37,266 bases of DNA from a virus, in the IMG/VR virus record IMGVR_UViG_3300034160_000023, positions 1 through 37,266 of that record. The stretch is one strand, 5' to 3'. Below, piece by piece: positions 1 through 37,266 of this stretch. How positions within the stretch are numbered: the stretch's first letter is position 1; each line of letters begins with the position of its first letter. Under the pieces are notes generated by a model. The model saw only the letters and a program-made list of their open reading frames with translations. It was not told the DNA's origin and did no database searches. Made by a program: the position numbers and the translations under genes.

Positions 1-1
1 G

Positions 2-823
2 ATCATCGAGGAGCTGCCGCTACTCACTGACAAGCCGGACACCGCTTACCGCATGCTGAAGGCCCTGGAAGAGGCCGGTTTGATTGAGCTTTCCAGCACT
101 TCGAACATCACGCTTTTTCGGCTGACTGAGAAGGCCATCGAGTGGAATCAGAAGCTCGATGGGTCGGAAAAATATCCGACCCCGCCCAGGAACAAAGGTC
201 GGAAAAAAATCCGATCTACCTCGGATAAATCTCCGAGCAAGGTCGGAGAAAAATCCGGGCAAGGGTCGGAAAAATCTCCGACAAATCAGGATACCAATCA
301 TCAGGGTACCAATCAGGACACCAGTCAGGACTTGCAGGACGCCACCGGCAAGCCGGCTCAGTCCCGCAGCCTGGTTCTGGTGGTTGATCGCACCGACACT
401 CCCCGGGTTGAGATCCCCGCCGACATGCCCGGCCCCAAAGACCAGACCTGCAAAACCTTCAAGGTTTGGGCGAACTACGCCATGGCCTACCGCAAGCGCT
501 ACAGCGCCTGGCCGGTGTGGAACGCCAAGGTCGGTGGTCAGCTCGGCCAACTGGTCGACCGCCTCGGCGCCGATGTCGCCCACCACGTCGCAGCCCACTT
601 CCTGAAAACCAGTGATGCCACCGTTCTGCGCAAGTGCCACAGCCTCAACGAGCTGCTGGCCAACGCCGAGAGCTACCACACCCAGTGGGTGACTGGGCAG
701 CGCATCAACGGCACAACCGCCCGCCAGATGGAACGGACGGAGGCGAATCTTTCCGCGGCGGAGGAGGCCGCCCAGATGGTTTTGGCCAAACGCCAATCAG
801 GTGACCGAAATGAATACCTTTGA
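2..823 (+). CDS. Replication initiator, lambda O-like (5' end outside window)
   Basis: The reading frame is open from the first bases, so the start codon lies upstream and only the C-terminal ~273 residues are here. The first ~45 visible residues (TAYRMLKALEEAGLIEL and onward) look like the end of a winged helix-turn-helix. Next comes a Lys/Ser/Gly-rich linker (about residues 54-110) that is low in complexity because its DNA is built of repeats, then a folded C-terminal part with FKVWANYAMAYRKRYSAWPV. An N-terminal DNA-binding domain, iteron DNA inside the gene and a candidate helicase-loader gene next door match lambda O, which binds iterons in its own gene and recruits the loader P. The O-like role is inferred from this layout; the C-terminal family is not recognised with certainty. 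Confidence 0.7.
   Translation: MIEELPLLTDKPDTAYRMLKALEEAGLIELSSTSNITLFRLTEKAIEWNQKLDGSEKYPTPPRNKGRKKIRSTSDKSPSKVGEKSGQGSEKSPTNQDTNHQGTNQDTSQDLQDATGKPAQSRSLVLVVDRTDTPRVEIPADMPGPKDQTCKTFKVWANYAMAYRKRYSAWPVWNAKVGGQLGQLVDRLGADVAHHVAAHFLKTSDATVLRKCHSLNELLANAESYHTQWVTGQRINGTTARQMERTEANLSAAEEAAQMVLAKRQSGDRNEYL
163..331. repeat. Iteron cluster inside the initiator gene, probable replication origin
   Basis: Five 18-bp inverted repeats of the form STCGGA-N6-TCCGAS start at 163, 198, 220, 242 and 265. Those at 163, 220 and 265 are perfect in both 6-bp arms; 198 has one arm mismatch (TCCGAT) and 242 ends TCCGGG. The N6 centres are A-rich. The last four are spaced 22-23 bp, about two helical turns, so they lie on one face of the DNA. 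They are followed by four shorter direct repeats (ATCAGG or GTCAGG at 285, 300, 312 and 324). Lambda-type origins have the same plan: iterons within O, then an unwinding segment. The segment here is only moderately AT-rich, so its unwinding role is a guess. Confidence 0.7.
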
Positions 824-1598
824 AATGAACGACCAGCAGGTCGCTGGGCTTGCCGCCGCCATCTGCGCGACGGCCGAGGCCATGGGCCAGGAAATGAACC
901 CAGGCACTGCGGCGATGATGGCCGAAGACCTATGTGCCTACCCGGTACCTGTAGTGAAAGCCGCTTTGAAGGCGTGCCGCTTCGAAGTGAAGGGCAAGCT
1001 GGCTATGGCCGACATCCTGCAGCGCGTCCAGTCCTATGACGGCCGCCCTGGAAAGGACGAGGCCTGGGCCATCGCGATGACCACCAGCGATGAATTCGAA
1101 ACCGTGGTGCTGACCGACGAAATTCAGTTGGCTCTCTCCGCGGCGAAACCTGTCCTCGACGCCGGCGACAAGGTTGGCGCGCGCATGGCGTTCATCAGCG
1201 CATACGAACGGTTTGTCCGCCAGTCCCGCGAAGACGCCAAGCCGGTCAACTGGCACGTCTCTGTGGGCTTCGATGCCAATCGCCGTATCCAGGCTGTCAC
1301 CAGGGCTATGGAGTTGAAACGCATTCCCCGTGACCACGGCCAGAAGTACCTGGCAGACCTGAGCGTTGAGCCGATCACCGAGGACGGTCGGGCCATTGCT
1401 GGCTTGCTCACTGGCACCGTCACCCGGCCGGAGCCGGCTCTTCGCGCAAAGCTCGAGATCGTGAAGAACTCGATGCTGGAAATGCGCAACGCCAACGAAG
1501 AACGGAAGCTCGAAATGCGGATTGAAGCGGCCAATGAGTTGGCAGATCGCCGGGCGCTGCTGATCCGCCAGGCCCAGGAACTGGAGTCACGACCATGA
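810..1598 (+). CDS. Putative helicase-loader-like replication protein (lambda P position)
   Basis: A 262-residue soluble, mainly helical protein directly after the initiator and overlapping its end. Residues ~25-75 (AYPVPVVKAALKACRF, then AMADILQRVQ) resemble the N-terminal helical domain of helicase-loader or replisome-organiser proteins such as G39P, where a conserved Tyr-Pro and a scan of helices occur. The last ~60 residues are charged and probably coiled-coil (repeated ELEMR/ANE patterns). The ATG at 810 is preferred because AGGTGA at 799-804 sits 5 nt upstream; an in-frame GTG at 801 would lack this site. The loader role rests mostly on position, and the family was not confirmed. Confidence 0.5.
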   Translation: MNTFEMNDQQVAGLAAAICATAEAMGQEMNPGTAAMMAEDLCAYPVPVVKAALKACRFEVKGKLAMADILQRVQSYDGRPGKDEAWAIAMTTSDEFETVVLTDEIQLALSAAKPVLDAGDKVGARMAFISAYERFVRQSREDAKPVNWHVSVGFDANRRIQAVTRAMELKRIPRDHGQKYLADLSVEPITEDGRAIAGLLTGTVTRPEPALRAKLEIVKNSMLEMRNANEERKLEMRIEAANELADRRALLIRQAQELESRP

Positions 1599-1786
1599 AA
1601 CGAGCAAACCCAGCACAGCTACGCCAATCCCTTGAGGCGGCCAGCGCCCTGGTCAAGCACGGAATCCGTTTCGTGTGCATGCCGGTGGTGGATGAGGCCG
1701 ACGGCGTGAACCTTTCGAGCCAGGCCGCCGAGCGCCTGGAGCGCATGACAGTGATCGCAGAAGCTGCGGAGGTGAGTCATGGCTGA
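1595..1786 (+). CDS. DUF1382-like small phage protein
   Basis: A 63-residue protein whose pattern (NPAQLRQSLEAASALVKHGI, then a FVCMPV strand and a C-terminal AAERLERM helix) fits the DUF1382 family of ~60-residue proteins from lambdoid phages. The function is unknown. The start overlaps the stop of the previous gene (ATGA at 1595-1598), so translation is probably coupled. It also overlaps the next gene by 8 bp, placing it in one tight early operon. Confidence 0.65.
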   Translation: MKRANPAQLRQSLEAASALVKHGIRFVCMPVVDEADGVNLSSQAAERLERMTVIAEAAEVSHG

Positions 1787-2366
1787 GGTCGCCCTTATCC
1801 GCACTGCCCACGGTTTAATGCCGGCCACCGAGGCTGATCGTGAGCTGACCCAGAAATGGAAGCTGGGCCAGGTTGTCCATGGCAAGTTCACCCGTATGCG
1901 TAACGCCAAGTTCCACGGCAAGTTCTTCTCCATGCTGGATCTGGCGTGGGAGTACTGGGAGCCGGTCGGCGGCCTAGTACCGCGCCAGGAGATGCGCGGC
2001 ATCCAGGGTTTGGCCAAGTTCTTCGAGGCGCAGAGCGGAAAGCCTGGGCAGTTGTCGCATGCAGTTGATGCATACATCACCGGCCTAGAGTCGGCCAGGG
2101 CCGAGCGCTTTCCGACCGTGGACAAGTCCCGCGAGGCATTCCGTGAATGGGTGACGATCGAGGCCGGTCACTTCCATCTGGTGCGAACGCCCGACGGCGT
2201 GCGCAAGGAGGCCAAGTCGATCAGTTGGGCGTCAATGGACGATACGGCGTTCGAGCCCCTTTACCGCGACGTGTTCAACGCCTGCTGGCGCCTGGTGCTG
2301 TCTGCCCATTTTGAAACCGAAGAGGCGGCGTTGAGTGCTGCTGACCAGATCGGGAGCTACGCATGA
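1779..2366 (+). CDS. DUF1367 family phage protein
   Basis: A 195-residue protein with the DUF1367 signature: a basic KFTRMRNAKFHGKFFSMLDL segment near residues 38-57, and a C-terminal WVTIEAGHF ... AKSISWASMD ... FEPLYRDVF block (about 123-170). DUF1367 proteins are found in the replication/recombination region of temperate phages; their biochemical role is not established. The length agrees with the family. The start lies inside the end of the preceding gene and the stop overlaps the next start (ATGA at 2363-2366), so it is translationally coupled on both sides. Confidence 0.85.
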   Translation: MAEVALIRTAHGLMPATEADRELTQKWKLGQVVHGKFTRMRNAKFHGKFFSMLDLAWEYWEPVGGLVPRQEMRGIQGLAKFFEAQSGKPGQLSHAVDAYITGLESARAERFPTVDKSREAFREWVTIEAGHFHLVRTPDGVRKEAKSISWASMDDTAFEPLYRDVFNACWRLVLSAHFETEEAALSAADQIGSYA

Positions 2367-2635
2367 GCGTTCTTGACCACTTCACCGACGATGAGTTGTT
2401 CGAAGAGATTGTTCGGAGGCGCAACAGCACCAAGAGCAATCGGCAGCCCGCTAGGTGGTGCGAGGAGTGCCTGAACTTCCGCACTTGGAGCGAGAAAAGA
2501 GAAATCCCCTCCGACTACAACCCCTGCTCCAAGAAGCACCAGATGGACTTCCATACGCCAACGGCATGGCAGTCGCCGGAGTGCTTCGGGCACTACCGAA
2601 CCATATGCACCGACCGGCAGGAGTGCCCCCAATGA
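2363..2635 (+). CDS. Cys-rich small early protein, probable zinc binder
   Basis: A 90-residue protein with cysteines in pairs: WCEEC near residues 33-36, then C52, C71 and, near the C-terminus, C78 and C85, plus several histidines. This suggests a structural zinc site, but no family is recognised. Similar tiny Cys-rich proteins are common between DUF1367 and NinG genes in Pseudomonas prophages. It starts on an ATGA overlap with DUF1367 and ends in an ATGA overlap with NinG, so it belongs to the same polycistronic early transcript. Confidence 0.7.
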   Translation: MSVLDHFTDDELFEEIVRRRNSTKSNRQPARWCEECLNFRTWSEKREIPSDYNPCSKKHQMDFHTPTAWQSPECFGHYRTICTDRQECPQ

Positions 2636-3309
2636 CGCTTAAGCGCACACCACTGCAGCGCAAGACCCCGCTTCAATCCAGTGGCCCACGCCGCAAGCGC
2701 TGCCCGTCGTGCCGGGTGATGTTCACTCCAGCCCGAGCCGCCCAAGCGGTGTGCGGCGAGATCGAGTGCGCCATCGCACACGGTCAGTCGGAGAGGGGTC
2801 GGGCTATTGCAGGCAAAGCCCTGGCAGAAGTAGGGCGCCGGGAGATCAAGGTGCGAAAAGAGGCCCTAAAGAGTCGTGCCGACCACATGAAGGATGCCGA
2901 GAAGGCTGTGCGGGACTACCGCCGCACCTACGAACTGAGCGTTGGCAGCGGCTGCATCAGTTGCGGCGAGTCGCAGGAATCGATCCTTTCCGCCCAGGGC
3001 TGGAAGACCGGCGGGGCGTTCGATGCGGGGCACTTCCTCGGCAAGGGCGCCCGTCCAGAACTCAGGCTGGTGCCCAGCAATATCTGGCTTCAGTGCAAAA
3101 GCTGCAATGCGGGGTCATCCAAGTTCGCCCGCAAAGGCGAGACGGTTTCCCAGGGTTTCCGCACCGGCCTCATCTCCCGCATCGGCCTGGAGGCTGTCGA
3201 GGCGCTGGAAGCTGACCACGCGCCGCGCAAGGAAACCATAGAGCAACTGAAGGCTATCACCGCCGAGTACCGGGCAAAGACCAGAGAACTGAAGAGGGCT
3301 GCAGCATGA
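2632..3309 (+). CDS. ninG: NinG/Rap family recombination protein
   Basis: A 225-residue NinG-like protein. Lambda NinG (Rap) stimulates phage recombination and acts on branched DNA. Visible features are a basic N-terminus (KRTPLQRKTPLQ), a first Cys cluster (C24, C27, C41, C46), a long charged helix (~55-100), and a second cluster C108/C111 followed by DAGHF (H134) and C155/C158 (LQCKSCNA), which resembles an HNH-type zinc fold. The ATG at 2632 is chosen over longer in-frame starts because CAGGAG (2618-2623) lies 8 nt before it and because it gives the usual 4-bp overlap. It lies in the nin-like part of the early operon. Confidence 0.9.
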   Translation: MTLKRTPLQRKTPLQSSGPRRKRCPSCRVMFTPARAAQAVCGEIECAIAHGQSERGRAIAGKALAEVGRREIKVRKEALKSRADHMKDAEKAVRDYRRTYELSVGSGCISCGESQESILSAQGWKTGGAFDAGHFLGKGARPELRLVPSNIWLQCKSCNAGSSKFARKGETVSQGFRTGLISRIGLEAVEALEADHAPRKETIEQLKAITAEYRAKTRELKRAAA

Positions 3310-3572
3310 CGCAGATTGCGCAAATCACTGGCGGCGCAAGTAGGCCATCAAAGGGCTGGCTGAAGCCTATGTTCCCGATCACGGGCAAGGCCCACTACTT
3401 CAATCAGGAAAAGGAGTTCGCTGCGATCACGGCGCAAGGCAGGGCATATTTCTGGCGCTCGATCTGCGGAATCGACCCGGTAAGCACGGACAAAATGCCG
3501 ATGTTCGAGCCTGGCAACTGGGACCGCTGCAAAAAATGTGAACTGAAATTGGCTCGGAGGGCCGCAGCATGA
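3306..3572 (+). CDS. Small hypothetical early protein
   Basis: An 88-residue protein of unknown family. It has several aromatic residues in the middle (FPITGKAHYF, AYFWRSICG) and a C-terminal CKKC pair (DRCKKCELKLARR) that could bind a metal together with Cys near residue 58. It overlaps NinG and the next gene by 4 bp each, so it is certainly read as part of the operon. Nothing in the sequence points to a specific function. Confidence 0.65.
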   Translation: MTQIAQITGGASRPSKGWLKPMFPITGKAHYFNQEKEFAAITAQGRAYFWRSICGIDPVSTDKMPMFEPGNWDRCKKCELKLARRAAA

Positions 3573-4114
3573 CCTATCGCAATGTTGTTTCAGCAGTAGT
3601 TCGGGCGCTGGCCGCCGAGACCATCAACTCCGCCGGCGGCTGCGACTTCGAGCCCAAGGTGCAGTGCGCCAAGCAGAAGGGGGAGATCGTCGGCAAGGAG
3701 GCGGCGTTTCTCCAGGACTGCTGGGTGTTCGGGCGGCTACACAAGGCGCTCACACCGGCGCACTGGCGGGCACTCGTGGCGAAGTACTCGACCCATACTG
3801 ACCGCAAGCACACAGCGATCGCGGAGCTGACTCGCGTGATGCGTTCGCCGGCGCCGGAGCGGTTCCTGCATTGCGCTGTGGTTACCTGGGCAATGCCTCG
3901 GCTGCCAGGCGTGGACGGGAAGCGCTCCACCAACGTCCTGCCGGCCGGCTGGTACGAGATGGACAACTGGTCGAACGAGCCGCACCCGATCAAGACCCAG
4001 GAGCGGTGGAGGCGTGACATTCGCAAGGCACTGGAGCGGGAAGTGGATCAGGCTTTGGTGTCCGCTCAAGCCCTGCTGGATGCGGATGGACTCATTGAGA
4101 CACAAGCCGCTTGA
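3569..4114 (+). CDS. Last gene of early operon; candidate late antiterminator (Q position)
   Basis: A 181-residue soluble protein with a central RALVAKYSTHTDRKHTAIAE stretch and a C-terminal helical, charged segment (about 145-175). No family is recognised with confidence. Its place is suggestive: it is the last gene after NinG and is followed within 65 bp by two strong tandem terminators. In lambdoid phages that slot is occupied by the late antiterminator Q and its target terminator. The sequence itself does not show a Q signature, so antitermination is only an inference from position. The start overlaps the previous stop (ATGA). Confidence 0.6.
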   Translation: MTYRNVVSAVVRALAAETINSAGGCDFEPKVQCAKQKGEIVGKEAAFLQDCWVFGRLHKALTPAHWRALVAKYSTHTDRKHTAIAELTRVMRSPAPERFLHCAVVTWAMPRLPGVDGKRSTNVLPAGWYEMDNWSNEPHPIKTQERWRRDIRKALEREVDQALVSAQALLDADGLIETQAA

Positions 4115-4178
4115 CGACGAGTGAGCCAATGAGCCATTATCTGCCCATCCTGTCATTCCTGCGTGTGTAGGAGTTAGG

Positions 4179-4210
4179 AAAAAAGCCCGGCCACTGTGTC
4201 GGGCTTTTTT
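4179..4210 (+). terminator. Rho-independent terminator 1 after early operon
   Basis: A-run plus GCCCG (4179-4189) pairs with CGGGC plus T-run (4200-4210) around a ~10-nt loop. The A/T flanks make it potentially bidirectional. Confidence 0.9.
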
Positions 4211-4227
4211 ATGCCTGCCAGAAACGC

Positions 4228-4255
4228 AAAAGCCCCGACAAGTTCGGGGCTTTTT
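4228..4255 (+). terminator. Rho-independent terminator 2 after early operon
   Basis: AAAAGCCCCGA (4228-4238) pairs perfectly with TCGGGGCTTTT (4244-4254) around a 5-nt loop, followed by T. It lies 17 bp after the first terminator, so read-through would be very low without antitermination. Confidence 0.92.
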
Positions 4256-4356
4256 CGTTGGTGCGAGAAAAGAGAGGGCGACTCCAGGGAGTGTCTGACC
4301 ACTTCCTGTAGTCACCAGATCGCAGAACCAGCCTGCAAGCCAGCCAAGGCCCCCTT

Positions 4357-4368
4357 GCTCTCGAGAGC
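4357..4368. promoter_or_regulatory. 12-bp perfect palindrome upstream of com
   Basis: GCTCTCGAGAGC lies 36 bp before the com start, in the leader between the tandem terminators and com. It could be an operator or a short RNA hairpin. No convincing sigma70 promoter was seen in 4256-4404, so how this cassette is transcribed is unclear. Confidence 0.35.
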
Positions 4369-4404
4369 GGGACGGAGCCTAGCAGAAATCAAAAGGCATT
4401 GCAG

Positions 4405-4590
4405 ATGTTGAAAGAATTCAGATGCGGTAACTGCAAAAGACTTCTCGCCCGCACGGGTGGGTTTACAGAGCTCCAGATCAAATGTTCCCGATGTGGGACG
4501 CTGAATCATGTGAAGGCCGCGAGCCTCGAGCAATCGCCCATGAGCGCCATACGCCCAATTCAGAGGCCTGAACTTAAATCAGCTCAGTAA
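4405..4590 (+). CDS. com: Com family zinc-finger translational regulator
   Basis: A 61-residue protein with the Com layout: RCGNCKRLLARTGGF at the N-terminus, then IKCSRCG, giving a four-Cys zinc finger (C7, C10, C27, C30). In phage Mu, Com binds the leader of the mom mRNA and melts a hairpin so that the DNA-modification gene mom can be translated. Here no mom or methylase gene follows; 11 nt after the stop comes a beta-propeller-like gene instead. ATG 4405 is preferred (AAGG at 4393-4396) over an in-frame TTG at 4399. The Mu mechanism is known; control of this neighbour is inferred. Confidence 0.85.
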   Translation: MLKEFRCGNCKRLLARTGGFTELQIKCSRCGTLNHVKAASLEQSPMSAIRPIQRPELKSAQ

Positions 4591-4601
4591 CGGAGTTTAA
4601 A

Positions 4602-5564
4602 ATGGAAAACGCAAACTCAGCGTCTCAAACCTTGCAAGATCTTTGGACTCAAGTACAACCGGTGGATAACACCGGCATGCTTAGGCGCGTGGTTTTTGCG
4701 CAAGGCAAGTTTTATGCGGCTGGTGGCAACGGTCTTCCCACAACCACTCAGCTTGTCAGCGGAGGCGCAACTGGTACAGCGTGGACCAAGCTTATGGGCG
4801 CCATCACCTCTGATAGCGGAAAGGTCCTCAACGAGCTGTACTGGAACGGTATTGGGTCATCGCTTCAAGCCCTTTCTCAATCCGGCAATCTGATCTTCGG
4901 CAGCGCAGACCACCCTGAAAGGGCTTGGACAAACCTTACGGCAACTGTTCGCGCGTCCGGAGACTTGCAAGGCATTGTGTTTTATCAGCCAATTTACGGC
5001 GAGAACTACACCTGGATACTGGTTGGGTCTAACGGTAAAGTCTTTTCCCGTTATGGCGATTGGTCAGGCCAGGTGGAGCGCACTACGACCTTCACTTCTA
5101 GCGAGACTGTGTACTGCGTCAACGTCATTGGCAGTTTTGTGTTGGTTGCGGGATCGAATGGGAAGCTGCTTAGCGCTGTGAAGATGGCGACGGATAATCC
5201 GCAAACATTCACGACCAGAACCAGCACCTTCGGCTATAGCACCATCCTTTCCATGAAGCTTTGCAACGGGAAAATGTTTATCGTTGGTGCGGATGGCAAG
5301 ATGGCATATTCATCCGATGGGCTTAGCTGGACTGCTGTTGAAGATACCAGTTTCGGTGGAACCATCATCCGCGACATTGCTTACGGTAATGGCAAGTATG
5401 TAGCTGTCGGCGACGGCGGCAAGACAGCCGTTTCCGAGGATGGGATCGGCTGGGTTCAGCAAGCCAACACTTTCGCAGGAACCGATATCCGGAGCGTCGC
5501 CTACGGCAACGGCAATTTTATAGCTGTTGGTGCAGGCGGCAAGATTGCTTACTGGACTCCATGA
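4602..5564 (+). CDS. Beta-propeller-like repeat protein downstream of Com
   Basis: A 320-residue protein built of repeated blades. The clearest copies are RDIAYGNGKYVAVGDGGK and RSVAYGNGNFIAVGAGGK near the C-terminus; weaker copies (RRVVFAQGKFYAAGG; ILVGSNGKVFS; VLVAGSNGKLLS; KMFIVGADGKMAYSSDG) run through the rest. Such repeats occur in sialidase/YCF48-like propellers. No signal peptide or membrane segment is seen, so it is cytoplasmic or virion-borne. GGAG at 4592-4595 gives a good ribosome site. It is bounded by terminators on both sides with com as its only partner, so it looks like an independent cargo unit. Its composition is AT-richer than the head genes. The function is unknown. Confidence 0.8.
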   Translation: MENANSASQTLQDLWTQVQPVDNTGMLRRVVFAQGKFYAAGGNGLPTTTQLVSGGATGTAWTKLMGAITSDSGKVLNELYWNGIGSSLQALSQSGNLIFGSADHPERAWTNLTATVRASGDLQGIVFYQPIYGENYTWILVGSNGKVFSRYGDWSGQVERTTTFTSSETVYCVNVIGSFVLVAGSNGKLLSAVKMATDNPQTFTTRTSTFGYSTILSMKLCNGKMFIVGADGKMAYSSDGLSWTAVEDTSFGGTIIRDIAYGNGKYVAVGDGGKTAVSEDGIGWVQQANTFAGTDIRSVAYGNGNFIAVGAGGKIAYWTP

Positions 5565-5587
5565 TCTTCTATCTCCTTGCGTAATAG

Positions 5588-5613
5588 AGCCCAGCCGTCG
5601 CGCTGGGCTTTTT
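5588..5613 (+). terminator. Terminator after the com/propeller cassette
   Basis: AGCCCAGC (5588-5595) pairs perfectly with GCTGGGCT (5602-5609) and is followed by a T-run. The same stem recurs at 24662 and, without its T-run, at 26938. Confidence 0.92.
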
Positions 5614-5839
5614 CATTTCTGATTCAGGCTCGCCACAGCCAGGGTGGCCCTTCGGGGGATGCCTGGACGCGGATAAGCCGGTAGTGCCGCGCTACGGAAA
5701 AACACCGGCAGCCCGCGCGCCCTGACATAACACGCTTTTAGGGTGGCGCGAGACAGGAACAGCGAGATCGATGCACTTGGGTGTCGACGCCGTGATGGTC
5801 TTTGGCTGGCAGCGTGGGAAGACACGCGCACCTATTCAG
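5614..5839 (+). other. Non-coding stretch with several strong hairpins, possible structured RNA
   Basis: No convincing gene is seen; small reverse-strand frames here lack ribosome sites. The stretch can form a series of stems: GCCAC/GTGGC (5632-5636 with 5644-5648), GCCGGT/ACCGGC (5677-5682 with 5704-5709), a 10-bp stem with one bulge (5714-5723 with 5740-5750), and GCGTG/CACGC (5812-5816 with 5823-5827). GC-rich DNA gives some hairpins by chance, so a functional RNA is a hypothesis. It lies between two terminators and just before the holin and late genes. Confidence 0.4.
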
Positions 5840-5866
5840 GGCCTCGACATTGATCGGGGCCTTTTC
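5840..5866 (+). terminator. Terminator upstream of holin
   Basis: GGCCTCGA (5840-5847) pairs with TCGGGGCC (5854-5861), with one T-G wobble and a 6-nt loop, then TTTT. The remaining bases to 5978 hold the holin leader and no other clear feature. Confidence 0.8.
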
Positions 5867-5978
5867 GTTTTCGGCCCCGCCACACCCTTCGCTCTGAGCT
5901 GGGAGTGCCGCCGGGGCTGATCTATTCCGCAGGTCATGGCCTGTCATATTCATAACTCCCTGACGGGGAGGAACCGAG

Positions 5979-6311
5979 ATGTCCAACATGCCAGACAAAC
6001 CAGACACATGGGCGATAGCGCTTGCGTGGTTTAGCCAGCATTCGCCAATCCTCTATGCGGCTGCGCTGTCCTGCGCCATGGCCGTCCTGCGCATCACCTA
6101 CGGCGGCGGCACACGACGCCAGATGCTGGTGGAGGGCGCGATCTGTGGCGGCCTGACACTGACCATTATCAGCGGCCTGGATTTCTTCGGGCTACCTCAG
6201 AGCATGGCCACCTTTGCAGGTGGCTGGGTCGGCTTCCTGGGTGTGGAGAAGATCCGGTCGATTGCTGACAGGGTGACTGACTTCAAACTGCCCAGTCGCA
6301 AGGTCGATTAA
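5979..6311 (+). CDS. Holin, lambda family
   Basis: A 110-residue membrane protein with three hydrophobic segments (about 25-42, 51-71 and 77-92) and charged ends, matching the lambda-type class I holin family of Pseudomonas phages. Holins collect in the inner membrane and open at a set time to let the endolysin reach the cell wall. GGGGAGGA (5965-5972) lies 6 nt before the ATG and is a very strong ribosome site. The endolysin here (35382) has no signal peptide, so it needs this holin for export, although the two genes are ~29 kb apart. Confidence 0.85.
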   Translation: MSNMPDKPDTWAIALAWFSQHSPILYAAALSCAMAVLRITYGGGTRRQMLVEGAICGGLTLTIISGLDFFGLPQSMATFAGGWVGFLGVEKIRSIADRVTDFKLPSRKVD

Positions 6312-6331
6312 TCCGCGCCACGTTTTCGAAT

Positions 6332-6348
6332 GCGCCAAATAGTGGCGC
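6332..6348 (+). promoter_or_regulatory. Hairpin before small gene
   Basis: GCGCCA (6332-6337) and TGGCGC (6343-6348) form a perfect 6-bp stem with a 5-nt loop and no T-run, 12 nt before the start at 6361. It may affect mRNA stability or translation of that gene. Confidence 0.4.
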
Positions 6349-6360
6349 GACGTGATACCT

Positions 6361-6534
6361 ATGGGTGAAGTGACGGTAGTGATCAACGGTGTGACGCTCA
6401 CCATCGGGCAGTCAATGATGCTGAGAATGGCTGTTACCAGCTTCCTCATGCACATGCAGGAAGTTGGTCTAGGCAATGACGAGCACGGCAAGGCCATGGC
6501 AGAGGCATACATCCTCAGGGCGTCAGAGGTTTAG
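6361..6534 (+). CDS. Small conserved-looking hypothetical protein
   Basis: A 57-residue protein with a beta-like N-terminus (VTVVINGVTLTIGQ), then a helix rich in methionine (MMLRMAVTSFLMHMQE). It follows the holin and precedes another tiny gene. An in-frame GTG at 6352 would add three residues; neither start has a strong ribosome site. The composition and neighbours suggest a real phage gene, but the function is unknown. Confidence 0.55.
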   Translation: MGEVTVVINGVTLTIGQSMMLRMAVTSFLMHMQEVGLGNDEHGKAMAEAYILRASEV

Positions 6535-6569
6535 GCGCTGCTGACCGGACCTCAACCTGGCCAAGCCAC

Positions 6570-6704
6570 ATGCTAAAGCGCAACTGGTACGTATCAACCC
6601 CCGGCTACAAACCCTTCCCCATGATCCTGCTCAGTCAGGCGATGGACCATGTATCGGCACTGGCGTTTGCCAGAAGCATTTGGCCGACTTGCGAGGTGCC
6701 CTGA
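6570..6704 (+). CDS. Tiny phage protein (44 residues)
   Basis: A short frame starting MLKRNWYVSTPGYKPFPMI and ending RSIWPTCEVP, with high aromatic and proline content and normal codon use, so it is likely to be coded rather than random. It lies between the small gene at 6361 and the reverse-strand gene at 6923. No ribosome site stands out and no function can be given. A seven-residue frame follows at 6705-6728 and is not counted as a gene. Confidence 0.5.
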   Translation: MLKRNWYVSTPGYKPFPMILLSQAMDHVSALAFARSIWPTCEVP

Positions 6705-6728
6705 ATGAAGGTCGTCGAATTCGGCTGA

Positions 6729-6923
6729 CTACTCAGGAGTAGAAGTTGCTTTAGCTGCCTCCCTTCCAAGTTCGTCGGCGGCAAGTTCAAGATTATCCGT
6801 ATCGTCCAGCAGCCTGTCCGTGCAGAGGGTCGTCGGACGAACCCGGCCTTGAGACGCCTGCACTACCTTCCAATGCGGGGGCGTGCCGTCTTCGAGCTTA
6901 GATGGTTCGATTGGCGGCTTCAT
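6729..6923 (-). CDS. Reverse-strand small hypothetical protein
   Basis: A 64-residue acidic protein (MKPPIEPSKLEDGTPPHWKV start; LELAADELGREAAKA helix near the end). On the reverse strand AAGGAG lies 7 nt before the ATG, a strong ribosome site, which is why this frame is accepted although it runs against all neighbours. Its stop lies in a 14-bp inverted repeat (CTACTC-AG-GAGTAG, 6729-6742). Reverse-strand genes inside late operons are often expressed in the lysogen. The family is unknown. Confidence 0.6.
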   Translation of the reverse strand: MKPPIEPSKLEDGTPPHWKVVQASQGRVRPTTLCTDRLLDDTDNLELAADELGREAAKATSTPE

Positions 6924-6998
6924 AGTCCTGCTCCTTGCTTTGATTGATCCTCACCAATACCGCCAACGAGCCACTATTTCAAGCATCAGAGAAAAGCC

Positions 6999-7607
6999 AT
7001 GACAACCAAGCAACCCGACTGGGAGGCAATCGAACGCGCCTACCGGGCCGGAGTGCTTTCCGTAAGAGAGATCGCATCGTCCTGCGGTGTGTCGCACACC
7101 GCCATCCAGAAGCGAGCCAAGGCCAATGGCTGGGAGCGAGACCTAAAGGCCAAGATCAAGGCGAAAGCTGATTCGCTGGTTGCCAAACGAGAGGTTGCCA
7201 CGCAGGTTGCCAGTAAATCAGTGGAAACCGAGCGAGAGATTATCGAGGTCAACGCGGAGGTCATCGCGAACATCCGTATGGCCCACCGCGGCGACATCTC
7301 ACGTGGCCGGCGACTCGCAAACAAACTGCTGGATGAACTGGAGGGGCTGACGGACAACCGCCAGCTATTCGAAGAGCTGGGCGAGTTGCTGCGCTCTGAA
7401 GACGACAAAGGGCAGGACAAGCGGAACGACCTGTACCAGAAGATTATCGATCTGCCGGGCCGATCCAAGACAATGAAGGAAATGGCTGAGACGCTGAAAA
7501 CCCTAATCGCCCTGGAGCGACAGGCCTACGACCTCGACACCAAAGCCGGCAACAATGACGCCGACGAGCTATCGAAAATGATGGACGATCTATCGAAGGA
7601 AGCCTGA
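6999..7607 (+). CDS. Terminase small subunit
   Basis: A 202-residue protein directly before the large terminase gene. Residues ~15-45 form a helix-turn-helix (GVLSVREIASSCGVSHTAI) that would bind the packaging site; the middle and C-terminal parts are helical and charged, as expected for ring-forming small terminases. It recognises viral DNA and passes it to the motor. The ribosome site (GAGAAAAG) is weak. The large subunit starts 2 bp after its stop. The cos or pac site is likely to be nearby but was not recognised. Confidence 0.85.
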   Translation: MTTKQPDWEAIERAYRAGVLSVREIASSCGVSHTAIQKRAKANGWERDLKAKIKAKADSLVAKREVATQVASKSVETEREIIEVNAEVIANIRMAHRGDISRGRRLANKLLDELEGLTDNRQLFEELGELLRSEDDKGQDKRNDLYQKIIDLPGRSKTMKEMAETLKTLIALERQAYDLDTKAGNNDADELSKMMDDLSKEA

Positions 7608-7608
7608 C

Positions 7609-9096
7609 ATGAAGCCCGAGCACTTGAAGCTGCTCCGGGATAAGCGTTGGCGGTTGAACAACCTCTACTTCATCACGGACAAGCAGGGCAAGAAGGTCCG
7701 CTTCCGGATGACGGACGAGCAGATCGAATACTTCGAGGGGATGCACACCCGGAACATCATCCTGAAGGCCCGGCAACTTGGCTTCACCACTGAGTGCTGC
7801 ATCATTCAGCTCGACGCGGCGCTGTTCGAGTCGGCCAAGTGTGCGCTGATCGCTCACACCCTGAACGACGCCAAGCGCCTGTTCCGAGAGAAGGTGAAGT
7901 ACGCCTACGACAACCTGCCTGCTGAGATCCGCGCTGCCAACCCTGCGAGCAATGACGCCGCCGGCGAGCTGGTCTTCAGCAAGGGTGGTTCGCTCTACGT
8001 CAGCACCTCGTTTCGGGGCGGCACGCTGCGCTACTTGCACGTATCCGAATTCGGGAAGATCTGCGCCAAGTTTCCGCACAAGGCGCGGGAGATCGTCACC
8101 GGTGCCTTTGAGGCTGTCGCCACCGATTGCTTCGTCACGATTGAGTCGACGGCGGAGGGCAGGGCGGGCTACTTCTTCGATTACTCACAGAGCGCGGAAC
8201 GCCAGCAACTGGCCGGCGTGCCCCTGGGGCTGCTGGACTGGAAGTTTTTCTTCTTCTCTTGGTGGAAGAACAAGGCCTATTGGCTTGACCCAACTGACGT
8301 CGTCATCCCGCAGCGCCTAACCGACTACTTCAACGACCTGTTCGCCAAGCACGGAATCGACACAAACCCAGGCCAGCGCGCCTGGTACGCGGCGAAGGAG
8401 AAGACGCTCGGCGACGACATGAAGCGGGAATACCCGTCGATCCCGGTCGAAGCCTTCCAGCAGTCGGTTGAGGGTGCTTACTACGCCCAGCAGTTGACGA
8501 AGCTCTACGCCCAGCAGCGTATCGGCGTGATCCCGAACAACAGCCACCTGCCGGTGATGACCTTCTGGGACATCGGCGTCGGCGACTCCACGGCCATTTG
8601 GTTCGTGCGCCAGGTCGGTGAAGAGTTTCACGTCATCGACTACTACGAGAACAGTGGCGAGGGATTGCGGCACTACATGAAGGTACTCAAGGACAAGGGC
8701 TACACCTACTCCGAACACTGGGGGCCGCACGACATCGATAACAGGGAGTTCGGCAGCGATGCCAAGACCCGTCGGGAGCTGGCCCAAGAGGGCTATGAGA
8801 TCGACGGGCAGATTTACAGTATGACATTCGACGTAGTCCCGAAAATTGGCATCAGCGACGGCATAGAGGCGGTGCGGGAGATTCTTCCGCTCTGTGTGTT
8901 CGATGAGTCGAAGTGCGAAGAGGGCATCAACTGCATCGAAAACTACCGAAAAGAATGGGATGACAAGCGCGGCTGCTGGAAAGACAGACCACTTCATGAC
9001 TGGACCTCTCACGGGTCTGATGGGTTCCGGTACTTCGCAGTGGCGAAGAGCGCCAGGAAACCGGCCACCTCTATCAAAATGGGATACGCCCGATGA
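7609..9096 (+). CDS. Terminase large subunit (packaging ATPase/nuclease)
   Basis: A 495-residue large terminase, full length. The N-terminal ATPase shows a variant Walker A, KARQLGFTT (53-61), a Walker B LHVSE (143-147) and a coupling motif TIESTAEG (177-184). A family-typical EYPSIPVEAF follows at 274-283. The C-terminal RNase H-like nuclease shows its metal-binding acids: D321 in FWDIGVGDS, D375/D377 in GPHDIDN, and D471 in HGSDGFRY. It pumps DNA into the prohead through the portal and cuts it. It overlaps the portal gene by 4 bp. Confidence 0.95.
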   Translation: MKPEHLKLLRDKRWRLNNLYFITDKQGKKVRFRMTDEQIEYFEGMHTRNIILKARQLGFTTECCIIQLDAALFESAKCALIAHTLNDAKRLFREKVKYAYDNLPAEIRAANPASNDAAGELVFSKGGSLYVSTSFRGGTLRYLHVSEFGKICAKFPHKAREIVTGAFEAVATDCFVTIESTAEGRAGYFFDYSQSAERQQLAGVPLGLLDWKFFFFSWWKNKAYWLDPTDVVIPQRLTDYFNDLFAKHGIDTNPGQRAWYAAKEKTLGDDMKREYPSIPVEAFQQSVEGAYYAQQLTKLYAQQRIGVIPNNSHLPVMTFWDIGVGDSTAIWFVRQVGEEFHVIDYYENSGEGLRHYMKVLKDKGYTYSEHWGPHDIDNREFGSDAKTRRELAQEGYEIDGQIYSMTFDVVPKIGISDGIEAVREILPLCVFDESKCEEGINCIENYRKEWDDKRGCWKDRPLHDWTSHGSDGFRYFAVAKSARKPATSIKMGYAR

Positions 9097-10511
9097 GCAA
9101 CGACGTCTCCTTCAAACGGGCGGAATACACGGCAGTACTGGACCGCTGGGCGACCGTTCGCGATGTCTGCGCCGGGCAGCATCGGGTTGTCGACCGACTG
9201 CCCTACATCAACGCGCACGACAAGTCGCCGGAGAACGAAGACCGGAACCGGGCTTACCGCGAGCGGGCGGTGTTCAAGAACGCTACTGGGCACACCCGTA
9301 ACGGGTTGCTGGGCCTGGCCTTCCACAAAGATCCGACACTCACAGTGCCGAAGAAATTGGAGTACCTGCAGGACAATGCCAACGGCTCCGGGGTGAGCAT
9401 TTACCAGCACTCGCAGGGCACGCTTGAAAAGGTGCTTGAGGCCGGACGGCATGGCCTGTACGTCGACTACCACCAGGATGACGGTATTGGCGGGCATTCG
9501 GTGATCTTGTCCTACTGCGCTGAAGACATCATCAACTGGCGTACTGGCATGGTGAACGGCCATAGCGTGCTGACGCTGGTGGTGCTGCGTGAGTCGCCGG
9601 AGATACCCGACGGTTTCGGCTTCAAGACAGTTGAGCAATACCGGGAGTTGGCGCTGGAGGATGACGGTTTTGTCTGTCGCGTCTGGCGCCGGTCCGGCCC
9701 GAAAGGTGGCGGGCCACTGGCGGTCATCGAAGAATTCAGGCCGGAAGGCGTCACGGGGCGTCTCAAGGAGATCCCGTTCACCTTCGTTGGAGCGCAGAAC
9801 AACGACCCCAGCATCGACGAATCACCGCTGTACGACATCGCCATGATCAACCTGGGCCATTACCGAAACAGTGCTGACTATGAAGACAGTGTCTTCTGGT
9901 GCGGCCAGGCTCAACCATGGATTTCCGGCCTGACCGAGCAGTGGGTAAAGCTGCTCGAGGCAAAGGGCGTTTATGTTGGGTCGCGTGCGCCGATGCTTCT
10001 GCCCGCGGGCGGCTCCTTCGGTTACGCGCAACCCGCTCCAAACACGCTGGTCAAAGAGGCGATGGCCGATAAGAACCAGATGATGATCGAGCTTGGCGCG
10101 CGGATGGTGGTTGCGTCAATTGCCACCAAGACCGCTACGGAGTCCCGTGGCGATCAGTCGGCTTCCACTTCGGTGCTGGCCGGTTGTGTGGCAAACGTCA
10201 GCGAGGCTTACACCCGAGCAATCATGTGGTGCTGCGCCTACATGGGCATCGCCGACAAGAAGGTTGCCTACCAGGTGAATCAGGAGTTCGTCGAGCTGAC
10301 GGCTGATCCGCAGATGATCACGGCCTTGGTCGGCTTGTGGCAGAACGGCGGATTCGCGAAGGCTGACCTTCGGGCCTACCTGCGGAAGCTGGGTCTGATC
10401 GCGCCAGAGCGCACGGACCTGCAGATCGACGGCGAGTTGCAGGAGCAGAGTGACGGCCTGGGCCTGGACAACGAGGACACACCAAATGGCGGCAAACCAA
10501 GCAATCCATGA
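9093..10511 (+). CDS. Portal protein (DUF4055 family)
   Basis: A 472-residue protein placed directly after the large terminase, with the DUF4055 pattern: an early RAVFKNATGHTRNGLLGLAF block (~61-80) and GRHGLYVDY (~116-124), long conserved middle, and a helical C-terminus. DUF4055 proteins act as portals: a dodecameric ring at one head vertex through which DNA enters and leaves and to which the tail joins. The start overlaps the terminase stop (ATGA). The acidic, Gly/Asn-rich C-terminus overlaps the next gene by 26 bp. Confidence 0.88.
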   Translation: MSNDVSFKRAEYTAVLDRWATVRDVCAGQHRVVDRLPYINAHDKSPENEDRNRAYRERAVFKNATGHTRNGLLGLAFHKDPTLTVPKKLEYLQDNANGSGVSIYQHSQGTLEKVLEAGRHGLYVDYHQDDGIGGHSVILSYCAEDIINWRTGMVNGHSVLTLVVLRESPEIPDGFGFKTVEQYRELALEDDGFVCRVWRRSGPKGGGPLAVIEEFRPEGVTGRLKEIPFTFVGAQNNDPSIDESPLYDIAMINLGHYRNSADYEDSVFWCGQAQPWISGLTEQWVKLLEAKGVYVGSRAPMLLPAGGSFGYAQPAPNTLVKEAMADKNQMMIELGARMVVASIATKTATESRGDQSASTSVLAGCVANVSEAYTRAIMWCCAYMGIADKKVAYQVNQEFVELTADPQMITALVGLWQNGGFAKADLRAYLRKLGLIAPERTDLQIDGELQEQSDGLGLDNEDTPNGGKPSNP

Positions 10512-11571
10512 CGCCACCATCCGGCACGCGGTCTTCCTCGAAAAGCTGAAGGCGGGGGAGGTGGGCAAGTTCGCCCCCTTCCTCAAGGAGATCGATCGCT
10601 CGATCCGCGACCGGCTGACCCAGTCGGACCTGACCGAGTACAACGTCAAACGCTTGGAGGCGCTGCTGAAAGAGGTGGATAGCCTGCTGCTGGGTATATT
10701 CGACCGCTACAGCGCGCAACTGAACCTCGACTTGGTGGATATCGCCAACTATGAGGCAGAGTTCGAAGCGACCAGCCTTGCCCGGTCGGCGCCGGTTGGG
10801 GTTTCGCTGGACGTGGTCGCCCCGACGGCAGCGGCAATCCGAACGGCAGTGCTGAAAAATCCGCTTAGCGTGCGCGGCACTGGCGGCGGGAAGCTGCTGA
10901 AGGCCTTCATCAAGGGTTGGACCGGCGCCGAGCGAGAGCGCGTCACCGGCACGATTCGGCAGGGTTTCTTCGAGGGGCAGACGAACTTCCAGATCATCCG
11001 CAACATTCGCGGTACCAAGGCAGCACGGTACAAAGACGGCATCCTGGCGACCACCAACCGCAATGCTGGCACGGTCGTACATACCGCGATTCAGCATGTG
11101 TCATCTCAGGCGCGCATGGAGGTGGCCAAGGCCAACACTGACATCGTGGAAGAAATCCAGATGGTGGCCACGCTGGACAGCAAGACCAGCCAGCAATGCC
11201 GCTCGATGGACAAGCGCAAGTTTCCGGTGGACTCAGGCCCAAGGCCGCCATTCCACCCGAACTGCCGCACCACGTTTATCTTGCTGACAAAGCTCAGCGC
11301 GATGTTCGCCAAGGGCGCTACCCGGGCTTCGGTGGGTGCCGATGGCGGGCAGCAGGTCAGTGCCGACCTCGACTATTACCACTGGCTTCTGCAGCAGCCT
11401 GCGTCGTTTCAGGATGTAGCGATCGGTCCGGTGCGGGCCAAGCTGTTCCGCGAGGGCGGATTGACCGTGGAGCGCTTCACTGAGCTGCAGCTTGATCGCA
11501 ACTTCGCGCCGCTGACCCTGGTGCAGATGAAAGGGCTTGAACCGCTGGCATTCGAGCGCGCTGGAATTTAA
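10486..11571 (+). CDS. Head morphogenesis protein, SPP1 gp7 / Mu F family
   Basis: A 361-residue protein with the family's conserved C-terminal motif: TLDSKTSQQCRSMDKRKFP followed by PPFHPNCRTTF (about residues 228-265), where Cys and His probably bind zinc. Related proteins bind the portal and are minor head components that affect DNA ejection. The start at 10486 (MAANQAIHD) is preferred to a GTG at 10450 because GAGG lies ~9 nt upstream and the overlap with the portal gene is smaller. It ends just before a terminator. Confidence 0.88.
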   Translation: MAANQAIHDATIRHAVFLEKLKAGEVGKFAPFLKEIDRSIRDRLTQSDLTEYNVKRLEALLKEVDSLLLGIFDRYSAQLNLDLVDIANYEAEFEATSLARSAPVGVSLDVVAPTAAAIRTAVLKNPLSVRGTGGGKLLKAFIKGWTGAERERVTGTIRQGFFEGQTNFQIIRNIRGTKAARYKDGILATTNRNAGTVVHTAIQHVSSQARMEVAKANTDIVEEIQMVATLDSKTSQQCRSMDKRKFPVDSGPRPPFHPNCRTTFILLTKLSAMFAKGATRASVGADGGQQVSADLDYYHWLLQQPASFQDVAIGPVRAKLFREGGLTVERFTELQLDRNFAPLTLVQMKGLEPLAFERAGI

Positions 11572-11587
11572 CCGAACACATTCGATC

Positions 11588-11610
11588 AGCCGCCTCCGGG
11601 CGGTTTTTTT
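11588..11610 (+). terminator. Terminator between head gene and scaffold
   Basis: CCGCC (11590-11594) pairs with GGCGG (11599-11603) around TCCG, followed by seven T. An almost identical element is at 28316. It may lower transcription between the portal block and the capsid block, or be bypassed by antitermination. Confidence 0.85.
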
Positions 11611-11653
11611 ACGCCTGCAAAGCGGGCAACACATACCCAAGGGGTGCATCAAC

Positions 11654-12382
11654 GTGGCAGAAGAAAACGAAATCGACCTGGAAAACCCGGCAATCAAGGC
11701 CGCTATCGCGACTGCCGTTGAAGCATCCGTCTCGGGTTTGAAAACCAAGAACTCGGAGCTGCTGGGCAAGCTGAAGGAAACCTCCGGCAAGCTGACCCAG
11801 TTCGAAGCCCAGTTTGAAGGCATCGACATCGACGCCGTCAAAGGCTTGCTCAGCCGGGCGGGCCAGGACGAAGAGACCAAGCTGCTTACCGAGGGCAAGG
11901 TAGATGAGGTCTTCAACCGCCGTACCGAGCGCCTGCGTGGCGACTACGACAAGCAGTTGAAGACCATCAGCGAGCGTGCCGAGAAGGCTGAATCCTTCGC
12001 TGCCAAGTTCCAGGGCAAAGTCCTGGGCGACTCGGTACGTGGTGCGGCTCTGAAGGCCGGCGCACTGCCGGAAGCAACCGACGACATCATCCTGCGCGCC
12101 AAAGGCGTGTTCACCCTTAACGAAGATGGCGATGCAGTCGCCGTTGATGAATCCGGTCAGGTCATCCTCGGTAAAGACGGCAAGACCCCTTTGACTCCGC
12201 TCGAATGGGCTGAGTCTCTGCGCGAAAGCGCACCTCATCTGTGGCCAAGGGCTTCAGGGACATTTGCCCCGGGCGGGGGTGGCGGCAAGGCTGCATTCAA
12301 GCGCTCCGAAATGACCTCCGAGCAGAAGCGCGACTTCCAGCGCAAGCACGGCCAAACCGCATATCTCGCATTGCCCAAGTAA
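11654..12382 (+). CDS. Scaffolding protein (DUF6651-like)
   Basis: A 242-residue acidic, helical protein directly before the major capsid gene, the usual scaffold position. Residues ~20-120 are coiled-coil (KNSELLGKLKETSGKLTQFE and onward). A GGGGG linker near residue 213 leads to a basic C-terminal helix (KRDFQRKH), like the capsid-binding tail of other scaffolds. Scaffolds guide capsid assembly and are then lost. GTG 11654 with AAGGGG upstream (spacing ~9) is preferred to an in-frame start at 11537, which would run back through the terminator and into the previous gene. Confidence 0.78.
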   Translation: MAEENEIDLENPAIKAAIATAVEASVSGLKTKNSELLGKLKETSGKLTQFEAQFEGIDIDAVKGLLSRAGQDEETKLLTEGKVDEVFNRRTERLRGDYDKQLKTISERAEKAESFAAKFQGKVLGDSVRGAALKAGALPEATDDIILRAKGVFTLNEDGDAVAVDESGQVILGKDGKTPLTPLEWAESLRESAPHLWPRASGTFAPGGGGGKAAFKRSEMTSEQKRDFQRKHGQTAYLALPK

Positions 12383-12394
12383 GGGGATTGACCC

Positions 12395-13360
12395 ATGGCT
12401 ACAACCGTAAACAGCGACCTGATCATCTACAACGATGAGGCGCAAACCGCATACCTGGAGCGCGTACAGGACAACCTGGATGTGTTCAACGCATCGTCCA
12501 ACGGCGCGATGGTGCTGGACAACGAACTGATCGAAGGCGACTTCCGCAAGCGCGCCCTCTACAAGCTGAACGGGTCGTTGGAACACCGCGACGTCAACTC
12601 TGACGGCAAGGTAACTGCCAAGAAGATCAGCGCCGGCGAAGCTGTTGGCGTCAAGGCACCCTGGAAGTACGGTCCATACCAGACTACCGAAGAGGCGTTC
12701 AAACGCCGCGGTCGTCCGGTCGAGGAGTTCTCCCAGATCGTTGGAGCCGACGTTGCTGACGCGACCCTGGAAGGCTTCATCCAGTACGCGACTGCCGGCC
12801 TGCGCGCCGCCATCGGCTCCAACGCGGACATGGTGGTTTCGGCCAACATCGAAACCGACGGCAAGAAGACCCTGACTCGCGGTATGCGCAAGTTCGGCGA
12901 CAAGTTCGGTCGCATCGCGCTGTGGGTCATGCACTCCAGCGCCTATTTCGACATCGTCGACGAAGCGATCACCAACAAGATCTACGAAGAAGCTGGCGTC
13001 GTGATCTACGGCGGGCTGCCTGGCACCCTGGGCAAACCGGTACTGGTGACCGACACCGCGCCGGCGGACGTGATCTTCGGCTTGCTGCCAAACGCCGTGA
13101 CCATTACCGAGTCTCAAGCCCCAGGCTTCCGCTCCTACGAAGTGAACGACGAAGAAAACCTGAGCATCGGCTACCGCGCTGAAGGCACAGTAAACATCGA
13201 TGTGCTGGGTTACAGCTGGAAGGCCACCACTGGCGGGTCCAACCCAACCCTGGCCGCTGTCGGCTCCGCCGCCAACTGGGTCAAGCATGCGGGCAGCAAC
13301 AAGGTCACCGCTGGCGTAATGATCACGCTCACTGCAACGCCTCCTGTAACTGGCGGCTAA
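12395..13360 (+). CDS. Major capsid protein
   Basis: A 321-residue protein, 12 bp after the scaffold gene, with AAGGGG just before the ATG. The family pattern is clear in the middle: a KRRGRPVEEFSQIVGADVAD segment (~108-127), ALWVMHSSAYFDIVDEAI (~175-192) and GKPVLVTDTAP (~214-224), as in HK97-fold coats of this phage group. The last ~40 residues (ATTGGSNPTLAAVGSAANW) look like an added surface or tail segment. It builds the head shell. Codon use is strongly biased to GC-ending codons, typical of a highly expressed gene. Confidence 0.9.
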   Translation: MATTVNSDLIIYNDEAQTAYLERVQDNLDVFNASSNGAMVLDNELIEGDFRKRALYKLNGSLEHRDVNSDGKVTAKKISAGEAVGVKAPWKYGPYQTTEEAFKRRGRPVEEFSQIVGADVADATLEGFIQYATAGLRAAIGSNADMVVSANIETDGKKTLTRGMRKFGDKFGRIALWVMHSSAYFDIVDEAITNKIYEEAGVVIYGGLPGTLGKPVLVTDTAPADVIFGLLPNAVTITESQAPGFRSYEVNDEENLSIGYRAEGTVNIDVLGYSWKATTGGSNPTLAAVGSAANWVKHAGSNKVTAGVMITLTATPPVTGG

Positions 13361-13407
13361 GCCTCAAACTCAACGCGCGGTCGGCGACGGCCGCCTTGGA
13401 GAAACAC

Positions 13408-13992
13408 ATGGAACTGACTTACAGCAACCAGCTGAGCGGCTTCGACCCGGAGAAGCGGTACCGCAATCCGGAACACTTCGACAAGCCCGAAGCCGGCGTG
13501 ACCAGCGTGCTGGTAATCGGCGATTGGCCCAGAGTCGTCAACGGGTATGAAGCGGCCGGTATCGACGTGTCGGTGAATGAGGCCAAGCGTGTGCAGATTG
13601 TTGGCGCCGCCAACCAGGCTGAACTCGAAAAAGTCATCGCAGCTTTGCGTGCTGAACATGGATCAATCGAGATCCTCGTTGGTGGCCTGGAATCGGGCGA
13701 AATTCATCGTCCAGAGTCTGGCGAACTGGCGTCGCGCTTGTTTGAAGTGCTGGGCACCGTCCATGCTTCGGTTGGTGAACTGACCACTGAGCGTGACGGC
13801 CTGCTCCTGACGATCGACGAATTGCGCGGTGAGATCGAAGCGCTGAAGAAGACCGCCGTCACGCCGCCGGCTGATGAGGCTGGAGAAATCGCGGCGCTGA
13901 AAGCAAAGCTCGATGAGGCCAAGGTCCAGTACCGGGCCAATGCCTCGAAAGAATCCTTGGAAAAGCTCGTGGCTGATCTGCCCAAGGCGTGA
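13408..13992 (+). CDS. Head/connector protein with C-terminal HeH/LEM-like motif
   Basis: A 194-residue protein between capsid and connector genes. The N-terminal half (residues 1-105) is of unknown family. Residues ~120-150 form a coiled-coil (TERDGLLLTIDELRGEIEAL). The C-terminus YRANASKESLEKLVADL resembles the short helix-extended-loop-helix (HeH/LEM) motif found at the ends of several phage head proteins and thought to bind nucleic acid or partners. ATG 13408 with GGAGA upstream is chosen over an in-frame TTG at 13396. The role is inferred from position only. Confidence 0.65.
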   Translation: MELTYSNQLSGFDPEKRYRNPEHFDKPEAGVTSVLVIGDWPRVVNGYEAAGIDVSVNEAKRVQIVGAANQAELEKVIAALRAEHGSIEILVGGLESGEIHRPESGELASRLFEVLGTVHASVGELTTERDGLLLTIDELRGEIEALKKTAVTPPADEAGEIAALKAKLDEAKVQYRANASKESLEKLVADLPKA

Positions 13993-14051
13993 TACTGCTG
14001 GCTGCCGGTGACCCGGTGGCCAATCTTCAAACCATTCCAGCGAGTTGACGC

Positions 14052-14555
14052 ATGACACTCATCATTGAGGACGGTACCGGCAAGCCTGACGCCGAAAGCT
14101 ACGCGAGCGCCGAGGATCTGGCCCTGTATGCCGTGAAATTCGGCACGGTCATTCCTGAAGGTGTTCCAGCGCAGGAGGCGTTGTTACGCCGGGCAGCCTT
14201 GGCGATGGATGGCATGACCTGGAAGGGGCGCAAGACCAACGGCGAGCAGGGCTTGTCCTGGCCGCGCCGGGAAGTGCTGCTCGATCACGAGATCAAGCCA
14301 AACAATTACCTGCCAGCGCGCATCCAGTACGGCCAAATGGCCCTGGCCGCCGAGATTCATCAGGACGATATCGACCCGGTGGAGAAGCGCAAGGGAGCGG
14401 TAACGCTGGAGCGTGTCGAAGGCGCGGTGACTCGCGAGTACGCGACTATTCCGAACACCAGCGGCCGACTGCTGCCAGCGGCGCCTGATCGACCCAGTGC
14501 TACGCAGTTTTCCGACTATTTGCAGCGGCGCGGACTATTTGCCGTTAGGGCCTAG
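14052..14555 (+). CDS. Head-tail connector protein (DnaT-like annotated family)
   Basis: A 167-residue protein whose N-terminus (IIEDGTGKPDAESYASAEDL) and central MTWKGRKTNGEQGLSWPRRE are typical of the phage family usually annotated as putative DnaT-like ssDNA-binding protein. By position after the capsid gene, the likely true role is an adaptor below the portal, as in HK97 gp6 and SPP1 gp15. The DnaT name is probably misleading in phage context. It is followed by an inserted membrane-protein gene before the next connector gene. Confidence 0.8.
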   Translation: MTLIIEDGTGKPDAESYASAEDLALYAVKFGTVIPEGVPAQEALLRRAALAMDGMTWKGRKTNGEQGLSWPRREVLLDHEIKPNNYLPARIQYGQMALAAEIHQDDIDPVEKRKGAVTLERVEGAVTREYATIPNTSGRLLPAAPDRPSATQFSDYLQRRGLFAVRA

Positions 14556-14600
14556 AATGGGCACCTGGAAACGATCTTCGATATTCTGGCCTGGTGATGG

Positions 14601-14918
14601 ATGGAGGCAGTTGATTTGCTCATAGATCTAATTTCACTAGCTTTGATTTTAACGGGGATCACAGAGTGGTTTTTTCTGTGGCTGATTCTGTTTTTTAGCG
14701 CATCAGTGCGGAACCAAAGTTTGCATCGAAGCAGGCGACGAATGATTGCGTTATGCAGTCTGCCTTTGATTGCACTGTTTCAGGCGGTTATGTCGTACAA
14801 GTTTTACGACGATAGCCACAGCAATTGGCTGGTTGCTTTGTCTGCGGCCGCAATTCCTGCATTTGCTCTTCTATATTTGCGTGCTTTCTTTTTAAAGAGA
14901 TCAGACTTTACCCACTAG
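14601..14918 (+). CDS. Inserted small membrane protein (cargo gene)
   Basis: A 105-residue hydrophobic protein with membrane segments at about 5-33, 47-65 and 76-96 and basic loops (LHRSRRR). It sits inside the connector gene cluster, where structural genes are normally contiguous, and is visibly richer in A and T than both neighbours, so it looks like a recent insertion. A TTG at 14616 has a better ribosome site (GGAGG at 14603-14607) than the ATG at 14601, so the true start may be 14616. Small membrane cargo proteins often block superinfection or change the envelope; nothing here proves that. Confidence 0.6.
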   Translation: MEAVDLLIDLISLALILTGITEWFFLWLILFFSASVRNQSLHRSRRRMIALCSLPLIALFQAVMSYKFYDDSHSNWLVALSAAAIPAFALLYLRAFFLKRSDFTH

Positions 14919-14935
14919 AAGCTTCTGGAGAAATC

Positions 14936-15307
14936 ATGGCCACCTTCTACGATGAAATGGCCGTGATGGCTCTGGAGATGATCACAGAGTTCGGCCAGCC
15001 CGTGACCATAAGCAAGACGGAACCTGGCGAGTACGATCCAGAGACGGGCGGCGAAGCGCCAGGCGCAACCGTCGAGCAAACCGCCCAGGGCATCCTGCTC
15101 GACTTCACCGGCCAAGAATTCCAGAACAACAGCCTGATCAAACAGGGCGACAAGAAGCTCAAGATCGCCGCGCAGGGATTGGCCTGGGTGCCCGGCCTAC
15201 TCGACAAAGTTGTGGCCCAGAGCCGCACCTGGTCAATCGTTCCGCCGCTGAAAGAAGTGAACCCCGCCGGCACGCCAATCCTGTATGAACTGCAGGTCCG
15301 GTCGTGA
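14936..15307 (+). CDS. Head-tail stopper-like protein
   Basis: A 123-residue protein starting MATFYDEMAVMALEMITEFG, with a beta-rich core (PVTISKTEPGEYDPETGG; GILLDFTGQEF; KLKIAAQGLAWVP). Size, beta content and position after the adaptor fit the head-closure (stopper) family. CTGGAG lies 5 nt before the ATG at 14936; upstream in-frame starts would run into the membrane protein gene. It overlaps the next gene by 4 bp (GTGA), which supports coupling with tail-completion genes. Confidence 0.7.
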   Translation: MATFYDEMAVMALEMITEFGQPVTISKTEPGEYDPETGGEAPGATVEQTAQGILLDFTGQEFQNNSLIKQGDKKLKIAAQGLAWVPGLLDKVVAQSRTWSIVPPLKEVNPAGTPILYELQVRS

Positions 15308-15960
15308 CGAACAAATACGCGAGCATGAACGGCAGCTTCGCCGAGAACATTCGTGACTTCGCCGAGCGAGCGAAAGGCGGCATCGATGCGACCATCCGCG
15401 AGATCGTTATCGAGATCGGCAGCAGCGTCATCCGCATGTCGCCGGTGGGCAACCCTGAGATCTGGGCGACGAACGTCACTCACCGTCAGGCGAACACCCG
15501 CGCAGCCGATGATTACGACTTCAAGGTTGCGGTTCGCAATACGATCATCAACCTCAACGAATCAAACTTCACGAAGGCCGGAAAGCTGCGGCGCGGCGTG
15601 AAGTATGCCAAACCCCTGACCAAGACCGAGCGTGACCAGAACTTCAATGTGAACGGCCTGGTTGCTGGCAAGGATTACGTCGGCGGACGGTTCCGTGGGA
15701 ACTGGCAGTTTTCTATTGGAGCGCCGGCGGAAGGGACTCTCGATCAGGTCGACCCGGCCGGCGGCGTGACCCTGGCCAAGCTGAAGCTGCAGGTGGAATC
15801 GCTAACCGCTGGTCAAACTGCCTACATCGTTAACAACCTGCCGTATGCCATTCCACTGGAATATGGGCACTCCAAGCAGGCGCCCGGCGGCATGGTCCGA
15901 ATCACTCTGGCCCGCTTCCAGCAGATCGTTGACGAAGCCATAAGGAACAACCAGGTATGA
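15304..15960 (+). CDS. Tail-completion / minor tail protein (HK97 gp10-like)
   Basis: A 218-residue protein following the stopper. The N-terminal helix (SFAENIRDFAERAKGGIDAT) and the late YAIPLEYGHSKQAPGGMVR (~179-197) match the HK97 gp10 type of neck/tail-completion proteins, which join the tail terminator to the head. It starts with GTG overlapping the previous stop and overlaps the following start by 4 bp (ATGA at 15957). An internal insertion (~70-150) makes it longer than the ~130-150 residues usual for this family. Confidence 0.78.
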   Translation: MTNKYASMNGSFAENIRDFAERAKGGIDATIREIVIEIGSSVIRMSPVGNPEIWATNVTHRQANTRAADDYDFKVAVRNTIINLNESNFTKAGKLRRGVKYAKPLTKTERDQNFNVNGLVAGKDYVGGRFRGNWQFSIGAPAEGTLDQVDPAGGVTLAKLKLQVESLTAGQTAYIVNNLPYAIPLEYGHSKQAPGGMVRITLARFQQIVDEAIRNNQV

Positions 15961-16376
15961 GCCACGCCATTATCGCGACCATATACGAGGCCAAGCTGAT
16001 TGCCTGGAGCAAGGCACGGGCAGAGTCGATCAAGGTTGTGTTCGAGAACGTCCAATATGACTCGGCGGACGGCGAGACCTACCTACGGGCATTTGCGCTC
16101 CCAGGCGATACCGCAAGTAGCACGCTTGCCGGAGACCACCGCGCTTTCATCGGGGTCTACCAGGTCAGCATTGTGGCCCCGGCCAATACCGGGAAGATCA
16201 AGACGAACCCGCTTGTGGCTGAACTGATCGCACTGTTTCCGCTTTACGCGAGAGACACGAAGGCAGGCGTCACCGTCGTCACGATGTCACCGGTAGAGCA
16301 GGGGCCGGGGATCACTGACGCTGCGACATACATGGTTCCGGTCTCTTTCCAGTATCGAGCAGATACCGGCTCATAG
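15957..16376 (+). CDS. Tail terminator protein (lambda U-like position)
   Basis: A 139-residue alpha/beta protein with the pattern of siphovirus tail terminators (DUF4128-like): N-terminal helix IIATIYEAKLIAWSK, a central strand pair FIGVYQVSIVAP, and LVAELIALFP before the last strands. It caps the tail tube when the length set by the tape measure is reached and joins the tail to the head. It overlaps the previous gene by 4 bp. The tail tube gene is not next as expected; a cargo gene has been inserted. Confidence 0.78.
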   Translation: MSHAIIATIYEAKLIAWSKARAESIKVVFENVQYDSADGETYLRAFALPGDTASSTLAGDHRAFIGVYQVSIVAPANTGKIKTNPLVAELIALFPLYARDTKAGVTVVTMSPVEQGPGITDAATYMVPVSFQYRADTGS

Positions 16377-16427
16377 CTGGTTTGTTACTACCCACCGAGC
16401 CTCAATCCGCGATATTGCGTATGCGGC

Positions 16428-16455
16428 TATAATCGGTTCCTTTTTCCAAGGACCG
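16428..16455 (+). promoter_or_regulatory. Promoter -10 element plus hairpin that hides a ribosome site
   Basis: A perfect TATAAT is at 16428-16433; no good -35 was found. CGGTTCCTT (16434-16442) pairs with AAGGACCG (16448-16455) with a one-base bulge and a 5-nt loop. The 3' arm contains the AAGGA (16448-16452) that serves the ATG at 16460. A transcript starting ~7 nt after TATAAT would lack most of the 5' arm, whereas read-through mRNA from the tail operon would keep the hairpin. Confidence 0.5.
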
Positions 16456-16459
16456 GCAG

Positions 16460-17110
16460 ATGAAAAGTTTGGAAGACCTGATAGACGGCCGAGATCCCGC
16501 GCTACCCCTCATTGAAAAAATGTTGGGAGCGGCCACTTTGAGCTATCAGTTACTCCCCCCGTCCACCGAGAGTGGCCGCGTTCTTTCTAGCCTACAAGTC
16601 ACGACTAGATCGACGTTGGGGACGATTGCCTACGAGACCGGTGGTCTACTCATCGACCATGGTTGGTTGCGCGTGCTCGGCTCCGGGCATCCCCAATTGT
16701 CCCGAAATCTTGTTGATTGGAACAACGGGCGTGCCGATGCTTATTTGCTGGTCGCCGACGATGCTGCTGGAGGGTTCTTTTCCATTAATGGCGGCGGTCT
16801 AGGCGATGATGTAGGAGCGATGTATTACTGGGCACCGGATACATTACGGTGGGAGCAGTTGGACATCGGTTATACCGACTTTCTTGGTTGGGCCTTAAGC
16901 GATCGGCTCGCTACTTTTTACGACGGCCTGCGCTGGGATGGCTGGCGTAGTGACCTGCAGGAACTGAGAGCAGATCAGTGCTTTTCATTCTTTCCGTTTC
17001 TCTGGACTCGGGAAGGCTCAATCGACGAAAGCAGCCGCACGCTGATCGATGTCGGTGAGCAGTTTGAGATAAACGTCGAGTTGGCTCGCAAACTCGACAA
17101 ACCAGATTGA
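16460..17110 (+). CDS. DUF2625 family protein (cargo gene)
   Basis: A 216-residue protein with the DUF2625 pattern across its whole length: LLIDHGWLRVLGSGHPQLSR (~55-74), LVADDAAGGFFSINGGGLG (~96-114), YTDFLGWALS, FYDGLRWDGW and FFPFLWTREGS. The function of DUF2625 is not established. It lies between the tail terminator and tail tube genes and is preceded by its own -10-like element and followed by a terminator, so it is most likely cargo expressed apart from the tail operon. AAGGA at 16448-16452 is its ribosome site, within a hairpin. Confidence 0.85.
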   Translation: MKSLEDLIDGRDPALPLIEKMLGAATLSYQLLPPSTESGRVLSSLQVTTRSTLGTIAYETGGLLIDHGWLRVLGSGHPQLSRNLVDWNNGRADAYLLVADDAAGGFFSINGGGLGDDVGAMYYWAPDTLRWEQLDIGYTDFLGWALSDRLATFYDGLRWDGWRSDLQELRADQCFSFFPFLWTREGSIDESSRTLIDVGEQFEINVELARKLDKPD

Positions 17111-17247
17111 GGGGCAAACTGAGACACCTGCGCCCTTCACTCAACGAGTGCGACTCCTACAGACAATATTCTGCTTCCTGGATGTTGCCTGACGAAAAAT
17201 AGCTAGTCAGCTGTCTCGGCACCCACCGCTCCTACGGTTTACCAATG

Positions 17248-17269
17248 AACCCGCCTCTGTGCGGGTTTT
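17248..17269 (+). terminator. Terminator before tail tube gene
   Basis: AACCCGC (17248-17254) pairs with GCGGGTT (17261-17267) around a 6-nt loop, followed by TT then GT. The T-run is short, so it is probably leaky. The stretch 17111-17247 shows no gene. Confidence 0.75.
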
Positions 17270-17295
17270 GTCATTTCTGAAAAGAGGAAACACCC

Positions 17296-17952
17296 ATGGC
17301 CGGCATCCAAATGCCCAACGGCGCCACCCTTGAGATTGCAGCCGCCTACGGCCCAGCGATCCCATTCACCGCTTTGACGAATGCCAGTCCAGCCGTCGCG
17401 ACCGCTGCGGCGCACGGCCTGGCCGAGGGCGACGTCATCGCCGTCAATTCAGGCTGGACTCGCCTCGATGGTCGCGGTGTTCGGGTTGGAGTGATCGCCA
17501 GCGGCACGTTCGCGCTGGAGAACGTGAATACCACAAGTGCTCAACAGTACCCGGCCGGCTCCGGCATCGGCTCTGTCCGTGAGGTCACCGGATTCACCGA
17601 GATCTCGCAGATCACTGAGCTGGCGTCGAGTGGTGGTGACCAGCAGTTCCTGACCTTCGGTTTCCTGGCTGACGATGACGATCGCCAGATGCCAACCACC
17701 AAGAACCCGATCACGCTGACTTTCACCGTCGCCGATGATCCGTCCAAGCCGTATGTGGCCGTCTGCGAAGCTGCTGACGACGACAAGCAAGCCCGCCTGT
17801 TGCGCCTCAATCTCCCGGGCGGCAGCAGCATCATCTACAACGGCTACGTGTCGATCACCTCGACGCCGGCCATGTCCCGCAACAACCTGATGACCCGCGT
17901 CATCAGTCTTGCCCTGACCGGCCGCCCAACCCGCTACGCGGCTACGGTGTAA
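17296..17952 (+). CDS. Major tail tube protein (lambda V position)
   Basis: A 218-residue protein with the phage tail tube pattern: N-terminal IQMPNGATLEIAAAYG, a GGDQQFLTFGFLADDDDR segment (~113-130) and a beta-rich C-terminus (NGYVSITSTPAMSRNNLMTR). It polymerises around the tape measure to form the tail tube. The AAAGAGG upstream of the ATG is a good ribosome site. The tail chaperone gene starts 3 bp after its stop. Unlike lambda V, no clear C-terminal Ig-like domain is visible. Confidence 0.88.
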   Translation: MAGIQMPNGATLEIAAAYGPAIPFTALTNASPAVATAAAHGLAEGDVIAVNSGWTRLDGRGVRVGVIASGTFALENVNTTSAQQYPAGSGIGSVREVTGFTEISQITELASSGGDQQFLTFGFLADDDDRQMPTTKNPITLTFTVADDPSKPYVAVCEAADDDKQARLLRLNLPGGSSIIYNGYVSITSTPAMSRNNLMTRVISLALTGRPTRYAATV

Positions 17953-17955
17953 TCC

Positions 17956-18336
17956 ATGGCCAAGTTCAAGCTGATCCAAAAGCCGACCTTCAAGGCGCCG
18001 GTGATGATCCAGCGGGCGGGATACAGCGCCGAAAAGGTCGAGTTCGAGTTCAAGTATCTGGACCGCACGGCACTGGCCGAGCTGTACACGGGCTGGAACG
18101 AGCGCCATGACGAGTTGAGCAAGCAGGTCGGCGACATGGACCTCAGCGCGTTCACCGCCGCTCAGATCGACTTGCAGGTTGACCAACTCCTGGCTGTGGT
18201 GGTCGGTTGGGACATCGAAGAGAAATTCACACCCGATAACGTGCGAATCCTCGTCAACTCGATCAACTCGGCCCCAAAGGCGGTGCTGAATGCTTATGCC
18301 GAGGCATTCAGTGAGGCCCGCCTGGGAAACTCCTAA
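17956..18336 (+). CDS. Tail assembly chaperone (lambda G-like)
   Basis: A 126-residue protein in the slot between tail tube and tape measure. The N-terminus (KLIQKPTFKAPVMIQRAG) and central LDRTALAELYTGW match the phage tail assembly chaperone family (TAC). Together with its frameshifted longer form it binds the tape measure and helps tube polymerisation; neither is in the finished tail. Its last codons contain GGGAAAC just before TCC TAA, which is the shift site for the longer product. Confidence 0.88.
   Translation: MAKFKLIQKPTFKAPVMIQRAGYSAEKVEFEFKYLDRTALAELYTGWNERHDELSKQVGDMDLSAFTAAQIDLQVDQLLAVVVGWDIEEKFTPDNVRILVNSINSAPKAVLNAYAEAFSEARLGNS
18324..18330 (+). promoter_or_regulatory. Programmed -1 frameshift site GGGAAAC
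   Basis: In the chaperone frame the bases read G GGA AAC TCC TAA, an exact X-XXY-YYZ heptamer. Lambda uses GGGAAAG at the same place to make gpGT. The -1 frame is open across the site and continues into the downstream frame. Confidence 0.88.
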
Positions 18337-18653
18337 GCGCCTCCCGCGCCCTTTATGAGCCCGGGCCATCAGATGCAGATCTTATGGCCTTCGGTTTATC
18401 GCGCCAGGACATCCCCGATAAGGAAGTCGGCATCTGGCCCGATAACTGGGACGCCTTCAAAGTCTTCGAGGCCATGAGCACCCAGTGGCGCACAGGCGCG
18501 TGCGGCGCAACAGGCATGGATTACAGCGTTCTCTCCGGCGTGATTCGGATGTGCGGTGTGCCGATCAGCCGGCGACAAACCATTTTCAGCGATTTCCGGC
18601 GAATGGAGGCTGAAGCCCTGCAGGTGATGGCGGAACAGAGAGAAAATACATGA
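18330..18653 (+). CDS. Frameshift-only extension of the tail chaperone (lambda T-like, DUF1799)
   Basis: Slippage at GGGAAAC would join residues 1-125 of the G-like protein to 107 residues read from base 30 of the 18301 row onward, giving a GT product of 232 residues. The joined sequence LLSASRALYEPGPSDADLMA, then FGLSRQDIPDKEV and GMDYSVLSGVIRMCG, fits the DUF1799 family of T-like chaperone parts. There is an ATG at 18384, but no ribosome site precedes it and conserved-looking sequence extends upstream, so independent initiation is unlikely. Known role: the T part contacts the tail tube protein during assembly. Confidence 0.85.
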   Translation, partial: LLSASRALYEPGPSDADLMAFGLSRQDIPDKEVGIWPDNWDAFKVFEAMSTQWRTGACGATGMDYSVLSGVIRMCGVPISRRQTIFSDFRRMEAEALQVMAEQRENT

Positions 18654-21600
18654 GCACCAACTTCGCCTCCCTTGGCATTGCGGTTGAGTCGTCGCAGGCA
18701 GCAAAGGCCGCTGACGATCTGGATAAACTGGTCGACTCGGCAGAGGGGGCCCAGAAGGCAATTGATGACCTCGGAAAAACCGGTGAAGGCCTAGCCAACA
18801 CTGGCAAGAAGGTTTCCCAGGCAGAAGCGGACGTTGCGCAAAGCATCGATAAATCCACTGCTGCCAGGGATCGTCAGGCCGGGGCAAGTCGCAAGGCTGC
18901 CGACAGCGCAGTAGCTGAAATCAGCGTTATCAGCCAACTCGACAAGGCGATGACGGGCAACATCGACAGCATTGAATCGCTGGTGCAGGCCGAGGGCCTG
19001 CTGGAGCGCGCTCGCAAAGGCGGCCTGGTCACTATCGAGGAGCAGGCGAAGTACCAGGATCAGTTGGGTAAGGCCTACGACAAGATCGAGAAGGCTGAAG
19101 CCAAAGAGCTGGCTCAGAAACAGAAGCTGATCGAGGCGGAAAATCGTCAGATTGAAGCGTTGAAACGCACCGTCAACGGGATTGACCCTGTCACCGCCAA
19201 ACTGGCGAAGCTGGAAGCCCAGGAGAAGGCGCTCAACGACCTGCATAAGACCGGTCAGATTGACGCCGAGCGTTACAACGAGGCGCTGGCAAAGATCGGA
19301 AAGGATCGGGCCGGCCTTACTGAGGCAGCCGGCGCGTTCGACAAGCTCAAACTGGGTACCCGTCAGGCGCAAGAAAACGTGATGCAGCTCGTCAACGCCA
19401 TTCAGGCGGGCGATCTGGGTAGCGGGGCGCGGGCCATTGCACAGTTGGGCGCCGGCGCGGGGGAGTCTGCGAAAAGCCTTGCAGGGATGCTGATCCCTGC
19501 CGGCCTGTTGGTCGCTGTAATCGGCTCGCTTGGCTACGCCTACTTCGATGCAATGAAGCAGGCGCGCGAGTTCAACGCTGCAATCAACGGCGGCACGAAC
19601 GGCGCTGGGCAAACAATTGCCAGCCTGAAGGACATGGCTGACGGTGCCGGCCGCGTTACCGGGAACATGACCGGTGCGCGGGAGGCGGTTGTGTCGCTGG
19701 CATCTGGCGCAGCTACCAGCGGAACGCAAATGCGCAACCTGGCCGAAGCTGCTGCCGCGGTCAGCGAGGTTACGGGGCAGGGCGCTGGCGAACTCGCTAA
19801 GTCATTCGCCAATGCCGGCGACACAGCGACGGAAGCCGCAGGCAAGATCAGCAGTCAGTACGGGTTGCTCACCCTCGAACAGTACCAGGTGATCAAGGGG
19901 CTTGATGATCAGGGCGACAGTCAGCGCGCGCTCGATGTCCTCAGCGAAGACCTGAATCAGGCCGCGCTGAAGCGCCTGAAGAACTATCGCGAGTCGCTTT
20001 CGGATGTTGAACGCGACTGGGACGACATCAAGACCGCCATTAAGGGCGCATACGCCGAGGTTCGGTCGGAGATCTTCCCCGACCTGGCCAAGCAGATCGA
20101 GATCACTCAGCGCGTGCTGGATACGCGAAAAGGTGGTGGGGTTGCTGGAGCAATATCCAATGGCCTCAGTTCGCTCAACACAGCGCTTGGGCTGGGCACT
20201 GGCGATCATGACGACTCAACGGAGGCTCTGGAAAAGAAGCTGGCGGGACTGAAGTCTCGACTTGCCGCCAGTAGCGCTCAGACGGCCGCGACTGGCGAGG
20301 CCACGGATGCCAATCAGAAGGCCATTGAGGCTCAGCGGGCGCTGGATGCGCAGCTCGATAACGTCAACCCGTTGGCTAAGCGGCAAGCGGGGCTGAAAAA
20401 GCTCAATGATCAGTTTCGGGCACTGTACGAAAACGCCGAAAAAACCGGCCAGAAGTCGCCATTGCTTGATGGTGTCAGTTTCGACGGTGCCAAGTTCTCT
20501 GGTGGCGCCTACGACAAGCTGCTGAAAGGGCTTGAGGATAAAAACAAGGACCCGAAAGCATCCGGTACCCAGGCTGACCTGACCGGCTTCAACGATGCCA
20601 AGAACAACCTGGCAGCCATCGCGGCCGACTACAAAAACTACCAGAAGGAACTGGACGCGGCGCAGAAGGCCGGCCTGGTATCCGAGGCCGACTACCTGCT
20701 GCGCCGCCAGGCCCTGATCGGCAACGAGCGCGATCAGGTGACGGCAGCCTACGAGGCGGAGATCACCGCGCTGGAGGCCGCCAAGGGCAAGAAGACCACG
20801 TCGGCCGCGCAAAGCATCCAGCTGGACCAAAAGATAGCCGATGCGCGCGCAGGGATGGTCAAGGCGCAGAAGGATGCCGACAGCCAGCTTGAAGTGTTGG
20901 CTATTGCCGAGAAAGGGCGGATCGACAAACAAACGCTCAACATCCAACGGTATATCGACGCTCTTGGCGAGCAGCAGAAAGCCCTGGTGCTTGCCGGTCA
21001 ACGCGCAGTGGTTGGCGTTGGGCAAGGGGATAGGCAGAACGCGCTATCGGGTGAGCTGAATGGGCAGCAGGACAGCTATGCCAAGCAGGTTCGCGAGCTT
21101 GAGAGTCAGCAGTCAGATCCATCTCGGAAGATGGACCCCGAGGAATTCAAGCGTAAGTCGCAGGCGCTCGCCGATGCGAACAAGGCGGCGACTGACCAGA
21201 TCCGGCAGAACTACGCAGATGTGGAGGCCGCCCAGGGCGATTGGACGAAGGGCGCGACGGCAGCTTGGGACAATTACCTGGATTCGGCGCGGAACATCGC
21301 CGGCCAGACGAAAAGCCTGTTCGGCAACGCCTTCAGCTCCATGGAGGATTCGCTGGTCAACTTCGCCGTTACAGGCAAAGCGTCGTTCGCGGACTTCACC
21401 AAGTCGATTTTGGCGGATATGGCGCGCATTGCGACACGTCAGGCCAGTTCCGCTTTGCTGGGCAGCCTGGTGGGGGCTGCGGCGAGTTACTTCGGCGGCA
21501 GTGCCGCTGGCGGCAACGGGCTGGCGGCCGGATCTGCAGGTGCTGCATCTTCCAACCTCGGCGCTTCAGCGGGGGGCTACTCGGGCAGCTACTTCCCGCA

Positions 21601-21997
21601 AGCCATGGGCGGCGCCTGGTCGGGAGGGGTGCAGATGTTCGCCGACGGCGGCGCGTTCACCAACTCCATCGTCAGCAAGCCAACCTCGTTTGGCATGGCG
21701 AACGGCAACATGGGTATCGCTGGTGAGGCCGGTCCGGAGGCGATCATGCCGCTGACCCGAACGTCCAGCGGCAAGCTCGGCGTTATGGCCATGGGCGGTG
21801 GCGGGGCCGGCGCAACACAGATCAATGTCGAGGTTCATATCGACGGAGACGGCAACGCATCGTCCTCCGCCGACGCGCCTGGCTACGACCTGTTTGGCAA
21901 GGAGCTGGCGGCGTTTGTTGAGCAGAAGTACCAGCAGATGCGCAACAAGGACATGGGCCAGGGCGGCGTCATCAACAAAGCAATCAAGGGGCGCTGA
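18650..21997 (+). CDS. Tail length tape measure protein (lambda H-like)
   Basis: A 1115-residue protein, the longest after J. It shows an N-terminal Ala/Asp-rich coiled-coil (1-230), a hydrophobic segment at ~277-300 (LAGMLIPAGLLVAVIGSLGY) after a tape-measure block, a second coiled-coil region (~520-870), and a lambda H-like C-terminal domain (~874-931: AGQTKSLFGNAFSSMEDSLV). The end (from ~930) is Gly/Ala-rich with FADGGAFTNSI and GEAGPEAIMPL. Its helical length sets tail length; at about 1.5 angstrom per residue this predicts roughly 165 nm. The start overlaps the chaperone stop (ATGA). Confidence 0.95.
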   Translation: MSTNFASLGIAVESSQAAKAADDLDKLVDSAEGAQKAIDDLGKTGEGLANTGKKVSQAEADVAQSIDKSTAARDRQAGASRKAADSAVAEISVISQLDKAMTGNIDSIESLVQAEGLLERARKGGLVTIEEQAKYQDQLGKAYDKIEKAEAKELAQKQKLIEAENRQIEALKRTVNGIDPVTAKLAKLEAQEKALNDLHKTGQIDAERYNEALAKIGKDRAGLTEAAGAFDKLKLGTRQAQENVMQLVNAIQAGDLGSGARAIAQLGAGAGESAKSLAGMLIPAGLLVAVIGSLGYAYFDAMKQAREFNAAINGGTNGAGQTIASLKDMADGAGRVTGNMTGAREAVVSLASGAATSGTQMRNLAEAAAAVSEVTGQGAGELAKSFANAGDTATEAAGKISSQYGLLTLEQYQVIKGLDDQGDSQRALDVLSEDLNQAALKRLKNYRESLSDVERDWDDIKTAIKGAYAEVRSEIFPDLAKQIEITQRVLDTRKGGGVAGAISNGLSSLNTALGLGTGDHDDSTEALEKKLAGLKSRLAASSAQTAATGEATDANQKAIEAQRALDAQLDNVNPLAKRQAGLKKLNDQFRALYENAEKTGQKSPLLDGVSFDGAKFSGGAYDKLLKGLEDKNKDPKASGTQADLTGFNDAKNNLAAIAADYKNYQKELDAAQKAGLVSEADYLLRRQALIGNERDQVTAAYEAEITALEAAKGKKTTSAAQSIQLDQKIADARAGMVKAQKDADSQLEVLAIAEKGRIDKQTLNIQRYIDALGEQQKALVLAGQRAVVGVGQGDRQNALSGELNGQQDSYAKQVRELESQQSDPSRKMDPEEFKRKSQALADANKAATDQIRQNYADVEAAQGDWTKGATAAWDNYLDSARNIAGQTKSLFGNAFSSMEDSLVNFAVTGKASFADFTKSILADMARIATRQASSALLGSLVGAAASYFGGSAAGGNGLAAGSAGAASSNLGASAGGYSGSYFPQAMGGAWSGGVQMFADGGAFTNSIVSKPTSFGMANGNMGIAGEAGPEAIMPLTRTSSGKLGVMAMGGGGAGATQINVEVHIDGDGNASSSADAPGYDLFGKELAAFVEQKYQQMRNKDMGQGGVINKAIKGR

Positions 21998-22335
21998 TGG
22001 CAATCGAACGATTCACCTGGGCAACGGAAAAGGGCGCGGAGGGTGATGTGGCCCAGCGCGTCCGGACCAAGCAGTTCGGCGATGGGTACGAGCAATCGGT
22101 CGAAGATGGCCCCAATAACCAGTCCCAATCCTGGCCGCTCACGTTCACCGGCGCCAAGGCTCGTGTTCTGGAAATCAAGGCCTTCCTCGATCGACACAAG
22201 GGCGCCAAGGGCTTCCTGTGGGAACCCCCGCTGGGAGTGCTCGGCCTCTACAAGTGCAACGGCTACAAACCGGTTCACCGCGGAGGCCAGGTCTACGCCA
22301 TCACCGCCACCTTCAAGCAAACCTTTCATCCCTGA
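21997..22335 (+). CDS. Minor tail protein, lambda M-like
   Basis: A 112-residue protein with the lambda M family pattern: QRVRTKQFGDGYEQ (~21-34), SWPLTFTG (~46-53) and GAKGFLWEPP (~69-78), ending in YAITATFKQTF. In lambda, M is a distal tail protein at the tip that joins the tube to the fibre base. It overlaps the tape measure stop by one base and is followed after 9 bp by the L-like gene, the same order as in lambda. Confidence 0.92.
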   Translation: MAIERFTWATEKGAEGDVAQRVRTKQFGDGYEQSVEDGPNNQSQSWPLTFTGAKARVLEIKAFLDRHKGAKGFLWEPPLGVLGLYKCNGYKPVHRGGQVYAITATFKQTFHP

Positions 22336-22344
22336 GGCCTATCC

Positions 22345-23097
22345 ATGGCACTGATCACGGACATCCAGAAGTTGGAGCCCGGTGGCGAGATTCGCCTGTT
22401 TGAAATTGACGGGACCGAGTACGGCGCGGATTACCTGCGCTTCCACGGGCACGCCATTCCACACACACCTGAAGAGCTGCTGGCCTACGAGCATTCGGAA
22501 GAGGATCTGCCGGCGAAGTCGATCTGGTGGCAGGGCGAGGAGTACGCGGCCTGGCCGGTACAGATTGAGGGGATTTCCTCGAGTAGCGACGGCACAGCCT
22601 CACGGCCGACATTCGCCGCCGGTAACGTGAACGGGCGAGTCACGGCGCTGTGCCTGGCCTTCGAGGACATGCTCAAGTTCAAGCTGACGGTTCGCGAGAC
22701 CCTGGCCCAGTACCTGGACGCGGCCAACTTCCCCGACGGCAACCCGACTGCAGACCCGACGCAGGAAGCGCTGGAGATCTGGTACATCGACCAGAAAACC
22801 AGTGAGGACAGTGAGTCTGTGGTTTGGGAGCTGTCTTCCCCGGGAGAGATCGACAACCACGGACTGCCCGGCCGGCAGATGACGACGTTTTGCCACTGGG
22901 CCATGACGAATGGATATCGCGGGCCGGATTGCGGCTACACCGGCGCGGCCATGTTCGACGACGAGGATAACCCCACGGATGACCCTGCCAAGGATCAGTG
23001 CAAGGGCTGCCTGTCGTCCTGCAAGTTGCGCTTCGGGGAGAACAACGAGCTGTCCTTCGGTGGCTTCCCCGCCGTTTCCCTGATAGCCAGGAGCTGA
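22345..23097 (+). CDS. Minor tail protein, lambda L-like (Fe-S hub)
   Basis: A 250-residue protein matching lambda L in length and in its cysteines: C183 (FCHWAM), C196 (PDCGYTG), and C219, C222, C226 (DQCKGCLSSCKLRF). Lambda L carries an iron-sulphur cluster in its C-terminal domain, and the same Cys cluster is visible here. The N-terminal part (GGEIRLFEIDGTEYGADYLR) is also typical. L is part of the baseplate-like hub with J and I. It follows M and precedes K as in lambda. Confidence 0.92.
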   Translation: MALITDIQKLEPGGEIRLFEIDGTEYGADYLRFHGHAIPHTPEELLAYEHSEEDLPAKSIWWQGEEYAAWPVQIEGISSSSDGTASRPTFAAGNVNGRVTALCLAFEDMLKFKLTVRETLAQYLDAANFPDGNPTADPTQEALEIWYIDQKTSEDSESVVWELSSPGEIDNHGLPGRQMTTFCHWAMTNGYRGPDCGYTGAAMFDDEDNPTDDPAKDQCKGCLSSCKLRFGENNELSFGGFPAVSLIARS

Positions 23098-23099
23098 CC

Positions 23100-23861
23100 A
23101 TGCGCAAACACATCATTGCGGCGATCCAGGCGCACGCGGCAGCGGAGTATCCCCGCGAGTGTTGCGGGCTGTTGTTGGCCATAGGGCGCGCGCAGAAGTA
23201 CTTCCCGTGCCGGAACATCGCCACGGAGCCGAACGAAGAGTTTCGGCTTGATCCCGAGGATTACGCTGCGGCAGAAGATTTGGGCGAGGTGATCGGGATC
23301 GTTCACTCGCATCCGGACGCCACCAGCAGACCATCACCGCATGACCTGGCCATGTGCGAGGCCACAGAGCTGCCCTGGCACATTCTGAGTTGGCCCGAAG
23401 GCGATCTGCGCACAATCACGCCAAACGGCAGCACGCCGCTGCTCAATCGCCCGTTCGTACATGGCGCCTGGGATTGCTGGCAGGTCTGCGCCGACTGGTA
23501 TCAGCGTGAATGGGGGCTTGAGTTTGAATCCTTCCAGCGCGCTGATGGCTGGTGGGAGAGTGCGGAGAACAGCAGCCTGTACGAGGCGAACTACGAGGGA
23601 GCCGGCTTTGTACGTGTCGACCGACCGCAGCGAGGGGATTTGATCGTTATGCAGGTCGGGCGCACGGCTCACCCTAATCACGCGGGGATCTACCTGGGCA
23701 CTGACCCAGCGCTACCCGGCGAAGAGTCGGGCACCTTCGGACCTGGCCCATTCCTGCTGCACCACCTGTACGGTAGGCCGTCCGAGATTTTGGTGTTCGG
23801 CGGACCGTGGCATGACAGAACTCGCCTGATCCTCAGGCACAAAGATGCAAAACAACCATGA
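23100..23861 (+). CDS. Tail tip protein, lambda K-like (JAB/MPN plus NlpC/P60 domains)
   Basis: A 253-residue two-domain protein. Residues 1-110 form a JAB/MPN metalloprotease domain with E20, H69-S-H71-P and S79-x-x-D82 (VHSHPDATSRPSPHD). Residues ~118-245 form an NlpC/P60 domain with DCWQVC (C126) and PNHAGIYLG (H194), the usual catalytic Cys and His. Lambda K is needed for tail tip assembly and its relatives may cut cell wall on entry or process the tip. ATG 23100 with CAGGAG (23088-23093) is preferred over a longer in-frame start inside L. Confidence 0.93.
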   Translation: MRKHIIAAIQAHAAAEYPRECCGLLLAIGRAQKYFPCRNIATEPNEEFRLDPEDYAAAEDLGEVIGIVHSHPDATSRPSPHDLAMCEATELPWHILSWPEGDLRTITPNGSTPLLNRPFVHGAWDCWQVCADWYQREWGLEFESFQRADGWWESAENSSLYEANYEGAGFVRVDRPQRGDLIVMQVGRTAHPNHAGIYLGTDPALPGEESGTFGPGPFLLHHLYGRPSEILVFGGPWHDRTRLILRHKDAKQP

Positions 23862-23886
23862 CGCGGCAGTGCCGCCGGAGCAGGGC

Positions 23887-24141
23887 ATGCAAGCCACGCA
23901 GCGCTACTTATTGACTATTCACGAGCTTTTCACCATCACCGACGGCTGCACCTGTGGCGCTGAAGCAGTGGTCGCCATTTTGGACGGCGGCGTCGAGGTT
24001 GATTGCGTGAAATTCTCCGGCAAGTGCCAGAGCAAAGGCGGCTACAGCCGCAGCTACCATGGCAAGTCAGGGCTGCAGGCGGCGCTTGTATCTGGTCCGG
24101 GTAGAATTGATTTTGGCTTGGCGCAGGCAGCCGCTATCTAG
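23887..24141 (+). CDS. Hypothetical small Cys-containing protein
   Basis: An 84-residue protein starting MQATQRYLLTIHELFTITDG, with CTC near residues 21-23 and two further Cys (VDCVKFSGKC), then a Ser/Gly-rich end. ATG 23887 has GGAG 6 nt upstream and is preferred over ATG 23845, which lies in the K gene without a good ribosome site. Its 3' end overlaps the convergent reverse-strand gene by 8 bp. It is the first gene of the cargo island between K and I. No family is recognised. Confidence 0.55.
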   Translation: MQATQRYLLTIHELFTITDGCTCGAEAVVAILDGGVEVDCVKFSGKCQSKGGYSRSYHGKSGLQAALVSGPGRIDFGLAQAAAI

Positions 24142-24364
24142 GCTCTTCGCCGCCGCCCATGAACTCATCGGTTCCGAGCCTGTGCGACCCATATTTCACA
24201 GTGTGGCCATTACCCAGGCGCTCGGCCTCTATCTCTGCGACATGCTTGTCGGCGTAGATGTCAATAAAGCTCCATGGATCATTACGGCCTACGGCCCACC
24301 CAAGCACCCATCCAGGCATATCAGGATCGGCGGGGAGACTCTTCGCAAGACTTCTGACTGACAT
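24134..24364 (-). CDS. Reverse-strand hypothetical protein, conserved-looking
   Basis: A 76-residue protein (MSVRSLAKSLPADPDMPGWV start; GWAVGRNDPWSFIDIYADKH; GSHRLGTDEF near the end). On the reverse strand AAGGAG lies 5 nt before the ATG, a very strong ribosome site, and the protein is rich in Trp, Gly and Asp without low-complexity sequence. It runs against all neighbours and would be transcribed from a promoter in 24365-24420. The family is unknown; I recall similar proteins in Pseudomonas prophages but cannot check this here. Confidence 0.72.
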   Translation of the reverse strand: MSVRSLAKSLPADPDMPGWVLGWAVGRNDPWSFIDIYADKHVAEIEAERLGNGHTVKYGSHRLGTDEFMGGGEEPR

Positions 24365-24423
24365 GACCGCTCCTTGGTAATTGAAGGCGCAACGCTACTA
24401 CGCCAAACCGTCGACCAGTTACT

Positions 24424-24460
24424 GGCATTCCATCCACACTGGATGCCTGGACAGGCAAAG
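24424..24460 (+). repeat. Two-hairpin repeat, copy 1, upstream of small cargo gene
   Basis: This copy contains CATCCA-CAC-TGGATG and GCCTG-GA-CAGGC, two adjacent perfect hairpins sharing their junction. CTG-N10-CAG (24439-24454) has the spacing of a LexA box but lacks the usual AT-rich centre. A TG-C-TATCGT extended -10 candidate follows at 24461-24469, so the repeat covers the -35 region of a possible promoter. A second copy is at 25169. Confidence 0.6.
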
Positions 24461-24500
24461 TGCTATCGTCGGATTTCAATCAAGGCGAAGGAGTCGCAAC

Positions 24501-24656
24501 GTGGCAGCAGTGAAGACATTCGTGTTCAAGTTGAAAGCAAGCAATGGTTCTGGAATGAGCAATGTGCTTCAGAACGGAGTGGATCAGCGGGAGGCTGAGC
24601 GGAAAATTCTCGCCAAATATCCAGGCGCGACAATTCTGGATGTTCGTCTGCAGTGA
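24501..24656 (+). CDS. Small cargo protein (51 residues, GTG start)
   Basis: A 51-residue basic protein (AAVKTFVFKLKASNGSGMSN, then a helix REAERKILAKYPGA and a C-terminal strand TILDVRLQ). GAAGGAG (24487-24493) lies 7 nt before the GTG, so the start is well supported. It forms a self-contained unit: repeat and candidate promoter before it, terminator directly after. The beta-helix-beta look could suit a small regulator, but no family is recognised. Confidence 0.65.
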   Translation: MAAVKTFVFKLKASNGSGMSNVLQNGVDQREAERKILAKYPGATILDVRLQ

Positions 24657-24661
24657 GAAAC

Positions 24662-24686
24662 AGCCCAGCCCCGCGCTGGGCTTTTT
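24662..24686 (+). terminator. Terminator after small cargo gene
   Basis: AGCCCAGC (24662-24669) pairs with GCTGGGCT (24675-24682), then TTTT. The stem is identical to those at 5588 and 26938. Confidence 0.9.
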
Positions 24687-24757
24687 GCATCTACTTCTCA
24701 GTGAAGTGGATGCCTGGCCAAGTACGGGGTACGGCCGCTTTTTTCGAGAAGGTAGCT

Positions 24758-25120
24758 ATGCGCGCTCTCATTTCGTTGCTGCTGTTACTAGCTGCGTCCA
24801 CTGCGACTGCTGGCTACGATATTCATGTCACTCGCAAGTCGTTCTGGGCTGACGAAGTAGGTCCGAAAATTACCGCGGAGCAATGGCAGGCATACGTCAA
24901 AACTGATCCCCAGGTCGCTCTGGATACGGCTAATGGGCCTGAAGATTTTATGGTTTCAACGCCGAGCGAATCCTTTCCCTTGTGGTACAGCCCCCAGCTT
25001 GGGGAGATCTACACAAAGAATCCAAGCGATGCGGCAATCCTGAAGCTGCAAGACATTGCCGAAAGCTTGGGCGCGGGCGTCCAAGGTGATGATGGTGAGT
25101 CTTACCCGTTAAAGCCTTGA
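24758..25120 (+). CDS. Secreted (periplasmic) hypothetical protein
   Basis: A 120-residue protein with a clear signal peptide: MRALISLLLLLAASTATA, with Ala-Thr-Ala before the likely cut at residues 18/19. The mature part YDIHVTRKSFWADE ... ITAEQWQAYVKTDPQ looks like a small conserved periplasmic domain common in Pseudomonas, with no known function. AAGG lies 5 nt before ATG 24758; an in-frame upstream start at 24653 would destroy the signal peptide and read through the terminator. It is probably lysogen-expressed cargo acting in the envelope. Confidence 0.72.
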   Translation: MRALISLLLLLAASTATAGYDIHVTRKSFWADEVGPKITAEQWQAYVKTDPQVALDTANGPEDFMVSTPSESFPLWYSPQLGEIYTKNPSDAAILKLQDIAESLGAGVQGDDGESYPLKP

Positions 25121-25344
25121 GCTGACTCAAGTGGGGTGATGAGGGCGTCTAGTTTGGGGTATAGATTGCATTCCATCCACGCTGGATTCCTGGACAGGAA
25201 GCGAGCGGAAGAATACGGCGCTAAGGCAACACGCCAGGACGTAGCGCTGTGGACAAATCAGGAGAGCGGTTGGAGCATTCTTTAATGCTGAACCGCTGCT
25301 TCAGCGAGTGAAGATTCGGCCGCGTAAAAATTTTCTTCTGCCCT
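25121..25344 (+). other. Intergenic region with hairpin and repeat copy 2
   Basis: No gene is seen here. A perfect inverted repeat CTTGAG-CTGA-CTCAAG (25116-25131) overlaps the end of the secreted-protein gene and could act as a weak terminator. Repeat copy 2 is at 25169-25203. The rest, to the heat-shock promoter at 25345, shows nothing recognisable. Confidence 0.5.
25169..25203 (+). repeat. Two-hairpin repeat, copy 2
   Basis: This differs from copy 1 in only a few places over ~35 bp. The second hairpin reads TTCCTG-GA-CAGGAA instead of GCCTG-GA-CAGGC, so both arms have changed together and pairing is kept. CTG-N10-CAG is also kept (25182-25197). It lies 237 bp before the hsp20 gene, too far to act as its proximal operator. 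Confidence 0.6.
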
Positions 25345-25370
25345 CTTGAAATTTTTTTCGGCCAACATAA
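25345..25370 (+). promoter_or_regulatory. Sigma32-type heat-shock promoter
   Basis: CTTGAAA (25345-25351) is an exact match to the sigma32 -35 core. About 10 bp later comes CCAACATAA (25362-25370), a fair match to the CCCCAT-type -10. The start of transcription would fall near 25377, leaving a leader of about 60 nt before the hsp20 ATG. Confidence 0.7.
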
Positions 25371-25380
25371 ATTTTTATCA

Positions 25381-25431
25381 CGCGACGCCGAATGTGGGTC
25401 GCGCACTTAATCACTTGGATTTAATCAGGAG
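25381..25431 (+). promoter_or_regulatory. Candidate RNA thermometer in hsp20 leader
   Basis: The leader folds into a stable hairpin CGCGAC/GTCGCG (25381-25386 with 25398-25403) and a weak second hairpin in which CTTGGAT (25414-25420) pairs with ATCAGG (25424-25429) through a U-G wobble and a bulged G, covering the AGGAG ribosome site (25427-25431). Pseudomonas ibpA leaders are known ROSE-like thermometers; the exact UYGCU signature is not present here. Confidence 0.5.
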
Positions 25432-25439
25432 ATTTTGAG

Positions 25440-25898
25440 ATGGCTACTACCCTTTCGCTGGCCCCTTTGTTCCGCCAATCTGTTGGCTTCGATCGCTTCA
25501 ATGACCTGTTTGAGTCGGCGCTTCGCAGCGAGACTCCGAATACCTATCCGCCTCACAATGTGGAAAAGCACGGTGATGACGAATATCGAATTGTCATCGC
25601 AGTAGCTGGGCTCACAGAAGCGGATCTGGATATCCAGGTCGAGAAGGGTGTTTTGACAGTCGTTGGGGACAAGCGCGAAACCGAAAAAGAAGTAACCTAT
25701 CTGCATCAGGGTATCGCGCAACGAGCATTTCGGTTGTCATTTCGACTGGCAGATCACATTGAAGTGCGCGGTGCTTCGATGAACAACGGACTGTTGAGTA
25801 TCCACTTGCTGCGTGTGGTGCCCGAAGAAGCCAAGCCTAAGAAAATTGCTATCGGTAGCGAAGGTACTCCTGAGCTGCGTCAGGTTAGCTTGCAGTAA
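25440..25898 (+). CDS. ibpA: Small heat-shock protein, IbpA/Hsp20 family
   Basis: A 152-residue full-length Hsp20. The N-terminus (SLAPLFRQSVGFDRFNDLFE) is that of Pseudomonas IbpA. The alpha-crystallin domain spans about 38-130 (NVEKHGDDEYRIVIAVAG; DIQVEKGVLTVVG; QRAFRLSFRLADHIEV; NNGLLSIHLLRVVPEEAKPK). IbpA proteins hold unfolding proteins for refolding by DnaK and ClpB. It has its own sigma32-type promoter, a leader that may sense temperature, and a strong terminator, so it is an independent stress gene inside the phage tail operon. It is likely to be a second copy beside the host's ibpA. Confidence 0.95.
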   Translation: MATTLSLAPLFRQSVGFDRFNDLFESALRSETPNTYPPHNVEKHGDDEYRIVIAVAGLTEADLDIQVEKGVLTVVGDKRETEKEVTYLHQGIAQRAFRLSFRLADHIEVRGASMNNGLLSIHLLRVVPEEAKPKKIAIGSEGTPELRQVSLQ

Positions 25899-25911
25899 CT
25901 TGGAGGTATCA

Positions 25912-25943
25912 AAAAAAGGCGCTCTTAGTAGCGCCTTTTTTTG
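25912..25943 (+). terminator. Strong terminator after hsp20
   Basis: AAAAAAAGGCGCT (25912-25924) pairs perfectly with AGCGCCTTTTTTT (25931-25943) around a 6-nt loop. The A/T flanks suggest it can work in both directions. Confidence 0.95.
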
Positions 25944-26014
25944 TTTTTGTGTACTCGGATTTAAGGCTTAGCCTCATGTACAGAACGTGCGACCTTCTGG
26001 AGCCGTTTCCTTGA

Positions 26015-26023
26015 TGCTACAGT
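26015..26023 (+). promoter_or_regulatory. Extended -10 promoter candidate
   Basis: TG-C-TACAGT lies 26 bp before the first ATG (26049). Comparable TG-N-TA motifs occur before the genes at 24501 (TGCTATCGT) and 27105 (TGGTAGAGT). No -35 is evident. Confidence 0.35.
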
Positions 26024-26048
26024 CCCGCCAAACCAACGAGGGAACGAC

Positions 26049-26096
26049 ATGCGCATGGCGTGGAATTTGACCCCGGACGGGTTGACACATGGATAG
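26049..26096 (+). CDS. Possible 15-residue leader frame overlapping next start
   Basis: Start with GAGGGA upstream, reading MRMAWNLTPDGLTHG, ending at TAG 26094 just past the ATG at 26089. The next gene has no ribosome site of its own, so translation of this short frame could supply ribosomes to it. It may instead be the true N-terminus of the next gene separated by a frameshift. Confidence 0.3.
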   Translation: MRMAWNLTPDGLTHG

Positions 26097-26409
26097 GCTT
26101 GATCGCTTAAACGGTCTGCTGCGCGAGCATGATTGTGTTATGTCGATCAACATCAAATTCGACGATTTCAAATACGATTTGGTTTTGGTGCTTTCTGCCA
26201 ATGGGTCAGATTTGGATGCGGTGAAACTGACTTTTCATGATGTCAGCGCTCTTGATTTGAGCGGGTTTGGTGGTGGGCTGACCCAGTTCATGCATCTTGA
26301 AGCCGCTAGTGTAGATAACGGGCTCGACAGAATTCGCTATGAAATGAGAGATGTGAATGACGAGAAGATATCGTTCAAATTCTTTACTTTCGGCGGATCA
26401 ATTTTTTAG
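26089..26409 (+). CDS. Hypothetical cargo protein (immunity-protein-like look)
   Basis: A 106-residue acidic, beta-rich protein (MSINIKFDDFKYDLVLVLSA; VKLTFHDVSALDLSGFGGGL; KISFKFFTFGGSIF at the end). It is visibly AT-richer than the structural genes. ATG 26089 has no ribosome site but overlaps the stop of a 15-residue frame; ATG 26140 is an alternative. The general pattern of alternating strands resembles small immunity proteins, but no family is recognised, so this is only an impression. Confidence 0.5.
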   Translation: MDRLDRLNGLLREHDCVMSINIKFDDFKYDLVLVLSANGSDLDAVKLTFHDVSALDLSGFGGGLTQFMHLEAASVDNGLDRIRYEMRDVNDEKISFKFFTFGGSIF

Positions 26410-26417
26410 GAGCAAGC

Positions 26418-26450
26418 ATGCGGATTTTGATAGCGGCGGTAGCGGTTTAG
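26418..26450 (+). pseudogene. Ten-codon remnant, possible lost gene start
   Basis: ATG 26418 has AGGAG 5 nt upstream and reads MRILIAAVAV before TAG. It looks like the beginning of a signal peptide. The following gene has the same TAGGAGC set-up 40 bp later, so this may be what remains of a deleted gene, or a translational link. Confidence 0.3.
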
Positions 26451-26460
26451 GAGCTTCAAG

Positions 26461-26916
26461 ATGGGATTCGCAACGACGCTCTGGGAATGGTATGGGCAGG
26501 GGGAGTTCAAGCGGGTACTCGCCGTTTGTGAAGTATTTCCTGCTCTGGAATTCTTGGCGATGAGTGCAGATGAGCAGCGAGAAGCTATTCCTGACTGCCC
26601 TGCATGCGAAGCCTGGTCCATGACAATGTTGCCGTTGAACGAGACCTTGGCGGCCTGTGGTAATGCCATGCCAAGCGAAGTAGAGCGCGGCCTCCAAAAC
26701 CTCTGGCAACTATGTAATGGCCTGTCTGAAGACGCTTTCCATTGTGGCGACCGGTTGATATTCGATCATCAAGATTGGACGTCTATTCGTGAGTCCGCTA
26801 CAGACCTGCTCCGGCTGATGGAGCGTCTGGAGATGACCCCTTATCTAAATGAACTGACGGTTGATTGCCATAACGAGGTAAATGGGTACGTTGCTGCAAA
26901 GCCCGAACGTTCTTAA
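26461..26916 (+). CDS. Hypothetical cargo protein
   Basis: A 151-residue, mostly helical acidic protein (MGFATTLWEWYGQGEFKRVL; ATDLLRLMERLEMTPYL near the end) with five Cys. AGGAG (26449-26453) lies 7 nt before the ATG. It is in the same direction as, and close behind, the gene at 26089, so the two may work as a pair. No signal peptide, membrane segment or known domain is seen. It is followed by a terminator stem that has lost its T-run. Confidence 0.6.
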   Translation: MGFATTLWEWYGQGEFKRVLAVCEVFPALEFLAMSADEQREAIPDCPACEAWSMTMLPLNETLAACGNAMPSEVERGLQNLWQLCNGLSEDAFHCGDRLIFDHQDWTSIRESATDLLRLMERLEMTPYLNELTVDCHNEVNGYVAAKPERS

Positions 26917-26937
26917 CATCCACGAAAAAAAGAGCCG

Positions 26938-26958
26938 AGCCCAGCCCCGCGCTGGGCT
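26938..26958 (+). terminator. Decayed terminator
   Basis: AGCCCAGC and GCTGGGCT form the same stem as at 5588 and 24662, but the T-run is replaced by CTATG, so it is unlikely to stop transcription well. A weak GCCC/GGGC stem with TTTC follows near 27019-27034. Confidence 0.55.
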
Positions 26959-27104
26959 CTATGCATCTAGCCTATCCCATCTGCGCCGCCTAGCCTCCCC
27001 CGAACCCGAAATAACCCCGCCCATGCCGGGCTTTCGTGTTGGCGTTTCACCAGTCAATACGTCGGTGGTAGAGTCTCCCGTCTTTGAGCAGGGATGCTAG
27101 CGAT

Positions 27105-27953
27105 GTGAACATACTGGAACTGGTTCAGCCTTATCTGCTTGAGCCAAGCGATACGGCCAATCCTACCGACCGAGAGTGTTACCGCCTGACGGTCGAGGAT
27201 AAGCGTCAAATCGAGGCCACCATCGAAAAGCATAGCGCTCAAGCCCTCAAAAACGTCACCAAGGGCGGAGCGATGCTTTACCTTCGGTTTCCCATGCGCT
27301 TCGCCGGGGATGATGAAAAGTATTTGAGGTCGCTGTTTGCGCCCGAAACCTTGACGCTGGGGCCGTGGGATGGCCCTGAGGAAATTGTTCTCAACGTGAC
27401 GGACACTGGAAAAATTGGCGCAGAAGGCAAACGCATCCATCTGGTCGAGACATTCAGCCCTTTTGTCGAGCGGTACTACCGTCTTCCATACCGCAATATG
27501 CTTCCCTCGTCTGGCGACATAGTCGGTTACCGCTTCACGGCTATGCCATGGAGACACAACAGACTTCATGTACTCCGGCAACATGGTCGTATTGAGTGCA
27601 TCCCGCCAGGAATGCTGCCAATCTTCATTGAGGAGGACTGGCAGGGTGGCTGGCACGGCATCACTAAGAGCCAGATCGAATTTAAAGACTGGCAGCAGAC
27701 GTCCTCCGATATTGGCAGCATCCCATTTGATGGTGGCGATTACCTGCGTTTTTTGCTTATAGCCAAGACCATTGGTGCAACCAAATGTAGCTACCGGGAC
27801 AAGCTTGGCCTTCTTGAGGGCATGAGAATTATGTGCGGTGCGGATGGCCACTTCTTCGATGAATTTATTGAAAGAGTAGGCGGATTTCGTGATCTAGTTA
27901 GAATCATGGAAACGGAGTGCGAGGACGACGATGAAGAAGGCGTGGATGAGTAA
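27105..27953 (+). CDS. Hypothetical cargo protein (282 residues)
   Basis: A protein of mixed alpha/beta type with Trp/Tyr-rich segments (LTLGPWDGPEEIVLN; VERYYRLPYRNMLPSSGDIV; EEDWQGGWHGI) and a very acidic C-terminus (ETECEDDDEEGVDE). No known family is recognised. GTG 27105 (NILELVQPYLL) is chosen because AGGGA lies ~10 nt upstream and a TG-G-TAGAGT -10 candidate is at 27066; an in-frame TTG at 27084 is less likely. Its end overlaps the lipoprotein gene by 23 bp, so the two are probably a functional pair. Confidence 0.65.
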   Translation: MNILELVQPYLLEPSDTANPTDRECYRLTVEDKRQIEATIEKHSAQALKNVTKGGAMLYLRFPMRFAGDDEKYLRSLFAPETLTLGPWDGPEEIVLNVTDTGKIGAEGKRIHLVETFSPFVERYYRLPYRNMLPSSGDIVGYRFTAMPWRHNRLHVLRQHGRIECIPPGMLPIFIEEDWQGGWHGITKSQIEFKDWQQTSSDIGSIPFDGGDYLRFLLIAKTIGATKCSYRDKLGLLEGMRIMCGADGHFFDEFIERVGGFRDLVRIMETECEDDDEEGVDE

Positions 27954-28299
27954 TTTTAGAACTTTCGGAGCCATGATCGCTGTGGCGATGCTGGCAGGGT
28001 GTGTCTCGCCTGGCGACCTTGAGTCGAAAGCGCCGAGCATTTCAGCAAGTACCGGAAAAGACCCGAAGCGGTATGCGTTGTGCGTTTTTCCGCGCTGGCA
28101 GGATGCACGTAGCGACGTGACGATGTCCGAGACAGAGTATGGCTATCGCCTGATCGCGGCCAGCAGCAATATGACCGACGAATTGCTGAGTATCCGAAAG
28201 ACGGCTAAGGGCAGCGAGGTCAAGCTTTATCAGCGCCTGGCCTGGGGGCCGGGATGGGGCAGGGGCGATATGGAAAAGGCGGTTAAAAGCTGCCTGTAA
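27931..28299 (+). CDS. Small lipoprotein
   Basis: A 122-residue protein with a basic start (MKKAWMSNFR), a hydrophobic stretch and the lipobox LAGC (Cys24), so it should be lipid-anchored in the outer or inner membrane. The mature part (YALCVFPRWQDARSDVTMSE, ending VKSCL) has two Cys that may form a disulphide. ATG 27946 is an alternative start and keeps the lipobox. Phage lipoproteins in tail regions, such as Llp of T5 and Cor of N15-type phages, block receptors against superinfection; a similar role here is possible but unproved. Confidence 0.72.
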   Translation: MKKAWMSNFRTFGAMIAVAMLAGCVSPGDLESKAPSISASTGKDPKRYALCVFPRWQDARSDVTMSETEYGYRLIAASSNMTDELLSIRKTAKGSEVKLYQRLAWGPGWGRGDMEKAVKSCL

Positions 28300-28315
28300 G
28301 AGAATCAAAGACAAG

Positions 28316-28335
28316 CCGCCTCCGGGCGGTTTTTT
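28316..28335 (+). terminator. Terminator before tail gene I
   Basis: CCGCC (28316-28320) pairs with GGCGG (28325-28329) around TCCG, then six T. It is followed by ATTATCTGGAGAAAA, which serves as the ribosome site for the next gene. Confidence 0.88.
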
Positions 28336-28353
28336 ATTATCTGGAGAAAACCC

Positions 28354-28935
28354 GTGTCAGCACTCGCGATCAACTATCAGCCTATGACCACCATACTGCT
28401 CTACGGCAAGCTCCGGCAGTTCGGAAGGTCGTTCCGACTATCTGTGCGATCACCAGCAGATGCAATAAAGGCCCTGTGTGTACAGATTCCAGGATTGGAA
28501 AGGTTTATCTCAAACGCTAAGTCGCGCGGCATCGAGTTTGCCGTTTTTCGCGGATCGAAAAACATTGGCGCTAAAGAGCTGGATTACGCTGGGACGGAAG
28601 TAATTCGTATCGCTCCAATTATTACTGGCAGCAAGAGAGCTGGCCTTCTTCAAACGATCGTCGGCGTGATCTTGATCGCCGTTTCTTTCATCCCAGGTTT
28701 TCAAGCTCTTGCTGCTCCGGGCATTGCACTCGCTGCCGGCGGCGTGATCCAAATGCTAAGTCCCCAGGCCGGCGGCCTCAAGACCAGCGCCGCGCCAGAA
28801 AACACCCCCGGTTACGCCTTCGGCAGCGCAAAGAACACCACCGCGTCCGGCAACCCGGTACCGCTTTGTATAGGCGAGCGCCGGTGGGGTGGCGCAATTA
28901 TCAGCGCCGCCATCTATGCCGAAGACCAGATGTAG
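28354..28935 (+). CDS. Tail assembly protein, lambda I-like
   Basis: A 193-residue protein with the lambda I pattern: LYGKLRQFGRSFRLSVRSPA near the N-terminus, a central hydrophobic stretch (~101-130: GVILIAVSFIPGFQALAAPG) and a C-terminal GYAFGSAKNTTASGNPVPL. In lambda, I works with J, K and L to build the tail tip and is probably not in the finished tail. It starts with GTG, with CTGGAG upstream. In lambda K and I are adjacent; here 4.4 kb of cargo separates them. Confidence 0.9.
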   Translation: MSALAINYQPMTTILLYGKLRQFGRSFRLSVRSPADAIKALCVQIPGLERFISNAKSRGIEFAVFRGSKNIGAKELDYAGTEVIRIAPIITGSKRAGLLQTIVGVILIAVSFIPGFQALAAPGIALAAGGVIQMLSPQAGGLKTSAAPENTPGYAFGSAKNTTASGNPVPLCIGERRWGGAIISAAIYAEDQM

Positions 28936-28956
28936 CAGAAACCCGCAGCACTGCAG

Positions 28957-28977
28957 CCGCCCAAGAGGCGGTTTTTT
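28957..28977 (+). terminator. Terminator between I and J
   Basis: CCGCC (28957-28961) pairs with GGCGG (28967-28971), then six T, then TTGCCTGGAGGAAAAG carrying the J ribosome site. Confidence 0.85.
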
Positions 28978-28994
28978 ATTGCCTGGAGGAAAAG

Positions 28995-31900
28995 ATGGGC
29001 GACGACAGCAAGATCGACATCCACGGCGCCAAGGGTGGCGAGGAGAAACCGAAAACGCCAACAGAGGCCCCGGATAGCCTGCGCTCCGTTGCCATCGCCA
29101 AGATGCTGATTGCCATCGGGGAGGGTGAGTTCGAAGGCACGCCCACCGCGCGCGACATCTATCTCGACAACACCCCGCTGCAAGATCCTCAGGGCAACAT
29201 GAACTTCCCGAACGTGAAGTGGGAGTGGCGCACCGGCGCTGTGGACCAGACCTATATCCAGGGCATCCCCTCGATCGAGAACGAAACCACCATCAGTACC
29301 GAACTGCGCAGCGGCACACCGTGGGTTCGGGCAATCAGTAACACCCAGCTTTCGGCTGTGCGCGTGCGTTTTGCCTGGCCGGCGCTCCAGTCTGTGGATG
29401 CCAGCAACAACATCAACGGCTACCGGATTGAGTACAAAGTTGAGCTCGCCACCGACGGCGGTGCTTATCAGCAGGTGCTGAGTGAGGCTGTCGACGGCAA
29501 GACCACGAGCACTTATGAGCGCACCCGCCGTATCGATTTGCCAAGGGCAACATCCGGCTGGCTTATGCGCATCACCCGGCTGACGATCAACCAGAACAAC
29601 AACAAAATCTCCGACACGATGCAGATCGCGGGCTTCACTGAGGTGATCGACGCCAAGATCCGCTATCCGAACACCGCGCTGCTCTACATCGAATTTTCGG
29701 CCGAGCAGTTCCGCAGCATTCCGGCCGTGACTGTCGGCTGCAAGGCTCGCAAATGGCAGGTCCCAAGCAACTACGACCCCGTGTCGCGGACATACAGTGG
29801 TATCTGGGACGGAACGCTCAAAGAGGCCTACACCAACAATCCGACCTGGGCCACATACGGCATCACCACGGCCGACCGCTTCGGCCTGGGCCGGCGCATC
29901 AAACCGTGGATGGTGGACAAGTGGGAGCTCTACCGCATCTCGCAGTACTGCGACCAACTGGTGCCGGACGGGAAGGGCGGCCAGGAGCCGCGCTTCATCT
30001 GCAACCTGAACCTTCAGAGCAAGGCTGATGCCTGGTCGCTGCTGCGCGACATCTCGGCGATCTACCGGGGCATGACCTACTGGGCCCAGGGCCAGGTCTT
30101 CACCCTGTCGGATATGCCGCGCGCCACTGATTTTGACTTCGCCTACACCCGGGCGAATGTGATCGACGGCAAGTTCACCTACTCGAGCGCGTCGGAGCGC
30201 ACGCGGTACAGCCGCGCGCTGATCAGCTACGACAACCCGGCGAACAACTACGACACCGACGTCACTGCCGTTACAGATGCCAAGCTGCAGCGACGCTACG
30301 GCGACAATCCGCTGGAGATCAGTGCCATCGGCTGCACTCGTGAGTCGGAGGCGCAGCGCCGGGGCAAGTGGGCATTGCTCACCAACTCCAAGGACCGGGC
30401 CGTTACCTTCAAAGTCGGCCTCGACGGGCGCATCCCGCTGCCTGGCTACGTGATCCCGATCGCCGACGAACTCCTGGCCGGTCGGCCGGTGGGCGGGCGC
30501 ATCTCTGCGGTGAACGGCAAGGTCATCACACTGGACCGTGATACCCAGGCCAAGCCCGGTGACCGATTGATCCTCAACCTGCCGGACGGCAAGTGCGAGG
30601 GGCGCACCGTGCAGTTGGTCAGCGGCCGGCAGGTCACCGTTACCGTTGCCTACTCCGTTGCGCCCGAACCCGAACTGGTGTGGGCGCTGGATGCCGACGA
30701 CCTCGCGATCCCGTTGTACAGGGTGGTGAGCGTGGCACGGCCGGAGCCTGGCGTGTTCGAGATCTCGGCCGTGCAGTATGACCCGAGCAAGTTCGCGCAC
30801 ATCGACACCGGCGCGCGCCTGGAAGAGCGCCCAATCAGCGTTGTGCCGATCACCGTAGTTCCGGCGCCGGCGAACGTCGATATCACGTCGAACTACTCCG
30901 TGGACCAGGGGCTGGCGATCAGCACCATGAACATCTTGTGGCCCGCCGTGACCGGCGCGGTCGCCTATGACGTGGAGTGGCGCAAGGACAGCGGCAACTG
31001 GATCAAGGTGCAGCGTACCGGTTCGACCAGCGTCGACGTCACTGGCATTTACTCCGGCGCCTACGTGGCCCGGGTTCGGTCCGTGAGCGCCTTCGAGATT
31101 TCCTCGATCTGGAAGAGCTCCAACCTGACCAACCTGGAAGGGAAGGTCGGCCTGCCGCCGGCGGTGGCCTTCCTGACCACCACCAGCGAACTGTTCGGCA
31201 TCGGCATCAAGTGGGGATTCCCCGCCGGCGCCGAAGACACCCAGCGCACCGAGCTGTGGTATGGCCCGGCCAATGATCTTGCGGTAGCGACCAAACTGGC
31301 CGATCTCGCGCACCCGCAGGCGGATTACAGCATGCAGGCTCTCAAGGCCGGCGCGCAGCTCTTCTTCTGGGCGCGCCTGGTCGATCGTACCGGCAACGTC
31401 GGCACGTTCTTTCCAGTCGGCAACGGCGTGATGGGGATGGCCAGTGCCGACGCGGCGCCGGTGCTGGAGTTGATCGCTGGGCAGATCGGCCGGACCGAAC
31501 TCGGCCAGGACATCAACGACGAGATCGACAAGATCCCAGGCCTGCAGGCGCAGATCGATGCGCTCGACGGGCTGTCTGCCTACGATCCTGAGCAAATCTA
31601 CCTCGAGGGCGACCTGGTGGCGGTTGGCAAGCGGATATATCAGGCTACTGGTCTGGTCCCCGTCGATACACCTCCGCCGAGCGCTAGCTTCTGGCTGGAC
31701 GTGGGCCAGGTTCTGGTTACGGCCAACGGCCTGGCGCGCCAGGTGGAGATCAACACCACCAGCATCACCGAGTTGGATGGCGCGGTCACGGCAAATGCCT
31801 CGAGCCTTCAGGCCTTGCAGTCGGCTTATCGGGACGACACTGGGGAGGGTGATTTGGCTGATGCGCTCCAGGGCTACAACGCCTCGGCGAGTTTCGCGCA

Positions 31901-32564
31901 GGAAGTGAAGACGCGCGCCTCGCAGAACGAGGCCATGGTGCAGCGGCAGACCGAACTAACCGCATCTGTGGGCGACGTCGCCGGCACCGTGACTGACCTG
32001 GAAAGCGTTGTGGTCACGGACCGACAAGCGACGGCCCAGGCTATCCAGCAGATCAGCGTAGAGATCGGAGAAACCTCGGCGGCCGTTCAGACGGTCAGCC
32101 AGGCCCAGGCCGACACCGACGGCAAGCTCTCCACCATGTACTCGGTGAAGATGCAGGTCAACGCCAACGGGCAATTGGTCACCGCTGGCATCGGTCTTGG
32201 CATTGAGGAGGACGATGAAGGAGTGATCCAGAGCGAGTTCCTGGTGAGCGCTGATCGCTTCTCGGTCGTCAGCACGCTGGCTGGAGGGCAGGTGTTCACG
32301 CCGTTCACGGTGCAGAACGGCCAGGTGTTTATGCGCTCGGCGTTCATTCAGGACGGCACGATCACAAACGCCAAGATCGGGGCCTATATCAGCTCGACCA
32401 ATTACATCGCCGGGCAGCAAGGGTGGATTCTCAATAAAGACGGCACCTTTGAAATTAACGGTGTCGTCCCGGGGCAGGGCCGATCGATGATGACAAATCG
32501 GTCTTTGCGGTTCTGGGATGTAAATAACGTCAAGCGCGTTCAGATTGGAGATTTAACCGAATGA
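28995..32564 (+). CDS. Tail tip attachment protein, lambda J-like
   Basis: A 1189-residue protein (lambda J has 1132). The N-terminus (SLRSVAIAKMLIAIGEGEFE; NTPLQDPQGNMNFPNVKWEW) and the block AKIRYPNTALLYIEFSAEQF followed by IWDGTLKEAYTNNPTWATY are typical of J. Fibronectin-like repeats cover ~620-800 (VEWRKDSGNWIKVQRTG). A coiled-coil and a DUF1983-like tip region fill the last ~280 residues. J binds the host receptor and starts DNA entry. The last ~60 residues are coded by AT-richer DNA, which marks a swap point. ATG 28995 is set by CTGGAGG upstream. Confidence 0.93.
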   Translation: MGDDSKIDIHGAKGGEEKPKTPTEAPDSLRSVAIAKMLIAIGEGEFEGTPTARDIYLDNTPLQDPQGNMNFPNVKWEWRTGAVDQTYIQGIPSIENETTISTELRSGTPWVRAISNTQLSAVRVRFAWPALQSVDASNNINGYRIEYKVELATDGGAYQQVLSEAVDGKTTSTYERTRRIDLPRATSGWLMRITRLTINQNNNKISDTMQIAGFTEVIDAKIRYPNTALLYIEFSAEQFRSIPAVTVGCKARKWQVPSNYDPVSRTYSGIWDGTLKEAYTNNPTWATYGITTADRFGLGRRIKPWMVDKWELYRISQYCDQLVPDGKGGQEPRFICNLNLQSKADAWSLLRDISAIYRGMTYWAQGQVFTLSDMPRATDFDFAYTRANVIDGKFTYSSASERTRYSRALISYDNPANNYDTDVTAVTDAKLQRRYGDNPLEISAIGCTRESEAQRRGKWALLTNSKDRAVTFKVGLDGRIPLPGYVIPIADELLAGRPVGGRISAVNGKVITLDRDTQAKPGDRLILNLPDGKCEGRTVQLVSGRQVTVTVAYSVAPEPELVWALDADDLAIPLYRVVSVARPEPGVFEISAVQYDPSKFAHIDTGARLEERPISVVPITVVPAPANVDITSNYSVDQGLAISTMNILWPAVTGAVAYDVEWRKDSGNWIKVQRTGSTSVDVTGIYSGAYVARVRSVSAFEISSIWKSSNLTNLEGKVGLPPAVAFLTTTSELFGIGIKWGFPAGAEDTQRTELWYGPANDLAVATKLADLAHPQADYSMQALKAGAQLFFWARLVDRTGNVGTFFPVGNGVMGMASADAAPVLELIAGQIGRTELGQDINDEIDKIPGLQAQIDALDGLSAYDPEQIYLEGDLVAVGKRIYQATGLVPVDTPPPSASFWLDVGQVLVTANGLARQVEINTTSITELDGAVTANASSLQALQSAYRDDTGEGDLADALQGYNASASFAQEVKTRASQNEAMVQRQTELTASVGDVAGTVTDLESVVVTDRQATAQAIQQISVEIGETSAAVQTVSQAQADTDGKLSTMYSVKMQVNANGQLVTAGIGLGIEEDDEGVIQSEFLVSADRFSVVSTLAGGQVFTPFTVQNGQVFMRSAFIQDGTITNAKIGAYISSTNYIAGQQGWILNKDGTFEINGVVPGQGRSMMTNRSLRFWDVNNVKRVQIGDLTE

Positions 32565-32893
32565 ACTCAGGCATGAGGATTTGGGGGCCTACTGGGGCGC
32601 TTGAGCTTGATGAAAACTCATTTACCGTAAGAGTCGTTTACTCGGCGTTAGTTACAAGCTCGGGGCGAAACATCTACATCCCAATAGCCGGCGTGAGTCC
32701 ATCCACCCACACGGGCATTTGCCTTCCGAATGTGGCCTGGTCGAATAGTAATACTGCTCAGAGCGCCTACGTTTCGCAGTTTGATGCGCAAATTCTTGAG
32801 GGGGGAGTAAGGGTTTGGTTTTCAAATAGAAACCTTGCTACAGGAAGACTTGGTGTTGGCACTCAAAGATTATTAGTTTTGAGGTACCGATAA
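32561..32893 (+). CDS. Tail tip accessory protein
   Basis: A 110-residue beta-rich protein (MRIWGPTGALELDENSFTVR; IPIAGVSPSTHTGICLP; GTQRLLVLRYR). Short proteins of this kind follow J in many Pseudomonas lambda-like phages and probably sit at the tip or assist receptor contact. It overlaps the J stop (ATGA) and the next start (TAATG), so all three are translated together. Its DNA is clearly AT-richer than J. Confidence 0.7.
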   Translation: MNSGMRIWGPTGALELDENSFTVRVVYSALVTSSGRNIYIPIAGVSPSTHTGICLPNVAWSNSNTAQSAYVSQFDAQILEGGVRVWFSNRNLATGRLGVGTQRLLVLRYR

Positions 32894-33525
32894 TGTCTTA
32901 CGGGTTTGAGTTCAAAAACGGGTCAGACGTTGTGACTTTGGATTCTGAGTTTTCAAGGCTGGTTGTTCTGCACGCCGCCAGATACTCTGGTGGCGCCGCC
33001 TTTCCTGCCCCGATAACCTCTGATGAGCCGCCGTTAATTTTCGCCAAGCCAGATGGAAATGGTGCATTTCAATGGGTCAGAATGCTAGGTGGGCCTGGCA
33101 ATTGGACAGGCTGGCTAAATGAATCAAGCACTCCTGGCACATATTTCATAGCGGCGTATGAGTCTAAACCAACAGCTAGTTATGGGATAAGGCTCTGGGA
33201 TGGGAATTCAAAACTCTTATTTGACAATGGTACGCCGTGCGCGCAAATCACCAGTGTAATAACAAGTTGGAGTTTTTTGGGTGCTACAAATACGTCTGTT
33301 GGTCGGTGGTCATACGCATGGAGTGCATCAGCCCCTTTGTCCTCTGGCGGTTACATGCTTATAAACAATATTGCGTATGACCTTCCGGGGCAAGATACCT
33401 TTTCAAAGCTGAGTTGTGGGTGGAACTATGCTGGTAATGTAGTAACTACAGTTCTTCAAAATATCGGGGATTTTAGAGGTGATAGCTTCTTTGTCCCTTT
33501 GTTATTTGCGAAGCCAATCAACTAA
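32893..33525 (+). CDS. Tail tip accessory protein, DUF6453-like
   Basis: A 210-residue beta-rich protein (MSYGFEFKNGSDVVTLDSEF start; FVPLLFAKPIN end) with many aromatic and Ser/Gly residues, typical of surface-exposed tail proteins. The N-terminus resembles DUF6453-type proteins found after J. It starts on the stop of the previous gene and belongs to the low-GC host-range module. The precise role is unknown. Confidence 0.65.
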   Translation: MSYGFEFKNGSDVVTLDSEFSRLVVLHAARYSGGAAFPAPITSDEPPLIFAKPDGNGAFQWVRMLGGPGNWTGWLNESSTPGTYFIAAYESKPTASYGIRLWDGNSKLLFDNGTPCAQITSVITSWSFLGATNTSVGRWSYAWSASAPLSSGGYMLINNIAYDLPGQDTFSKLSCGWNYAGNVVTTVLQNIGDFRGDSFFVPLLFAKPIN

Positions 33526-33545
33526 CTTGGTGCAATAAGTTTATT

Positions 33546-33563
33546 CCGTCTTGAGCGGTTTTT
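33546..33563 (+). terminator. Weak terminator before tail fibre gene
   Basis: CCGT (33546-33549) pairs with GCGG (33555-33558), then five T and CGCCTGGAGAAAAA. The stem is short, so termination would be partial. Confidence 0.5.
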
Positions 33564-33579
33564 CGCCTGGAGAAAAATT

Positions 33580-34965
33580 ATGGGCTGGTACAACACGGGG
33601 ACTGTTACCGTTACGAATGGATCTACTGCCGTTATCGGCACGGGCACCGCCTTCATCGCGAACTCGCGCGTTGGCGATGCCTTTCGTGGGCCTGATGGCG
33701 GATGGTACGAAGTCACCAATATCGCCAGCGCTACGGCGCTGTCGATCGCGCCGAATTACCAGGGCGCCAGCGTGGCAACCGGCGGTTACTCGCTTGCGCC
33801 GATGCAGGGTTACGTCAAGGACTCTGCTGACCAATTGCGCGCAGCGACCAAAGTCATTGGCAGCACCGCTACCGATATGACTAATCAAGTGTCCCTGGCC
33901 CAAGCGGCGGCGGAATCTGCAGCAACCGACAAGGATTCAGCTACAGTATCAGCTACCTCAGCGAATCAGAGCAAGAATGCTGCGGCGGGATCTGCAACAA
34001 CGGCATCTGCAGCCAAAGATCAGTCTGTACAGAGTGCAAGTGCAGCACTGACTAGCCGGAACGCATCCAAGGCCAGCGAGACAAACGCTGCCAACTCGGC
34101 AGCTCGAGCGGAGGCTGCTGCCGGATCGGTTACCAACAAGGCCTCGGCGGGTGCAAACAGTGACATCACATCTCTTAGCGGTATGACCACGCCCCTGTCT
34201 GTTACTCAAGGGGGCACAGGGGGGGGGACTCAGATAGCAGCGCAGACAGCTCTTGGTTTAACCAAAGTTGTATCGACAACAGACACCACAGCAGGGAGAG
34301 TCGTAACTCCTGGGTGGATGGGCCTTGGCGGTGGTGTTGTGCCTGTTAATTCCGGAAACTTTAATACTTTTGGGAACGCTTCAATATTTATTGTCAGTAA
34401 CGGTTCCTCCAATAGCCCCACGGGCACCAGTGGCTCTTACTATGTTATACATCTGGTAGCTACTACAGATTTATATATCTATCAGAGAGCAACAAACCTT
34501 CAGACAGGGGGGTCATGGGAACGACAAATGAGGGCGGGAGTGTGGGACGCTTCATGGACGGCTCTAAGCAGATGGGGGGCAATTTCTGGAACACTCTCAG
34601 CACAAACAGACTTACAGACTGCCCTAGATGCAAAATTGTCTTTGAGTGATGATAAACGAGTACCTAAGGCATGGGTAAGGTTTAACTCCTCTGGTGGCGT
34701 TATTGACAACTTCAATACTCCTACCGTTACACGCAACTCGGCTGGAGACTTTAGTCTTAATCATGCTACAGCTCTCCCAAGTGCAAGTCGATTGGTTTTG
34801 GCCACTGGATCAGCAGCAGGTGGTGCGATAACGTCGTCAGATGGGTGCTATGGAACATACTGGGGTGCCACAGGTAGTACTGCGAGTCTCACTCGTGTTA
34901 AGTTCTTAAACTTTAATGGGGGAGCCTTTGCCGACCCATCTGTTGGTTTTGTAATAATCTATTAG
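33580..34965 (+). CDS. Tail fibre protein with pyocin-knob-like domain
   Basis: A 461-residue fibre. Residues 1-80 (MGWYNTGTVTVTNGSTAVIG) form a conserved attachment part. Residues ~90-195 are an Ala/Ser-rich triple-helix region (AANSAARAEAAAGSV) like lambda Stf. A VTQGGTGGGTQ hinge (~206) leads to a knob-like domain (~240-330: IYQRATNLQTGGSWERQMRA; GVWDASWTAL) as in pyocin fibres, and a beta-rich tip. It binds the cell surface. GC content drops at the hinge, which suggests tip exchange by recombination. Confidence 0.85.
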   Translation: MGWYNTGTVTVTNGSTAVIGTGTAFIANSRVGDAFRGPDGGWYEVTNIASATALSIAPNYQGASVATGGYSLAPMQGYVKDSADQLRAATKVIGSTATDMTNQVSLAQAAAESAATDKDSATVSATSANQSKNAAAGSATTASAAKDQSVQSASAALTSRNASKASETNAANSAARAEAAAGSVTNKASAGANSDITSLSGMTTPLSVTQGGTGGGTQIAAQTALGLTKVVSTTDTTAGRVVTPGWMGLGGGVVPVNSGNFNTFGNASIFIVSNGSSNSPTGTSGSYYVIHLVATTDLYIYQRATNLQTGGSWERQMRAGVWDASWTALSRWGAISGTLSAQTDLQTALDAKLSLSDDKRVPKAWVRFNSSGGVIDNFNTPTVTRNSAGDFSLNHATALPSASRLVLATGSAAGGAITSSDGCYGTYWGATGSTASLTRVKFLNFNGGAFADPSVGFVIIY

Positions 34966-34977
34966 GAAATATAAAAT

Positions 34978-35322
34978 ATGCCAATTCTTATGGTGGATGG
35001 GTCAATTGTAAATTTTGCTGAATTAGAACTTGAGTCGCAATTTGCAAAAGACAATGGTGGAAAATATATAACATCCGAAGAGGCTCTTTCGATAGTAAGT
35101 ATGGAAAAGGAAATGGCTTTGACAATAGAAGATGAGAATATTTGGCGTGAAGGTCAGATGTCTCGTGTAGCTAATCAGATCCTAATGCTTGATGACGATG
35201 ACCCAAAAGCTGAAACAGGCACAGCTCGCCAGTGGCGCGACTATCGAATTCAGCTTCGGTCCTGGACTGATACCAATCCCGACTTCCCCGACAGCAGCAA
35301 GCGTCCTATAGCGCCCACCTGA
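34978..35322 (+). CDS. Tail fibre assembly protein-like
   Basis: A 114-residue acidic protein after the fibre. The C-terminus (QWRDYRIQLRSWTDTNPDFP, then KRPIAPT) carries the Trp-Arg ... Leu ... Pro-Asp-Phe-Pro ... Arg-Pro pattern of tail fibre assembly chaperones. Residues 1-75 are coded by AT-rich DNA (IVSMEKEMALTIEDENIW) and the end by GC-rich DNA, so the gene is a mosaic with its break near 35180. Such chaperones help the fibre fold or trimerise. Confidence 0.75.
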   Translation: MPILMVDGSIVNFAELELESQFAKDNGGKYITSEEALSIVSMEKEMALTIEDENIWREGQMSRVANQILMLDDDDPKAETGTARQWRDYRIQLRSWTDTNPDFPDSSKRPIAPT

Positions 35323-35341
35323 TTCGACACTGAACACCGAC

Positions 35342-35367
35342 ACCCGCCATGAGCGGGTATTTTTTTG
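35342..35367 (+). terminator. Terminator before endolysin
   Basis: ACCCGC (35342-35347) pairs with GCGGGT (35353-35358), then a long T-run, then GCCTGGAGAAAAG as ribosome site for the endolysin. Confidence 0.88.
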
Positions 35368-35381
35368 CCTGGAGAAAAGCA

Positions 35382-35891
35382 ATGGCACGAATTTCCGAAT
35401 CGCTCGCCGGCGGCCGTAACGCGCTGGCGTTCCTCGACATGCTCGCCTGGAGCGAGGGCACCAGTACTTCCCCGGCCACGGCCATGGATGGCTATGACGT
35501 GATCGTTACCGGCGCCGATCGTAAGCCCGAGGTCTTCAAGGACTTCACAGATCACCCGTTCGCCAAGGGGCGCGCGTCGAAGGTCATCAACAGCAAGGGG
35601 CTCACCTCCAATGCTTCCGGCCGATACCAGCAGATGCTGAAGGACTGGCCGCACTACAAGGCGCTGCTCAAACTTCCTGACTTCAGCCCGATCAGCCAGG
35701 ATCTTCTGGCGTTGCAACACGTTCGTGAGAGCCGGGCGCTGCTGGACGTGCTTGCCGGTCGGATTGAGACGGCTATCGCGAAGTGCCGGAACATCTGGGC
35801 CAGCCTGCCCGGCGCGGGATACGGGCAGCGCGAACATCGCCTGGAGGATCTGCTGAAGCAGTACCGGCTGGCGGGCGGGGTGTTGTCGTGA
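35382..35891 (+). CDS. Endolysin, lambda R-like lytic transglycosylase
   Basis: A 169-residue homologue of lambda R. The match is close at AFLDMLAWSEG (Glu25 corresponds to the catalytic Glu19 of R), DGYDVIV, FTDHP, SNASGRYQQM, DFSPISQDLLALQ and CRNIWASLPGAGYGQ. It cleaves the glycan strands of peptidoglycan to anhydro-muramyl products. There is no signal or SAR sequence, so it waits in the cytoplasm for the holin. ATG 35382 follows GGAGA; an in-frame upstream start at 35349 lies in the terminator. It overlaps the spanin gene (GTGA). Confidence 0.95.
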   Translation: MARISESLAGGRNALAFLDMLAWSEGTSTSPATAMDGYDVIVTGADRKPEVFKDFTDHPFAKGRASKVINSKGLTSNASGRYQQMLKDWPHYKALLKLPDFSPISQDLLALQHVRESRALLDVLAGRIETAIAKCRNIWASLPGAGYGQREHRLEDLLKQYRLAGGVLS

Positions 35892-36262
35892 GTCCGTTGG
35901 CGGCGAAGGTTGGCGCTGCCCTGGTGCTGGCATTGCTGCTGGTAGTGCTGGGAGCTGCGGGTGGTGTGTGGCTGGCCGCCGGGCATTACCGGCCGTTGCT
36001 CTATACCGCGAACACCGACCTGGCAAACGCCAAGTCCGCCCGCGACAACCTGGAGGCGCTGGCGGGTGAGCAGGGCAGGAAGCTTGGCGAGTTGGTGCAG
36101 GCCGGCGAGCTGCGGGAGCGAGAAGCCGCCCTGGCGCAGGCCCAGGCCAAGGAAGAGGCCCGGCCAGACTACGCCGCAGCCAATCGACTGCTGCAGGAGC
36201 GAACCGGCGGAGATCCGGCCCAGGCCGCGGCATCGATCATTGATCAGGAGTTGGGGTTATGA
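35888..36262 (+). CDS. Inner-membrane spanin (Rz-like)
   Basis: A 124-residue protein with one N-terminal membrane segment (~8-31: VGAALVLALLLVVLGAAGGV) followed by a periplasmic helical part rich in Ala, Gln and Glu (NAKSARDNLEALAGEQGRKL; REREAALAQAQAKEEARP), as expected of Rz. It would join the outer spanin to bridge and fuse the two membranes in the last step of lysis. GTG 35888 overlaps the endolysin stop. The sequence is divergent, so the call depends on topology and position. Confidence 0.82.
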   Translation: MSPLAAKVGAALVLALLLVVLGAAGGVWLAAGHYRPLLYTANTDLANAKSARDNLEALAGEQGRKLGELVQAGELREREAALAQAQAKEEARPDYAAANRLLQERTGGDPAQAAASIIDQELGL

Positions 36263-36516
36263 GGTTGCTGCTGATGGGGTTGGTGGTGTTGCTGGCGGGG
36301 TGCGCGACTCAAGAGCCAGAGGTGCGCACTGTGCGAGTTGAGATTCCGGTGTTAGTTCCGTGCAAAACGCAGGAGGTGGCGGTGCCGCCTTGGGCAGCCG
36401 CCAGCCTGAAGAAAACTGACCCACTGGAGGTGAAGGTGCGGACGCTGCTGGCTGAGCGCCGGCAGCGAATCGGGTACGAGCGGGAGTTGGTGGCAGCGGT
36501 GACGGGCTGTCAGTAA
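36259..36516 (+). CDS. Outer-membrane spanin lipoprotein (Rz1-like)
   Basis: An 85-residue protein with a lipobox LLAGC (Cys15) and a Pro-containing mature part (VEIPVLVPCKTQEVAVPPWA), the features of Rz1. It starts on the stop of the Rz-like gene (ATGA), so the two form a separated, not nested, spanin pair. Two further Cys (C35, C84) could link dimers, as in lambda Rz1. It is the last recognised gene of the lysis block. Confidence 0.85.
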   Translation: MRLLLMGLVVLLAGCATQEPEVRTVRVEIPVLVPCKTQEVAVPPWAAASLKKTDPLEVKVRTLLAERRQRIGYERELVAAVTGCQ

Positions 36517-36612
36517 CAATTTACCCACTTGTTCTGAAATGGTCTAGATCAGGGCTGCAAGGCATGGCATTGTTCATCGTCATGCGGATTAAAAAACGAA
36601 TAGGGAAGTAGC

Positions 36613-36966
36613 ATGCAAGCCGTCACTGTGAGAACAAAAGCTGAACTTGAATCTGCCAAGAACGCTGGGTGTGTGCAGATCATCGTAGAGGGTAGCCTCG
36701 CTGACAATCTCAAAAGATCCAAGAAGATAGCCACGGCGGGGGCTGTCACTATCGCACTGCTGGGCACAGCACTTGCGGCCATTCCTTTTACTGGAGGCCT
36801 CTCGATGGCCGCTGCTGTACCAGTAGCCGCCCTGACGGGTTTTGAAATCGCAGCCATCATCGCAGCTGCATCTTTGGGTCTGGGCCTCATCATTGCTTTG
36901 TTCAAGGACTATGAGGAAATCTCTTGCGAGCCCGGAAAGTTGGTGCTGAAAAAGAAGCAGGCATGA
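36613..36966 (+). CDS. Small membrane protein of unknown function, first of a two-gene unit
   Basis: A 117-residue protein. Residues 1-38 are soluble (VRTKAELESAKNAGCVQIIV), ~41-97 form two to three Gly/Ala-rich membrane segments (TAGAVTIALLGTALAAIPF; IAAIIAAASLGLGLIIALF), and the end is soluble and basic (GKLVLKKKQA). Close-packed Gly/Ala segments are seen in pore-forming and holin-like proteins, but no family is recognised here. AGGGAAG lies before the ATG. It overlaps the zinc-ribbon gene by 4 bp (ATGA), so the two are translated together. The position just after the lysis genes is a common cargo site. Confidence 0.7.
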   Translation: MQAVTVRTKAELESAKNAGCVQIIVEGSLADNLKRSKKIATAGAVTIALLGTALAAIPFTGGLSMAAAVPVAALTGFEIAAIIAAASLGLGLIIALFKDYEEISCEPGKLVLKKKQA

Positions 36967-37106
36967 GCAATTTTATTCCAGGTCCTCCGTATTTCTTCCG
37001 GTGCAAGAAATGTGAAAATCGATTCAGTCGCACGGTGAAACTAGGGCTTATTTGCCCAAGGTGCAGATCCTTCAGAGTTGAAAAGGATTGGGCTGTACAG
37101 AAATAA
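36963..37106 (+). CDS. Zinc-ribbon mini-protein, second of a two-gene unit
   Basis: A 47-residue protein with CxxC pairs C14/C17 (RCKKCENRF) and C31/C34 (CPRCRSFRV), which would bind one zinc as a ribbon. ATG 36963 overlaps the stop of the membrane-protein gene; a longer in-frame start at 36924 would lie deep in that gene without a ribosome site. It may bind nucleic acid or its membrane partner. No other domain is present. Confidence 0.65.
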   Translation: MSNFIPGPPYFFRCKKCENRFSRTVKLGLICPRCRSFRVEKDWAVQK

Positions 37107-37266
37107 GCGCCGCGATAACCAGATGCTGAAGGAGTCCGCGCCCAACTTGACCCAGCGCATGCTCAACGAATTCTCGCCATCACCGGTGACGGGGACCAAG
37201 GACTGATCGCGCTACGGGCTTGCCAGGCTTATGTGAGGGGTATTGTGCCCTGAAACCTATGGCGGG
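37107..37266. other. Right end of window, no clear gene
   Basis: A short frame from 37122 reads MLKESAPNLTQRMLNEFSPS and stops at 37203. One frame shift later the sequence is open again (IALRACQAYVRGIVP, ending ~37252). This looks like the broken end of a spanin-type or other phage gene, but the match is too weak to name. No attachment site, integrase or host gene could be recognised. Confidence 0.35.

Follow-up and report, generated by a model that had tools for sequence, protein, structure and literature searches.

Positions 25324 to 25943 of the window (the whole stretch of 37,266 nucleotides of viral DNA that was analysed) are, in our judgement, probably a moron, i.e., a host-type, self-regulated heat-shock unit that serves lysogens, outlives the prophage and is able to stand in for the native ibpA. 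The phage is a temperate, lambda-like Pseudomonas phage, and the unit (+ strand, as are all its elements and the genes around it) is found between the tail genes K and I. It comprises a candidate promoter, a leader, ibpA and a terminator-like hairpin, and it was delimited as the blastn block common to the ibpA loci of hosts and prophage remnants.

The gene itself (ibpA, 25440..25898) codes for a small heat-shock protein (HSP20) of 152 amino acids, with a Pfam PF00011 match of 64.6 bits against a cut-off of 20.8, a match to PHROG 432 (Hsp20) and relatives in the PDB that are small heat-shock proteins. A complete IbpA gene had been claimed in an earlier note made on this DNA, and this open reading frame bears the claim out. 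The frame is preceded by a non-coding stretch of 319 bases, counted from the stop of the open reading frame that ends at 25120. Since the protein falls short of the NCBIfam IbpA equivalog model NF008013 (140.6 vs 212 bits), which was scored here on the window protein, we name it a Pseudomonas-type IbpA and not an equivalog of that model. By analogy, it is a putative holdase that would keep unfolding clients.

The earlier note had also read CTTGAAA at 25345 as a sigma32-type −35 element. In fact, the motif is exact (25345..25351) and is kept in most of the Pseudomonas ibpA leaders compared, although the accompanying −10 element, CAACATAA (25363..25370), is degenerate. When the site is set against CTTGAA-N13-18-CNCCATAT, whose −10 consensus was taken from PMC3669281, the window has the exact −35, a spacer of 12 nt and six of the eight −10 positions, counting N. 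Pattern statistics are also in line with a promoter: CTTGAAA-N14-CATAAAT, which was derived from the window site itself and is conserved in close relatives, has one exact match in the window and two at up to two mismatches, versus 0.16 expected. Transcription would start at about 25377, giving a leader of about 62 nt, and the length reported for the P. putida ibpA leader is likewise ~62 nt (PMC3669281). At the other end of the unit, an intrinsic-terminator-like hairpin follows ibpA (25910..25943), in a terminator scan that should give about one such match in the stretch by chance. The blastn blocks shared with five other loci (L022, L023, L024, L003 and G208; 86-90% identity) run from 25324 to 25943-26014. 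As the homology with chromosomal ibpA loci is bounded at about these positions, the unit seems to move entire, with promoter, leader, ibpA and terminator travelling as one whole.

Pseudomonas ibpA leaders are known ROSE-like thermometers with a sigma32 promoter (PMC3669281), and in most of those compared here the promoter and a GC-rich first hairpin are followed by another hairpin that covers the Shine-Dalgarno (SD) sequence. The window leader contains a ROSE-like element (25379..25445) that matches Rfam ROSE_3 (RF02523) with 40.4 bits (E 3.5e-7), slightly under the gathering cut-off of 43. The leaders of relatives score 44.6-61.8 bits, and those with the same variant as the window (L003 and L022-L024) reach 44.6-45.8 bits, above the cut-off. 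As is expected of ROSE elements, there are two hairpins, with the SD paired in the 3′ one. Hairpin I (25381..25403) has 100% paired cells in an alignment of 35 distinct leaders, with a compensatory change in one pair. Hairpin II (25409..25434) pairs the SD sequence AGGAG (25427-25431) and includes an A-A mismatch (25413/25430) and, possibly, a bulged G (25417); for this G, opposite the SD, one compensatory pair favours the bulge, whereas the minimum-energy form pairs it. Over these 35 leaders, 99.8% of the cells are paired. Hairpin II varies only at the pair 25420/25424, which is G-C in 26 leaders and U-A in eight, that of the window among them. This exchange was probably one ancestral double change, so the compensatory pair supports hairpin II and does not prove it. 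Furthermore, the ROSE part of the window leader is 95-98% identical to those of L002, L003 and L022-L024, at dS values of 0.1-0.7.

The canonical anti-SD motif, U(U/C)GCU, is absent from the window leader; the window and its clade have UUGGA instead, which faces the SD with the A-A mismatch. The folding energy of the leader is not significant (z −1.15), and in 48 of 300 shuffled sequences the SD is hidden to the same degree or better; consequently, the case for a thermometer rests on comparison. Thermal accessibility predicted with ViennaRNA was rejected as a thermometer test because it does not discriminate even among validated-type leaders: the accessibility of the SD between 25 and 42 °C goes from 0.21 to 0.22 in the window, a negligible change, and the change is also small for the validated-type leader L079. 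The leader variant may be no thermometer at all, the heat response coming from sigma32-dependent transcription alone, a reading consistent with the loss of UYGCU, the ROSE_3 score below the gathering value and the lack of predicted melting. We consider it rather unlikely, as hairpin II is constant but for the compensatory pair, the SD is embedded in it and relatives with the same variant exceed the ROSE_3 cut-off. The window leader would accordingly be classed as ROSE-like, a variant that lacks some of the traits by which the class is defined. The RNA thermometer over the ribosome site put forward in the earlier note is supported in this form, as a candidate ROSE-type variant recognised by comparison, without the canonical motif.

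The position of ibpA in a late tail operon, as first described, holds insofar as the gene lies among tail genes, and can be given more exactly as the gap between K and I. The left border of this gap is the tail tip gene K (JAB + NlpC/P60; 22998..23861, with a true start probably downstream of 22998), and the right border is the tail assembly gene I (phrog_32; 28354..28935), the lambda-like tail gene J also flanking the region on that side. Two genes to which no function was assigned follow ibpA (26089..26409 and 26461..26916). Both travel with it in the metagenome contig L002 and the chromosome G315. The former is also present in L185, a contig that starts too late to include ibpA, and homologues of the latter occur in 21 of 300 Pseudomonas genomes; related phages that lack ibpA have it too. 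In 69 related viral contigs that span the gap, its size varies from 0.4 to 5.9 kb, and ibpA was found in the gap in none of them; other small genes occupy it in phiAH14a and PseuP_222. The K-I gap therefore appears to be a variable cargo site in which ibpA is a rare cargo. L002 has the same arrangement as the window: its ibpA (99% identity in protein, 97.5% in DNA) is followed by the same two neighbours and then by I and J. Thus, the unit has the traits of a moron, as an autonomous unit between morphogenesis genes that is absent from relatives.

Other candidates for phage-borne ibpA were rejected. Pseudomonas phage Y7 (OQ572409) was considered as a second phage, but its record is UNVERIFIED, the genes around its ibpA look chromosomal and the ibpA itself groups with that of P. 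aeruginosa PA7; the stretch read of OQ572409.1 resembles the P. aeruginosa chromosome, with dihydrouridine-synthase-like, SDR and LysR-like genes and a native-type ibpA. In L004/L229 and L231, ibpA is beside prophage ends and probably belongs to the host flank, and the pattern matches L228, L230, L232-L234, L236 and L238 have no ibpA. An additional locus, L237 (1453-2514; IMG/VR 2597490354_000008), has two ROSE-ibpA genes in tandem.

Some further elements of the phage were observed. The Rfam Proteo-phage-1 RNA (RF03044), a known phage noncoding RNA upstream of holin and terminase genes, is present at 5633-5713 (+) with 94 bits. Among the tail genes, a gene at 16460-17110 (+) matches NCBIfam NF008498 (PRK11408) with 314 bits, above the cut-off, and it would be a second host-type cargo of the phage. 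Its homologue in strain BCA17 (88%; Pfam DUF2625) is about 2.4 kb from the extra ibpA of that strain, with an adjacent phage gene fragment. A short intergenic motif was also found in the window (28968-29002) and in L103 (3051-3073, 3719-3755 and 8557-8585), and it recurs ahead of the tail genes I and J and of the fibre gene in PseuP_222; it is possibly a shared regulatory element.

The earlier note had proposed a tree of IbpA from hosts and prophages. Whether built from DNA or from protein, the trees nest the phage gene within the fluorescens-group Pseudomonas, and so inside the Pseudomonas IbpA tree, beside copies from P. poae, P. palleroniana and related strains. The copies of the window, L002, G315, G208 and L003 form one clade (support 97/94). 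Purifying selection acts on the phage ibpA: the window and L002 copies have 13 differences, with two amino-acid changes (dN/dS 0.05, P 8e-5), and 14 sites vary among the three phage-type copies (window, L002 and G315), again with two amino-acid changes (P 3e-5).

The clade-specific leader pattern was found in nine of 400 Pseudomonas genomes. Each of the 11 chromosomal near-clade copies has a tRNA-Ser(TGA) attachment site or phage fragments in its vicinity, and two of the 11 are at a site other than tRNA-Ser. The tRNA-Ser attachment sequence lies within 5 kb of ibpA in 7/11 near-clade loci, versus 1/77 other ibpA loci (Fisher P 4e-7, for a grouping made after the data were seen). Structural-gene fragments of this phage type are present in three of the seven near-clade loci tested, in 1/26 loci from elsewhere in the wider clade and in none of 50 canonical ibpA loci. 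The clearest case is G315, with an identical IbpA (100% protein identity) and 96.6% DNA identity over 1.8 kb (window 25168-26975): this decayed prophage has lost most structural genes and keeps K, ibpA and the two following genes, with an integrase-end sequence and tRNA-Ser(TGA) 5.6 kb from ibpA. In G208, a fragment of K precedes ibpA and a short I/J-side motif follows it, and in MWU15-20650 a J fragment and tRNA-Ser are near the gene. Partial copies of tRNA-Ser, of the sort that integration leaves, lie 2.4 kb from ibpA in P. poae and G048, and tRNA-Ser is at most 2 kb away in G273, G294 and G349. In BCA17, a 1.1-kb piece of phage DNA (window 16278-17371) lies about 2 kb from ibpA, and P. palleroniana has spanin-like debris by the gene. 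Phage structural sequence near ibpA is scant or nil in G273, G294 and L021/G048. L003 was rejected as an ibpA inside a related prophage, since a tRNA-Ser repeat at G001 4683-4797 places the gene outside it, in an older remnant. The G001 prophage (L239-L241) is 59 kb long and is integrated at tRNA-Ser(TGA) beside that remnant, with a perfect 115-bp attachment repeat (4683-4797 / ~58194-58308) and a chemotaxis-receptor-like gene near its end.

The earlier note suggested that the whole regulated unit had been acquired from a host. The unit is of host type, as indicated by the shared block from 25324 to ~25943-26014 and by the nesting in the trees. According to these comparisons, traffic of ibpA seems to have run between phage and chromosome, in one direction or the other, with the closest “host” copies themselves in prophage debris or at an attachment site. 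An alternative that we regard as possible, if less probable, is that ibpA reached the tRNA-Ser(TGA) of a P. poae-like lineage by other means and was captured once, into the K-I gap, by an integrating phage, so that the chromosomal copies would be no phage deposits. This concerns the origin of the unit and fits the same present-day function. It is favoured by the basal copies of L021 and G048 and by the G273/G294/G349 trio, which lie at tRNA-Ser and have phage genes that are scarce or absent, and the single clade that unites the window with L002, G315, G208 and L003 fits one later capture. By contrast, imprecise excision would place ibpA at a phage end and not within the late operon, old prophages are indicated by fragments of the attachment site near L021 and G048 and of an integrase near L021, and phage fragments are also found beside the copies at the other site (BCA17 and P. 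palleroniana). On balance, we lean towards phage seeding of the tRNA-Ser copies over pick-up there.

With respect to function, we would give little credit to a role in virion production, where the chaperone, transcribed with the late operon, would fold capsid and tail proteins in lytic growth. The location of ibpA inside the late gene block and the hsp20 genes of many cyanophages (PMC3827213) agree with such a role. However, the unit has its own promoter and terminator, the leader should stop translation when cool, none of the 69 related phages that share these tail genes carries ibpA, and chromosomes have retained it after most structural genes were gone. Being closed on both sides, absent from related phages and longer-lived than the structural genes, the unit is unlikely to help virion assembly. 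It is more improbable still that ibpA is a neutral passenger or an assembly artefact with no role. Its rarity among related phages would suit this reading, but the independent record L002 and the complete-looking chromosome G315 have the same neighbours, the gene is under purifying selection and the ROSE part is conserved to the extent given above. Of the two purposes offered in the earlier note, the support is better for aid to the lysogen in heat, and there is none for help in capsid and tail folding.

In the favoured reading, that of a moron that serves the lysogen, and by reference to the validated Pseudomonas ibpA units, heat would raise sigma32 (RpoH) in the lysogen and ibpA would be transcribed from its own promoter. 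The ROSE-like leader, whose ribosome site would be paired when cool, would open when warm, and IbpA would then hold unfolding client proteins. The terminator would restrict run-on into the tail genes. As the prophage decays, selection would keep the unit in the chromosome, where it may replace the native ibpA, if we infer the order of events correctly.

Several genomes suggest that this replacement has taken place. In nine of ten near-clade genomes, the near-clade copy is the only IbpA found. The exception, BCA17, has a second copy (77%) downstream of an ABC-transporter-like gene, a position that ibpA also has in P. rhodesiae and P. cedrina. P. rhodesiae and BCA17 have the usual ibpA site occupied, while in P. 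palleroniana its flanks abut exactly, with 1,537 bases including ibpA missing (L046 4929-6465). The upstream flank is kept without ibpA in P. poae and G048, and the downstream flank in G315, G208, G004, G273, G294 and G349. In this comparison of draft assemblies, and with an inferred ancestral position, the native ibpA has apparently disappeared from the genomes that have the phage-associated copy, BCA17 being an intermediate. We tentatively propose, with somewhat less than even confidence, that phages have repeatedly replaced the core ibpA of fluorescens-group Pseudomonas through entry at tRNA-Ser(TGA), loss of the native gene and decay of the prophage, leaving the phage copy as the sole IbpA.

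Phage Hsp20 genes (PMC3827213), Pseudomonas ibpA thermometers (PMC3669281) and a few phage thermometers (PMC10586365, PMC11182007) were already known. Like the Pseudomonas ibpA ROSE-like system (PMC3669281; RF02523), the window has a putative sigma32-type promoter and a two-hairpin leader of ~62 nt with the SD in hairpin II and ibpA next; unlike it, the unit is carried by a phage, has a UUGGA-type anti-SD with an A-A mismatch in place of UYGCU and scores 40.4 against the cut-off of 43. The phage RNA thermometers named in the literature found are only those of lambda cIII, SPbeta blyA (fourU; PMC10586365) and a Caudoviricetes sigma70 gene (fourU; PMC11182007). These are also in phage or prophage mRNAs, but none is of ROSE type, and they belong to phage-regulation, lysis and sigma-factor genes and not to a heat-shock chaperone. 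Small heat-shock proteins are encoded by cyanophages and other phages as well (PMC3827213, PMC5028025; phrog_432), mostly large T4-like phages whose proteins, compared at the protein level only, are ~35-45% identical to that of the window. As in lambdoid morons and lysogenic-conversion cargo, the unit has its own promoter and terminator, is found between tail genes and is absent from relatives, but its cargo is a core stress gene with relatives that stand alone in chromosomes without a native copy. The transmissible locus of stress tolerance (tLST; PMC8290217) also spreads small heat-shock protein genes horizontally in proteobacteria, as a genomic island of many genes, whereas here a phage carries a single gene together with its regulation. 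In the literature searched, no paper was found that describes a ROSE-ibpA unit in a phage or the replacement of the host copy by one, an absence that is not proof.

The unit adds to phage thermometers a candidate of ROSE type that precedes a chaperone gene and has travelled along with the promoter and terminator. It is, moreover, a testable instance of phages with a protein-quality-control gene under temperature control and of a core stress gene whose place is taken by a prophage remnant. As strains with only the native copy, with both or with only the phage-type copy are already sequenced, the steps of replacement are directly testable. If phages have indeed replaced ibpA repeatedly, the heat tolerance of such cells would depend on phage-derived DNA.
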